DNA of 53,830 nucleotides, taken from Candidatus Acidiferrales bacterium. GTDB lineage: Bacteria > Acidobacteriota > Terriglobia > Acidiferrales > UBA7541. Position numbers and translations under genes: made by a program. The notes beneath the pieces are model-generated. The model saw only the letters and a program-made list of their open reading frames with translations. It did not search any database and had not been told where the DNA came from. The stretch is taken from positions 1 through 53,830 of the forward strand of contig JASHRN010000174.1 of the NCBI GenBank assembly GCA_030037335.1. The letters are read 5' to 3'. How positions within the stretch are numbered: the stretch's first letter is position 1; each line of letters begins with the position of its first letter. This document shows positions 1-53,830 of the stretch, one piece after another.

Positions 1-204
1 TGCCATGGGCCGCGCCGCCACAAGCAAGCAGCCATAGAAATTCACCACGCGCGTCCGCGCTTGCGCCTGACACTCTCGTCCTGCCGATCCCTCTCGCCAT
101 TCAATCGCCACAGGGACCTGCGAATTCATTCGCGGCCCTCGGCGCTTTTCTCGCATGTTTCCTTCCAAGGACGGCACAGCGGATTTCATTTCTGGACTGG
201 TCAT
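1..204 (-). CDS. PilZ-domain protein, N-terminal part (runs off left edge)
   Basis: An open minus-strand frame starts at ATG 204..202 and stays open to base 1 (68 codons), so only the N-terminus is present. A purine-rich GGGGAA lies 8 bases before the ATG. Residues 18-28 read REKRRGPRMNS, followed by QVPVAIEW, which fits the RxxxR...(V/I)P(V)xIEW start of PilZ domains that bind cyclic di-GMP. The later stretch TRVVNFYGCLLV fits the next PilZ strand pair, though the usual (D/N)xSxxG motif is altered to NFYGC. No domain beyond PilZ can be judged. The assignment rests on a short stretch and is moderate. Confidence 0.55.
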   Translation of the reverse strand, partial: MTSPEMKSAVPSLEGNMREKRRGPRMNSQVPVAIEWREGSAGRECQAQARTRVVNFYGCLLVAARPMA

Positions 205-447
205 GGCAAATTCCCCGGCTGCGAATTTAAGTTACAGACAATGAACAACTTATGCTAAGCCTGACCTGTGGAGATAATGCAACTGCGTAGATACTAGTAC
301 CCGGCTGCTCATCGGTCAATGGTACTCGTTTGGGATTCTTGCGTGAGCTCGGCCCATTCTGGGACGCAGTGGCCTGTAATCTAGGACAGGGGATGGAATC
401 ACTGAACTTCACGGCACGAAGGATATCGAGGTCAGATCGAGCAAACG

Positions 448-3400
448 CTAGTTTTCGGCCAACCGCTTGGCGTGCTGGACCAGCAAACCCTCTGCTTCCA
501 TCCGCTCCTGCTCCTCGCGGCTGACTTCGCGCTTATGGCCCTTGCGTCCGAGCCAACTCTGGAAGGAATCCATATACGTATAGAAAACCGGCGTCAGGTA
601 TAGCGTCACCACCTGCGCAAAAATCAGTCCGCCAACCACCGACAACCCCAGCGGCCGCCGCGCGTCGGCGCCTGCGCCCATCCCAAACGCAATCGGCACC
701 GTGCCCATGATTGCCGCCATGGTCGTCATCATGATCGGCCGGAATCGAATCAAGCAGCCCTGTACCGCTGCTTCTGCCGGAGTGATATGGCCCGCTCTCT
801 CCAACTCAATCGCAAAGTCCACCATCATGATCGCGTTTTTCTTCACAATGCCGATCAGCATGATGATGCCAACAAACCCGAACAGGTCCAGTTGCATATG
901 GAACAGCATCAGCGTGCCCAGCGCGCCGAACGCCGCCGCCGGCAATCCCGACAAAATCGTGATCGGATGAATAAAGCTTTCATACAAAATTCCCAGCACG
1001 ATATAGATAATCAGGATTGCCATGGCCAGCAGCATTCCCAGGCCGCTTAACGACTGTTGGAATGCCTGCGCCGTGCCCTGAAAGCTCGCATTTACTGTGA
1101 GCGGCAACGTGTCCGATGCGACCTTTTGAATTCGGTCCACCGCCTGTCCCAGCGAAATCCCCGGCGCCAGATCAAACGAAATTGTCACCGACGGCAACTG
1201 CCCCAGGTGATTCACCGTCAAGGGCCCCAGGCTCGAACTCAGACTCGAAACCGCGCTCAGCGGCACCAGTTGCCCGGTCGTAGACCGAATGTAGAGATAT
1301 GACAGCATCTGCGGATCTTCCTGATACTGCGGTTCGAGCTCCATGATCACCCAATACTCATTCGTGGGCGCATAGATCGTCGAAATCCATCGCTGGCTGT
1401 ACGCCGTGTCCAGAGCGTCCTCGACCTGCTCCGGACTCACGCCAAGCTCCAGTGCCTTGTCCCGATCGATATTAATATTCGCCTGCGGGCTCGCAATCTG
1501 CAAATCTGTTGTCACGTCGATCAGTTGCGGCAGCTTCTTCATCTTGTCGGCCATCAACTGCGCGTACTTGTAGAGCTGCTGCGTGTCTGGGCTTACCAGC
1601 GTGTATTGGTAAAGACTCTTCGTCAGTTGCCCGCCAATCCGTATCGAAGGCGGATTTTGCAGATACACGCGCAGTCCCGGAATGGTATTTAGCTTCGGCT
1701 CCATCTCCCGAATGATGTCGTCGATAGTCATGTGGTGTTCATAGATTGGCCGAATCTGTCTAACCAGCCAGCCCAGCGCCGCCACACGGCCGTACTTCTC
1801 ATTCAACTTTTCCCACGTCGCGCTCCGCGTCCATGGCCGGTTGGGACGGCTCTTCAAATGATCGTAAAAGCGCCCGATGTTCAGTCCAGACGTGCTGCCT
1901 GTGTCCTGTATCGCCGAGAAAAATTCCAGCGTATTCGGATCGTCCAGCACAACCTGGTTCACCGCTTTCTGATGCGCTGCCATCGCGTCAAATGATATTC
2001 CCTGCAGCGCCTCGTCAAATCCCACGACTTCGTCTATGTCCTCTGCCGGCAAAAAACCCTTGGGAATCACGTAAAACTGCCACGCGGTCGCAAACAGAAG
2101 GATCACGCCCAGCGCCATCACGGCCACACGATGCCGCATCGAAAATCGCAGCGTCTTCTCGTATGCGCCGAGCGAGCTGTCGAACATCCGCTCCAGCTTG
2201 TTATACGTCCACCCATGCTCCCGCTCACCTGCATGCGGCTTCAGGAACCGGCTGCAAAGCATCGGGGTCATGGTCAGCGACACGGCACCGGAAACCAGAA
2301 TCGCCGAAATAATCACCACCGCGAATTCGTGCAGCAAGCGGCCCAAAATTCCGGCCATGAAAAACACGGGCAGGAATACCGCGGCCAGCGAAAGCGTCAT
2401 CGACACGATGGTGAAGCCGATCTCGCGCGAGCCTTCCAGCGACGCTTCCATCACCCCTGCACCGTTCTCCATGTGCCGGACGATGTTTTCAAGCATGACG
2501 ATAGCGTCGTCGACGACGAAGCCCACCGATAGCGTCAGCGCCAGCAGCGATAAGTTGTCCAGCGTGTAGCCCAGCGCATACATCACTGCGAACGTCCCGA
2601 TGATCGACATCGGCAGCGCCAGGCTCGGAATCACCGTCGCGGAAGCGTTTCGCAGGAACAGGAAAATCACCAGCACGACCAGAACAATCGCCAGGACCAG
2701 GCTGAACTTCACATCATTTACCGAATCGTTGATCGAAATCGACCGGTCGTACTCGATCGCCAGATGCATCGCCGGCGGCATGATCGCTCGGAAGCCCGGT
2801 AGCAGCTTCTTGATGTTGTTGGCGATTTCAATTGTGTTCGTCCCCGGCTGCTTTTGGATCGCCAGGATTACGCCTCGAACACCGTTGATCCAGTTCGCCA
2901 GCTTCGTGTCCTGAATGCTGTCGTAGACGTGCCCGATTTGGTCTAATCTCACGGGCGCGCCATTCCGATAGGCCACGATGATCTGCCCGTAGGGAGCGGC
3001 GCTCATCATTTGCCCATTGGCCTGCACCGTGAACGCCTTGTGCGCCCCATAAAGCGTTCCGGTTGGCATATTGATGTTCGCATTTTGAACCGCCTGGTCG
3101 ACCTGATCGATGCCGATCTGCTCGCTGGCCATCGCCTTGGGATCAAGCTGAATCCGCACCGCGTACGGCGTCGAACCGTAAACCGAAACTTGCGCTACTC
3201 CGCTGACCATTGAGATCTGCTCGCCGAGCAACGTCTCCGCATATTGGTCCACTTCGGAAAGCGGCAGCGTCGCTGAAGTTGCTGCCAAGTCCAAAATCGG
3301 CTGATCGGCGGGATTCACTTTGCGGAACGTCGGCGGCGTGGGCATGTTCGGCGGCAACTGGTTCGCCGCCGCAGTAATTGCGGCTTGCACGTCCTCCGCG

Positions 3401-3711
3401 GCGCCGTCAATGTTGCGGCTGAGGTCGAATTGCAGCGTAATCGAAGTCGTTCCCAGCGTGCTGGTTGAGTTCATCGAATCCAGGCCGGGTATCGTCGTGA
3501 ACTGCTTCTCGAGCGGCGTAGCGATGGAAGACGCCATCGTCTCGGGACTCGCGCCAGCAAGCGTCGCCGAAACCGTAATCGACGGGAAGTCAACGTTTGG
3601 CAAATCGCTGACCGCCAAGTCGCGATACGCGACGATGCCAAAAATCAGCACCGCCGCCATCACCAAGCATGTCATTATCGGACGTTTGATGAAGGTTTCC
3701 GCGATTTGCAT
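448..3711 (-). CDS. RND multidrug efflux permease (MdtB/MdtC-like, HAE1 family)
   Basis: Inner-membrane proton/drug antiporter of 1087 residues, the usual length for AcrB/MdtB proteins. It starts with the family-typical MQIAETFIKRPIMT. TM4 holds the proton-relay aspartate pair in GFVVDDAIVMLEN (D401, D402), and the second half carries GIVKKNAIMMVDFA, whose lysine matches the TM10 relay lysine. The latter motif is the form seen in MdtB/MdtC rather than AcrB. Two large periplasmic porter regions lie between the TM blocks, and the C-terminus is a charged cytoplasmic tail. It is transcribed after the adaptor gene at 3727-4830, 15 bases apart, so the two form an operon. No TolC-like outer-membrane gene is adjacent, so the channel must be encoded elsewhere. 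Substrates cannot be predicted. Confidence 0.95.
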   Translation of the reverse strand: MQIAETFIKRPIMTCLVMAAVLIFGIVAYRDLAVSDLPNVDFPSITVSATLAGASPETMASSIATPLEKQFTTIPGLDSMNSTSTLGTTSITLQFDLSRNIDGAAEDVQAAITAAANQLPPNMPTPPTFRKVNPADQPILDLAATSATLPLSEVDQYAETLLGEQISMVSGVAQVSVYGSTPYAVRIQLDPKAMASEQIGIDQVDQAVQNANINMPTGTLYGAHKAFTVQANGQMMSAAPYGQIIVAYRNGAPVRLDQIGHVYDSIQDTKLANWINGVRGVILAIQKQPGTNTIEIANNIKKLLPGFRAIMPPAMHLAIEYDRSISINDSVNDVKFSLVLAIVLVVLVIFLFLRNASATVIPSLALPMSIIGTFAVMYALGYTLDNLSLLALTLSVGFVVDDAIVMLENIVRHMENGAGVMEASLEGSREIGFTIVSMTLSLAAVFLPVFFMAGILGRLLHEFAVVIISAILVSGAVSLTMTPMLCSRFLKPHAGEREHGWTYNKLERMFDSSLGAYEKTLRFSMRHRVAVMALGVILLFATAWQFYVIPKGFLPAEDIDEVVGFDEALQGISFDAMAAHQKAVNQVVLDDPNTLEFFSAIQDTGSTSGLNIGRFYDHLKSRPNRPWTRSATWEKLNEKYGRVAALGWLVRQIRPIYEHHMTIDDIIREMEPKLNTIPGLRVYLQNPPSIRIGGQLTKSLYQYTLVSPDTQQLYKYAQLMADKMKKLPQLIDVTTDLQIASPQANINIDRDKALELGVSPEQVEDALDTAYSQRWISTIYAPTNEYWVIMELEPQYQEDPQMLSYLYIRSTTGQLVPLSAVSSLSSSLGPLTVNHLGQLPSVTISFDLAPGISLGQAVDRIQKVASDTLPLTVNASFQGTAQAFQQSLSGLGMLLAMAILIIYIVLGILYESFIHPITILSGLPAAAFGALGTLMLFHMQLDLFGFVGIIMLIGIVKKNAIMMVDFAIELERAGHITPAEAAVQGCLIRFRPIMMTTMAAIMGTVPIAFGMGAGADARRPLGLSVVGGLIFAQVVTLYLTPVFYTYMDSFQSWLGRKGHKREVSREEQERMEAEGLLVQHAKRLAEN

Positions 3712-3726
3712 CGTTTCCCCGTTCTT

Positions 3727-4830
3727 CTACAAACTTGTGACGATCCTCACTTTTGTGCCTGCAATCAGCCGCACTTGACCATCGGTAACCACTGTTTCTC
3801 CTGGTTTGATACCTTCTGTAATCACGGAAAAACCGTTTAGCGTGCGCCCCACCTTCACGGCTCGCACGGCCACAGTCATGTCCGGGTTGACCACGAAGAG
3901 ATAATCGCCATTCTGTCCCGTCATCACCGCCTGGAACGGCACTATGATCGCATCCGCCTGTTCCGAGAGCTGCAACGTCACATTCACAAATTCCCCGGGC
4001 CACAATCGTAAATCCGAATTTGCAAATGTGCCGTTCAGTTGGATCGTACCCGTCGTCGCGTCCACCGTATTGTTCACGAAAGTCAGATAGCCCTTCTCGG
4101 GCGCTGAGTTATCCGACGGAACGGCTTGGATAGGAAGCCTTTCTCTTGCCATATATTTCTTGATTTCGCTCAAATATTGCTGCGGCACTGAAAAATTGAT
4201 GTATAGCGGTGAAATCTGGTTGATCACTACCAGCACCGGAACATTGTCCGCCTGCACCACCGTTCCCGGATAAACGAGCTGGCTGCCGACCCGGCCGCTG
4301 ATTGGCGCATAAATCGAACAAAACGAGACATTCAGCTTTGCCGCTTCCACCGATGCTTGGTCCGCTTCCACCGCCGCTTTGTCGGCTGCTGCTGTCGCAA
4401 GGTCCTCGTCCAACTGTTCTTTCGGCACCACGCCCGATTCATAGAGCTTCTGATATCGCCCTGCTTCTACTTCCGCCAGAGCCAGGTTCGCTTTGTCCTT
4501 CGCTAAATTCGCCTGTGCAAGCTGCAGCGCCGCCTGAAAAGGCCGATCGTCTAGGCTCACTAGCAGGTCTCCTTTTTTTACAAACTGACCCTGGGCGTAA
4601 TGCACGGCGCTCACGATTCCTGCCACTTGGGACTCGATCGAAACCGTGGAATATGCCTGGCCGGTACCAATTGCGTTCAGCTGAACCGGCATCGATTTCT
4701 GTTCAACCTTGGCCACCATCACAGGAACCACTGGAATATCCGGCGGCGGTGCGGCGTGCCCGGTGCAGCCCGCCAAACCCAAAAGTGTCAGTGAAAGTCC
4801 AACCATCTTCCATCTCGAGAGTCGGCTCAT
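3727..4830 (-). CDS. RND periplasmic adaptor lipoprotein (MdtA/AcrA family)
   Basis: Membrane-fusion protein of 367 residues that links an RND permease to an outer-membrane channel. The N-terminus is a lipoprotein signal: basic start MSRLSRWK, hydrophobic LTLLGLAG, then lipobox LAGC with Cys22. The mature protein shows the barrel-sandwich/lipoyl halves (around GTGQAYSTVSIESQVAG and PISGRVG), a helical hairpin of about 80 Ala/Lys/Glu-rich residues between them, and a beta-barrel ending near VRLIAGTKVRIV. First gene of the two-gene efflux operon; the permease follows after 15 bases. Family assignment is firm; drug specificity is not visible. Confidence 0.93.
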   Translation of the reverse strand: MSRLSRWKMVGLSLTLLGLAGCTGHAAPPPDIPVVPVMVAKVEQKSMPVQLNAIGTGQAYSTVSIESQVAGIVSAVHYAQGQFVKKGDLLVSLDDRPFQAALQLAQANLAKDKANLALAEVEAGRYQKLYESGVVPKEQLDEDLATAAADKAAVEADQASVEAAKLNVSFCSIYAPISGRVGSQLVYPGTVVQADNVPVLVVINQISPLYINFSVPQQYLSEIKKYMARERLPIQAVPSDNSAPEKGYLTFVNNTVDATTGTIQLNGTFANSDLRLWPGEFVNVTLQLSEQADAIIVPFQAVMTGQNGDYLFVVNPDMTVAVRAVKVGRTLNGFSVITEGIKPGETVVTDGQVRLIAGTKVRIVTSL

Positions 4831-5189
4831 TTTTCGATGACCTGGCTTCCGCTCCTTCTTTGTTGTTTCCCGCGATCCGCGAGCTTGCCGCCCACAAACC
4901 TGCAGCCCATCGTTTCTCTTTTTCGGGGATACTGCCAGATACCTGCAGGACTCCTCCGCCGGCCGCTCTAGGCTATGACCGGTAAGCTGCTTTGCTCCAA
5001 TATTTATCTGACGTTCGCTCCGGCCATCTCGTTGCAGCGGCAGAACGCTTTTTTTGCGTTCGCCGCTCGCCGCCTTCGCGCGTCTGTGCTACGATTCGGG
5101 CTTGCGGTCGTGCGGGCGCATCTTGTGAATACCGTCGCTCGATTGCAGAACCGATTCATTCCTAACATCCTACAGGAGAAAGAAAGCGG
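4831..5189. other. Divergent intergenic region (359 bases)
   Basis: Separates the leftward efflux operon from rightward nuoF. I see no convincing gene. A weak sigma-70-like pair for nuoF is TTGCGG at 5102-5107 and TGAATA at 5126-5131 (18-base spacing). No strong hairpin or operator was found; a regulator site for the efflux operon would be expected here but is not recognisable. Confidence 0.3.
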
Positions 5190-6548
5190 ATGGAAACCAG
5201 CCAGGCATCGCGAAACGGCAAGCCTTATCTTCTGCCGGAGAAATCACTCCAGTCCCTCGATGAGTACATCAATATTGGAGGGCTCCAGGCCCTAAAAAAG
5301 GCTTATTCCATGCCGCGCGAAGCGATCATCGCTGAAATAAAGAAATCCGGCTTGCGTGGCCGCGGCGGCGCTGGATTCCCAGTTGCTATCAAGTGGACCA
5401 GTATTTTCAGCGATCCGTGCGCCACAAAATACGTCGCTTGCAATGCCACGGAGGGCGAGCCGGGCACCTTCAAAGATCGTATGCTGATGCGCCGCAATCC
5501 CTATCAGCTTCTCGAAGGCGTCGCGATCGCTGCGTACGTGATGAAAGCGCAAAAGGGCTTCATCGCGATGAAGCACACTTTCGATGAAGCCATCGCCCGC
5601 ACTGCTCAGGCCCACATGGAAATGACCGCGCGCAATGCGCTCGGCGATATTCCCATCGAATTCGTCTACGGCCCCGAGGATTATCTACTCGGCGAAGAAA
5701 AAGCCATGCTGGAGGTCATCGAAGGGCGCGAAGCCATGCCGCGCGAAATGGATTTTCCGCCCTATGTGCTTGGACTTTTTGCCGGCTATCCTTCATGCAT
5801 CCCTGGACGAACAAATCCAACGCTTGTAAATAATTGCGAGACGATGTCCAGCGTCACGCACATTGTTCGCAATGGCGGCGATTGGTTCCGCTCGATGGGT
5901 ACTGCCGACACGCCGGGTCACACGATTTTTACGCTTTCGGGAGACGTCCAGCGCGAGGGCTTGTACGAATTGCCTATGGGCACAACGATGCGCGAGCTTA
6001 TCGAGAAGTGGGGCGGCGGATTGAAACCGGGCCGCAAGCTCAAAGCGATCTTTTCGGGGGTCGCCAGCGCCGGGCTCTATCCCGAGGCTATCGACACGCC
6101 ACTCGACTTCGGCTCCATGCGCAACGCCGGCTCCGGCCTCGGCTCGGCGGGATTCATGGTTTACGACGATTCCAATTGCATGGTCCAGGTCGCCTATTGT
6201 TTTTCGAAATTCCTTTGGATCGAATCATGCGGCCAATGCCGCTCCTGCAAAGAAGGAACCTACGAAGCCACGCACCGCCTGGAAAAACTAATTGACGGCA
6301 CAGGTGACGAAATTGACCTGGAAGCGATCTTCCATTCCTCGACGAACGCACCGCGCGGCAATCGCTGCTTCCTTCCCACGGAGCACTCGCTGATCATTCC
6401 CAGCATCGTGCGCACATTCGAATCGGAATTTGTGGCGCATTACCGCCGCGGCTGCCAGAACTGCCGCATCCCCGTCCTGCCCAAAATGCACGACTACGAC
6501 GAAGCCAAGCACGAATTCCACTACACCCACGGACGCCTGACCCCTTAA
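5190..6548 (+). CDS. nuoF: NADH-quinone oxidoreductase subunit F (NuoF)
   Basis: Flavoprotein subunit of complex I (452 residues) that takes electrons from NADH to FMN and the N3 iron-sulfur cluster. Visible signatures are the glycine-rich GLRGRGGAGFPVAIKW (residues 55-69) of the FMN/NADH site, NATEGEPGTFKDR (family usual NADESEPGTFKDR), and the 4Fe-4S motif ESCGQCRSCKEGT with a fourth Cys in RGNRCFLPTEH. The C-terminus adds RRGCQNCR, an extra Cys pair outside the core. AGGAG lies 11 bases before the ATG. No nuoE or nuoG is adjacent, so it is separated from the rest of the complex; it could also serve a NuoEFG-like module of another enzyme. Confidence 0.92.
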   Translation: METSQASRNGKPYLLPEKSLQSLDEYINIGGLQALKKAYSMPREAIIAEIKKSGLRGRGGAGFPVAIKWTSIFSDPCATKYVACNATEGEPGTFKDRMLMRRNPYQLLEGVAIAAYVMKAQKGFIAMKHTFDEAIARTAQAHMEMTARNALGDIPIEFVYGPEDYLLGEEKAMLEVIEGREAMPREMDFPPYVLGLFAGYPSCIPGRTNPTLVNNCETMSSVTHIVRNGGDWFRSMGTADTPGHTIFTLSGDVQREGLYELPMGTTMRELIEKWGGGLKPGRKLKAIFSGVASAGLYPEAIDTPLDFGSMRNAGSGLGSAGFMVYDDSNCMVQVAYCFSKFLWIESCGQCRSCKEGTYEATHRLEKLIDGTGDEIDLEAIFHSSTNAPRGNRCFLPTEHSLIIPSIVRTFESEFVAHYRRGCQNCRIPVLPKMHDYDEAKHEFHYTHGRLTP

Positions 6549-6687
6549 GCTTGCTGCCGTTTTCTGCCCGCGGCGAGGTTGCCTGCTAGTAAACCCTCAC
6601 AATAATTTCGTCGCATCGCCACATGCAGGCGAGCATCCTAATACCAGCGCTTTAGGCCCAATCCAATAAGCTAAGGAGCACGTGAAA

Positions 6688-7064
6688 ATGAAATCGCTGG
6701 CCCTTCCCTGCGCTATTTTTGTTTTTGCGCTGGCCGCTTCAGCCAATCCGCGCATTTTCAAAGGCCAAATCATGGACAGCGAATGCGCCACCAATGCTCA
6801 CTCTGCCACTCACTCACATACAGAGATGGCCGGATCAAAGGCAACATCACAAACCGCCAATGTACAATCCTGTGCGTCGAGCAGGGCGACAGCGTTTACA
6901 TGTTCCTCGACCACAATGGGAAAACCGCGTACAAGTTGTCTACGCCGCAAAAGGATTTGAAGCAGTACGCGGGCGAAAAAGTCGAGATCGTGGGCGAGCT
7001 TGATGATCAGGGAAAGTTGATCCACGTCAGCAAAATCAAAGCCATTGGCGACACGGGCAATTAA
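6688..7064 (+). pseudogene. Small secreted protein with a frameshift
   Basis: AAGGAG stands 9 bases before ATG 6688 (a GTG at 6682 is also possible). The first frame gives a signal peptide (KSLALPCAIFVFALAASA) and then FKGQIMDSECA. Beyond about 6830 the sensible protein continues in the frame one base back: NRQCTILCVEQGDSVYMF, then YAGEKVEIVGELDDQGKLI, ending at TAA 7062-7064. Joined, the two halves match the pattern of a short acidobacterial secreted family I recognise (IMDSxCA ... CxLxCV ... FAGxKVxVxG), of unknown function. A single missing base between about 6815 and 6845 would explain it; sequencing error and true decay cannot be told apart here. I saw no slippery heptamer. Its stop overlaps that of convergent rsmE. 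Confidence 0.7.
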
Positions 7065-7798
7065 GACGCATCCTTCTCCAACGCATAGCGGACAACCGCC
7101 AGCGCCGCAATAACCGCTGTCTCTGTGCGCAGGATTTCGCGGCCGAGAGACGCTTCCCGAAACCCGCTCCTCGCAGCGGCGGAAAATTCCGCATCCGTCC
7201 AACCCCCTTCCGGCCCAATCGCGATACAAACTTCTCGGCCGGATACTCTCTGAACGATTTCACCCAGCGGCTGCGCGGTGACACGTTCCGAAAAAATGAT
7301 TTTCAGGTTCTCGTGGGCCGCCCCGAATGCGGCGTCTGCTCTTGCGGTCGCAGTCAGAGCTGGCGGACGCAACCTTCGCGACTGCTGCGCGGATTCCAGC
7401 AATATCTTCTTCCAACGTTCGCAGCGTTTTGCCGCGGCCTGAATGAGTGCCTTTTCACTTCGCTCTGCTGCGAGCAGGACAATTTCACTCACTCCTAACT
7501 CTGTTGCTTTTTCCAGGCACCACTCCATGCGGTCAAATTTCACGAGGGAGAGCAGAAGCCTGATTCGCAGCGATGAATCCACCACAGTAATTTTTTCAGT
7601 CAGCGCGAATTCAATGGCGCCGCCTGCACGGCCACTGGGAATTTTATCAACGCGCGCGAGCCAAACCTCTGTGCCGTCGCTCAGTTCATAGAGCTGTCCC
7701 GGTTCAGCACGAAGTACCCTTCCGAGATGCTGTGCTGCTTCGCCGCGAATCTCGGCGCGGTCACCATCGAATTTTTCCACAAAGAATCGCCTGCGCAT
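7061..7798 (-). CDS. rsmE: 16S rRNA (uracil(1498)-N(3))-methyltransferase RsmE
   Basis: SPOUT-class methyltransferase of 245 residues that methylates U1498 of 16S rRNA using SAM. The N-terminal RNA-binding half begins MRRRFFVEKF and includes HLGRVLRAEPGQ. The C-terminal trefoil-knot signatures are clear: IGPEGGWTDAEF and then SLGREILRTETAVIAAL. Length is normal. Its last codons overlap the end of the convergent frameshifted gene by four bases. Start choice follows the conserved N-terminus. Confidence 0.93.
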   Translation of the reverse strand: MRRRFFVEKFDGDRAEIRGEAAQHLGRVLRAEPGQLYELSDGTEVWLARVDKIPSGRAGGAIEFALTEKITVVDSSLRIRLLLSLVKFDRMEWCLEKATELGVSEIVLLAAERSEKALIQAAAKRCERWKKILLESAQQSRRLRPPALTATARADAAFGAAHENLKIIFSERVTAQPLGEIVQRVSGREVCIAIGPEGGWTDAEFSAAARSGFREASLGREILRTETAVIAALAVVRYALEKDAS

Positions 7799-7813
7799 CA
7801 GTTCGCTACAATC

Positions 7814-8938
7814 TCAATCCCTTTCGCGCGTCACCACATGGACGTCAACTTCCGGCGATTCGCGCAGAAAGCGGTATATGGGAGAGAGATAGAGAAACTT
7901 CTTCCAACCTTTCACGGCGGAGCGGCCAAAGATGACCTGCGTAATGTGCTTATCGCGGACGAATACCGCAATGGCGTCGGCGATGCTGCTTCCCTTCAGG
8001 CGCACAATCGTTGCTCCCAGGCTCTCCGCAAACTGAAGTGTTCCCTCAAGAGATTTCCCGTCTTCCTCGCGCTGCTCTCTGCCCGTGTTGACGTAGATGG
8101 CGAAAAACTCGGCATCCAACCGTCGCGCCACGCGCGCGGCGCGCGCGATCAGATATTGTGCGTTGGGCCCGGGATGCACGCAAACGGCAACACGTTCGCG
8201 CACTGCCCAGTTCTTCTGTATTTCCTTCGCAGCCATGTAATTTTCGAGGCTGCGGTCCACCTGTTCTGCTACTTGCCGCAGGGCCAACTCGCGAAGTGCA
8301 ATCAGATTGCCGCGCCGGAAAAAATTTCCGAGAGCCTGTTCGACCTTTTCGGGCAAATAGACATCGCCGCGACGCATGCGGTTCTGAAGAGCCTCTGGCG
8401 TAAGATCCACCATCACCGTTTCGGTCGCCATCAATGGCACCCAGTCGGGAAGAGTTTCGCGTACCGTAATCCCGGTGATGTTGCGGACAACCGGCGCAAT
8501 GCTTTCAATGTGCTGGATATTCAGAGTCGCCAAAACGTCAATCTTCTCGTTTAGGATTTCCTGCACGTCTTCGTACCGTTTGCGGTGCTTGCTGCCCGGA
8601 ATATTTGTGTGAGCGAGTTCATCGACAAGGACAACCTGCGGCTTGCGCGCGATGATCGCGTCCACATCCATTTCCTCGAACATTGTTCCCTTATATTCAG
8701 TCCTGCGGTGGGGAACCTTTTCAAGCTGGGAAGCGAGCTCCTCGATGCCTTTGCGCCCATGGCTCTCCACTACGCCAATCACCACATCTTCTCCGCGGCC
8801 GCGACGGCGAATGCCCTCATTTAACATGCTGTATGTCTTGCCGACACCAGGAGCGTAGCCGAGGAAGAGCTTGAAAGTTGCTTTGGTTTTCGGCTGAGGA
8901 GAGGCAACTTCCAGCCAGTCCTCCGGTTTTTTTGGCAA
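7814..8938 (-). CDS. kdpD: Stand-alone KdpD N-terminal module (KdpD ATPase domain plus USP domain)
   Basis: 374 residues matching only the cytoplasmic N-terminal part of KdpD. Walker A is GYAPGVGKT (residues 27-35), Walker B-like VVLVDELAHTN (102-112), followed by the KdpD-typical GSKHRKRYEDV. Residues from about 245 to the end form a universal-stress-protein fold (VAVCVHPGPNAQ, DAEFFAIYVNT, QVIFGRSAVKGW), and the protein ends with it. No membrane, HisKA or ATPase domain follows; these are encoded divergently from 8989. The start is TTG with AGAGG 5 bases upstream, in a 50-base divergent spacer. Truncated KdpD proteins are known in cyanobacteria and Deinococcus; the pairing in trans with the divergent kinase is inferred. 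Confidence 0.9.
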   Translation of the reverse strand: MPKKPEDWLEVASPQPKTKATFKLFLGYAPGVGKTYSMLNEGIRRRGRGEDVVIGVVESHGRKGIEELASQLEKVPHRRTEYKGTMFEEMDVDAIIARKPQVVLVDELAHTNIPGSKHRKRYEDVQEILNEKIDVLATLNIQHIESIAPVVRNITGITVRETLPDWVPLMATETVMVDLTPEALQNRMRRGDVYLPEKVEQALGNFFRRGNLIALRELALRQVAEQVDRSLENYMAAKEIQKNWAVRERVAVCVHPGPNAQYLIARAARVARRLDAEFFAIYVNTGREQREEDGKSLEGTLQFAESLGATIVRLKGSSIADAIAVFVRDKHITQVIFGRSAVKGWKKFLYLSPIYRFLRESPEVDVHVVTRERD

Positions 8939-8988
8939 AGCAACCTCTTTAAGCGAGGGTGACCTTAATAGGATAAAATCCCGCAGTC

Positions 8989-10449
8989 ATGGCTTGGTCT
9001 TCCAAGCGACTCGTTCGGCTTATCGTGGCCCTGGCCATTGTCGCTGCCATTACAGCATTTTTCCGCGAAGAACTTCCCAGCGTGAACCAAACGACCGTAG
9101 CGCTCTCTTTTCTGATGGCGATTTTAGCAGTTTCAGCCGTATGGGGTATGGTGATCTCCGCTGTCATGTCGCTAGCGGCAATGCTCGCGTTTAACTATTT
9201 TTTCCTGCCGCCAGTGGGCACATTGACCATTGCCGATCCGCAGAACTGGATCGCGCTCTTTGCCTTCTTAGCTACGGCGGTTGTAGGCAGCCAGCTTTCG
9301 GGCAGGATGCGCAGGGAAGCCGACGCGGCCAATCAGCGCAGGCGAGAAATCGAGAAGCTTTACGTCTTCTGTCAAAAGCTGCTCGGCGAAGGAAACGTGA
9401 TTCAGTTGCTCAACGCAATTCCCAATCACCTCATCGAGGCATTCGAGGCCGGAGCTGCCAGCCTGTTCATCGCCGAGAAGAGCAAATTCTACCATTCTGG
9501 CCGTGGCCTATCGCAGGTGGACGAAGAAAAAATGAAAGCTGCTTTTAACAACGACGAACCCTTGGTGGATCCTGAGCGGCGGCTCTGCGTCGCCCCGGTG
9601 CGTTTAGGTCTGCGACCGATCGGCAGTTTCGGAACCTCAGGCTGCTTGCTTTCGCGGGGAACCTTGGAGGCCGCAGGGACGCTCATCGGAATTTCCATCG
9701 AGCGGGCGCGTGCCGTGGAACAGTTAGGTAAGACCGAAGCGGACCGTCAGGGCGAACGGCTGAAATCCGCCTTGCTCGACTCCATCACGCACGATTTCCG
9801 CACGCCGCTTACGTCGATTAAGGCTTCAGCAACGAGCCTGCTTTCTTCGGATAATCACGACGCGGAGCGCCGCCATGAACTTCTATCCGTGATTGACGAG
9901 GAATGCGACCGGCTCAATCACCTTGTTGCAGAAGCGACTGAGATCGCCCAGTTGGAATCTGGCGAAGTGGAGTTGCATTTTGGAGCCGTACCCATCGATC
10001 AAATCATCGACGCGGCTTTGGCTCATTCACGGAAAGCTCTTGGATCGCGAGAGTTGCGCTTGAACATTCCTCCCGGTATTCCACCAGTGAGAGCAGACCT
10101 CCGGCTGGTGAAGGAAGTCCTGAACCAGTTGCTCGACAATGCTAATCTGTACTCTCCGAAGGATCATCCCATCACCATCACAGCTGAGACGACCGGAGCT
10201 TTCGTGACCATTAGCGTTGCAGACCAGGGCCCCGGCATTGAAGAGTTTGAGCAGGCAATGATCTTCGACAAGTTTTATCGAGGCAAGGATCAGCGGTATC
10301 TCGTGCAAGGCACCGGAATGGGTTTGCCGATAGCCAGAGCCATTGTCCAGGCCCACGGAGGATCTATTGGGGTGACAAGCCAAGTGAGCCACGGTTCCGT
10401 TTTCTCTTTCACTCTGCCGGTTGCGACTGCATTTCCAAACGGACAATGA
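8989..10449 (+). CDS. Membrane sensor histidine kinase, KdpD C-terminal half (DUF4118-HisKA-HATPase)
   Basis: 486 residues with four closely packed TM segments in residues 8-103 (the DUF4118 arrangement of KdpD), a GAF-like linker at about 125-245, the phosphorylation motif SITHDFRTPLTSI with His268, and the ATP-binding boxes NQLLDNANLYSP, DQGPGIEEFE and GTGMGLPIARAI. It therefore supplies what the 374-residue KdpD module lacks. The stop overlaps the kdpE start by 4 bases (ATGA), so kinase and regulator are translationally coupled. There is no strong Shine-Dalgarno before the ATG. It is expected to sense potassium limitation or ionic state at the inner membrane; this is inferred from context. 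Confidence 0.93.
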   Translation: MAWSSKRLVRLIVALAIVAAITAFFREELPSVNQTTVALSFLMAILAVSAVWGMVISAVMSLAAMLAFNYFFLPPVGTLTIADPQNWIALFAFLATAVVGSQLSGRMRREADAANQRRREIEKLYVFCQKLLGEGNVIQLLNAIPNHLIEAFEAGAASLFIAEKSKFYHSGRGLSQVDEEKMKAAFNNDEPLVDPERRLCVAPVRLGLRPIGSFGTSGCLLSRGTLEAAGTLIGISIERARAVEQLGKTEADRQGERLKSALLDSITHDFRTPLTSIKASATSLLSSDNHDAERRHELLSVIDEECDRLNHLVAEATEIAQLESGEVELHFGAVPIDQIIDAALAHSRKALGSRELRLNIPPGIPPVRADLRLVKEVLNQLLDNANLYSPKDHPITITAETTGAFVTISVADQGPGIEEFEQAMIFDKFYRGKDQRYLVQGTGMGLPIARAIVQAHGGSIGVTSQVSHGSVFSFTLPVATAFPNGQ

Positions 10450-11165
10450 GCTCCGCCAAGATCCTCGTTGTTGATGATGAACCGCAAGTGCGGCGCGTAA
10501 TGAAGCTCACGCTTACTGCGAGCGGCTACACCGTTGTTGAGGCACGCGACGGCGAAGAGGCCCTTAAAATTTTTCGCATGGAAAAGCCCGACGTTGTCTT
10601 ACTCGACGTCAACATACCCGTAATGGACGGCATTGCGGCTTGCTGCGAAATCAGAAAAGGGTCCTCGGTCCCCATCATTATGCTTACGGTTCGCAGCGCT
10701 GAGCGCGACAAGGTGCTTGCTCTTGACGCCGGCGCCGACGACTACGTTGTAAAGCCCTTCAGTATGCAGGAATTGCTGGCGCGCATCCGCGCTGCCCTGC
10801 GCCGCACTGTGCCTCCGGACAATCTGCCCAACTTCGTTTCAAAACCGTTGCGCATCGAGTTTGAAACTCGACGCGTGTTTGTGCGCGGACGCGAAGTTCA
10901 TCTCACTCCCAAGGAATTTGAGCTGCTGCGCCAGCTTGTGGCGAATCAGGGCAAGCCGCTGACTCATCGGCGTCTGCTGCAAACTGTTTGGGGACCGGAC
11001 TATGGAGATGAGCCGGAATATCTTCGGGTCGCGATCAATCAGCTTCGAAAGAAAATTGAAAATAATCCAGCGCGTCCCCAATTGATTCTCACTGTGCCCT
11101 GGGTGGGCTATCGGTTCGAGCCGCCCCAAGATGCCCGCTCGCCTGCGGGTGTTGCAGCTGAATGA
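10446..11165 (+). CDS. kdpE: Response regulator KdpE (OmpR/PhoB family)
   Basis: 239 residues: a receiver domain with acidic pocket VDDE (10-13), phospho-acceptor Asp54 in VVLLDVNIPVMDG and Lys103 in VVKPF, then a winged-helix DNA-binding domain (HLTPKEFELLRQLVANQG ... LLQTVWGPDYG ... LRVAINQLRKKIE ... VPWVGYRF). These are typical KdpE sequences. It overlaps the upstream kinase gene by 4 bases. Its last 58 bases overlap the end of convergent kdpC. Probable target: the direct-repeat box at 17651-17668 in front of the porin/kdp transcript. Confidence 0.94.
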   Translation: MSSAKILVVDDEPQVRRVMKLTLTASGYTVVEARDGEEALKIFRMEKPDVVLLDVNIPVMDGIAACCEIRKGSSVPIIMLTVRSAERDKVLALDAGADDYVVKPFSMQELLARIRAALRRTVPPDNLPNFVSKPLRIEFETRRVFVRGREVHLTPKEFELLRQLVANQGKPLTHRRLLQTVWGPDYGDEPEYLRVAINQLRKKIENNPARPQLILTVPWVGYRFEPPQDARSPAGVAAE

Positions 11166-11734
11166 GTCATCGGATAAGCTGCATCGAGGTCTAGATTCAG
11201 CGACTGTACATTCACACGCGGCTCGCCAAAAATTCCAAATTGGCGTCCCTCGGTGTGCTTTCCTACCAGCGCACGCACTTGCGCCTCGCTGATTCCTCGC
11301 TCTCGTGCGACGCGCGGAATTTGAAAGTCTGCCGCTGCTGGCGTGATGTCCGGATCCAGGCCCGATGCTGAGTCGGTCACAAGATCCACCGGGATCGGCT
11401 CGCCCGGATTTTCAGCGCGCAGCTTCTCAGCATAATTCTTGACCTGTGTGATTAGCTGCTGATTGGTCTGTCCCCAATTGGAGCTGCCGGAAGAAAGCCC
11501 GTCATATCCAGTCCCTGCCTGAGATGGCCGCGAATAAAAATACCCCGCCGAAGAAAATCCCTGCCCGATGAGTTTCGAACCGATCACCACGCCATTTTTC
11601 CGGATAAGGCTTCCATCCGCTCTCGCCGGAAAGAGCACATGCGCGATCGCGGTAACCACCAAGGGATAAATAATTCCAAACAGAATCGTCGTGACGATGG
11701 TCATCCAAAATGCGGTTTTGAGCTCGCGCTTCAT
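11108..11734 (-). CDS. kdpC: Potassium-transporting ATPase subunit C (KdpC)
   Basis: 208 residues with one N-terminal TM segment (TAFWMTIVTTILFGIIYPLV) and a periplasmic domain. Family motifs are GYFYSRPSQAG, GSSNWGQTN and VTDSASGLDPDITPAAADFQ, with VARERG and VRALVGKHTEGR near the end. KdpC stabilises the KdpFABC complex and raises ATP affinity. It begins 15 bases after kdpB. The family's usual end (VNVLxLNLALD) is matched by VNVQSLNLDLDAAY, and then about 20 further residues extend into sequence that also encodes the convergent kdpE C-terminus. Confidence 0.94.
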   Translation of the reverse strand: MKRELKTAFWMTIVTTILFGIIYPLVVTAIAHVLFPARADGSLIRKNGVVIGSKLIGQGFSSAGYFYSRPSQAGTGYDGLSSGSSNWGQTNQQLITQVKNYAEKLRAENPGEPIPVDLVTDSASGLDPDITPAAADFQIPRVARERGISEAQVRALVGKHTEGRQFGIFGEPRVNVQSLNLDLDAAYPMTHSAATPAGERASWGGSNR

Positions 11735-11749
11735 CGCTTCATCTTCCCT

Positions 11750-13804
11750 CTACGCCCAATGCAAAACTCGAATCAACACATCGAGCAGCTTGATTCCGAT
11801 GAACGGCGCAATGATTCCGCCCATGCCGTAAATCAGCAGATTGCGGCGCAGCAGCGCCGCCGCGCCCACCGGACGATACCTCACACCGCGCAAAGCCAGC
11901 GGAATCAGCGCTACGATAATCAGCGCGTTGAAAATCACCGCGGACAAAATGGCGGATTGCGGCGTCCTCAGATGCATTATGTTCAGGATGCCTAATTGTG
12001 GAAAAACCCCTGCGAACATAGCCGGAATTATCGCGAAATACTTGGCAACATCGTTCGCTACTGAAAATGTGGTCAGTGCGCCCCGGGTAATCAGCAGTTG
12101 TTTGCCGATCTCGACAATTTCGATGAGTTTCGTGGGATTCGAATCCAGATCCACCATATTTCCGGCTTCTTTGGCCGCTTGCGTTCCCGTATTCATCGCC
12201 ACGCCCACGTCTGCTTGCGCCAAAGCGGGAGCGTCATTCGTGCCGTCCCCGGTCATCGCCACTAGCCGGCCATTTGCCTGCTCGCGGCGAATCAACGCCA
12301 TCTTGTCTTCGGGTCTGGCTTGAGCAAGGAAGTCATCCACACCGGCCTGGCGCGCGATCGCCGCAGCAGTCAGCGGATTGTCACCCGTAATCATTACAGT
12401 CTTGATGCCCATCGCGCGAAGGTGATCGAATCGCTCGCGCATCCCGCCTTTCACAATGTCAGTCAGGGCGATCACTCCAAGGATGCGCCGATTCTCGGTG
12501 ACGAGCAGAGGGGTCCCGCCAGAACTTGCGATGCCTTCAATCTGCTTCTGAACTTCAGCAGGAATGAGGTTTCCGTGCTCGGTCGCATAGCGAGCAATAG
12601 CATCGGGCGCGCCCTTGCGAATCTGCCGTCCGTCGAGATCCACACCGGACATCCGTGTATGTGCGGAAAATGGAATGAAATTTGTTTCGTGAGCGGAGAG
12701 GTCACGCCCGCGCAAGCCGTATTTTTCTTTTGCGAGCACGACGATCGAGCGGCCCTCGGCCGTTTCATCCGCTAAAGAGGAAAGCTGCGCTGCGTCTGCC
12801 AATTCCCTTTCGTTCACTCCCGGCGCGGCGATGAACTGCGTGGCCGCGCGGTTGCCAAGCGTGATTGTTCCTGTTTTGTCCAGCAGCAGGATGTCCACGT
12901 CCCCGGATGCTTCCACCGCCCGTCCCGACATGGCGATTACATTCCGCTGAATCAAACGATCCATTCCAGCAATTCCAATGGCTGACAGCAGCCCGCCGAT
13001 CGTCGTCGGTATCAAGCACACGAGCAACGCAACCAGCACGAAAATATTCTGCGACGCATGAGAATAGATTGCGAATGGCTGCAGGGTCGCAACTGCCAGA
13101 AGGAAAATGATCGTCAGGCCGGCGAGCAGAATGTTCAACGCAATCTCGTTCGGTGTTTTCTGGCGAGAAGCGCCTTCCACGAGGCGAATCATGCGATCCA
13201 GAAATGTTTCTCCGGGATTCGCGGTGATACGGATCCTGATTTCATCGGAAATCACGCGCGTCCCGCCGGTGACTGCCGAGCGATCTCCGCCAGATTCACG
13301 AATGACTGGCGCGGATTCGCCCGTGATCGCCGATTCGTCAACCGAAGCGATGCCCTCGATGACTTCACCATCTCCGGGAATGAATTCGCCCGCAGTGACA
13401 ATCACCACATCACCCGCCCGCAGCGTAGAACCCGGCACTTGCTCGATCGAGCCGTCATCCTTCACCCGGTGAGCCTCGGTTTCCGCGCGCGCTTTCCGGA
13501 GCGTTTCCGCTTGCGCCTTGCCGCGACCTTCAGCCATGGCTTCCGCGAAATTTGCGAACAGCACCGTGAACCATAGCCAAAGGGTGATCTGCAGCCCAAA
13601 ACCGAATCCGACCGAGACGACATGATGCGCAGCGTTCCACAGGAGCTGAATCGTGGTTATGACCGCGCCAACTTCTACGACGAACATGACTGGATTCTTG
13701 ACCATCGTGCGCGGATGAAGCTTGCGGAAAGAGTCGCCGATTGCGCGCACAACTATTTTCTTCTCTCGAAGTGCACTTCCTTTCGCGTTAGAGGTTCCGG
13801 TCAT
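11750..13804 (-). CDS. kdpB: Potassium-transporting P-type ATPase subunit B (KdpB)
   Basis: Catalytic P-type ATPase subunit of KdpFABC, 684 residues. The phosphorylated aspartate is D309 in [13 protein letters not shown]. The actuator loop is [12 protein letters not shown] (TGES at 161-164, including the serine phosphorylated in the E. coli enzyme). The nucleotide and P domains show [14 protein letters not shown] and [25 protein letters not shown] hydrolysis here drives K+ import through KdpA. It lies 6 bases after kdpA and 15 before kdpC, in one operon. Confidence 0.97.
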
Positions 13805-13810
13805 AACGAA

Positions 13811-15583
13811 TCAGAATGCTTTGCCGGCATACATCAGCAAATGCTCAAGAATGGGCCCGAGGCTAAGCGCCGGGAAAAACGTCAGCGCGACGACGATCAG
13901 TATCGTCGAGATCAAAAGCACGCTAAAAAGCGGCCCAGTTACCGGGAACGTGCCCAATGAAGGCGGGGCCGTCTTCTTGCGCGCCAGGCTGCCGGCAATC
14001 GCAAGCACGGGGATGACCATGAAAAACCGCCCGAGCAGCATCGCAGCCGATGTGCTCATGTTGTACCAGAGCGTATTCGCATTAAGACCCGCAAATGCCG
14101 ATCCATTATTCCCGACCGTGGAAGCGTACGCGTACAGCACCTGAGAAAGTCCGTGCGGGCCAGGATTCGTGATGCTGGACGTCCCGAAAGGCTCGACAAC
14201 CGCGATTGCTGAGAGAATCAGCACCACAAATGACGTGACCAGAATGGAAAGCATGGCCATCTTCACGTCATAAGACTCAATTTTCTTGCCTAGATATTCC
14301 GGCGTGCGGCCCACCATCAATCCAGCGATGAACACCGCAATAATCACGAACACCACCATCCCGTAAAGCCCTGAACCGACGCCGCCAAAGACGATTTCTC
14401 CAAGCATGATGTTCGTAAGAGGAATCAATCCGCCCAGCGGTGTGAACGAATCGTGCATGCTGTTCACTGCGCCGCAACTCGTGTCTGTGGTGACCGTTGC
14501 GAAGAGAGCCGAATCGGCTATTCCAAAGCGAACCTCCTTGCCTTCCATGTTGCCGCCCGGCTGCAGAGTACTGTGAGCCTGATCGACCATGGAAAATTCG
14601 GGATTACCGCGAGCTTCAGCCCAATAAGCCACGGTAACAGCCATCAAAAACAGAGCGGCCATGGCGCCCCACACCGCCCAGCCGTGCCGTTGAGAACCAG
14701 TCATACGTCCCAATGTGTAAGTCAATGCCGACGGGATCAGCAAAATCAAAAACATCTCCAGAAAATTCGAGAACGGCGTGGGATTCTCGTAGGGATGCGC
14801 GCTGTTCGCATTGAAGAATCCGCCGCCATTGGTGCCCAGCTCCTTTATGGCTTCCTGTGAAGCCACAGGGCCTTGAGGGATGGTTTGCTGGCTCACGACC
14901 TGAGTAACCGGCTTGCCGTCAGAGCCGGTCGTCGTGACTTTCTGAGGAGCAATAACGTGCGCTGTTACGTAAGGCTTGAAGTTCTGAATCACGCCCTGCG
15001 AAACAAGTACGAGCGAACCGACCAGCGCCAGCGGCAAGAGAATCCAAAGCAGTCCGCGTGTCATATCCACCCAAAAATTGCCGATGGTCTTCATCTCGCG
15101 CCGCGCAATGCCGCGGATCAGCGCAATGGCCATCGCGATGCCAACAGCCGCTGAGGTGAAGTTGTGGTACGCCAGCCCCGCCATCTGCGTCAGATAACTC
15201 ATCGTGGTTTCGGGCGTATACGATTGCCAGTTCGTGTTTGTAGTAAAGGAAACTGCAGTGTTAAGAGCCACATTCGCCGGAACTGCTGCCAGCTTTTGCG
15301 GATTCAAGAATAGCCATTGTTGCGTTCGCTCAATGACGTACAGGACTACAAGGGACACGACACTGAACAGAAGCATCGCAATCGCGTATTCGGGCCAGCT
15401 CATTTCCCGCTTTTCGTCCACGCCAGTGAGCCGATAAATCAATTTTTCTATCGGCCGCAAAACTGGATCGAGAAAAGTCTTCTCGCCATTGAACACGCGC
15501 GCAATGAAAGCGCCTAAAGGTCTCGTGACCAGCAAAATCACGCCAAGAAGAAATAGAATTTGGAACCAACCGTTTGCTGTCAT
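13811..15583 (-). CDS. kdpA: Potassium-transporting ATPase subunit A (KdpA)
   Basis: Channel-like K+-binding subunit, 590 residues from ATG 15583, chosen because family members begin with an MTANGWFQI-type sequence; the frame is open 20 codons further upstream into kdpF. The four pore loops of the SKT superfamily are visible: TNTNWQ (115-120), GTNGGGFF (250-257), TTDTSCGAVN (365-374) and VGNNGSAF (490-497). Ten or so TM segments are present. It starts 2 bases after the kdpF stop, so kdpF and kdpA are tightly coupled. Confidence 0.96.
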   Translation of the reverse strand: MTANGWFQILFLLGVILLVTRPLGAFIARVFNGEKTFLDPVLRPIEKLIYRLTGVDEKREMSWPEYAIAMLLFSVVSLVVLYVIERTQQWLFLNPQKLAAVPANVALNTAVSFTTNTNWQSYTPETTMSYLTQMAGLAYHNFTSAAVGIAMAIALIRGIARREMKTIGNFWVDMTRGLLWILLPLALVGSLVLVSQGVIQNFKPYVTAHVIAPQKVTTTGSDGKPVTQVVSQQTIPQGPVASQEAIKELGTNGGGFFNANSAHPYENPTPFSNFLEMFLILLIPSALTYTLGRMTGSQRHGWAVWGAMAALFLMAVTVAYWAEARGNPEFSMVDQAHSTLQPGGNMEGKEVRFGIADSALFATVTTDTSCGAVNSMHDSFTPLGGLIPLTNIMLGEIVFGGVGSGLYGMVVFVIIAVFIAGLMVGRTPEYLGKKIESYDVKMAMLSILVTSFVVLILSAIAVVEPFGTSSITNPGPHGLSQVLYAYASTVGNNGSAFAGLNANTLWYNMSTSAAMLLGRFFMVIPVLAIAGSLARKKTAPPSLGTFPVTGPLFSVLLISTILIVVALTFFPALSLGPILEHLLMYAGKAF

Positions 15584-15585
15584 CG

Positions 15586-15717
15586 CTAGAATTTCTCCGG
15601 CCATAACAGGGCCGCCAGCAGATATCCGCACACCAGCACGCAAATCACAATCAACGCGATTTCTCCGGCAATGTGCGGACCAGTTCTGATTACCAGCAGC
15701 AGCGGATTCATCAGCAT
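15586..15717 (-). CDS. kdpF: KdpF-like small membrane subunit
   Basis: 43 codons from ATG 15717 with AAGGAG 5 bases upstream. One hydrophobic segment (IALIVICVLVCGYLLAALL) is followed by WPEKF at the C-terminus. The ending YLLxALLxPEKF is the hallmark of KdpF, the roughly 29-residue subunit that stabilises the KdpABC complex. This version is longer at the N-terminus (MLMNPLLLVIRTGPH). It sits immediately before kdpA, as kdpF does in other bacteria. Confidence 0.85.
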   Translation of the reverse strand: MLMNPLLLVIRTGPHIAGEIALIVICVLVCGYLLAALLWPEKF

Positions 15718-15726
15718 CGTCGCTCC

Positions 15727-15813
15727 TTACTTCAGCCGTTCACATCCGCGAACGTAAAGAATCCCGATCGCGAAGAAAATCACAGTCGCCAAAATGTAAA
15801 TCGCATCTTTCAC
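15727..15813 (-). CDS. 28-residue single-span membrane microprotein of the kdp operon
   Basis: GTG start at 15813 with GGAG 7 bases upstream; 28 codons end at TAA 15729..15727, nine bases before the kdpF start. After KDAIY there is one TM segment (ILATVIFFAIGILYV) and a short tail RGCERLK. From memory, similar tiny proteins ending in (Y/V)xRxCERL lie next to kdpF in other Acidobacteriota and some other phyla, but I know of no assigned function. It could be an additional Kdp subunit. Frame, ribosome site and packing between the porin and kdpF support its being a gene. Confidence 0.65.
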   Translation of the reverse strand: MKDAIYILATVIFFAIGILYVRGCERLK

Positions 15814-15862
15814 GTCGCAACTCCGCTAGATCCTAATTTTGTGCGTCCAAATCCGCCAAAAG

Positions 15863-17554
15863 CTAAAATTTGACCAGGATGTCCATATCGATGAATGACT
15901 GATCCTTGCGCAGATCCGGGAACCAAACGCTGCTGATCCCGCCCCCGCAAGCAACTTCCGCAGCGGCCAGCGTCATTTGCCCCGAGGAGGCCCCGTCAAT
16001 GCACGCGTAGTCTTCGGGAGAACCGTTGTTTCCACCCGGAGGCGTGATGCCGCCGCGGCCTGTCCAATACGGCACGTTCGCGTGCCGATAGTCATACTCC
16101 CAACGGAACGTAATGTATTGGCTCGGCATGTAGTCGAATGTGTAAGACGAATCCCATGCCTTGAATGGGTTGCCGGGATTTTCCGTAAAATATGGCGAAT
16201 TCGTCGAGGCGGTAATGGCGGTCTCGCCATTGATGGGCGGCAGAAGCACCAAATACCTTCCCGGGTTGTTGATTTCGCCGCCACCAACCGTCATCCCAAA
16301 CAAGTCTTTGTGAAACCAAAATCGGTTGTAGGCCATATAACCAATGAAACTCTGCTTCGGCCCGCCCTTCGTATCGCCGTGGCAGCTTACGCCCGCGCCG
16401 TATTCGCACCCCATATCTCCGGTCAACGTGAACGCCATCTTGTCGAGAGTATTGTTCGGCTCGTCGAAATACTTCACTTCGACACTGTCGTCGGTGTGCA
16501 TCCGCCTGCGGCCCGGCGTGAACAAATCATCCTCGCCAACTCCGTAATTATTCGAAATGATGTTGATCCAGCCTGCCGGAGTCCATTTGACCTGGCCGCC
16601 CACTCCGGGCGAGTGATTCGCCGAGCCATATGCCTGCCATCCATTGATGAACCACGGCTCGATTTTCAAATGCGCCGTCGGGAAAATTTGCACCCGCAAG
16701 CCATTGAAAAACCACGGCGTATTCGACGAAACATACGAAGGCTGATAGGCCCAGTTATCGAAATTGTAGAAGCTAAATAAGCCGATGTACGACATGAAAA
16801 TGCCCGCATCAATGTTGACGCCGTGCAGGACATCCCAGTGATATCCGCCGTATCCTTCCGAAATATATCGATACGCATCCGCAAGGTTATATTGACCATT
16901 CCCCGGACTCGGGTCATTTCGCGGAATGGCCTGCGAATACATTCCGAACTGCGTCATAAACCTGCCGTGAACATTGTCGTAGTGAAAATCGCCACCGACG
17001 CCGAGGTCTTCCAGTTGCACCTCTTGAGAGCGAAAAACCTCCGTCGATCCATCCATTGAGTGATCTGCCGGGTGATTGAAATCATAGGCATAAGTTGTGT
17101 CGATCCTGACCTCAGGCGTGAAGAATTTTGAGTCAAACGCTGGCGTTTTCGTGCGGGGATTGCCGTTAAGCCAAGTCCAATCGTAGTCCGAAAAAGGCGC
17201 GATTTTCGCAGGTTTCTGAGGAGGGGTAGTGGACGACTCCTGTGTTGTCTGTGCCACAGTGGAAGATTCGCTCGTTTTCGCCGGCGGTGCAGTATTCTTC
17301 GACTGCTCCATCTGTTGATCCTGCTTCTTGAGTTGTGCTTCCAGTTCTGCGATGCGTTTTTTCATCGCGTCCAGTTCCTGGAGAATAGCGGCGCGCTGGT
17401 CGCCGGCGCCGGCTTGCTGATCTGGAGCTGGCGCACTTGGCTTGTTTGAACCAGTCGAGCTGATGTTTTGTGAGAAACACGGCACGCACCATGCGCCCAT
17501 AACTGCCGCGCAGATCGCAAGGCCCACCGCGCAATTTCGTAGAAAGCCCGTCAT
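15863..17554 (-). CDS. Outer-membrane beta-barrel porin (OmpL-like BBP2 type) of the kdp operon
   Basis: 563 residues from ATG 17554, preceded by GAGGAG at 7 bases; the frame is open 82 codons upstream, but the signal peptide (TGFLRNCAVGLAICAAVMGAW, cleaved near CFSQ) fixes the start. A Pro/Gln-rich coiled-coil segment (RIAELEAQLKKQ) follows, then a long barrel-like region rich in alternating aromatic residues, with FDNWAYQPSYVSSNTPWF and IEPWFINGWQAYG typical of the BBP2 porin family. It ends with the aromatic MDILVKF. Only 49 bases separate it from the 28-residue gene and kdpF, so co-transcription with kdpFABC is likely. A role in passing K+ across the outer membrane is inferred. Confidence 0.85.
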   Translation of the reverse strand: MTGFLRNCAVGLAICAAVMGAWCVPCFSQNISSTGSNKPSAPAPDQQAGAGDQRAAILQELDAMKKRIAELEAQLKKQDQQMEQSKNTAPPAKTSESSTVAQTTQESSTTPPQKPAKIAPFSDYDWTWLNGNPRTKTPAFDSKFFTPEVRIDTTYAYDFNHPADHSMDGSTEVFRSQEVQLEDLGVGGDFHYDNVHGRFMTQFGMYSQAIPRNDPSPGNGQYNLADAYRYISEGYGGYHWDVLHGVNIDAGIFMSYIGLFSFYNFDNWAYQPSYVSSNTPWFFNGLRVQIFPTAHLKIEPWFINGWQAYGSANHSPGVGGQVKWTPAGWINIISNNYGVGEDDLFTPGRRRMHTDDSVEVKYFDEPNNTLDKMAFTLTGDMGCEYGAGVSCHGDTKGGPKQSFIGYMAYNRFWFHKDLFGMTVGGGEINNPGRYLVLLPPINGETAITASTNSPYFTENPGNPFKAWDSSYTFDYMPSQYITFRWEYDYRHANVPYWTGRGGITPPGGNNGSPEDYACIDGASSGQMTLAAAEVACGGGISSVWFPDLRKDQSFIDMDILVKF

Positions 17555-17650
17555 ACACGCCTCCTCGGTTGTCACGCCGCGAAGAATTCCCTGTGCGTTG
17601 AAGAAGCCTACGTCTCCGGAAACAAGGTGCAGGCAAATGGGCGAGAAAGT

Positions 17651-17668
17651 CGTAAAAAAGACGTAAAG
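17651..17668 (-). promoter_or_regulatory. Candidate KdpE box upstream of the porin/kdp operon
   Basis: On the minus strand this reads CTTTACGTCTTTTTTACG: two TTTACG half-sites spaced 11 bases apart, the spacing of tandem OmpR/PhoB-family dimers. As I remember it, the E. coli kdp operator contains TTTATACTTTTTTTACA, which this resembles closely. It lies about 97-114 bases before the porin ATG, a suitable place for an activator. Binding by the KdpE at 10446-11165 is inferred. Confidence 0.55.
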
Positions 17669-17723
17669 ATTTTCTAAGAGGCCCTGCCGACTCGAATGGA
17701 GAGGTCCTGGCGAAACAGGACGG

Positions 17724-19658
17724 TCAGTCTGCCAAGCCCACGCGACGCAGCAAATCCTGGAAGCGCGGGTCGCTGCGGAGAGGGTCGTATATGGGGTCAA
17801 CTTTGAGGCTAGTGAGTGTATTCGATCGTTCGAGGAATCCCTTTTGCAAATCAGCGAAGACCTCGTCTCGCTGACCTGCGGCGATGCAAGTCAAGATTGC
17901 CGAGGAAAGCCAAGTTGTATCATGTAAATGCTCAACGTTTGCCTGCCTGTACTCAGCGACGGAGCGTCTGGCCTGCAGAAGATTTCCTGAGCGGTCGTAG
18001 ACGTAAGCTTGAAGTGCCAGGATTCCCGGTGAATCGTTGGTACGGCGCCATTTCTCGATATCTTTAAGGGCTTCGTCAAATTGCTTCGCCGCTATGTAGG
18101 AGAAGATTAAGAGACCGTGCGCACGGGTGAAGTCAGGTTTGATTTCGAGTGTGGTGCGAAGTTCTTGGATGGCAGCAGCATATTGACGAGAATTGTACAA
18201 AATGGCGGCGTGATCGGTGACGATAACGAGCGATAGGGGATCAAGCTGGCGCGCGAGTTCGCTCTCCGCAAATGCTTCATCAAAATGTCCTCGCCACATA
18301 AGGTATTCGGCATACCACTGATGGGCGGTCGGATAATTCGGGTCTAACTGGATAGCCAAGCGGAATTCCTTGCCCGCAGTTTGCCAGTCCCAGTCGTAAT
18401 TCTCAGTGATTAAGGCGAGCGAGGTGTGCGCCTCGGCGAGGCTGTTGTCGAGCTGGAGAGCTTTCAGAGCCGCAGCGCGAGCCTTTGGGATAACCTCTTG
18501 CGGCGAAGCTTGAAAGTAACTACTCGTCAGCGCGTAGGCGTCAGCAAGCGCCGCATAAGCGCGGGCGTAATTCGGATCCTTGGCGATCGCTTGCTGAAAG
18601 TAGTCGATTGCGAGCACAAATGCCTGTTGGCTCCTCGCGCTGAGAAAGTAACGGCCTTTCAAATAGAGATCGTACGCCTCGTAAGGAACAGGCGCGACGG
18701 CGGGTTGAACGCTCATAGCGGGATTGCCCCGATGGCCTCCTAGAGTGAGTTGAATTTCGTCGGCGATCTCCTGGGCAATCTCGCTCTGCAACGCAAGCAA
18801 GCTGGTGAGCTCACGGTCGTATTGATGAGCCGATACGACGCTACGATCCTGCACACGAATCAATTGCGTGTTGATTCGAACACGTTCCGAATCGCGGCGA
18901 AGGCTGCCCTCGAGAATGTATTCGACTCCGAGACGCCGGGCGATTTCATCCAAATTTCCGGGTGCGCCTTTGTACTCCATGACGGATGAGGGCGCGATGA
19001 CGCCAAAGTTCTGCGGAGCAGCCTGCTCCAGTTGAGCGATCATTTCTTCGGTGAGCCCATCGCTCAAATAATCCTGTGTGGCATCGCCGGTGAGATTCTC
19101 AAAAGGAAGCACGGCGAGCATGGTCCTCGTTTCAGGAGGAGTGGCATCGACGTGGGAGCGAAAGTGCAGGAAGTAAACTGCTGTGAAGGCGATCAGCGCA
19201 GCGCAGGCTATGGCCACGAGGCCTGCCGCCCATCTCCTGCGCATCAGAGAATGCGGCAAATGCACGGAGGGCAAGGCGCTTTCCGGCGGAACTTCTGTGG
19301 AAGTCTGTGGGCTCGCAGGAACGGCCTGGAGATGAACGGGCATCATAAATCGATACCCGATTCGCGGGACCGTCTCAATAAACCGGGGCTCGGTTGCGGA
19401 GTCTCCGATGGTCTGGCGAAGTTTCTTCACCGCCGCGTTCAAACTGTTTTCGAAATCGACAAAGGTATCTTTAGGCCAAAGTTTCGCCTGCAATTCCTCC
19501 CGGGTAACAACTTCCCCAGGACGGGCAATCAGCAGAAGGAGAATTTCAAAAGGCTGCCGGTGGAGTTTGAGACGGTGGCCGAATTTGTGAAGCGTCCGCG
19601 CCCCGGTGTCAACGATAAAGTCTCCAAAGCGCAGCAACGAGCGGCAACTTTCAGACAT
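17724..19658 (-). CDS. CadC-like membrane regulator: winged helix, TM, TolB-N-like domain and TPRs
   Basis: 644 residues from ATG 19658 (MSESCRSLLRFGDF); the frame is open 21 codons upstream. Residues 1-105 form an OmpR/PhoB-type winged helix (LLIARPGEVVTREELQ, SLNAAVKKLRQTIGD, VPRIGYRFM). One TM segment follows (AAGLVAIACAALIAFTAVYF), then a periplasmic domain like the TolB N-terminal/FlgO fold (LAVLPFENLTGDATQDYLSDG) and TPR repeats (LAEAHTSLALITENYDWDW, YPTAHQWYAEYLMWRGHFDEA). This is the architecture of one-component membrane regulators related to CadC. It sits 169 bases before the porin in the same direction; a role in porin/kdp control is possible but not shown. Confidence 0.88.
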   Translation of the reverse strand: MSESCRSLLRFGDFIVDTGARTLHKFGHRLKLHRQPFEILLLLIARPGEVVTREELQAKLWPKDTFVDFENSLNAAVKKLRQTIGDSATEPRFIETVPRIGYRFMMPVHLQAVPASPQTSTEVPPESALPSVHLPHSLMRRRWAAGLVAIACAALIAFTAVYFLHFRSHVDATPPETRTMLAVLPFENLTGDATQDYLSDGLTEEMIAQLEQAAPQNFGVIAPSSVMEYKGAPGNLDEIARRLGVEYILEGSLRRDSERVRINTQLIRVQDRSVVSAHQYDRELTSLLALQSEIAQEIADEIQLTLGGHRGNPAMSVQPAVAPVPYEAYDLYLKGRYFLSARSQQAFVLAIDYFQQAIAKDPNYARAYAALADAYALTSSYFQASPQEVIPKARAAALKALQLDNSLAEAHTSLALITENYDWDWQTAGKEFRLAIQLDPNYPTAHQWYAEYLMWRGHFDEAFAESELARQLDPLSLVIVTDHAAILYNSRQYAAAIQELRTTLEIKPDFTRAHGLLIFSYIAAKQFDEALKDIEKWRRTNDSPGILALQAYVYDRSGNLLQARRSVAEYRQANVEHLHDTTWLSSAILTCIAAGQRDEVFADLQKGFLERSNTLTSLKVDPIYDPLRSDPRFQDLLRRVGLAD

Positions 19659-19920
19659 AGCTGAATTATCCCAAGGGCAGAACTCTGACAGGATTCTAGT
19701 CCCTGTGGATTCAGAAGGCAATAATCAGAAATCTAAACGTACGCGCTATCAGCAACTTAGACGGTCACATTTTTACAGCGACAAATCATCTGCTTTCTAT
19801 TGCCCTCAAATTTGCTAATGGCTAGGGTCATCAGCAGACGGTGTGTTCGGCGGTGTCGAAAGGCATCGCCTGACTGAAGCGGTGAACGCCAAAAATATCA
19901 GAAACAAAAAAGGGGAGATC

Positions 19921-20403
19921 ATGCGAAAGAGAATCTACGTTGGAACGTTGCTGGCAATGCTGCTGTGCGGAGCCGGGGCGCTGACGATTCACGCGCAAAA
20001 GCGCGCGGCAAAAAATGCCTATGCTGCGGATGCGATTCCATACGGACCTGCTCCGGCATTTCTTTCCGCGGGAGCGCAGCTTGCGGTTCTAGAAGGAAAT
20101 CCGATGGGTACGATGGGGGACTTCACAGTGCGCTTGAAAATGCCAGACGGATACCGCATCGCGCCACACTGGCATCCGCACCGCGAAAACGTGACGGTGA
20201 TCAGTGGGTCGCTAAAGGTAGGGATGGGAGACACGTTTGACGAAAGCAAGATGGGAACGTTCGCGGCGGGAAGTTTTGCGTTTCTCGACCCCAGCATGCA
20301 TCACTACGTGATGGCGGAAGGAGAAACAGTGGTGCAGGTTCACGGCATGGCGCCGTTTCAGTTCAATTATGTGAATCCAAGCGACGATCCGAACAAGAAG
20401 TAG
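19921..20403 (+). CDS. Secreted cupin-domain protein
   Basis: 160 residues from ATG 19921 (AAGGGGAG 3 bases upstream); the frame opens 26 codons earlier, but this start yields a clean signal peptide (RIYVGTLLAMLLCGAGA, cleaved near IHAQ). The cupin metal ligands are visible in APHWHPHRENVTVISG (HxHxxxE pattern) and, later, SMHHYVMAEGETVVQVHG. The fold would bind one metal ion in the periplasm. The enzyme activity is unknown. A di-heme cytochrome gene follows 46 bases downstream in the same direction, so the two are probably co-expressed. Confidence 0.85.
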   Translation: MRKRIYVGTLLAMLLCGAGALTIHAQKRAAKNAYAADAIPYGPAPAFLSAGAQLAVLEGNPMGTMGDFTVRLKMPDGYRIAPHWHPHRENVTVISGSLKVGMGDTFDESKMGTFAAGSFAFLDPSMHHYVMAEGETVVQVHGMAPFQFNYVNPSDDPNKK

Positions 20404-20449
20404 GACGCGATTTGGATTCAAGGTTCAGCGTAACCCAAGGGGAGAAGCC

Positions 20450-21874
20450 ATGAAGATGCGCAAAACGGCCATGCGCTCACTTGCAGTATTTGCGACATTT
20501 TGCGCGACAGCGCTGACTGTGGCAGCGCTGACAATTCCCAATTTGTTTCCGTTCCTCGATTCTTCCGGCTTTGTCTCGACGTACAGTTCGACTGGCTCGT
20601 TCAACGAGAACAATGCGTTCTTTCAGAGCCTGGGAACAAATGGCCGGACGTGCGCGACTTGCCATGTGGTCTCGAACGGGATGGGCTTGAGCGCGGCGCA
20701 AGCACAATTGGTTTACGCCGTGAGCCACGGCAAGGATCCCTTATTCTCAGCCGTGGACGGCGCCGTGTGTCCCACTGCCGCTCCAAGGCAAAGCCTGAAT
20801 TTCAATCTGTTGCGGCAGTATGGCCTGATCCGCATTGCGCTGACTCTCCCTTCGACGTTGCAGTTCACAATATCCGCAGTTCAGGACCCCTACGGCTGTG
20901 CAATCACGACGGATCCCACCACGGGAGCGCAGACGATTTCCGTTTACCGTCGTCCGCTGCCGGCGACGAATCTTGGCTTTCTAACTTCGGTCATGTGGGA
21001 TGGGCGCGAAACAGTTGTGCCGCTGAACAATGTATCTACATTTGCGGCCAATCTGTTTGCCGATTTATCCCATCAGGCAATTGACGCGACGACGATCCAC
21101 GCGCAGGCGGCAAACCCGCCGACCACGGCGCAGGTAAATCAAATCGTGAATTTCGAACTAGCATTGAATTCGGCACAGGCGATCGATTTTCTGGCAGGCT
21201 TTCTGAACTTTTACGGAGCGAACGGAGGCGCACAGTTCCTGTCAAAGGTTCCGTTTTATCCGGGGATCAACGATTCGCTCGGCCCCCCCTCGGGATTCAC
21301 TCCCAACGCATTCACCATCTATTCGAAGTGGGCAAGCTCTGCTGATCCAAATCAGCGGTCGGTTGCGCGAGGCGAGCAGATCTTCAATACGCAGCCTCTG
21401 GTGATTACCGACGTGCGCGGGTTAAATGACGCTCTCAATCAACCCACGATCAGCGGCACATGCACCACATGCCACGACACGCCGAATGTCGGCGATCATT
21501 CGCTGGCCGTTCCTCTGGAGATTGGAACCAGCCGCACTGTGAATTATGAAACAGATCCGACGATTCAGGCCGCTGTGAGCCAACTCTCAATGCCGAATCT
21601 TCCGATTTATCAGGTGACTTGCAATGAAGGCCCCGATGCCGGCGAGGTAACTTACACCTCTGATCCGGGAAAAGCGCTGCTCACAGGAAATTGCGCTGAT
21701 GTCGGCCGAGGCAAAGGGCTGATTTTGCGCGGGCTGGCTGCGCGCGCTCCTTATTTCCACAATGGAGCCGCGGCGACGCTCGATCAGGTAGTTGATTTCT
21801 ATAACGTGCGCTTTCAGATGAATCTGACGCCGCAGCAGCACGCTGATCTGGTCAACTTTCTGAAGACGCTGTAG
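20450..21874 (+). CDS. Di-heme cytochrome c peroxidase/MauG-like protein
   Basis: 474 residues with an N-terminal signal segment (SLAVFATFCATALTVAAL) and two c-type heme sites: CATCH (68-72) and CTTCH (338-342). The C-terminal pattern AARAPYFHNGAAATLDQVVDFYNVRF is the conserved ending of the bacterial di-heme cytochrome c peroxidase superfamily, followed by LTPQQHADLVNFLKTL. The insert between the hemes is larger than in classical peroxidases, so this may be one of the many family members of unknown substrate. Periplasmic. The start follows GGGGAGAAGCC. Probable operon with the upstream cupin. Confidence 0.87.
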   Translation: MKMRKTAMRSLAVFATFCATALTVAALTIPNLFPFLDSSGFVSTYSSTGSFNENNAFFQSLGTNGRTCATCHVVSNGMGLSAAQAQLVYAVSHGKDPLFSAVDGAVCPTAAPRQSLNFNLLRQYGLIRIALTLPSTLQFTISAVQDPYGCAITTDPTTGAQTISVYRRPLPATNLGFLTSVMWDGRETVVPLNNVSTFAANLFADLSHQAIDATTIHAQAANPPTTAQVNQIVNFELALNSAQAIDFLAGFLNFYGANGGAQFLSKVPFYPGINDSLGPPSGFTPNAFTIYSKWASSADPNQRSVARGEQIFNTQPLVITDVRGLNDALNQPTISGTCTTCHDTPNVGDHSLAVPLEIGTSRTVNYETDPTIQAAVSQLSMPNLPIYQVTCNEGPDAGEVTYTSDPGKALLTGNCADVGRGKGLILRGLAARAPYFHNGAAATLDQVVDFYNVRFQMNLTPQQHADLVNFLKTL

Positions 21875-22036
21875 CACTGCCCACACCCATCGGTCCCTGG
21901 GGTTACGCATACTGCAAACTCCTTCCACGCGGAAATCCACGCCTATATTCCGTCGGCTACACTGGAACCAATCCAAACAGGAGCCACAGTTTTTGGCAGC
22001 GATGACATTCTCGCTTGCAAGGACGATGCTGCGCTC

Positions 22037-24232
22037 ATGAGCGCACGTGCGGAAACCGCAGTGCACACGCAGAACGTCCATGCGCAGAACACGTGGATTT
22101 ACGGCCCGTGGACGGATTTAATCTTTGGCTGCGGCGCGTGGTCGGCGCCGCTGTTGCTCATCGCTGCGCTCCTCGGCACTTCGCACTTTCACACTTGGAC
22201 TGTCGCCTTCTATCTGCTTGCCATCGTTTTCAATTATCCGCATTTCATGGCCACGATTTATCGCGCTTATCGAACAAAGGAAGAGTTCGTCAAATATCGC
22301 ATTTTCACTTTGCACCTGACGGCCTTGCTGCTCCTCACAGGATTGCTTGCTCACGCCTGGTTCGCGCTCGTCCCCTGGATTTTCACCCTGTACATATGCT
22401 GGAGCCCTTGGCATTACTCCCGCCAAAATTTCGGCCTGCTGATGATGTTTCTACGGCGAAATGGCGCCGCGGTAAGCTCTACAGACCGTCGCCTGCTTCA
22501 CTACGCCTTCGTCGCGTCGTATGTCATGCTACTCATCAGCTTTCAGACCGGCGCTTCCGGCGATCCGCTGGTCCTCTCCGTCGGTGTCCCCGCGAAGTTT
22601 GCGCATCCCGCCGAACTCCTGCTCGCCGGAGCATTTTTCGTTCTGAGCGCCGCAGCTTTTCTGCGTCTCTCAAAAGCCGGCCTCCGTGCGCTAGTTCCTC
22701 CGCTAACTCTTCTGCTGTCGCAGTTTTTGTGGTTCCTCGTCCCGATTCTTCTTGCGCTGATGATGCACATCGATATTCCCCAGAGCCGCTATAGCAGCGG
22801 CATTCTCGCTGTGCTCCATTCGGCGCAATACTTGTGGATCACCAGCTACTATGCACAGCGCGAGGCACGCAGTTCAGGAAAACGCACATGGAGCCGCACC
22901 CTCTATTTCGGCACGATGATCGCGGGCGGCATCGCGCTCTTCATTCCCGGGCCGTGGATCGTCAGCTACATCTTTCACTACGATTTCGCCGTCAGCTTCC
23001 TGATCTTCACTGCGCTCGTCAACATTCATCACTTCCTTCTCGATGGCGCCATCTGGAAGCTTCGCGATAAACGCGTTGCGACGCTTCTCACCGCGCAAGG
23101 CGCGGCGGCTCAGCAAGCTGCCAATTCGGGCGAAGCGCGCGGCCTGTGGCAGTGGCTTACCGGCGGAACTCCATCAGCACACGCTTTCCGCATCGCGGTG
23201 GCCGCGGTGCTGATTGCGTGGGGCGCGATGGATCAAGTTCATTATTTTCTCGGATGGGATGACGCAAACCTGAGTCATCTTGTCCGTGCCGCATCGCTCA
23301 ATCCGTATGACAGCTCCGTGCAAATGAAAATCGCCAGAGTCGAATCAGGCGAAGGCAAGCTGCCGCAGGCGATCCAGGCTCTCGACGAAGCCGTTTCCGT
23401 GAATCCCGCCAACCCGCGGCCGCAGGAAGCTCTCGCACAAATCCTGATTGAAGAGCATCGCTACACTGAAGCGCTCGCGAAATATCGAGAACTGCTGGCA
23501 ATTTCACCTCACGACCCGGACGTGCTCGTGAATTACGGCTTGTTGAGTATGCAGAATGGAGACGCTCCCGACGCGGTCAGCGCATGGCAGAAAGCAGTCG
23601 CCATTGATCCGGGCCAACCGAACGCGCAGCTTTATTTGGCCGACGCTCTGGACCACCAAAAGAATCAAGCTGCGGCCAGCGTGCACTACAAAGAATTCCT
23701 GGAACTCATTGCCGCCGATCATAATCGCGAAAACCTTCCTCGCGCCGAAATCGTTTCAGCAATGCTTGCTTTTGCCGATGACAATACCGGACTCAATCGC
23801 GCCTCTGCGGCAATCGAAGCCTACCAATCGGCTACATCGCTTGCCGCGAAAATCGACAACGTGAAACTGGAGAGCCTCGCCTTCGCGCATCTCGCTGCGC
23901 TCCAGGAAAAAGATGACGATGCGGCCGATGCCGCTGCTTCTTATCAGCACGCTTTGGCTCTCGACTCCCAATCCGGCGACGCTCTCGCGCAAGCCGCTGA
24001 CTGGTTCAACTACGGCCAATTTCTGCGCCACAGCGGCGCGCCGTCGAATCTGTCTTTTGCTTGCATCCTCAAATCGGAAGACCTTCTTCGCGCAACCGGC
24101 GGCGAGCAATACAACGTCGTCTCGAACGTCAGGAAGCAGTTGGAGGCGGAGATGGGACGTAAGTCCGAAGACGTCCGCCGAAATCTCTCAGCACTCCTGC
24201 AGCAAGCGTCTGCATTCCGGTTCCGCGACTAA
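22037..24232 (+). CDS. Polytopic membrane protein with His motifs fused to C-terminal TPRs
   Basis: 731 residues. The first 350 hold about nine or ten TM segments with histidines placed at membrane edges: NYPHFMATIYRAY, WSPWHYSRQNFGLLM, MMHIDIPQSRY and VNIHHFLLDGAIWKLRD. After one more TM (IAVAAVLIAWGAMDQVHYFL) the remaining 300 residues are TPRs (NPRPQEALAQILIEEHRYTEA, DPDVLVNYGLLSMQNGDAPDA, QPNAQLYLADALDHQKNQ). The histidine pattern recalls membrane di-iron or Brp/Blh-type carotenoid-cleaving proteins, but I cannot assign it to either. Function unknown. The Shine-Dalgarno is weak (AAGGA, 13 bases), so the start could be slightly different. Confidence 0.8.
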   Translation: MSARAETAVHTQNVHAQNTWIYGPWTDLIFGCGAWSAPLLLIAALLGTSHFHTWTVAFYLLAIVFNYPHFMATIYRAYRTKEEFVKYRIFTLHLTALLLLTGLLAHAWFALVPWIFTLYICWSPWHYSRQNFGLLMMFLRRNGAAVSSTDRRLLHYAFVASYVMLLISFQTGASGDPLVLSVGVPAKFAHPAELLLAGAFFVLSAAAFLRLSKAGLRALVPPLTLLLSQFLWFLVPILLALMMHIDIPQSRYSSGILAVLHSAQYLWITSYYAQREARSSGKRTWSRTLYFGTMIAGGIALFIPGPWIVSYIFHYDFAVSFLIFTALVNIHHFLLDGAIWKLRDKRVATLLTAQGAAAQQAANSGEARGLWQWLTGGTPSAHAFRIAVAAVLIAWGAMDQVHYFLGWDDANLSHLVRAASLNPYDSSVQMKIARVESGEGKLPQAIQALDEAVSVNPANPRPQEALAQILIEEHRYTEALAKYRELLAISPHDPDVLVNYGLLSMQNGDAPDAVSAWQKAVAIDPGQPNAQLYLADALDHQKNQAAASVHYKEFLELIAADHNRENLPRAEIVSAMLAFADDNTGLNRASAAIEAYQSATSLAAKIDNVKLESLAFAHLAALQEKDDDAADAAASYQHALALDSQSGDALAQAADWFNYGQFLRHSGAPSNLSFACILKSEDLLRATGGEQYNVVSNVRKQLEAEMGRKSEDVRRNLSALLQQASAFRFRD

Positions 24233-24267
24233 ACCTCGACACGCAAAACAGAAGCGCGACTCGGGAA

Positions 24268-24344
24268 GTCGCCCGCCCTCGGTGGGCAGGCGCGGGCGGG
24301 GCCCTTCCTTCGTCAGGGTAAACAAGCCCCGCCCCTACAAAGGC
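24268..24344. repeat. Palindromic dispersed repeat, family 1 (copy a)
   Basis: A bipartite element: GCCCGCC and GGGCAGGC form a first hairpin, then GCGGGCGGGGC and GCCCCGCCCC pair around a spacer, ending CCTACAAAGGC. It shares most positions with the copy at 25985-26054 and the same 3' end with copies at 47224-47264 and 49562-49605. Located between the TPR membrane gene and a decayed pepA tail. Confidence 0.8.
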
Positions 24345-24349
24345 AAAGA

Positions 24350-24376
24350 CCCCATGCTCAGAGCACGAGCATGGGG
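24350..24376. repeat. Perfect 10-bp inverted repeat (CCCCATGCTC / GAGCATGGGG)
   Basis: Stem arms at 24350-24359 and 24367-24376 with a 7-base loop. No T-run follows, so it is not a classical terminator, but it could still stop or stabilise the transcript of the membrane/TPR gene ending at 24232. It abuts two other repeat elements and is probably part of the same mosaic. Confidence 0.7.
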
Positions 24377-24401
24377 CACACGTAAAATCGAATACAAATG
24401 C

Positions 24402-24443
24402 AGATTCTTCGTCAGATGCTCGCCGCATCTTCCTCAGAATGAC
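24402..24443. repeat. Dispersed repeat, family 2 (AGATTCTTC ... CTCAGAATGAC)
   Basis: About 42 bases starting AGATTCTTCGTC and ending CCTCAGAATGAC. Similar elements occur at 45824-45850 and 47340-47376, all intergenic. Not palindromic as a whole; the middle varies. Confidence 0.65.
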
Positions 24444-24455
24444 AAAAAAACAACA

Positions 24456-24695
24456 CTACATTTTTAAGGTGAAGTCGATGAGGGTGCGGATCGCGATGCC
24501 GGTGGGGCCGGACGCGGACTAGGGCTTGGCGTCGTCGCGCCAGGCGGTTCCGGCAATGTCGAGATGGACCCAAGGAGTGTCTTCCGCGAATTCCTTGAGG
24601 AACCACGCGCCGGTGATAGAGCCTCCGCTGCCGGTGTTGCGAATGTCGGCGATCTTGCTCTTGATCATTTCCTGGTATTCGTCATCGATAGGCAT
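24456..24695 (-). pseudogene. C-terminal remnant of leucyl aminopeptidase (pepA) with an in-frame stop
   Basis: The minus strand encodes [20 protein letters not shown], then [19 protein letters not shown], then TAG at 24521..24519, and in the same frame GPTGIAIRTLIDFTLKM up to TAG at 24458..24456. The order IADI...LDIAGTAW...GATG-(x)-(R)-L matches the last 80 or so residues of PepA-family (M17) leucyl aminopeptidases. Everything upstream, including the metal ligands, is absent: before 24696 the frame is unrelated and overlaps the promoter of the next gene. So this is a truncated, stop-containing relic. Confidence 0.8.
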
Positions 24696-24765
24696 CCGAG
24701 AGTTGCTCCTTTGCGGTAAACTTCCTGATTCGCGCACGAAGGCGCCAGCACACGGAGAGTCCCAA

Positions 24766-25794
24766 ATGAAAGCAGTGGTCTTCACGCAGCATGGCGGGCC
24801 GGAAGTGCTTACCTACACGGACGTGCCCGAGCCGAAGCCGCGTGCCGACGAAGTGCTCGTGCGCGTGAGGGCGTGCGCGCTCAATCATCTTGATCTTTGG
24901 ATTCGCAAAGGCATTCCCGGCATTCAAATTCCCATGCCGCACATAAACGGCAGCGACATCTCCGGCGAAATCGCTGCGACCGGCGAACTCGTCACTGGCA
25001 TTCCCATCGGCCAGAAAATCCTGCTCCAGCCGGGCATCGGCTGCGGACGCTGCGCCGCCTGCCTCGCGGGCAACGACAATCTTTGCCGCAACTACACGCT
25101 GCTCGGCTATCTCGTCCCCGGAGGCTACGCCGAATATGTCTGCGCGCCCGCGCGCAACGTGGTTCCCATGCCCGCCAATCTTTCCTTTGAAGAAGGCGCG
25201 GCGATTCCGCTGGTTTTCATCACCGCATGGCACATGCTCGTCACCCGCGTCAAACTTCAGCCTGGCGAAGACGTTCTGATTTTAGGAGGAGGCAGCGGCG
25301 TGGGCAGCGCAGGAATTCAAATCGCCAAAATTCTAGGCGCGCGCGTCATCACCACCGTGGGCAGCCACGAAAAAGCGGAAAAGACTCGCGCGCTCGGCGC
25401 CGATGAAGTCATCGTCCACACGCGCCAGCAAATCAACGCGGAAGTGAAGCGGCTCACCAACAAGCGTGGCGTCGACGTGGTCTTCGAGCACGTCGGCGAA
25501 GCGACTTGGCCGCAAAGCGTGGCGTCGCTCGCCGTCAACGGACGGCTGGTCACCTGCGGCGCAACCACCGGCTTCGACGCGAGAATCGATCTGCGCTTCC
25601 TCTTCAGCCGGCACTTGTCGATTCTTGGCTCCTACATGGGCAGCAAAGCGGAACTCTTTCCCGTGCTGGACCTTGTCGTGCGCAAACAGATCCGCCCCGT
25701 GCTCGATAAGGTGTTCCCTCTCGCCGAAGCCGCCGAAGCGCACCGCCGCCTCGAAGACCGCGCTCAATTCGGCAAAATCATTCTTAAGATTTGA
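24766..25794 (+). CDS. Zinc-type medium-chain alcohol dehydrogenase/quinone reductase
   Basis: 342 residues from ATG 24766 (GGAGAG 7 bases upstream; the frame is open 80 codons earlier, but that part runs antisense to the pepA relic). [15 protein letters not shown] is a typical start of quinone-oxidoreductase-like MDR proteins. Cys93, 96, 99 and 107 in [16 protein letters not shown] form the structural zinc lobe of alcohol dehydrogenases. The NAD(P) site is [17 protein letters not shown]. It oxidises or reduces an alcohol, aldehyde or enone with NAD(P)H; the substrate is not visible. It stands alone between repeat regions. Confidence 0.9.
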
Positions 25795-25984
25795 TTGCGT
25801 CTTTGTAGAGACGGGTCTACTCCATCACGCTCTGCAAGAACTTGCAGCTTTACCATAATCAAATAAAGATTCCGCTCTTCGGCCTCCCGGCTAATGCGTT
25901 TACAAACAATGCGATGGAGATTGGCAATTCGTGTGCTACACTCCGCGCCTTCTGCGGCCTTTTCTTCTGGACACGACTCAGAGA

Positions 25985-26054
25985 GTCGCCCGCCTTGACG
26001 GGCAGGCGCGGGCGCAGCCCTTCGTTCCTCAGAATAGGCAAGCAGCGCCCCTAC
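25985..26054. repeat. Palindromic dispersed repeat, family 1 (copy b)
   Basis: Begins GTCGCCCGCC like copy a, continues GGGCAGGCGCGGGCG and GCCCTTC, and ends GCGCCCCTAC. It lies 23 bases past the end of the leftward tricorn gene, so it would fall in that gene's 3' untranslated RNA. The 283-base gap 25795-26077 contains nothing else that I recognise. Confidence 0.75.
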
Positions 26055-26077
26055 GGCCCGCTCGTCACTATTTTGAT

Positions 26078-29000
26078 CTAGTGCGGCACGCTCGAATACT
26101 TCGAATAATTTGGATACGCCGGAACCTTGGGAACGACCGGCGGATTCTTCTTCAGTTCGTCCATAACGAGTTGCACAGCCTTTTCGAGCTGCGCGTCGTG
26201 GCCTTCGCGCCATGCGTGGGGGTCGAGATCAACGTCATAGTCCGGCTGTACGCCATGATTTTCGACGTCCCATGTTCCCTGCGGCGTGAAGAACGCAAAA
26301 TCCGGCGAGGTAACGAAACCGCCATCCATGAGCGCCGGATAGCCGCCAATTCCCACGAGGCCGCCCCACGTGCGCGTGCCGACCAGCGGGCCAAGCCCTA
26401 CGTGGCGGAAATACCACGGCATAGCGTCGCCGCCGGAACCTGAAAATTCATTGGTGATCATCGCTTTGGGGCCGAACATGCCCAGCGGCGTGGTGGAAAT
26501 CGCGCCATTCCTCGGAATCCAATAGCTCCAAACTTTGCGCTGCATGATGTCGATAATGTAATCGGCTGCCTGGCCGCCGGCGTTGAAGCGCTCGTCGATT
26601 ACTGCGCCCTGCTTATTGAGCGCCGCGAAGTAGTAGCGGTTGAAGTTCGTGTAGCCGCCCTCCGCCGTATCGGGTAGATAGACGTAGCCCAGTTTGCCGC
26701 CGCTCATCTCGTTCACTTTGCGAATGTTGTCCTCGATCCATGCGCGATTGCGAAGCGCCTCCTCGTTTGCAATGGGCACGACGGTAACGGTGCGCGAGCC
26801 GCTTCCGTCGGCGTTGGGTCCCACTTTCAGCACCGTCTGTTTTCCCGCCGTCTCCTGGAAAAAACTATAGACGTCGTCCGTGCTCCGAACCTCGCGCCCG
26901 TTTACCGCGAGCAGATATTCTCCCGCAACGACGTTCACTCCCGGCTGCGTCAGCGGCGCGTATAGACGAGGATTCCAGTTCTCGCCGAAGTAGACGCGCT
27001 TGAACCGGTAACGTCCGTTTGCGATCTCATAGTCCGCTCCGAGCAGCCCCACCTGGATCGGCGGCACCTGGGGAATATCGCCGCCGCCCACGTACATGTG
27101 ACCGATGTTGAATTCGCTCAGCATCTGGTTGAAAAGGTAGTTCAAATCGTCGCGCGTGGCGATTCCAGGCAAGAAGGCCGCGTACTCTTTTTCAAGCGCA
27201 GGCAGATCGAGGCCGTGGTAGTGCCGGTCGTAGAAAAAGTCGCGCTCAATCCGCCACACTTCGTGATACATCTGTTTCCATTCCGCCTGCGGATCCACCA
27301 GGACTTCCATGTCGTCCAGCGCCAATCTTCCGTCGCCCGGCTTGACGGCCTGTGCCGCGGAAGTGATAAACCAATTCGGGCCTTGCTGATAAAGCAGTTT
27401 TTCGCCGTTGAACGACACTGCGAAATTTTGAATTCCCGAGACGATCGGCTCCGTCTTGCGTTTGCTCAGATCGAATTTGTACAAGGCAAGCCCAAATTGT
27501 CCCGCTGCGGCTGCGGTCTGCGGAAATTGTGCGACGAACAATTCGCCTTCCTTGCCGTTAACCAGGGCCACATAATTGCGGGCGGGAATCGGAAGCGCGA
27601 GAATGCGCTGGCTGATGTTGTCGAAGTCGATGGTGACTTTGGCCGCTTCCTCCTTCTTCGCGACGGTCTTGTCTTTATCCTGATCCTGCACCTTGTCGTC
27701 GCTCGCAGCCGATTTGGAATTGTCCGCGTCCTTCTTTTCTCCTACCACTTTTTCTTCGTCGCTCTCCGGAGCCAGCGGCGAAGGCAAATCCTTGCGCAGC
27801 ACAACCACGTACGCGCTGCTGGTCACCGTGTGGTCGTCAGTAGACATATTCAATCCGAAAAATGTGGGCCCTACATTTGTGCTCGCGAGAAAATAGAGAT
27901 ACTTCCCGTTTTTGTCGAACACCGCCGATCGCGCATCGCTCATCCCGTCGGTAATCTGCGTCGACTGGTGCGTCTCCAGCGAATACACAAACACCGCATG
28001 CATGTAATTCGGCAAAACCCTGGTATACGCGATCCAGCGGCTATCGGGCGACCAGGAGGGATTAAATGACAAGTCGTCGTAATAATTCGTATCGACTTTC
28101 ACGGGAGTCGGATTATCCAGATCGACGTACCAGAGATTCAGTCGCTTGTCCGTGTACGCGATCTTCTTGCTGTCCGGAGACCACTTCGGCCCGTAAAAGA
28201 ATGACGGCTTGCCGAGATCGATCTTGCGCACTTCGCCCATACCGCTCTGATCTTCCAAATGCAGCGCGTATTCGCCCGATTCGTCGGAAAAATACGCGAT
28301 CCATTTTCCGTCCGGTGACCACGCCGGGTCGCGTTCCGCAACACCGGGAGAATTCGTCAAGTTGCGAATATCGCCCTTCTCCGCCGGCACGGTAAGAATT
28401 TCGCCGTGCGCTTCGAACACCGCGCGCACTCCGGTTGGAGAAATCTCCGCGGCCGATATGCTTTTCGCCACCTTTTCGAAGTGCGGCCGCACTTGCACCA
28501 GATCTGCATCGATATGCACGTTCACCGTATGCTCGCTGTGCGTCGCCAGGTCGTACAAATGCAAAGAGCCGAAGCGCTCGTACACAATCGCTCCCGGCCC
28601 AGCATCCGCCGACTTGATCGGGAATCCCTTGCTCTCCAGCAATTGCCGCGCCTTGCGCGTTTTCGTGTCATACGCAAACAGCGTGAACGGCCCGTTCTCG
28701 TCCGACAAATAATAAATCGTGTCGCCCACCCACATCGGATTTCTGTCGTTCCAGTCCACGCGCGGTACTTTCACAATCGACGAGTCCGCCAGATTCGCGA
28801 TCCACAGTTGCCCTGCCGTACCTCCACGATAGTGGTCCCAGGTCGAATACGGGTTCGGCTCCGGCCGGTAGACAATGTGCGTTCCATCCGGCGAATACGA
28901 ACCTTCGTAAGCGATGGGCAGCGGCAACTCCGTCGGGAAACCGCCGCTGAGCGGAACTGTATAAAACCTCACAACCCCTCGCGCATATGCGGCGCGCGGC

Positions 29001-29374
29001 GATGTGAACAGCACGCTTTTCCCATCGGGCGTCCATCCCGCCGCGATGTCCGGCCCCGCGTGAAACGTCAGCCGCCGCGGCGTTCCGCCCTCTGCCGGCA
29101 CAACGTACACGTTCAGCGTCCCGTCATATTCGCCCGTGAACGCGATCATTTTCCCGTCGGGAGAATAATGCGGCCCAGCCTTGATGCCCGGCCCCGCCGT
29201 CAGCCGAATCGCTTCGCCGCCGCTGCGGCTCACCTTCCACAGGTCGTCGCCGTACACAAAGCAAATGTCTGTCCGGCTCAGCGTCGGCTGCCGCAAAAGC
29301 AGCGGCTTGTCGCTTTGCGCATGACTGCAAATCGTGAACAGCAGGACCGCCAAGCCGAGCATGGCTTTCTTCAT
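26078..29374 (-). CDS. Tricorn-like protease (beta-propellers, PDZ, S41 peptidase domain)
   Basis: 1098 residues with a signal peptide (KAMLGLAVLLFTICSHAQ), so periplasmic rather than cytosolic. Residues 20-550 form TolB/tricorn-type propeller blades with repeated SPDGKxIAF motifs (YSPDGKMIAFTGEYDG, WSPDGKWIAYFSDESGEY). A Lys/Asp-rich linker comes next, near DADNSKSAASDDKVQDQDK. A PDZ domain (QPGVNVVAGEYLLAVNGREV) precedes the S41 peptidase core. The nucleophile is expected in NEFSGSGGDAMPW (978-983) and the catalytic glutamate in VENHG (E1038). Such enzymes degrade peptides. Monocistronic as far as visible; length is normal. Confidence 0.93.
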   Translation of the reverse strand: MKKAMLGLAVLLFTICSHAQSDKPLLLRQPTLSRTDICFVYGDDLWKVSRSGGEAIRLTAGPGIKAGPHYSPDGKMIAFTGEYDGTLNVYVVPAEGGTPRRLTFHAGPDIAAGWTPDGKSVLFTSPRAAYARGVVRFYTVPLSGGFPTELPLPIAYEGSYSPDGTHIVYRPEPNPYSTWDHYRGGTAGQLWIANLADSSIVKVPRVDWNDRNPMWVGDTIYYLSDENGPFTLFAYDTKTRKARQLLESKGFPIKSADAGPGAIVYERFGSLHLYDLATHSEHTVNVHIDADLVQVRPHFEKVAKSISAAEISPTGVRAVFEAHGEILTVPAEKGDIRNLTNSPGVAERDPAWSPDGKWIAYFSDESGEYALHLEDQSGMGEVRKIDLGKPSFFYGPKWSPDSKKIAYTDKRLNLWYVDLDNPTPVKVDTNYYDDLSFNPSWSPDSRWIAYTRVLPNYMHAVFVYSLETHQSTQITDGMSDARSAVFDKNGKYLYFLASTNVGPTFFGLNMSTDDHTVTSSAYVVVLRKDLPSPLAPESDEEKVVGEKKDADNSKSAASDDKVQDQDKDKTVAKKEEAAKVTIDFDNISQRILALPIPARNYVALVNGKEGELFVAQFPQTAAAAGQFGLALYKFDLSKRKTEPIVSGIQNFAVSFNGEKLLYQQGPNWFITSAAQAVKPGDGRLALDDMEVLVDPQAEWKQMYHEVWRIERDFFYDRHYHGLDLPALEKEYAAFLPGIATRDDLNYLFNQMLSEFNIGHMYVGGGDIPQVPPIQVGLLGADYEIANGRYRFKRVYFGENWNPRLYAPLTQPGVNVVAGEYLLAVNGREVRSTDDVYSFFQETAGKQTVLKVGPNADGSGSRTVTVVPIANEEALRNRAWIEDNIRKVNEMSGGKLGYVYLPDTAEGGYTNFNRYYFAALNKQGAVIDERFNAGGQAADYIIDIMQRKVWSYWIPRNGAISTTPLGMFGPKAMITNEFSGSGGDAMPWYFRHVGLGPLVGTRTWGGLVGIGGYPALMDGGFVTSPDFAFFTPQGTWDVENHGVQPDYDVDLDPHAWREGHDAQLEKAVQLVMDELKKNPPVVPKVPAYPNYSKYSSVPH

Positions 29375-29599
29375 CGAAAAACTCCTTTATTAGGTTGGAC
29401 CAGTGGAAAGGGAGTCAGCACGATATGCTCCGTTATCCTTCCTGTCAACCGCCCTTTCCCCGCCCCGCGCCGCCTTATCGTTCCGCCCACCTAAGGGCGA
29501 ATCCCGACGCGCTGTTCATCGAGACGCCCCTGCCTGCGATGATTTGCAACAGCGAGCGCAAAGTGCGAAAATCTTCTGTAGCGCACAGGAGACTCGCTC

Positions 29600-30169
29600 A
29601 TGGCCACGCAGCTCGCAAAAGGCGTCACGCTCGAGACGCCGGAAGAAGCCACGAACTTCCTCAAAAAAGAAGGCATTCTCTTCGCGCAGCTCGACCGGCT
29701 GGTCAACTGGGCGCGCCGCAGTTCCATTTGGCCGATGTCTTTCGGACTCGCCTGCTGCGCCATCGAAATGATGTGCTTCGCCGCGTCACGCTTCGATGTC
29801 GCGCGCTTCGGCGCCGAGGTTTTTCGCGGCTCGCCGCGCCAGTCCGACCTGATGATCATCGCAGGCCGCGTTTCGCAGAAAATGGCGCCCGTCATCAAGC
29901 AGCTTTACGATCAAATGCCAGAACCGAAATGGGTCATCTCCATGGGCGTCTGCGCCACTTCCGGCGGCGTCTTCAACAATTACGCCATCGTGCAGGGCGT
30001 CAACCAGGTAATCCCCGTGGACGTTTACGTTCCCGGATGCCCGCCGCGCCCGGAAATGCTTCTTTACTCGCTGCTGCAACTCCAGAGAAAAATCGAAGGC
30101 GAGCGTGGCAGCTTCCTCGAAGCCATCAACACCGGCAAGAACCGCAACCCGGGCATCGCCGCCAACTAG
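29600..30169 (+). CDS. nuoB: NADH-quinone oxidoreductase subunit B (NuoB)
   Basis: 189 residues holding the four cysteines of cluster N2: Cys52 and Cys53 in ACCAIEMM, Cys118 in [10 protein letters not shown] and Cys147 in [10 protein letters not shown]2 is the last iron-sulfur cluster before quinone in complex I. AGGAG lies 9 bases before the ATG. No nuoA, nuoC or nuoD is next to it: the upstream gene is the divergent tricorn protease and the downstream gene is unknown. So it is either a dispersed complex I gene or a second copy. Confidence 0.94.
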
Positions 30170-30176
30170 AATCTCA

Positions 30177-30623
30177 ATGCCGCTTGCTAATTTGACGACA
30201 CCGCAAATGAAGGAGTTCGACCGTTTCTGCCAGCGCTTTGATTTGGTGCCTCTAGAAGCGCAGCCAAAATCGTGCCGATTCCAGACAAAGAATGGAACCA
30301 TCGGCTCGTATCGCTATTCGACGGCAGGCGAAGTTCAAAAAGCTGCGGGACACCACAGGTGGGAATGGCACAGCATTTGCGACCACGATCTTCCGAGAAA
30401 CTCATTCTCTGTCGTCGTTCTCCATGGCAAGCCGGATAAGAGTAATAGGTATGAGGAACGATTCTTTCTCGCACCTGTCGCGCTATTCGTGGAACACGAT
30501 ATCTGCAAGAAAGCCAGCCTGAACGCGATCAATTCAGGCGGCTGGGGTAAGGCCAGTTTTCTTTGGGATTCGCAATACTCGTTCGATGAACCACTGCTGC
30601 GTCAAAGTCTCCAGGGGCTGTGA
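30177..30623 (+). CDS. Hypothetical protein downstream of nuoB
   Basis: 148 residues from ATG 30177, only seven bases after the nuoB stop; an in-frame extension into nuoB is possible but unlikely. No signal peptide or membrane segment. The sequence is soluble-looking and aromatic-rich (FDRFCQRFDLVPLEAQ, HHRWEWHSICDHD, LAPVALFVEHDICKKA, NSGGWGKASFLWDS). I do not recognise the family. Its position suggests co-transcription with nuoB, but no functional link is evident. Confidence 0.55.
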   Translation: MPLANLTTPQMKEFDRFCQRFDLVPLEAQPKSCRFQTKNGTIGSYRYSTAGEVQKAAGHHRWEWHSICDHDLPRNSFSVVVLHGKPDKSNRYEERFFLAPVALFVEHDICKKASLNAINSGGWGKASFLWDSQYSFDEPLLRQSLQGL

Positions 30624-30725
30624 CGATCGGCTCCTTACAACCAAATTTTGCTTTTGAGAATTTTCCTATCGCGCGCTTCATCCGCGCGAAGTAGTGTTCG
30701 TGGCGAAGAGTACCGAGCAGGAATT

Positions 30726-31856
30726 TTACGTGCAGGACTCGGTTTTTTTGTGCGTAGCGGGGATTTCAAAAACCTCGGCTTCGCCGCCGGACCATTTCAC
30801 TTTGCTTCCTGGGTCCATCTGTTCGCGACGAACATAGCCCATTCCAATCACGGCACCGAATTTTGTCGAGCGCGCCGCGCGCGTCACAAATCCAATTTCC
30901 GTCCCGTGTTCAGCGGAATTTTCCGCGGGCCACGCAAACAGTGGCTCGCCTGCGCGCGGAATCGCGTCGCCGGAAAATCGCAGCATCACGCGCCGCCTTT
31001 GAATTTGTCCGCGCGAACGCACCCGCTCGACAATTTCCTGGCCTGTGTAGCAGCCTTTTGTGTAGCTGATGTGCGTGGACTCAAGCACGGCCTGATGCGG
31101 AATCTGATTTTCGTCGAAGTCGACGCCGTACCAGGCAATTCCCTCTTCGAGCTGCAAGATATTCAGAGCTTCGTAGCCAACGGGTCCGCCGCCACGCTTT
31201 CGCGCCGCATCGAGCAGCGAATTCCACAGTGGAGCGAGATTTTCGCGCAGAGTCAGAAATTCCGCGCCAGGCGCACCGTTCGCGGAAGTGCGAATTACGC
31301 GGCACGAAATTCCGGCGATCTGTTTTTCTGCGTGCGCAAATTCTCCCAGCGAGTTCAGATCCATGGCGCATAATTCATGCACAATTTCAGCGGCTTTCGG
31401 GCCTTCGAGCGCCAGCGTGCCGAATTTCTCCGACCAATCCTCCATCGTGACATCATCCATGATGATGAATTTGTCGAATGTCTCAAGGAGTTTCGCGCGA
31501 ATCATGGCGTGCGAAATGACCAGCAAGCGATCTTCCAGCGTGAGCGTTTCCACTTCCGCGAGAATCCTCCCTTGTGGATTGAGCAGCAGCGAAATATTTC
31601 CGTGACCCGCAGTAAGGTCGCGGATGTTGCCCGTAAGCATCGCATTCAAGTAGCGCACGCGGTCAACGCCAGTGAACGAAAGGACACAACGATAATTTAT
31701 GTCGATCAGCGCGACAGATTCCCGCGCGAATTTGTATTCACGCTGGGGATCGCCGTAATTCGCGGGCAGCACACAATCAAAATATTCTCCGGGCTTCGCC
31801 ACAAAATGCGCGCCCAGCTTTTCGTGCTCAGATTTGAGAGGCGTCTCGATGCTCAT
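30726..31856 (-). CDS. ygfZ: Folate-binding protein YgfZ/GcvT-like
   Basis: 376 residues of the YgfZ/aminomethyltransferase-like family, which uses tetrahydrofolate to help repair or assemble certain iron-sulfur proteins. The diagnostic KGCYTGQEIVERVRSRG motif (KGCYxGQE) is present, with the catalytic-type cysteine. The N-terminal half shows RESVALIDINYRCVLSFTG and DRVRYLNAMLTGNI, typical of the GcvT fold. Divergent from the hydrolase gene at 31935 across a 78-base spacer. Substrate proteins are unknown. Confidence 0.9.
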   Translation of the reverse strand: MSIETPLKSEHEKLGAHFVAKPGEYFDCVLPANYGDPQREYKFARESVALIDINYRCVLSFTGVDRVRYLNAMLTGNIRDLTAGHGNISLLLNPQGRILAEVETLTLEDRLLVISHAMIRAKLLETFDKFIIMDDVTMEDWSEKFGTLALEGPKAAEIVHELCAMDLNSLGEFAHAEKQIAGISCRVIRTSANGAPGAEFLTLRENLAPLWNSLLDAARKRGGGPVGYEALNILQLEEGIAWYGVDFDENQIPHQAVLESTHISYTKGCYTGQEIVERVRSRGQIQRRRVMLRFSGDAIPRAGEPLFAWPAENSAEHGTEIGFVTRAARSTKFGAVIGMGYVRREQMDPGSKVKWSGGEAEVFEIPATHKKTESCT

Positions 31857-31934
31857 CTGGGGAGTTCCGTCAGCTCATCTTATCAGATGCACAGCGCGCC
31901 ACGCGGCTGCGCGAAGTTGCTATACTGAACGACA

Positions 31935-32669
31935 ATGACACACGCGAGCACAAAAGATGCGCTAATCCACGAAATTCTGCCCGTAGGCGTGCTGCAATGC
32001 AATTGCCACATCGTCGGCGACCCGCAAACGCGCGAAGCCATCGTGATCGATCCGGGCGAGGATGTGGATCGCATCCTCGCGGCGCTTGCGAAGCATCGCC
32101 TGACGGTGAAGGCCATCCTTGTTACGCACGCGCACATCGACCACGTCGGCGGGCTTAAGAGATTGCACGACGTTACCGGCGCGCCAGTGATGATGAATGA
32201 AGGGGATCTGGAGATGTACCGCGCCATGGATTTTCAGGCGGAATTTCTCGGCACCGATCCTCCGCCGCTCGCGAAAATCGATACGCTGCTCACCGAAGGC
32301 CAAACCATCCGCTGGGGAAATTACGAGGCGCGCGTGCTTCACACGCCGGGACATTCCGCCGGCAGCGTCAGCCTGTATTTGCCGTTTTCCGCGAATCAGC
32401 GCGAAGCTAATCGCATTGCGGTACCAAGTGCACCGGCAGAAAAATCGTCTGGCGGCGTGCAAGCGCCCTGGCTCTTCGCCGGAGACACGCTCTTTGCAGG
32501 AACAATCGGCCGCACGGATTTATGGGGCGGGTCGTATCCCGAAATTATTCGCTCAATTCGTTTGAAGCTGCTCACGCTGCCGGAAAACACGATTGTGTTT
32601 CCCGGGCATGGTCCAGCGACCACGCTAGGTGAAGAACGCGAGTCGAATCCATTTCTGCAGTCACGCTGA
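31935..32669 (+). CDS. Metallo-beta-lactamase-fold hydrolase (glyoxalase II-like)
   Basis: 244 residues with the dinuclear zinc motif THAHIDHVGG (H65, H67, D69, H70), HTPGHSAGSVSLY and LFAGDTLFAGTIGRTDL, and the last ligand in FPGHGPAT. This is the glyoxalase II/persulfide dioxygenase-like branch of the family; it probably hydrolyses a thioester. An insert of about 20 residues (ANQREANRIAVPSAPAEK) after the third motif is unusual. Divergent from the ygfZ-like gene; convergent with the kinase at 32711, with a gap of 41 bases. Confidence 0.88.
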   Translation: MTHASTKDALIHEILPVGVLQCNCHIVGDPQTREAIVIDPGEDVDRILAALAKHRLTVKAILVTHAHIDHVGGLKRLHDVTGAPVMMNEGDLEMYRAMDFQAEFLGTDPPPLAKIDTLLTEGQTIRWGNYEARVLHTPGHSAGSVSLYLPFSANQREANRIAVPSAPAEKSSGGVQAPWLFAGDTLFAGTIGRTDLWGGSYPEIIRSIRLKLLTLPENTIVFPGHGPATTLGEERESNPFLQSR

Positions 32670-32710
32670 GCACGATATGGATTTATTCGGTCTGCACAGC
32701 GGACCAACAC

Positions 32711-35512
32711 TCACTGTGCCGATTCGCGCAGCAGCACGATGTCGGATTGCGTGTTGGCGCGGAGGAGGACGAGAGTTTTGCCGTCCGGCGACCAACCGCC
32801 TGAGGTGATGGTACCGGAGGTGAAATGAGTAATCTGGCGGCCCTTGGAGCCGTCGAGCGGCTGAATCCATAGATTCGCCACGCCATTTTCCGTGATGGGA
32901 TACGCAATCGCTTTCTCATCCGGAGTGAACTCCGCGCCGCCAGAAACGCGCGGATCGGGCGTCAGCGTGCGGCGCGGCGGATTGGGTCCAGCATTGAGGG
33001 CCACAATTTGCAGATGGATGTGGCCAGGCGCACCTTCCGTAAGGAACGGCAACTGCTTTCCATCTGGAGAGACTCCACCAATGGATTCCCCCACGAATTC
33101 GTTGGGAATCGTTGTTCCCGGGACGATCTCCGCTGTACCGCCCTCAGCCGGCATTTCCATAATTCGGTCGCCATTCGTATTGAAGTAATACACTGTCTTG
33201 CCATCCGGTGAACATGCCAAATTCTGGAGCAAACCTACTTTGTCCGACAGCTGTTGAGCATTTGAACCGTCGGAATTGATTCGCCAAAGCTCGTCGGCTA
33301 CTACTCCGTTTGTGGAATTGTGGCCAAGCCAACTCAGCACGACGTGACCGCTTCCGCAAGGAGCTGCGGCAAGTATGACTCCTGCAGGATCGCTCAGAAG
33401 TGTGGTCCTGTTGGTACCGTCGCGGCTTACGCGAAAGAGATTCGTTTCATTGGTGACAAGAAGGTCATCGTTGTTCGCCCAATTCAGAAAAAATATGTCG
33501 GGTATTTGAAGGGGTGCTTCGGCAGGTGAAGATTCCTGCGAGCCAGCCGCAGGTAGAAGATAAGGAGTACGGATCGTTTTCCCTTGTACTGTAGCCAGCA
33601 TTTTGCCGTCGGACGAGATCGTCAGCGTCTTATAGTTGTTCGTATCGCGCGTGATGGCATGGAACGCTCCGCTGGGATAGGAGACATATCCGATTTGCTG
33701 TTGGAAATGTGTCGTGATGCCTGAATAAGCCGCAACCAAACCGCGTACGTCGGGCAGCCAGTGCATTTCAAATAGGATTCTGTCCTTAAACTCCACGAGG
33801 GTGGTCGACTTTGCGCTGGCCACGTCGAACAACACGATCGTCCTTCGCCCTGGCGATACATACGCGATTTCTTTTCCGTCGGGCGACCATGCCGGAAAAA
33901 GGCCAGGACTCGTGTCTTTCTCGATCAGAAGCGTCTTCTCATCGCTGCCGTCGGGACTAGCGCTGAGCAGCCGATATTGGCCTACCACCGGATCATTTCC
34001 GCGCAAATAGGCGATCTCTTTTCCGTCGGGCGAAAACGTAATGTCCGTGTCCACATCACCGGCGATTTGCTGTGGCGTGCCACCAAGCACCGGCGCGCGA
34101 AACAGATTGTAGGAGGTGCCACTTTGATCGAGAGCCTTGCGAAAATAGATGTAATTTCCGTCGGGTGAGAAAGCGAGGCTCAAGTAGCTGGCAAATGACG
34201 GCGGGATGATCTGTGTGTCGCTGTTCGTCGGCACGTTGCGCAGCCAGAGGCTCTCTTTTCCGCTTTCCTCCTGCACGCTGAGAATGTATTTGCCATCGCC
34301 TGAAATTGCGGCGAGTTGCGCTTCGCCCGTGCTGGTCACCTGCGTGACGCTGAAATTCTGAAAAGGAACTGGCGCGGCGCGATTGAGAAACGCATAAATT
34401 CCGTAGGCCGCAGCTCCTGCGAGAATCAGCACGATGATCACTATCGCGAGCGCGCCGAATTTATGTTCGCGCGCGACGGCGGCAACGCTAGACGAGCCAG
34501 AAATGTGCATGGCCGATCTTGCCGCGCCGCTTGACGATCCTGAAGAACCGCTCGCGGTCGCTGCTGGCATCGCGTTGGAGGACGCGGTCGCATGCGAGGC
34601 TGCCGAACGTCCTGAATCCGTATCGCGCTTGAGCCGCTTCAAATCCGCGCGCAATTCCGCAGCGGATTGGCAGCGCACGTTGCGGTCTTTTTCGAGGGCC
34701 TTATTGATGATGCGCTCGAGATCCGGCGGAAGCTCTGGATTCACGCGCATCGGCAGCACAGGCGCGCGATTCAGAATCGCATCGTGGAGGATCGCCGTCG
34801 TATTTCCCTTGAACGGTATTTGGCCCGTTGCCATTTCGTAGAGCACAGCACCGAAGCTGAACAAGTCCGTGCGCGCATCAAGGTCTTCGCCGCGCGCCTG
34901 CTCGGGAGACATATATGCAACAGTGCCGACCGTCGCGCCGGGGCTGGTCAATTGATCGGTCAATTGATCGCGAGTCGCTTGCGTCATGCCCTGGTCCGCT
35001 GGATAGCCCGACGCGTGCGCGTTTTCGGTGACTTTGGCGAGGCCGAAATCGAGCACCTTCGCGTGTCCGCGCGTGGTGATGAAAATATTCGCGGGCTTGA
35101 TATCGCGATGAATGATTCCATTGGAATGCGCGGCATCCAGCGCGCTCGCGATTTCAATTCCCCAGTCGAGCACTAGATCGAGCGGCAGCGGCTTGCCTTC
35201 GATGCGATGCTTGAGGGTTGAGCCTTCCAGGAACTGCATGGCCAGAAACGGCTGGCCGTTGCTCTCGCCGATTTCGTAAATCGTGCAGATGTTGGGATCG
35301 TCGAGCGCCGAAGCGGCACGTGCCTCACGGCGCAAGCGTTCGAGGGCAGATGCGTCGCGCGCCGCATCCGCCGGCAGGAATTTCAGCGCGACCATGCGGC
35401 CGAGATTCAGATCTTCCGCTTTATAGACGACACCCATGCCACCGCCGCCAAGTTTTTCGACGATGCGGTAATGCGAAACTGTTTGTCCGATGAGCGGGTC
35501 TTTATCTGTCAT
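32711..35512 (-). CDS. Membrane Ser/Thr protein kinase with C-terminal TolB-like propeller
   Basis: 933 residues. The N-terminal PknB-type kinase has the P-loop [13 protein letters not shown], Lys44 in [16 protein letters not shown] with catalytic Asp137, and VLDFGLAK with Asp155, so it should be active. A Ser/Ala-rich linker leads to one TM segment (ALAIVIIVLILAGAAAYGI). The outside part carries at least six TolB/WD40-like blades with FSPDGKEIAYLRG-type motifs, possibly a sensor. No TPRs. Divergent from the gene at 35700, sharing a spacer with a tandem 11-base repeat. Its kinase and linker parts resemble those at 47500-53553. Confidence 0.92.
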   Translation of the reverse strand: MTDKDPLIGQTVSHYRIVEKLGGGGMGVVYKAEDLNLGRMVALKFLPADAARDASALERLRREARAASALDDPNICTIYEIGESNGQPFLAMQFLEGSTLKHRIEGKPLPLDLVLDWGIEIASALDAAHSNGIIHRDIKPANIFITTRGHAKVLDFGLAKVTENAHASGYPADQGMTQATRDQLTDQLTSPGATVGTVAYMSPEQARGEDLDARTDLFSFGAVLYEMATGQIPFKGNTTAILHDAILNRAPVLPMRVNPELPPDLERIINKALEKDRNVRCQSAAELRADLKRLKRDTDSGRSAASHATASSNAMPAATASGSSGSSSGAARSAMHISGSSSVAAVAREHKFGALAIVIIVLILAGAAAYGIYAFLNRAAPVPFQNFSVTQVTSTGEAQLAAISGDGKYILSVQEESGKESLWLRNVPTNSDTQIIPPSFASYLSLAFSPDGNYIYFRKALDQSGTSYNLFRAPVLGGTPQQIAGDVDTDITFSPDGKEIAYLRGNDPVVGQYRLLSASPDGSDEKTLLIEKDTSPGLFPAWSPDGKEIAYVSPGRRTIVLFDVASAKSTTLVEFKDRILFEMHWLPDVRGLVAAYSGITTHFQQQIGYVSYPSGAFHAITRDTNNYKTLTISSDGKMLATVQGKTIRTPYLLPAAGSQESSPAEAPLQIPDIFFLNWANNDDLLVTNETNLFRVSRDGTNRTTLLSDPAGVILAAAPCGSGHVVLSWLGHNSTNGVVADELWRINSDGSNAQQLSDKVGLLQNLACSPDGKTVYYFNTNGDRIMEMPAEGGTAEIVPGTTIPNEFVGESIGGVSPDGKQLPFLTEGAPGHIHLQIVALNAGPNPPRRTLTPDPRVSGGAEFTPDEKAIAYPITENGVANLWIQPLDGSKGRQITHFTSGTITSGGWSPDGKTLVLLRANTQSDIVLLRESAQ

Positions 35513-35582
35513 CCTGATTTCACTGCGTGTGCGTTACCACTTGCGCGCGAATTGTATGGTTTGAGGAAGGGCTAAGTCAACG

Positions 35583-35604
35583 CGCGACATATACGCGACA
35601 TATA
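35583..35604. repeat. Tandem 11-base repeat in a divergent promoter region
   Basis: Two perfect copies of CGCGACATATA stand head to tail, 70 bases upstream of the kinase start and 95 bases upstream of the small secreted gene. The one-helical-turn period would place two binding half-sites on the same DNA face. Function inferred only from spacing and position. Confidence 0.6.
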
Positions 35605-35699
35605 CAGGGTGTGGAGGCCATAACATCACAGATTCACCATCCAGGGAGTATAATCCGGCTGTCACACGCTAGCCAAAGGTGTGGCGAAGGAGACATCTG

Positions 35700-35969
35700 A
35701 TGAAGGGGAATTGGATTCTTTGTTTGGCGGCAGGAATGCTCGGTGGAGCAGTCATGCATTTTGCCTGGATTCAGCCGGTTCATGCTCAGGTTTTTCGTAT
35801 TGCGCCACAGCAAGTAAGCGCTCAGGAGTTGGTTTTAGTGGATCAAAAAGACAAGACCTTCGCAACTCTGACTGTGACTAAAATAAACGGAAGAGAAGTA
35901 TTTGAAATCATCGGAAAGGATGGACAGGTCATCGCAAGAGCAGGCGAGGGACCCCAGGTTATTCACTAA
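35700..35969 (+). CDS. Small membrane-anchored or secreted protein
   Basis: 89 residues from ATG 35700, with AAGGAG 7 bases upstream. The N-terminus KGNWILCLAAGMLGGAVMHF is hydrophobic, with a possible cleavage site after VHAQ. The remainder forms a compact beta-rich domain (VLVDQKDKTFATLTVTKING, VFEIIGKDGQVIARAGEG). I recognise no named family; the VDxxGKxxAxL pattern recalls small acidobacterial secreted proteins. Divergent from the kinase gene. Confidence 0.7.
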   Translation: MKGNWILCLAAGMLGGAVMHFAWIQPVHAQVFRIAPQQVSAQELVLVDQKDKTFATLTVTKINGREVFEIIGKDGQVIARAGEGPQVIH

Positions 35970-36035
35970 CTTCCTTCCCGCAATCGACATCGCGCATGGC
36001 TGGCAACACACCTGCGTTGAACTATGCTCGGAGGA

Positions 36036-36314
36036 TCACTGCCCGCTTGCCTCACGCGCGTCGCGTTCCGCGCGCAAATTTTCCATCACGCTCTGGATCA
36101 GTTGCTTGGCATTTTGCAGTTCTTCGTTAATCAGGCGCATGTCCATCGGAGGCTGCTGCGGATTTGCGGCGCTCCGGCAATAGATTCCGTGCTGTCCGAT
36201 TAAAATCATTGCGTCCGTCAATAGATCCAAAGACACTGCCAGCCGGCCGCGATGCGGCCCCATCATGGTTTCGTAGTGTTCCAATTCCTCGCGGCGCTTT
36301 TCAAAAACGCTCAT
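36036..36314 (-). CDS. Hypothetical helical protein
   Basis: 92 residues from ATG 36314 (GGAG 8 bases before); in-frame ATGs further upstream lack a ribosome site. Sequence features are a helical, charged N-terminus (FEKRREELEHYETMM), a central hydrophobic helix (LAVSLDLLTDAMILIGQHG), and a C-terminal coiled coil (LINEELQNAKQLIQSVMENL). No signal peptide. Function unknown. It faces the gene at 35700 tail to tail. Confidence 0.55.
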   Translation of the reverse strand: MSVFEKRREELEHYETMMGPHRGRLAVSLDLLTDAMILIGQHGIYCRSAANPQQPPMDMRLINEELQNAKQLIQSVMENLRAERDAREASGQ

Positions 36315-36660
36315 CTCATTCACTCCGTCCGATATCGATTCGGCTTCCACGATACTCATTCGCGCGAATTCCGGCAACGGCGGCTCTTTTCGGCGTAGTG
36401 TACCCTGTAGTGCCAAATTGTGTTGCAATCGAGGAACTCGTCATCAGGCATTGCTTGGCTTGCTCGTGTTTCCGATTCATAATGAGTGTGGACTTAGGCG
36501 CCGCCGCGCGAGAACGTCGAGGTAAATTCTCTTCGCACCTCTCGGAAGGAACGTCCCCAGGCCTGTTCCTCCCCGGCGGACAGTCACAAAGCGAAACGCG
36601 TTTCCGCGCGCCGCATATTTTCCGAGCGCGGATGGTACGCGATCGCAGCGGGGGAAAACC

Positions 36661-37221
36661 ATGAGGCGCTCCGATTTGGTCAGCAATAATTCAAAGGGAA
36701 AAACGCCGCGCACTTCGCAGGTCGTCTTTGGCGAACGCCAGCACCTGCTGCGCGTCCTGGATTCGGTGGAGCACAGCGCCCTGCCGCACGGGCGGTTCGA
36801 GCAGGAGCGCCGCGTAGTCGAGCAGTTGATCCATGCCCGCACGCAGGAGCTCAATCGCATCAATGGTTCCTGGGACGAAAAAGTCGGGCTTGTGCTCAGC
36901 GCGGAAATCAAGCCGGACATTCTCGACAAACTTTATCGTGACACGCCCGGCGAAGATTATTATTTGCTCCGCCTCATCAGCGAGCATCCGAAAGTTTCCG
37001 CCAAGACGCTGCGCCGCCTCGCGAAACATCCCTACGCTGCGATTCGCGAAAACATCGCGCGTCATCCCAACGCCGACGCGGCAACGCTTACTTCTCTCAG
37101 CAGAGATCGCACGCAGCCGCTGTGGTATCTGGTGGCGTTCAATCCCAACGCGCCGGTGGGCTTGCGCCAGAAATTGCGCGAACGCATGCGGAAGCTCGGC
37201 GAAAAAACGGCCACGCAGTAG
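36661..37221 (+). CDS. LRV/HEAT-like repeat protein
   Basis: 186 residues from ATG 36661 preceded by GGGGA. The N-terminal half is basic and helical. Residues 95-175 hold three repeats of about 24 residues in which hydrophobic, HP and ARHPNADAATL positions recur (SEHPKVSAKTLRRLAKHPY, ARHPNADAATLTSLSRD, AFNPNAPVGLRQKLRE). This is the leucine-rich-repeat-variant (LRV) pattern of paired helices. Likely a cytosolic protein-binding module; partner unknown. Tail to tail with the DUF1906-like gene. Confidence 0.7.
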   Translation: MRRSDLVSNNSKGKTPRTSQVVFGERQHLLRVLDSVEHSALPHGRFEQERRVVEQLIHARTQELNRINGSWDEKVGLVLSAEIKPDILDKLYRDTPGEDYYLLRLISEHPKVSAKTLRRLAKHPYAAIRENIARHPNADAATLTSLSRDRTQPLWYLVAFNPNAPVGLRQKLRERMRKLGEKTATQ

Positions 37222-37239
37222 CTTTGGTCGCGCGCAAAC

Positions 37240-38169
37240 TCAACGCCCGTGAGATGGATCTGCCGATGCGGCGACATCCACATCAACGAAAATTCCTTGC
37301 GCTGCGAGTCCCGGTGGATAGCAGTTGCCGTCCGCAGCGTAAGTGCTGCGGCATCGCGCTGTGAGATTTTTCCTCCGCGGCGACTGCGCGATTTGCCAGA
37401 CGTTTGCAAATGGGACGCCGCTCTGCGCAGCCTCCAGGCCCCTTACCGAAAAAACGCATCCCGGCGATGGCGGGCACGCATCGTTGTAAACAAAAAACGA
37501 AATGGCCCGCGCGCCCGCATTTTGGCGCACATCCTCGGCGGTAATCACACCGCCCGCTCCCGGCTTATCGCGAATCCCTGAACAATAAACACCAGCGCGA
37601 TACTCCGATGCATTGACGCCATCCACCCACGCGTAGAGATAATCTCGCTGTTCGGGCAGCAGCCGCCCGCCCTCTTCCTGATCCAGAAAAATGACGTCGC
37701 CGCGCGGAAACCCTTCTGAGCGCGCTGCGCTCGCAGCTTCCTTCGCATCGCTTGCGCCAAGCCGCGCCGCACCGCCGGCCAATCGCAAATCTCGCAATTC
37801 TCTGTCCAGCCTGCCATTGAATAGCACCAAAAATCCGAACCCATGCTCGCGCAGGATTTCACGCCTCCCCGCCCACGTAGTCGCGGTTTCTCCCGGCGGC
37901 GCGTTCAGCCAATAGCCACTAAAATCGAATGCCTTTCGCAATGCATCCAGCACCGCATCGCCCGGATAATCGTTTCGATCGAACCCGAGGTAAACCGCCG
38001 CCTTCTCGCGCGCACTCGCGGCGGACTGTTCACCGGAGGTGCTGCTCAGCAGTCCATCGCGAGCGCCCAGCGTTATCGCTGCGAGACCCATCGCAAGAGC
38101 TACGAGAACCCCCATCATCAGGGACCTAATTCCGTGTCTGGACTCTGTCGCGTCGGAAAATCGCCTCAT
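37240..38169 (-). CDS. DUF1906 / glycoside-hydrolase-like secreted protein
   Basis: 309 residues. An N-terminal TM or uncleaved signal (MMGVLVALAMGLAAITLGA) is followed by a TIM-barrel-like domain starting YLGFDRNDYPG, with FLVLFNGRLDREL, GDVIFLDQEEGG and YRAGVYCSGI. This is the pattern of the DUF1906/Rv2525c-like glycoside-hydrolase-like family, where the acidic residues after the FLD strand are the proposed catalytic ones. Four Cys residues near the C-terminus (NDACPPSPGCVF) may form disulfides. Probably acts on a cell-envelope carbohydrate; not established. Confidence 0.7.
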   Translation of the reverse strand: MRRFSDATESRHGIRSLMMGVLVALAMGLAAITLGARDGLLSSTSGEQSAASAREKAAVYLGFDRNDYPGDAVLDALRKAFDFSGYWLNAPPGETATTWAGRREILREHGFGFLVLFNGRLDRELRDLRLAGGAARLGASDAKEAASAARSEGFPRGDVIFLDQEEGGRLLPEQRDYLYAWVDGVNASEYRAGVYCSGIRDKPGAGGVITAEDVRQNAGARAISFFVYNDACPPSPGCVFSVRGLEAAQSGVPFANVWQIAQSPRRKNLTARCRSTYAADGNCYPPGLAAQGIFVDVDVAASADPSHGR

Positions 38170-38268
38170 TTTTATTTGCTACAACCTCGCTCCCGAGTGG
38201 GAAACTTTGCGCGCTCACTCAGCGTCTTTTAACATAGCTCCCGTACAGCCGCGGGAAAAGGGAGAACT

Positions 38269-38874
38269 GTGTTTGGCCTGACTGTGCTGGATTACTCCGC
38301 GTATATTGGCCTCACGGCGGTCGGCTTCGCTACCGCCAATATCCTGATCGGGTTGCTGATTCTAGGCCGCTACAGCCCGTGGCGCTATTGGCCGCATCGC
38401 CGTTTCGATATTTTTGGCCTCCATCGCTGGACCGGCTACGCCACGCTGGGCTTCACGCTCGCCCATCCTCTGCCGCTGCTGCTGAACCGCAGCCCGCATT
38501 TTCGCGTTCTGGATATTGCTTTTCCCGTGTGGTCTCCGTTGCAGCCGCTATGGAACACCATCGGCGCCGTCGCGCTATATCTCCTCGTATTTATCATTGT
38601 TACGTCGCTCTACCGCATCCAGCTTGGCCGCCATCTCTGGAAACTGTTTCATTTTTCGACGTACGTGGCAGCAGCTGGCCTCTTTATCCACAGCATTTTG
38701 ACGGATCCGAATCTCACCGGTCACGGCGTTGATTATCTCGATGGCGGCAAAGTTTTCGTCGAAATTTGCTGCGTGATTGTCATAGCCGGCTCCGTCTGGC
38801 GCCTCCGTCATGCTCGCAAAAAACGAGTGGCGGAGCGTCTCGCGCGCATTGGCCAGCCTGCGGCCGCCGATTAG
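38269..38874 (+). CDS. Ferric-reductase-like heme-binding membrane protein
   Basis: 201 residues, GTG start at 38269 with GGGAG just upstream. Five or six TM segments. Two histidine pairs have the spacing of the bis-heme ferric reductase (FRD/MsrQ-like) fold: H52 and H66 in one part, H128 and H141 in another. Motifs are LHRWTGYATLGFTLAHPL and LWKLFHFSTYVAAAGLFIHS. It has no FAD/NAD domain, so electrons must come from a partner, as with MsrQ-type proteins. Substrate unknown. Confidence 0.8.
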   Translation: MFGLTVLDYSAYIGLTAVGFATANILIGLLILGRYSPWRYWPHRRFDIFGLHRWTGYATLGFTLAHPLPLLLNRSPHFRVLDIAFPVWSPLQPLWNTIGAVALYLLVFIIVTSLYRIQLGRHLWKLFHFSTYVAAAGLFIHSILTDPNLTGHGVDYLDGGKVFVEICCVIVIAGSVWRLRHARKKRVAERLARIGQPAAAD

Positions 38875-39005
38875 CTATCCGACCGCCGCCGGAAAATGCC
38901 TGTTAACATTTCCCCAGCCAACCTCGTATTGATCTGTAGAGGAACAGAAAAGATCGTCCGCTCCTCATACAGCTGTGCTCCGCTAATGCGGGTTGGGAGG
39001 GCAAG

Positions 39006-39494
39006 ATGTCCGACAACATGTCAGCAGCCATAGTTATCCCAGCGATGTTCATTTGCATCGCCTGGATTGTGTGGATTGTGGCAAATAGCCGGCGCCGCAG
39101 CCGAATCGCCGAAATTCAAAGGGACATCCATGCCAAACTCTTCGAGAAGTTTGGATCTAGCCAGGAGCTGATCGAATACCTGAAGACTGACGCAGGCAGC
39201 AAGTTCCTCGATTCCGCCGCACTCGAACACACCAGGCCTTTCGGCCGCGTTCTCGGCTCGATTCAAGCCGGCTTGATTCTTTTCCTTCTTGGCATTGCTA
39301 TGTTGATCGTGCGTTTCACCATGCCGTACGAGAGCTTCAGCGCGATCGAACGGGCGCAAACAGCTCACGGATTCTTGGCAGTCAGCTTGTTGCTTCTGGC
39401 TCTGGGCCTCGGCTTCTTGGCTTCCGCTGCCGCCTCTTATAAGCTCTCAAAGAACTGGGGATTGTTTGAACGGGAACTCGGCTCGAAGCGTTAG
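39006..39494 (+). CDS. Two- or three-span membrane protein of unknown function
   Basis: 162 residues with GGGAGGG upstream of ATG 39006. TM segments are at about 7-26 (AIVIPAMFICIAWIVWIVA), 87-106 (SIQAGLILFLLGIAMLIVRF) and 122-145. Between the first two is a charged helical loop (RIAEIQRDIHAKLFEKFG) resembling those seen in acidobacterial membrane proteins next to ECF sigma factors. The sigma factor gene follows 26 bases later, so the three genes 39006-40647 are likely one operon. Confidence 0.65.
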   Translation: MSDNMSAAIVIPAMFICIAWIVWIVANSRRRSRIAEIQRDIHAKLFEKFGSSQELIEYLKTDAGSKFLDSAALEHTRPFGRVLGSIQAGLILFLLGIAMLIVRFTMPYESFSAIERAQTAHGFLAVSLLLLALGLGFLASAAASYKLSKNWGLFERELGSKR

Positions 39495-39520
39495 GGTTTC
39501 GCTTGCGGAGGGTTGCTTCT

Positions 39521-40162
39521 GTGCGCGCTCATGCTGAATCGCTCGATTGCGCGGAGATTTCCTTCGCTTCCGGCGAGGCCGCGCAACAAGCGGCCGCTGG
39601 GCCAGTCAGCGCTCTCTCGATGAGCGAAGCGGAATTCCGCGCATTCTACGAGCAAACTGCTCCGCAGCTTCGCGGCTATCTCCGGCGTGTGATGGGAGAG
39701 CCAAGCGGCGCCGACGACCTGCTTCAGGAGTCCTACTTGCGCCTGTTGCGCGCGCCTTCCGCTCCTACGGAGGAGGCTCATCGCAAGCACTATCTTTTCC
39801 GCATCGCAACTAATCTTTTGCGCGATCATTTCCGCGCTGCAAAGCGCCAGCCGACGGTTCTTCCCGAAGCTACTGCTACAGAAACAGCACATCCAACGCA
39901 CGATCTGGCGATCGAGAGCGACTTGCACCAGCTTCTCTGCAAACTAAAGCCGCGCGAACGCGAACTTCTTTGGCTCGCCTACGTGGAAGGCTATCGCCAC
40001 GACGAAATTGCCAAGCTCTTGAGCTGCCGGACTGCCAGCATTCGGCCGATGTTGTTTCGCGCGCGAGGCAAGCTGGCAGAGCTTTTGCGCACCTGCGGTT
40101 GGAAATCTGATTCGCAGGGACAAACGAGGAAACAAGAAAAGCAGGAAGAGGTGTCACAATGA
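39521..40162 (+). CDS. ECF-type RNA polymerase sigma factor
   Basis: 213 residues from GTG 39521, chosen because GGAGGG lies 8 bases upstream (a TTG at 39503 is also in frame). Region 2 shows FRAFYEQTAPQLRGYLRRV and GADDLLQESYLRLL; region 4 shows LKPRERELLWLAYVEGYRHD and a helix-turn-helix EIAKLLSCRTASIRPMLFRA. Its stop overlaps the next start by four bases (ATGA), so it is coupled to a zinc-finger anti-sigma-like protein. Controlled genes are not known; autoregulation is expected. Confidence 0.9.
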   Translation: MRAHAESLDCAEISFASGEAAQQAAAGPVSALSMSEAEFRAFYEQTAPQLRGYLRRVMGEPSGADDLLQESYLRLLRAPSAPTEEAHRKHYLFRIATNLLRDHFRAAKRQPTVLPEATATETAHPTHDLAIESDLHQLLCKLKPRERELLWLAYVEGYRHDEIAKLLSCRTASIRPMLFRARGKLAELLRTCGWKSDSQGQTRKQEKQEEVSQ

Positions 40163-40647
40163 ATCAGGAACATTGCATTTTCGAAGAAAAAATTGCCGCC
40201 GCGAATCGCTCCGGCCAATGGAGCGACGAACTTCTGGCGCATCTCTCCGGCTGCCAAATTTGTGAAGAAGTGGCGCTCGTTTCCAGCTATCTCTCAGAAT
40301 CCGCCGCCGCGCCAGTATCCGCTGCCATTGCCGATCTGCCAGATCCGACTCTCATTTGGTCCAGAGCGCAACTCGCCGCGCGCCGCGAGGCTATCGAACG
40401 AGCGATGCGCCCGATTCTTTGGGTGCGCCGCTTCGCATTCGCTCTCGCCGCAGTCGTATTTGTCACTGCGATCATTTCCGCCTGGCCGCACATCGCGTCC
40501 TTCTTTGCCGGTTTCGTGGAAGCCTGGTCGCACCCGGCGCAAACGAGTCATAGCGGAAACAGCGCCCTCTTGTTGCTGTTGACGGCGGGCTTTCTGATCC
40601 TCGTTCCGGTGATCTTTGGCGTTTACGCTTCCTGGTCCGAAGACTAG
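40159..40647 (+). CDS. Anti-sigma-factor-like zinc-finger membrane protein
   Basis: 162 residues. The N-terminal cytosolic part has the HxxxCxxC zinc-binding motif of ZAS anti-sigma factors: His28, Cys32 and Cys35 in AHLSGCQIC. Two TM segments follow (RFAFALAAVVFVTAIISAW and LLLLLTAGFLILVPVIFG). The start overlaps the sigma stop by four bases, the usual arrangement for a sigma/anti-sigma pair. Binding of the upstream sigma factor is inferred. Confidence 0.8.
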   Translation: MNQEHCIFEEKIAAANRSGQWSDELLAHLSGCQICEEVALVSSYLSESAAAPVSAAIADLPDPTLIWSRAQLAARREAIERAMRPILWVRRFAFALAAVVFVTAIISAWPHIASFFAGFVEAWSHPAQTSHSGNSALLLLLTAGFLILVPVIFGVYASWSED

Positions 40648-40788
40648 CGCTAATTAATTCCCTTTTCCCCCGGCCGTCGCAACCAGAGCTCGCTCGCAGC
40701 CGTGCTTTTCCAGCGTCTAACCTCTAACCTCCAGAATGTGCTAGTCTGCGCCTCGCTTCATCGCGCCTTTCGTCCATAGGAGGCATTC

Positions 40789-41778
40789 ATGACGAATTTG
40801 CTACATCGTCTGCGTACACGCCGCGTCGCAGCTGCGCACCTGAGCACCATTATTTTCGCGGCGCTTTTCGCGCTTGCGATTTTCTTCGCGCCCGCCCGCG
40901 TCTTGGCGCATGACGAGCACGGCACCACGTTCAACGCTTCTTCCGGCGCGACTATTTATTACGAAGTCTTTGGCTCGGACAATGCCACGCCGCTCTTCGT
41001 CGCCAATGGCGGGCCCGGCTTCGACCACAATTATCTGCACGTTTCCGACGCCTGGGACACGCTCGCGCAAAATCGCAAAATCATCATGTGGGACCAGCGC
41101 GGCACCGGCCGCTCCGGGCCGCTCAAAGCGGGGGAAACCTGCACGCTCGCCGATCAAATCAATGACCTCGACGCTCTGCGCGCGCATCTCGGCTACAACA
41201 AAATCGATCTACTTGGCCATTCCTGGGGAGGTTTTCTCGCCATGGCCTACGCCGCGCGTTTCCCGCAGCACATCGAGCGCCTCGTGATTCTCGACTCCGC
41301 TGCTCCGAAATGGAGCGATACACTCTTCCTCTTCCATGATGTTTTTCCCGACGTGACCGCGGAAGAGGACGCCAACGCTTTCGTTGCCGATCTCCATGAA
41401 CAGGATTCTGACGCGGCGCGCGACGCCTCAACCGCGCTTTACGAATCCATGCTCTTCTACGCGCCGGAGCATCGTGATGAATTCGCGCAGAAAATGGCCA
41501 ACGACCACGAGTTTTACAACATCAATCGTCTGGTAAACGAAGACGTGCGCCGATTCGACCTGAATCCCGAACTTGCGAAATACCGCTTCCCTGTTCTCGT
41601 CGGTTGCGGGCGCTTCGACATGAATGTCGCGCCGCTCATCGCCTGGAACATTCACAAAGAGATTTCCGGCTCGCAGTTTGTCGTCTTCGACAAAAGCGGC
41701 CACATGCCGTTCTTCGAAGAGCCGGATAAATTCGTAAGCGTGATGAACGCGTTTCTTTCAGGGGAACCTTTGACTTGA
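40789..41778 (+). CDS. Secreted alpha/beta hydrolase (proline iminopeptidase-like)
   Basis: 329 residues with an N-terminal signal (LSTIIFAALFALAIFFAPA, cleaved near LAHD). The fold is shown by NGGPGFDHNYL (oxyanion loop), MWDQRGTGRSG, nucleophile Ser145 in LLGHSWGGFLAMAYA, acid near CGRFDMN, and histidine in DKSGHMPFFEEPDKF. The NGGPG and WDQRG motifs are those of the proline iminopeptidase branch. Likely cleaves small peptides or esters in the periplasm. AGGAG lies 8 bases before ATG. Confidence 0.88.
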   Translation: MTNLLHRLRTRRVAAAHLSTIIFAALFALAIFFAPARVLAHDEHGTTFNASSGATIYYEVFGSDNATPLFVANGGPGFDHNYLHVSDAWDTLAQNRKIIMWDQRGTGRSGPLKAGETCTLADQINDLDALRAHLGYNKIDLLGHSWGGFLAMAYAARFPQHIERLVILDSAAPKWSDTLFLFHDVFPDVTAEEDANAFVADLHEQDSDAARDASTALYESMLFYAPEHRDEFAQKMANDHEFYNINRLVNEDVRRFDLNPELAKYRFPVLVGCGRFDMNVAPLIAWNIHKEISGSQFVVFDKSGHMPFFEEPDKFVSVMNAFLSGEPLT

Positions 41779-41827
41779 ATCTTTGAACTTTGCAATTTGA
41801 GCGAAGTCTGACAGATTGCGTGAGAGG

Positions 41828-41866
41828 CTAAAGCATTCTGCGCAGTTCATCGACGGTGATTTTCAT
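41828..41866 (-). pseudogene. Remnant of hicA toxin (last codons only)
   Basis: A 12-codon frame begins ATGA overlapping the hicB stop and reads MKITVDELRRML, then TAG. The ending (I/L)TVDELRRLL is a common C-terminus of HicA toxins, and hicA normally sits right next to hicB with such an overlap. It appears that the start and the last ten codons remain while the catalytic core, including the essential histidine, was lost by an in-frame deletion. Short length makes this an inference. Confidence 0.5.
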
Positions 41867-42075
41867 ATCCTGGGTTTGATTAGAATGTCTTCATGAGGAA
41901 TTGGAGGACCGTCCTCAACTAAAGTTTCGATATAAAGTTCAATCGCTTCACGGATATTCTTCACGCCCTCTTCAATCGTCTCGCTTTGCGTGTGACATCC
42001 AGGCAACGTAGGACAAAAAACGTGATACCCGCCTTCGTCCTCCTTCTCAAAAATCACAGTGAATCGGTGCGCCAT
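41863..42075 (-). CDS. hicB: HicB-family antitoxin (orphan)
   Basis: 70 residues from ATG 42075, with GGAGGG 5 bases upstream; the frame is open 12 codons further up, without a ribosome site. The HicB core is clear: MAHRFTVIFEKEDEGGYHVF, CPTLPGCHTQSETIEEGV and IREAIELYIETLVEDG. In complete systems HicB neutralises the RNase HicA. Here no intact hicA lies on either side, only a 12-codon remnant at 41828-41866. No DNA-binding tail is visible after the core domain. Confidence 0.88.
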   Translation of the reverse strand: MAHRFTVIFEKEDEGGYHVFCPTLPGCHTQSETIEEGVKNIREAIELYIETLVEDGPPIPHEDILIKPRI

Positions 42076-42287
42076 AGTAGCCCTCCGCATGGCTATCTTA
42101 ACCCATGCCATTGCTGGATTGCAGGGACGACCTTAGCCGCTTCGTAAGACACAATCGTAAACGGTTTTCAGGCGTTAATATGAACGGCTTCCCCCATTTC
42201 GCCCACTTGCACCACCAACATTTTCGCCGGCTTCGGCACGCTTTGTCGCTGTTGGGTAACTTGCCGCCTCGGAGTAGAATTCCCAAC

Positions 42288-43904
42288 GTGACGGATAGCG
42301 CTCCAAGTCAAGCGGACGTGCCCGCGCAACTGAATATTGCTGACGAATTTGTCTCGCGGCCCGCACGTGAGCATCCTGAGCGCGTTGCCATTCTCGGCGA
42401 GCCGCGCCCCTTCACATACCGCGAAGTCGAAGAAGCCGTCAATCGCGCCGCGAACGTGCTTCGCGAATGGCATTGCGAGGCAGGCGACCGTGTCCTCATT
42501 GCGCTTCCCGATTCGCTCGAATTCATCGCCGCATTTTTCGGCGCCGCAAAAATCGGCGCTATTGCCGTTCCCGTGAATTCGCTCGCGCGCTTGGGCGATT
42601 ACGCTCATTATCTTGCCGACACGGGCGCGCGCATCGCTATCGTTCACAAATCTGTTCTAAGCGAATGGCCTTCCGAATCGCCCACGGCGCTCGAAATCAT
42701 CGCCATCGCCGGTGAATGCGCATCGGAAACAGCGGAACGCGAGCACTCGGTCGCCAAAAATCCCCAGAGCCCAATAACTTTCTGCTGGGAGGAAGAATGC
42801 GAACGCGCGTCGCCCGCATGCGCGACTCATCCCACAGCGGCGACCGATTCCGCATTTTTCTTGTATACGTCAGGCAGCGGCGGCCGGCCCAAAGCAGCCA
42901 TTCACCGTCACGAAGACATGCTGCACACGTCCCGCGGCTACGCTCAGGGCGTTCTGGGAATTCGCTCCGATGACATCACCTATTCCGTCTCGAAACTTTT
43001 CTTCGCCTACGGACTCGGCAATGGCATGTACTTCCCGTTTTCGGTTGGCGCGCGAACGATCCTCGATCCGGGTAAACCGCGTCCGGAACGCACTGTCGAG
43101 ATTCTGACGAAATATCGCCCAACGATATTGTTTTCCGTCCCCACTTTTTTTGCTGTGCTGCTTCGCGAAGCCGATCACGGGCTCGCGCTCGATTGTTCCT
43201 CTCTTCGCATGGCCGTTTCCGCCGGAGAAACTCTTCCCGCCGAAATTTTCGAGCGCTTCAAGAATAAATTCGGCGTCGAAATTCTCGACGGCATTGGATC
43301 TACCGAGATGCTGCACATGTTTTTGTCTGCGCGCCCGGGACGCGCACGCGCGGGAAGCTGTGGCTCCGAGGTTCCCGGCTGCGCCGCAAGGATTCTTCAC
43401 GAAGACGACTCCGAAGCGACGCGCGGCGAAATCGGAAATTTGTGGGTTCGCGGCGGCGGCGCGTTTGCCGGTTATTGGAATATTCCCGAGCTCACCGCGC
43501 GCACGAAAAAAGGTGGCTGGGTCCTGACTGGCGACAAGTTCATCTGCGACGCCGACGGATATTTCCATTATTGCGGCCGCGCCGACGACATGATGAAAGT
43601 CGCGGGAATGTGGGTTTCTCCGGGTGAAGTCGAGAATGCCCTGCTCGGCCATCCGGCCATTGCGGAAGTCGCGGTTGTCGCGCGTGCGGATGAAAACGGC
43701 CTTCTTCATCCCGCTGCTTACATCGTCATCAAGAAAGAAAACAAAATTGACGCAAACGCGCAATTTGCGCAGGAAATTCGCGACTGGCTGCGCAAAAAAA
43801 TGGTTTCTTATAAATGTCCGCAAACAGTCCAATTTGTCGAAAATCTGCCAAAAACAGCCACCGGAAAAATTCAACGTTTCCTGCTTCGCAACACAACTCA
43901 TTGA
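42288..43904 (+). CDS. Benzoate-CoA ligase-family acyl-CoA synthetase
   Basis: 538 residues from GTG 42288 (GGAG 13 bases upstream; the start is uncertain, the frame is open back to 42105). ATP-binding loop YTSGSGGRPKAAIH, then TYSVSKLFFAYGLGNGMYFP, which is characteristic of the benzoate-CoA ligase branch, AMP-binding GSTEMLHMF, hinge region GRADDMMKVAGMWVSP and catalytic lysine in PKTATGKIQRFLL. It joins an aromatic or other carboxylic acid to CoA through an acyl-AMP. The preferred acid cannot be read from sequence. The MocR gene follows after 104 bases. Confidence 0.9.
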   Translation: MTDSAPSQADVPAQLNIADEFVSRPAREHPERVAILGEPRPFTYREVEEAVNRAANVLREWHCEAGDRVLIALPDSLEFIAAFFGAAKIGAIAVPVNSLARLGDYAHYLADTGARIAIVHKSVLSEWPSESPTALEIIAIAGECASETAEREHSVAKNPQSPITFCWEEECERASPACATHPTAATDSAFFLYTSGSGGRPKAAIHRHEDMLHTSRGYAQGVLGIRSDDITYSVSKLFFAYGLGNGMYFPFSVGARTILDPGKPRPERTVEILTKYRPTILFSVPTFFAVLLREADHGLALDCSSLRMAVSAGETLPAEIFERFKNKFGVEILDGIGSTEMLHMFLSARPGRARAGSCGSEVPGCAARILHEDDSEATRGEIGNLWVRGGGAFAGYWNIPELTARTKKGGWVLTGDKFICDADGYFHYCGRADDMMKVAGMWVSPGEVENALLGHPAIAEVAVVARADENGLLHPAAYIVIKKENKIDANAQFAQEIRDWLRKKMVSYKCPQTVQFVENLPKTATGKIQRFLLRNTTH

Positions 43905-43943
43905 TGCTACAGAGGGTTAGCTGAACACAATCGAACAGGCCAA

Positions 43944-43971
43944 AGAGACAATTTGGCTCTTTTATGTCTCT
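43944..43971. promoter_or_regulatory. Inverted repeat upstream of the MocR gene
   Basis: AGAGACA (43944-43950) and TGTCTCT (43965-43971) form a perfect 7-base inverted repeat with a 14-base spacer, 37-65 bases before the MocR start at 44009. Position suits an operator for autoregulation by the MocR winged-helix domain; this is inferred. Confidence 0.45.
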
Positions 43972-44008
43972 CTTTCGGGTTTATATTGGCTGTATGGAGA
44001 GGCCATTT

Positions 44009-45559
44009 ATGCCGCTGCAATTGCAGCCGGAAAGCAGCATTCCGCTCTACGCACAGATTCGCGACCAGATGCGCGCGCTGGTCTACGCAGGCGAACTCCG
44101 CCCCGGCGATCGCATCCCGGCCAGCCGCGAGCTTGCCGATCAACTGCGAATTCACCGCACGACGGTGGCGACCGCTTACGCTGAGCTCGAATCCGAGGGC
44201 CTGATCGAAGGATTCGTGGGCCGCGGCACTTACATCAGCCGCCGCAATCAACCGCGCGAATTCACTCCTGCGCCGCGTGTGCAGGGCGGGCCTCTACGCT
44301 GGGAGGCTCTCTTCGCCGACGAGCGCGCGGGCGATGGGCTGAGCCGGCTGATGCCGCAAGTTTCTGACGATACGATTGCGTTCATCAGCGCCAAGCCATC
44401 GGAGGGCTGCTTCCCCATCGATGATGTTCGCAAATGCGCCAATGAAGTTCTGAAGCGCGAGGGCCGCGAAATTCTGCAACTCGGCGCCACGGATGGATAT
44501 GAGCCGCTTCGCCAAGTGCTGCTCCCGATGCTCGCGGCGGAAGGAATCGGCGCGAAGGAATCGAATCTGCTCATCACCGATGGCTGCCAGCAATCGCTCG
44601 ATCTGCTCGCGAAAGCTTTCCTGCGCCCGGGAGACGCGGTCATCGTCGAGAATCCGACGTATCCCGGCGCGCTTTCGATTCTTTCCGGCGCGCGCGTGCG
44701 GTGTTTGCCTGTCGCCGTCCAGACCAGTCGCGTGAAACAGGCTTACGGGGGGCTCGATATCGCCGGCGTTGAGGCAGCGCTCGAGCAAAATCGCGTCAAA
44801 CTGATTGTTGTCACGCCAGACTTTCAAAATCCTACCGGGACCACACTCCGCGGAGAAGATCGCCAAAAGCTGCTCGATGTCGCCGCACGTTTTCAAGTGC
44901 CCATCGTCGAAGACCACATTTACGCGCGCCTGCGGCTGCGCGGAATCGCCGAGCCTTCGCTGAAAGCTCTGGACCGTCATGGCATCGTCATCCAGATCGA
45001 CAGCTTCTCGAAAATGGCATTTCCGGGATTGCGCGTGGGCTGGTGCATTGGCCCGCCTCGCGTCATTGAACGTCTGCGACAGTTAAAGCAAATCAGCGAT
45101 TTGCACACCGATCAGTTGTCACAGGCAACGCTCGCCGAATTTGCGAAAACCGGCCTTTTGGAGAAACACCTCAAGCGCATGATCAAACTCTACGCGCGCC
45201 GCCTCGAGGTGATGGAAAAATCGCTCGAACGCCATTTACCCGCGGGCACGGAGTGGACGCGCCCGGATGGCGGAATGTCCATCTGGATCACGCTTCCCCC
45301 CGGTCTTGACGCCGCCGAGCTGCTCATTCACGCGCGCGAACAAGGCGTGCTTTTCGTTCCAGGGAGGTATTTTTTCGTTGAAAACCCTCAACCGAACACG
45401 CTGAGGCTTGGATTTGCGGGCGTGGAAGAAAAAGACATCACGCGCGGAATCGTCACGCTCGGCAATGTGATTGACTCGGAGATGAGAAAGAAGCAGCGGG
45501 GCACGCGGCGTGACACGGAAGACTCGGCCGCAAGGACTTCACGCGTACCACTGATTTGA
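44009..45559 (+). CDS. MocR-type regulator (GntR winged helix fused to a PLP aminotransferase-like domain)
   Basis: 516 residues from ATG 44009, with GAGAGG 6 bases upstream (two earlier in-frame ATGs lack such a site). Residues 1-75 are a GntR winged helix (SIPLYAQIRDQMRALVYAGE, RPGDRIPASRELADQLRIHR, VATAYAELESEGLIEG, GRGTYIS). The rest is a fold-type I aminotransferase domain with the PLP lysine in DSFSKMAFPGLRVGW and the NPT motif in FQNPTGTT. MocR proteins usually bind PLP as a ligand to regulate a neighbouring operon. Target unknown; the benzoate-CoA-ligase-family gene is the nearest candidate. Confidence 0.93.
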   Translation: MPLQLQPESSIPLYAQIRDQMRALVYAGELRPGDRIPASRELADQLRIHRTTVATAYAELESEGLIEGFVGRGTYISRRNQPREFTPAPRVQGGPLRWEALFADERAGDGLSRLMPQVSDDTIAFISAKPSEGCFPIDDVRKCANEVLKREGREILQLGATDGYEPLRQVLLPMLAAEGIGAKESNLLITDGCQQSLDLLAKAFLRPGDAVIVENPTYPGALSILSGARVRCLPVAVQTSRVKQAYGGLDIAGVEAALEQNRVKLIVVTPDFQNPTGTTLRGEDRQKLLDVAARFQVPIVEDHIYARLRLRGIAEPSLKALDRHGIVIQIDSFSKMAFPGLRVGWCIGPPRVIERLRQLKQISDLHTDQLSQATLAEFAKTGLLEKHLKRMIKLYARRLEVMEKSLERHLPAGTEWTRPDGGMSIWITLPPGLDAAELLIHAREQGVLFVPGRYFFVENPQPNTLRLGFAGVEEKDITRGIVTLGNVIDSEMRKKQRGTRRDTEDSAARTSRVPLI

Positions 45560-46672
45560 AATGCAGTGGTGAGTGGCGAGTGAACAGCGAATACATCGCG
45601 CGGAAAACGCGCGAAAAGGAAGGAACGAGAAGCGATCCTTAGCGGCTGGGCTAAAGCCTGCCCTCCTGGAACGCCCGGCAGGAAGGCGGCGCGATATGGA
45701 AACTCAGCCGCAACGCAGATCGCGTCAAAGGCAGCGACGAGTAGTTAGTTTTTTGTTGTCGACGCGCCTGCCTTGGTGGCTAGCGGCGAGTGCCTAGAAA
45801 AAGCAAACGCGCTGACCGAGGCGAGATTCTTCACTGCGCTCAGAGTGACGAAAAAAACTACCAAGGCCGCAGAACTTCGCAAGAAGCGCGAAGCTCTGCG
45901 CTACAGCGGTAACAGCAGATTTCTCACCCTGTCCCGATCGACTGCATCGGGGCGGGGTTCGGAATGACAACGTAACAAGTCTAAAGAGATAAGACTCGGA
46001 GCCTGGGCGGCGAAGCGACACATCGGATCGGCGTCGAGCTGCGTTTGCGTCAGGCTAACGCAAACGGAGCCCGCGAAGCGGACCGTCCTTCGGCAACGCT
46101 CAGGGCAAGCGGGATGACACAAACACAAAAGCCGCAGAACTTCGCAAGAAAGGCGAAAAGATGAATGGCGGGATGAACCCGCCGCTACAAGGGCCGCAAA
46201 GCTCTGCGTTCCTGAGTTAGAACGAAAACGTCGTACGCAAGGCGTGCGCGAAGCGGTGGGAAATACGCGGCATCACTTTATGTTATGGCCGAGCTGAGGC
46301 CCGGCCCTGCTGGAAGGCAGACGCAGATCCGTTGGCATCATGTCAGTATCTAAACAAATATTGGCATAGTCGACATTCACGCTGTTCCCCTCGAATTGCC
46401 CATACAAGCTTACGAGTGCCCGAAGTGCGGCATTATCGAGTTTTATCGCAAGGCGGGTTTGTAGCTCTAACTTGGGCACTCGCGACGCATGAGACAATGC
46501 TGCAGTATTTGGCTTTAACCGCAAGTCGAGCTTGTGCCCTCGAAGTGGATTTTCTGCGAATCGAATGTATTCGGATGTATTTATTCTTGACACTCATCTA
46601 GAGAGGAATTAGATTCCGCGCGTCTGTTGTTCCTTAATGATCTGCATAAAAAGTAAAAATAAGGAGACGCGA
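45560..46672. repeat. Repeat-rich noncoding region (1.1 kb)
   Basis: No convincing gene. It contains GCCTGCC/GGCAGG arms near 45656-45692, a family-2 element at 45824-45850 (AGATTCTTC...CAGAGTGAC), a relative at about 45918-45970, and two exact 20-base copies of GCCGCAGAACTTCGCAAGAA at 45866-45885 and 46131-46150. A family-1 hairpin lies at 46166-46193. A minus-strand open frame at 46273-46593 (106 codons) has some protein-like character but no ribosome site or known motif; I leave it unannotated. Confidence 0.7.
46166..46193. repeat. Palindromic dispersed repeat, family 1 (short form)
   Basis: GGCGGG (46167-46172) and CCCGCC (46178-46183) flank the loop ATGAA and are followed by GCTACAAGGG, the same 3' trailer seen in other copies. 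It closely resembles the copy inside the kinase gene at 47644-47683. Confidence 0.75.
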
Positions 46673-47161
46673 ATGAACATATTCAAGAGAAGCACGTTTG
46701 TTTTCATCCTGCTCGGGCTTGCATCGTTCGCTGCGGCGGCGCAAGACAATGCACCAGCCAGTACAGTTGGCCACTGGAGATTAAACGTCGAGAAATCAGA
46801 TTATGGAACTACAGCTAAGCCGAAATCAGCCAGGATGACCATTACGGCTGATTCGACGGCCTCGCTGAAGTGGCGGGCCATCGTAACCGATGCCGATGGG
46901 AAGAGGCAGACGTACTACTATTCGGGTGCAGAAGATGGCCAGCAACATCCTGTCACGGGAAACAATCCGTGGAAGAGCGCGGCTTTCACTCGCGGCGACT
47001 CTGGCGTGACCAGCGAGTCGGTGGTTATGAAGGACGGTACAACCCTCAACATAGACATAAGTCTTTCCGCCGATGGAAATACGATGACCGCGAAGGATTC
47101 CAGCGGCGGGCCGACGGAGGTGTGGGAGCGCGTAAAAGCACCTAGAGCGAAAGCGCAATAG
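46673..47161 (+). CDS. Small secreted protein of unknown function
   Basis: 162 residues from ATG 46673, with AAGGAG 6 bases before it; an earlier in-frame ATG at 46637 lacks one. Signal peptide FKRSTFVFILLGLASFAAAA cleaved near AQD. The mature part is beta-rich (GHWRLNVEKSDYG, ARMTITADSTASLKWRAIVT, TLNIDISLSADGNTMTAKDS) and recalls lipocalin-like secreted acidobacterial proteins. I cannot name the family. It sits alone between two repeat-rich stretches. Confidence 0.75.
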   Translation: MNIFKRSTFVFILLGLASFAAAAQDNAPASTVGHWRLNVEKSDYGTTAKPKSARMTITADSTASLKWRAIVTDADGKRQTYYYSGAEDGQQHPVTGNNPWKSAAFTRGDSGVTSESVVMKDGTTLNIDISLSADGNTMTAKDSSGGPTEVWERVKAPRAKAQ

Positions 47162-47223
47162 AATCTTCATTCCGCAGTCCGGCTCCGCATCAGATCGCTG
47201 AACCAACCAAAAATAGCGAGCGC

Positions 47224-47264
47224 GGAGGCGCGGGCCGACGAAACATGTCGGCCCCTACAAAGGC
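47224..47264. repeat. Palindromic dispersed repeat, family 1
   Basis: Perfect 8-base arms GGGCCGAC (47232-47239) and GTCGGCCC (47247-47254), preceded by GGAGGCGC and followed by CTACAAAGGC. Almost the same as the copy at 47449-47486. The 338-base gap 47162-47499 holds these two, a family-2 element and no gene. Confidence 0.8.
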
Positions 47265-47339
47265 AACGGCAGATTCCGACGTCGCTCGGAACGAGCAAGT
47301 TACACGGAGTCGCGGCAACAGTGCACGTGCGTCGAGGCG

Positions 47340-47376
47340 AGATTCTTCGTCGCAAACCATGCTCCTCAGAATGACA
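47340..47376. repeat. Dispersed repeat, family 2
   Basis: AGATTCTTCGTCGC at the left and CTCCTCAGAATGACA at the right, as in the element at 24402-24443. It is preceded by GAGGCG, as is the one at 45824-45850. Confidence 0.65.
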
Positions 47377-47448
47377 ATAAAAGGCATGGGGAGAGCGCGG
47401 CCTTCCAGCATCAGGATGAACAAGTAGCGCACCTACGACCGAAACGAA

Positions 47449-47486
47449 GCGGCGGGCCGACGAAACACGTCGGCCCCCGCAAAGGT
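47449..47486. repeat. Palindromic dispersed repeat, family 1
   Basis: Arms GGGCCGAC (47454-47461) and GTCGGCCC (47469-47476), followed by CCGCAAAGGTC. It lies 13 bases beyond the kinase stop codon, in the likely 3' untranslated RNA of the kinase gene. Confidence 0.8.
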
Positions 47487-47499
47487 CAGGTGTGCGAAG

Positions 47500-50400
47500 T
47501 TAGTTGGCGGGGAGTTTGGCGTATTCGGATTGGGCTTGTTTATAGATGGGGATGTCAGGGTCGGCGTGCTGCCAGAGGGCGAGAAAGTCCTGATAGGCTT
47601 TGCGGGCATTGGCGAGCGCATCGGGTTGCACTGACGGATTTGCGCCGCCATTTTCGGCGTGGCGGGATAAACCCGCCTCTACAGCATAGGCGCGAGCGAG
47701 GCCGAGATGAGCGAGAGCACCTATGGAGTCGATCAAGGTGACGCCACTATGGTTGATGATTTTTTGAAATTCGGCGGCAGCCGCACTTCCCTGTTTGGCC
47801 ATCAGGTACGCTTGACCTCTGATGTATGGCAGTCGGACATCTGCAGACAAGTCATACGGAAGTGCGGGCTGAAGTATCTCAATGGCTTTTGAGGAATCGC
47901 CGTGAAGCAATGCCAACTGGGCGCGGATTGCCGGGATTTCTATGGATTGCGCAATGGTATCTTGCGGAAAGCGTTTGGCGAGATCATCGGCGAGGGCTTG
48001 AGCTTTGGCTGCATCACCAACGAGGGCCAAAGCGAAAGCAGCCACGAACTGAACGTCGCGGCCAGTCGAGAGCTGGAGCGCGGTTGACGAATACTGACGC
48101 GCCAATGTGCCGTTGTCGACGAGAGCTTCCCCTAGCGCGACGTCCACGTTGTAGTTGGCTATAACTTCATTGCCGTCATTTGCCTGAGTTGCAGCGCTTA
48201 TCGCTTGCTGCATCAGATCGATGGCTTTGCGTTCCTGGCCTGAGTAAGCAGCGGTGTGCGACTCATTTGCGAGGAAGAGGGGCTCGGCCCGCTTGCCTTT
48301 TGACCACGAGACCTCGCGAGCCATGCTTGCCGGATCATTCTGCAGAAAGGCGATGTAATAGCTTGCAAGGTGAAGCAACGCGGAATCGCGATTTTTCGAC
48401 TGCGCCTGTTGAATGACGGCCTGCGCCTCCTGCAAACGGTTCAGCTCGATATAGGCAAAAGCGAGATTTACATAGTCAGCGCCGTTTGGATCGAATCGGA
48501 AAGCTGCCTGCGATTCTGATAGCTGCTTGTCGAGTTGGCCCAGCTGACCGTAAAGCACTCCGAGATTTCCATGCGGTGCGCGACCTTTTGGATACTCGGA
48601 CAGCCATAGCTCATAAACCTGAAGTGCTTTCTCGAGGTCGCCGAGGACGAACTCATCGTAATCGGAGTCGATATAGAGCTTCTCTTTTTCGGTAACGCGT
48701 TCGCGGAGTTCGTATGCTTTTGTGGCATCTTGCGCGGCGAGGTTTGGCTCGCCAAAATTGGAATAGGCAGTTCCGAGACCAGCATAGGCCACGGCGAAGT
48801 TGGGATCGAGCTGGATGGCTTGCTGGAAAAAAGGAACAGCTCCGGGGTTGTCGCCGGCGAGCACCGCTTGCCGGCCGCGGCTGAAGGCTTGCAGGGCTTC
48901 GAGCGAAGATGTGGAAGCCTGCTCGATGGGAGTGTCATATTTTTGGATGGTGCTAAGCGATTCGCCAAGCTGCTTGCGGATGTTCGCGGAGATTTTGCCG
49001 AGGGCGGCGAGAACGTCATTTTTGTCGCTGGCTTGAGCTTCCGTGCTGGCGAGAAGCTGGCCGTTGGCGCAGCCGAGCGCCCTCAGCGTCAGCAGATATT
49101 GGCTGCCGATTTGCGCGATGGAGCCGTCGAGGACAGCAGAGCTGGAGGTACGCACGCAGATGTCGCGCGCGGTATCAGGAGTGAGTCGCGCATCGGCGGG
49201 CTGGCCCATCATTTTGAGGGTTTGCTGGATGCGGTCCTCGGAAAGGAGATTCAGAAATGGCGATTGATCCAGCTGCACGGCGAGGCCCTGGCGGAGAGAG
49301 CCGTCGAAGACGGAGTCGCCGGTGGTGTTGGTGAAATCGGCGAGAACGATGGTGTCTTTGGAAGTGAGCGCGGGTGCACGATGAAGAAAAGCGTAGACGC
49401 CGTAGGAAGCGGCGCCGATGAGTACGAGTACGATGACGATTATCGCGGCGAGGCCGAATTTGTGTTCGCGAGCGACGGCGACGACGGTGGAAGAGCCGGA
49501 GGGATGAGCGGCGGCAGAACCGGAACGATGAGCGGCAGAGAGCGACGAACGGCCGGATTCGCCTGCTGTCGCAGGCGCGGGCGACCCAAGGGTCGCCCCT
49601 ACGACTGAGATGGAGCGCCCGGCCCCGGAATCGGCCTCCGCTGGATTTTCGGCGGAGGGGACGGCGCGGCGGCTGGAGTCGGTATCGCGCACCGTCGCTG
49701 CTACCGAACCACTCGTATCGCGCTGGAGGCGTTTCAGGTCGGCGCGCAAATCGGAGGCGTGCTGATAGCGCAGGTCGCGATTTTTTTCGAGCGCGGTGCC
49801 GATGATGCGTTCGAGATCCGGAGGCACATCGGGATTCAGGCGAACGGGCGGCACAGGAGTTTTTTCGAGAATCGAATTGAAAATTATTGCGCTGGTATTG
49901 CCGCTGAAGGGCATGCGACCGGTGGCCATTTCGTAGAGAACGGCTCCGAGGCTGAATAAATCCGTGCGCGCATCAAGAGGCTCGCCGCGCGCTTGCTCGG
50001 GTGACATGTAGGCGACCGTGCCTACCGCAGTGCCGGGGCTGGTGAGATGTTCCGGCAACTCGTCGAGCGTGGCTTGCGCTGATCCTTCGTGGCCCGGCTG
50101 GCCCTGAGCGTTTTCCATTACTTTTGCGAGGCCAAAATCGAGGACTTTGACGTGGCCGCGTGCGGTGATGAAGATGTTTGCGGGCTTGATGTCGCGGTGA
50201 ATGATGTTGCGGGCGTGAGCGGCGTCGAGCGCGTCGGCAATTTCAATGCCCCATTCGAGGAGCAGTTCGAGGGGCAGCGGCTTGCCTTCGATGCGATGCT
50301 TCAGCGTCGAGCCCTCGAGATATTGCATGGCAATGAACGGCTGGCCATTGTGGCCGCTGGCTTCGCCGATTTCGTAGATGGTGCAAATGTTCGGATGATC

Positions 50401-50607
50401 AAGCGCGGAGGCCGCTTGCGCTTCGCGCTCGAAACGTTCGAGCGCCTGAGCTCCTCGGGCCGCTTCTTCGGGAAGGAATTTCAGCGCGACGAAACGGCGG
50501 AGGCGGGTATCTTCGGCTTTGTAGACAACGCCCATGCCTCCGCCGCCAAGTTTTTCGAGGATGCGATAGTGGGAGATGATTTGGCCGTTGAGCGATGGCT
50601 CGGGCAT
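47500..50607 (-). CDS. Membrane Ser/Thr protein kinase with TolB-N-like and TPR domains, containing two repeat insertions
   Basis: 1035 residues. PknB-type kinase: [13 protein letters not shown], Lys43, HRDIKPANI with Asp139, VLDFGLAK with Asp157. A Ser/Ala-rich linker and a TM segment ([21 protein letters not shown]) lead to an outside domain resembling the TolB N-terminus ([20 protein letters not shown]), then TPRs ([19 protein letters not shown]). Two palindromic repeats are read in frame: residues about 334-348 ([15 protein letters not shown]) and about 975-988 ([12 protein letters not shown]). The paralogous kinase at 50719 lacks both. Same direction as that gene, 111 bases downstream of it. 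Confidence 0.92.
47644..47683. repeat. Family-1 repeat inside the kinase coding sequence (C-terminal copy)
   Basis: GCCGCC...GGCGTGGCGGG and CCCGCC followed by TCTACA, the short form of the element. In the kinase frame it encodes part of [14 protein letters not shown] between two TPR helices near the C-terminus. The tandem paralogue has 18 fewer residues exactly here. Confidence 0.75.
49562..49605. repeat. Family-1 repeat inside the kinase coding sequence (linker copy)
   Basis: CCTGC/GCAGG and GGCGACCC/GGGTCGCC arms, ending CCTACGA: the complete two-hairpin form, as in copies at 24268 and 25985. It encodes [15 protein letters not shown] in the Ser/Ala-rich linker between kinase domain and TM segment. 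Confidence 0.8.
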
Positions 50608-50718
50608 GGGGGGAAATCTTAGGTCGAACAGCAGGCAAGGTCAATCACGGCGCTGTTCGGCGTTACCATCGCGAAAGAGCTGGGTGCTCTAAATGATGCC
50701 GGCGGAGGCTGATTGGAA

Positions 50719-53553
50719 TTACGGATTATCGCTCTGAATGCGGGCGTATTCGGATTGGGCTTGTTTGAGGATAGGGACGCCGGGGTCGGCGGATTTCCAG
50801 CGCGTCAGGAAAGTCTGATAGGCGGCGCGAGCTTTGGCGGCATTGCCCTGCATGGCGTAGGCGCGGCCCAGACCCAGATGGGCGAGCGCGCCGATGGGAC
50901 AATTTTCAATTAAGCCGGAATTGTCGAGGAGCATCTGGAAATCGCTGCCCGCCTCAACTGGCTGATGCAATGCGAGGTGAGCTTCACCGCGGAGATAAAC
51001 GGGTACCATGTAAGGCGCTACCCAGTCCAAGGGAATGACGCGTTCGTGGGAGGTCATCGGGTAGAGATCCTCAACGGCTTCTTGTGTATTACCGCGACGT
51101 GCCGCGAGCAGGCCACGAACAGCTGGCAGATACGTGAATTGAACAACGGAGGCTTCGGGGAAGCGCCTGTTGAGGTCATCGGCAAGCTTCTGCGCTTGCG
51201 CCGTGTCGCCCGAAAGAGCGGCCACCATGTCCGCCTCGCCGACAATGTCAAAGTTTGGATTTGTTGAGAGGTCGCCAGCATTTCGCAGGTCGTCTTTCGC
51301 GGGCGTGAAATTGCCTTCCAGGGCCTCGACGAGAGCGAAAGCTCCTTCCATGCTTGGAATGAATCCTTGCTCGCCGCGCTGCGCAGCCAATGCAATTGCG
51401 CTCCGGGCAAGCTCATGGGCACGAGAAAGATGGCCGGAATAAGACTCTGTATAAAAGGCCATTACCTGCGCGTCATAAGGGCTTTGCCAAGGGATCTGTA
51501 ACTGCCGTGCCATAGCTGCTGGGTCGTTTTCGAGGAACGCAATGACGTAGAGCGTCTCGGCAAAGTTCGAGGGATCGATGTGTTTCGCTTCCGCGTCCCG
51601 CACTGTCACACGAGCTTCGCTGAGGCGTCCGAGTTCGACATAGTCGGCCGCCACCTGATCGTAGGCCAAAGGAGTGGGTTCGAGCCGGAGAATTTCGCGA
51701 GACCCGGCGAGGGCATCGCCGGTTCGCCCCGACTTGTCATAAGCATGGTGGAGCGCGTTTAAAGCTGAGAGGTCCCGCGGAAAAAGCTGAGCCCACTGCT
51801 TCGCTACAGCCGTGCCCTTTTCCAAATTGCCCAACACGAAAACGTCGTAGTAGGTCTCGATGGAGAACTTCTCGCGGTCGCCGGCGCGGTCACGAAGCTC
51901 GTAGCCCTTGCGCGCGTTCTCAATGGAAAGGCGTTCGTCGCCAAGGGTACTGTAGGCTACGGCAAGCGCTGAATAGGCGACGGCGAAGTTGGGATCGAGG
52001 GTCACAGCACGCTGAAGGGAGGAAATAGCGGACTCACTATCGCCGTTCAAAATCGCCTGATTCGCGAAGCTCCACGCTTGCAGCGCCGGAAGCGACGGCG
52101 TGGTGACTTTGTCGAGTGGGGCGTCGTACGCCTGGAGCGAAGCAGCCGATTCGCCGAGCTTCGAGCGAAGCTTGGAGGCCGCGACGCTCAAGGCAGAAAG
52201 AACCTTTTCCTTGCCGTCGGCAGTAACCTGTTCCTGCGCCAAGGATCCGCCCGTGTGGCAGTTCACAGCGTCGAGGCCGAGGACGTATTGGTTGCCGAGA
52301 GCGGCAATCGAGCCTTCGACCGCTGTCGTTGCGTTCGCTCGCAAGCAAACTTCGCCGGCCACATCCGGCGTGAGCCGGGTGTTTGCAGGTTTCTCCATCA
52401 AGCGCAGCGTTTCGGCAATCTGATCCTCGGACACAATGCTGAGAAACGGCGTCTGTTGAAGCTGAGCAGCGAGGCCTTGGCGCAACGCGCCATCGAACAC
52501 GGGATCCCCCGTTGTGTTGGTAAAGTCGGCGATGACTATGGAGTCCTTCTCGGTCAGTTTCGGTGCATGGTGAAGAAAGAAGTAACTACTGGCTCCGATA
52601 CCCGCTATGACAAGCAGGCTCCCAACAAGAAGGAGTGCCCCAGTGAGTCGAGATTCTCGGCGTCCCCCTACCGCCACCGCGACCGCCGATGAGTCCGAGT
52701 CACGGCCCAAGCGGCGCAAATCTGTGCGAAGGTCGGCGGCGGACTGGTAGCGGAGCTTGCGGTTTTTCTCGAGGGCCTTGGTGATGATTTCTTCGAGCTT
52801 GGGCGGAGTGTCGGGATTCAACCGAAGCGGCGGAGCAGGGGCTCGTTCCAAAATGGCGTTGGTAACGAGGCCAGCCGTATCTCCGCGGAAAGGCTGAACA
52901 CGGGTCGCCATTTCGTAGAGCACTATGCCAAAGGAAAACAGATCCGTGCGCGCATCGAGTTCCTCTCCGCGCACCTGCTCGGGAGACATATAGGCGATTG
53001 TGCCTACTGCTGCGCCCTGTCGCGTCAGTTGTTCCGAGTCGCTCGCTGTGGGCATGGCCGAGAGATTTGTGGCGCCGCCGGCGGGCAGGAGTTTTGCCAA
53101 GCCAAAATCGAGGATTTTTGCGTGGCCAAGTTCGGTAATAAAAATATTGGCGGGCTTAATATCGCGGTGAATGATGCCCTTCTTATGGGCGGCCTCCAAT
53201 GCGCCGGCGATTTCCGTTGCCCATTCCAATAATTCCTCGAGAGGAAGCGGCCGACCGGCAATGTGCTGCTTCAGCGTTTTGCCTTCGAGGTATTCCATGG
53301 CGATGAAGGTTTTTCCGTCGGCCTCTCCGATGTCGTAAATCGTGCAGATATTGGGGTGACTCAGGGCGGAGGCGGCCTGCGCCTCGCGGCGGAAGCGGAG
53401 GAGTGCGTGGGAATCTTTGGCCGCATCGTCCGGAAGGAATTTCAGAGCGACGAGACGATGCAGGCGAGTGTCCTCAGCCTTGTAAACGACACCCATGCCA
53501 CCATCGCCCAGCTTTTCGACGACGCGATAATGGGAGATGATTTGGCCAATCAT
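50719..53553 (-). CDS. Membrane Ser/Thr protein kinase with TolB-N-like and TPR domains
   Basis: 944 residues from ATG 53553 ([10 protein letters not shown], the usual start in this family; a TTG four codons upstream is also possible). Kinase motifs [30 protein letters not shown] and ILDFGLAK are intact. One TM segment ([22 protein letters not shown]) precedes the outside domain [21 protein letters not shown], as in the kinase at 47500, then about ten TPRs ending [19 protein letters not shown]. It is the shorter paralogue of the downstream kinase and shows the pre-insertion state of both repeat sites. Confidence 0.92.
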
Positions 53554-53618
53554 AGGCCAAGGCAATCCTGACGACGGATGTTAGGCCTCGGACAAATCCA
53601 AAGTCAATGTTTTACGCT

Positions 53619-53828
53619 TTATCCTGTTATCTTGCGGGCGAAGAGATCGAGCACCGTGCTTTGGCGGGAAAGTACGGCGTTTGCGACGAGGATTTCAGTT
53701 TCTAACGCTTCGATTCCGAATCGCTCGTTGATTTTTTCCTTCGCCCCCGCGTTGCGGTCTTGCGTTTTGTTTTGTAGGACGAGCCCCATCGGATCCCGGG
53801 ATGCGTCGCATCGTTTGTGCCGGTTTGG
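53619..53828 (-). CDS. C-terminal part of an unidentified gene (runs off right edge)
   Basis: The minus-strand frame is open from the window end (53828) to TAA at 53621..53619, 70 codons. It reads DPMGLVLQNKTQDRN, GAKEKINERFGIEALETEIL and ANAVLSRQSTVLDLFARKIT. The composition is protein-like, helical and soluble; no motif is recognisable. The other two minus-strand frames are interrupted by stops here. It precedes the kinase gene at 50719 in the same direction by about 65 bases. Confidence 0.5.
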   Translation of the reverse strand, partial: PNRHKRCDASRDPMGLVLQNKTQDRNAGAKEKINERFGIEALETEILVANAVLSRQSTVLDLFARKITG

Positions 53829-53830
53829 AC

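What the first reader, a model, noticed from the sequence alone, without database searches (positions are those of the whole stretch)
7814..10449. KdpD split into two divergently transcribed genes
The sequence shows a 374-residue KdpD ATPase+USP protein on the minus strand and, 50 bases away on the plus strand, a histidine kinase with the four-TM DUF4118 input region, HisKA and ATPase domains. Together they cover the full domain order of E. coli KdpD. Short KdpD forms are known in other phyla, but here both halves are present and start from one shared 50-base spacer, so their ratio may be set by one promoter region. A trans-acting sensor made of two proteins is inferred.
Basis: partly seen in the sequence, partly recalled or inferred. 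Interest (0 to 1): 0.55.

Follow-up and report, generated by a model that had tools for sequence, protein, structure and literature searches.

The report
Potassium sensor KdpD as two genes
In this soil acidobacterium and most relatives examined, the bacterial potassium sensor KdpD is encoded by two back-to-back genes instead of one; separate chains were already reported for this phylum, but the back-to-back layout and the frequent lack of the expected control molecule's synthase leave open how the pump-switching half is told about potassium.

Summary
A 374-aa KdpD+Usp protein (7814-8938, minus) and a 486-aa DUF4118/HisKA/HATPase kinase (8989-10449, plus) start 50 nt apart and align to E. coli KdpD 16-368 and 403-884. 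The draft genome (87% complete) holds no other copy of either domain. The split itself is published: Silberberg et al. 2024 report that in Acidobacteriota a serine-kinase KdpD/Usp chain and a histidine kinase are often separate. The best reading is two enzymes: a soluble kinase that shuts the pump by phosphorylating KdpB, and a membrane kinase that controls transcription through KdpE. A physical two-protein sensor is neither shown nor excluded. Additions here: the divergent layout with a conserved -10-like element just before the histidine kinase; kdpE on either side of the pair; and absence of a c-di-AMP synthase in 75 of 88 pair-bearing genomes, the window's included, so the c-di-AMP input shown for a Deinococcus short KdpD cannot be general.

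The parts
7814..8938 (-). kdpN: short KdpD (KdpD + Usp domains, 374 aa, TTG start); probable atypical serine kinase
   Evidence: PF02702 1.1e-89, Usp 1.4e-5; aligns to E. coli KdpD 16-368; Walker A GKT, Walker B DE and R190 equivalents present
8258..8884 (-). KdpD (PF02702) domain
7835..8197 (-). Usp domain; the position equivalent to S. aureus S244 is His (residue 255)
8944..8949 (-). Shine-Dalgarno-like AAGAGG, 5 nt before the TTG start
   Evidence: read from the sequence; a CTCC/TCTC-type complement lies upstream in 50 of 88 relative spacers
8939..8988 (.). 50-nt spacer between the two start codons
   Evidence: median 52 nt in 61 loci of family f1 and 46 nt in 28 loci of f4
8974..8979 (+). 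-10-like TAAAAT, 9 nt before the kinase ATG (6 nt in most relatives)
   Evidence: TANAAT within 14 nt of the aligned start in 69 of 88 spacers, shuffled mean 0.94, maximum 4
8989..10449 (+). kdpHK: DUF4118 + HisKA + HATPase_c histidine kinase, 486 aa
   Evidence: aligns to E. coli KdpD 403-884
9022..9339 (+). DUF4118 region, probably four transmembrane helices
   Evidence: helices in a modest model, mean pLDDT 65.7
10446..11165 (+). kdpE-type response regulator, overlaps the kinase gene by 4 bp (ATGA)
   Evidence: 45% identity to E. coli KdpE; below NCBIfam's KdpE cut-off
11108..11734 (-). kdpC
   Evidence: PF02669 1.2e-71
11750..13804 (-). kdpB, with the TGES motif that holds the S162 equivalent
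13811..15643 (-). kdpA
   Evidence: TIGR00680 2e-227

Best explanation
KdpD's two enzymatic jobs sit on two polypeptides. The 374-aa KdpD/Usp protein is a soluble atypical serine kinase that phosphorylates KdpB at the TGES serine and so shuts the pump when potassium is plentiful. The 486-aa membrane histidine kinase senses potassium and passes phosphate to the KdpE next to it to switch on kdpABC. Shown here: domains, conserved catalytic residues of the serine kinase, the target serine in KdpB, and conserved gene pairing. Inferred from E. coli and Deinococcus work: the activities and their outputs. Unknown: what signal reaches the serine kinase here; c-di-AMP is unlikely because no synthase gene was found.
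For: Domains and alignment to the two halves of E. coli KdpD. GKT, D109, E110 and R190 equivalents are invariant in 90 of 90 split-type proteins; the adenine-contacting W39 is Y or F. TGES is kept in 54 of 54 KdpB proteins of loci scored as split, the window's included. Silberberg 2024 showed that E. [quoted passage not shown] Losses fit separable functions: G033 keeps kinase and KdpE without KdpN or a KdpC hit; G087 likewise, but is 72% complete.
Against: No activity was measured. Loss of the short gene together with KdpC in G033 is a single good case. The pairing is kept so closely that the two may cooperate. NCBIfam's short-KdpD model (NF038185) scores 378.7, below its cut-off of 550. The response regulator does not reach the KdpE cut-off. 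W39 is not conserved.
Confidence: 0.68

Rival explanations
1. The two proteins bind each other and rebuild a full-length-like KdpD in trans: the membrane kinase's potassium-sensing region controls the serine kinase, and/or the short protein tunes the kinase or the KdpE-DNA complex.
For: Pair and close spacing conserved in two families. No c-di-AMP synthase in 75 of 88 pair genomes, so another input is needed. In E. coli the separate N-terminal domain (1-395) acts on kdpFABC expression, interacts with the C-terminal part, and truncated KdpDs cannot repress at high potassium (passages of PMC2714519).
Against: No interaction evidence; no complex could be modelled with these tools. The kinase occurs without the short protein (G033, G087). 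Neighbouring genes need not mean contact.
Confidence: 0.3
2. The short protein is switched by c-di-AMP through its Usp domain, as shown for Deinococcus geothermalis KdpD.
For: Same domain architecture; proposed in general for short KdpDs. 13 of 88 pair genomes do carry a synthase.
Against: No synthase (PF02457) in the window's genome or in 75 of 88 pair genomes. The S. aureus motif SXS-X20-FTAXY is complete in 0 of 90 split-type proteins and the window's S244 equivalent is His. The motif test is weak: the D. radiodurans short KdpD lacks it too.
Confidence: 0.05
3. The split is an assembly or frameshift artefact or a decaying gene.
For: The genome is a draft in 255 contigs.
Against: Opposite strands, intact frames, invariant catalytic residues and 88 genomes with the same layout.
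Confidence: 0.01

Closest known systems
Separate ASK (KdpD/Usp) and HK (TM/GAF/DHpCA) chains described by Silberberg et al. 2024 (PMC11018627)
   Same: Same two domain sets and same phylum; the paper names Acidobacteriota and Chloroflexota as the commonest holders.
   Different: The passages read do not mention gene orientation; [quoted passage not shown]
Full-length E. coli KdpD
   Same: Both halves align to it in order.
   Different: One chain there, two divergent genes here.
Solo short KdpD (Deinococcus, cyanobacteria, many Acidobacteriota)
   Same: KdpD + Usp, no kinase domain.
   Different: Solo genes mostly follow kdpC without an adjacent kinase; split-type proteins form their own clade.

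Membership tests
Short KdpD (KdpD/Usp atypical serine kinase) | KdpD and Usp domains without a histidine kinase domain | tested here: met
Short KdpD (KdpD/Usp atypical serine kinase) | Walker A, Walker B and adenine-binding residues | tested here: met
   GKT, DE, R190 in 90 of 90; W39 replaced by Y/F
Short KdpD (KdpD/Usp atypical serine kinase) | Target serine in KdpB (TGES) | tested here: met
Short KdpD (KdpD/Usp atypical serine kinase) | Phosphorylates KdpB | not testable with these tools
   needs a kinase assay
Short KdpD, c-di-AMP-controlled subtype | A diadenylate cyclase in the genome | tested here: not met
   0 hits in G000 (87% complete); present in 13 of 88 pair genomes
Short KdpD, c-di-AMP-controlled subtype | Usp domain binds c-di-AMP | tested here: inconclusive
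   S. aureus motif absent, but a Deinococcus short KdpD lacks it as well
NCBIfam NF038185 KdpD_non_kinase | Score above 550 bits | tested here: not met
   378.7 bits
Full-length KdpD | All domains on one chain | tested here: not met
   none elsewhere in the assembly
KdpD histidine kinase part | DUF4118, HisKA, HATPase_c in order and alignment to E. coli KdpD | tested here: met
KdpE | NCBIfam PRK10529 cut-off of 325 bits | tested here: not met
   200.6 bits; 45% identity to E. coli KdpE and gene context are the only support
Two-protein trans sensor | Physical or functional interaction of the two proteins | not testable with these tools
   no complex modelling or assay available

The most novel reading that the evidence does not exclude
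In Terriglobia that lack c-di-AMP, the histidine kinase and the serine kinase form a potassium-responsive pair in trans: the membrane kinase both drives kdp transcription and licenses the separate serine kinase to lock the pump, a tandem kinase working as two polypeptides.
Probability: 0.25. Interest if true: 0.6.

Novelty: new member of a known kind. Interest (0 to 1): 0.36.

Why it matters
KdpD was recently shown to hold two kinases in one chain. A lineage that keeps them as two neighbouring genes, mostly without the messenger thought to control short KdpDs, is a natural place to ask whether the two kinases need contact and what tells the pump-locking one about potassium.

Tried and rejected
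Rejected: assembly or frameshift artefact (opposite strands; 88 genomes alike). Rejected: a hidden full-length KdpD in this assembly or in the 95 genomes of the order searched; the genome is 87% complete, so a copy in the missing part is not strictly excluded.

Led nowhere: consensus promoter and terminator scan of 8600-9300, 0 found; Rfam on 6500-17000, 0 hits; AlphaFold model of the short protein, mean pLDDT 46.2, not used; kinase model, mean pLDDT 65.7, used only for helix order; its fold search gave ordinary histidine kinases. The c-di-AMP motif test is inconclusive. No conserved promoter for the minus gene.

Evidence against my own reading: three f4 genomes with a solo short KdpD (G101, G221, G253) also lack the synthase, so its absence is a trait of the lineage and does not single out the split pair. 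The shuffle control ignores shared ancestry. Solo genomes outside the class have the synthase in 28 of 30, which is likewise confounded by descent.

Selection: of 110 genomes over the PF02702 cut-off, I fetched 79 besides the window's; those left out were almost all frames of about 900 aa, so the 'full-length' count (9) is a chosen subset. Trees used part of the rows: 90 of 176 and 54 of 116; both are quick searches. The pump was sampled through KdpC only.

Full report
What is there. [quoted passage not shown] The short protein has the KdpD and Usp domains; the kinase has DUF4118, HisKA and HATPase_c. They align to E. coli KdpD residues 16-368 and 403-884. Each domain occurs once in the draft genome, here.

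Conservation. In the order, 95 genomes were searched; 68 have a PF02702 hit over the cut-off. With the window, 60 of these 68 hold the divergent pair. The other eight are G053 (pair present, but a 760-aa permease gene lies between), G016, G019 and G063 (contig-end or partial hits), and G064, G066, G084 and G085 (a tandem type of short KdpD; G085 only a fragment of it). In family f4 of the same class, 33 genomes were examined, 31 have a hit and 28 hold the pair; three (G101, G221, G253) have a solo short KdpD. Five of the six named records from the genome collection that encode a relative also show it, but three of these have the contig lengths of loci in the order set and are probably the same sequences. 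In the other sampled families no divergent pair was seen: solo, tandem, co-directional or full-length forms occur instead.

Layout. The spacer between aligned starts has a median of 52 nt in 61 f1 loci and 46 nt in 28 f4 loci. In f1 the response regulator gene follows the kinase gene (49 of 61 loci; 11 not scored; 1 the other way). In f4 it follows the short gene instead (26 of 28; 2 not scored). The exception in f1, the second locus of G089, groups with f4 in both trees, which suggests transfer. So the divergent unit is kept while kdpE sits on either side; a flip of the whole unit would explain this (inference).

Spacer. In 69 of 88 relative spacers a TANAAT hexamer ends within 14 nt of the aligned kinase start; in 51 it lies at one and the same distance, which corresponds to 6 nt before the ATG or GTG. 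Shuffled spacers gave a mean of 0.94 and a maximum of 4, though relatedness inflates such a contrast. A G two bases before the hexamer is conserved in 96% of 54 f1 rows. That geometry fits a leaderless or nearly leaderless kinase transcript (inference). In the window the element is TAAAAT at 8974-8979, 9 nt from the ATG. No conserved promoter for the minus gene was found.

Ancestry. Split-type short proteins form one clade (30 sampled rows, support 100) outside the E. coli-like full-length group. Split-type kinases form one clade that also holds the kinases of genomes without an adjacent short gene (33 rows, support 99). The root is not resolved, so fission and separate origin are both possible. 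One full-length KdpD (G152) carries an N-terminal half of the solo type and a kinase half near the split type, and G103 has the same combination as two co-directional genes, an apparent separate fusion or fission.

Mechanism. Silberberg et al. 2024 (abstract, passages and section 8 read; [quoted passage not shown] coli is an atypical serine kinase that inactivates the pump by phosphorylating KdpB S162, and that a short KdpD from Deinococcus geothermalis is stimulated by c-di-AMP. [quoted passage not shown] The catalytic residues are invariant in 90 of 90 split-type proteins, and the KdpB motif TGES is kept in 54 of 54 proteins of loci scored as split. Two enzymes with separate outputs is therefore the best reading.

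The open point. A diadenylate cyclase domain was found in 8 of 60 pair-bearing f1 genomes (one of them a weak hit, G055) and 5 of 28 in f4, against 28 of 30 genomes with a solo short KdpD outside the class. The window's genome has none. c-di-AMP made by the cell therefore cannot be the general input. The three solo f4 genomes lack it too, so this is a trait of the lineage. The kinase's potassium-sensing part acting in trans, another Usp ligand, or no regulation are left. E. coli work (PMC2714519, passages) shows that a separated N-terminal domain can act on kdp expression and interacts with the C-terminal part, which keeps the trans reading alive. The S. aureus c-di-AMP motif comes from passages of PMC4686210.

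Literature. Searches for a divergent kdpD pair (listings only, beyond the three papers read in part) showed no description of it; the library holds only openly licensed papers.

Noticed in passing
G041, G083, G090, G064, G066, G084 and others, e.g. L182:5866-8119: Two short KdpD genes in tandem, often near kdpABC; in 13 of 28 tandem rows the Walker B glutamate is Gly or Pro, so one copy may be an inactive partner.
   Followed up: partly
L141:7262-9544 (G053): A 760-aa AA_permease_2 transporter gene inserted between the short KdpD gene and the kinase gene, in the kinase's direction.
   Followed up: partly
window 11108-11165: kdpE and kdpC overlap tail to tail by 58 bp; in many relatives the two ends are only a few bases apart.
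   Followed up: no
L128 (G152) and L093 (G103): A full-length KdpD with solo-type N-terminal half and split-type kinase half, and the same combination as two co-directional genes.
   Followed up: partly
L200 (G033): Kinase and KdpE kept without short KdpD or a KdpC hit, downstream of a LacI-type regulator gene; its target is unknown.
   Followed up: partly
window 7061-7814: An RNA methyltransferase gene (PF04452) lies 15 bp downstream of the short KdpD gene on the same strand; the link was not seen in the relatives mapped.
   Followed up: no
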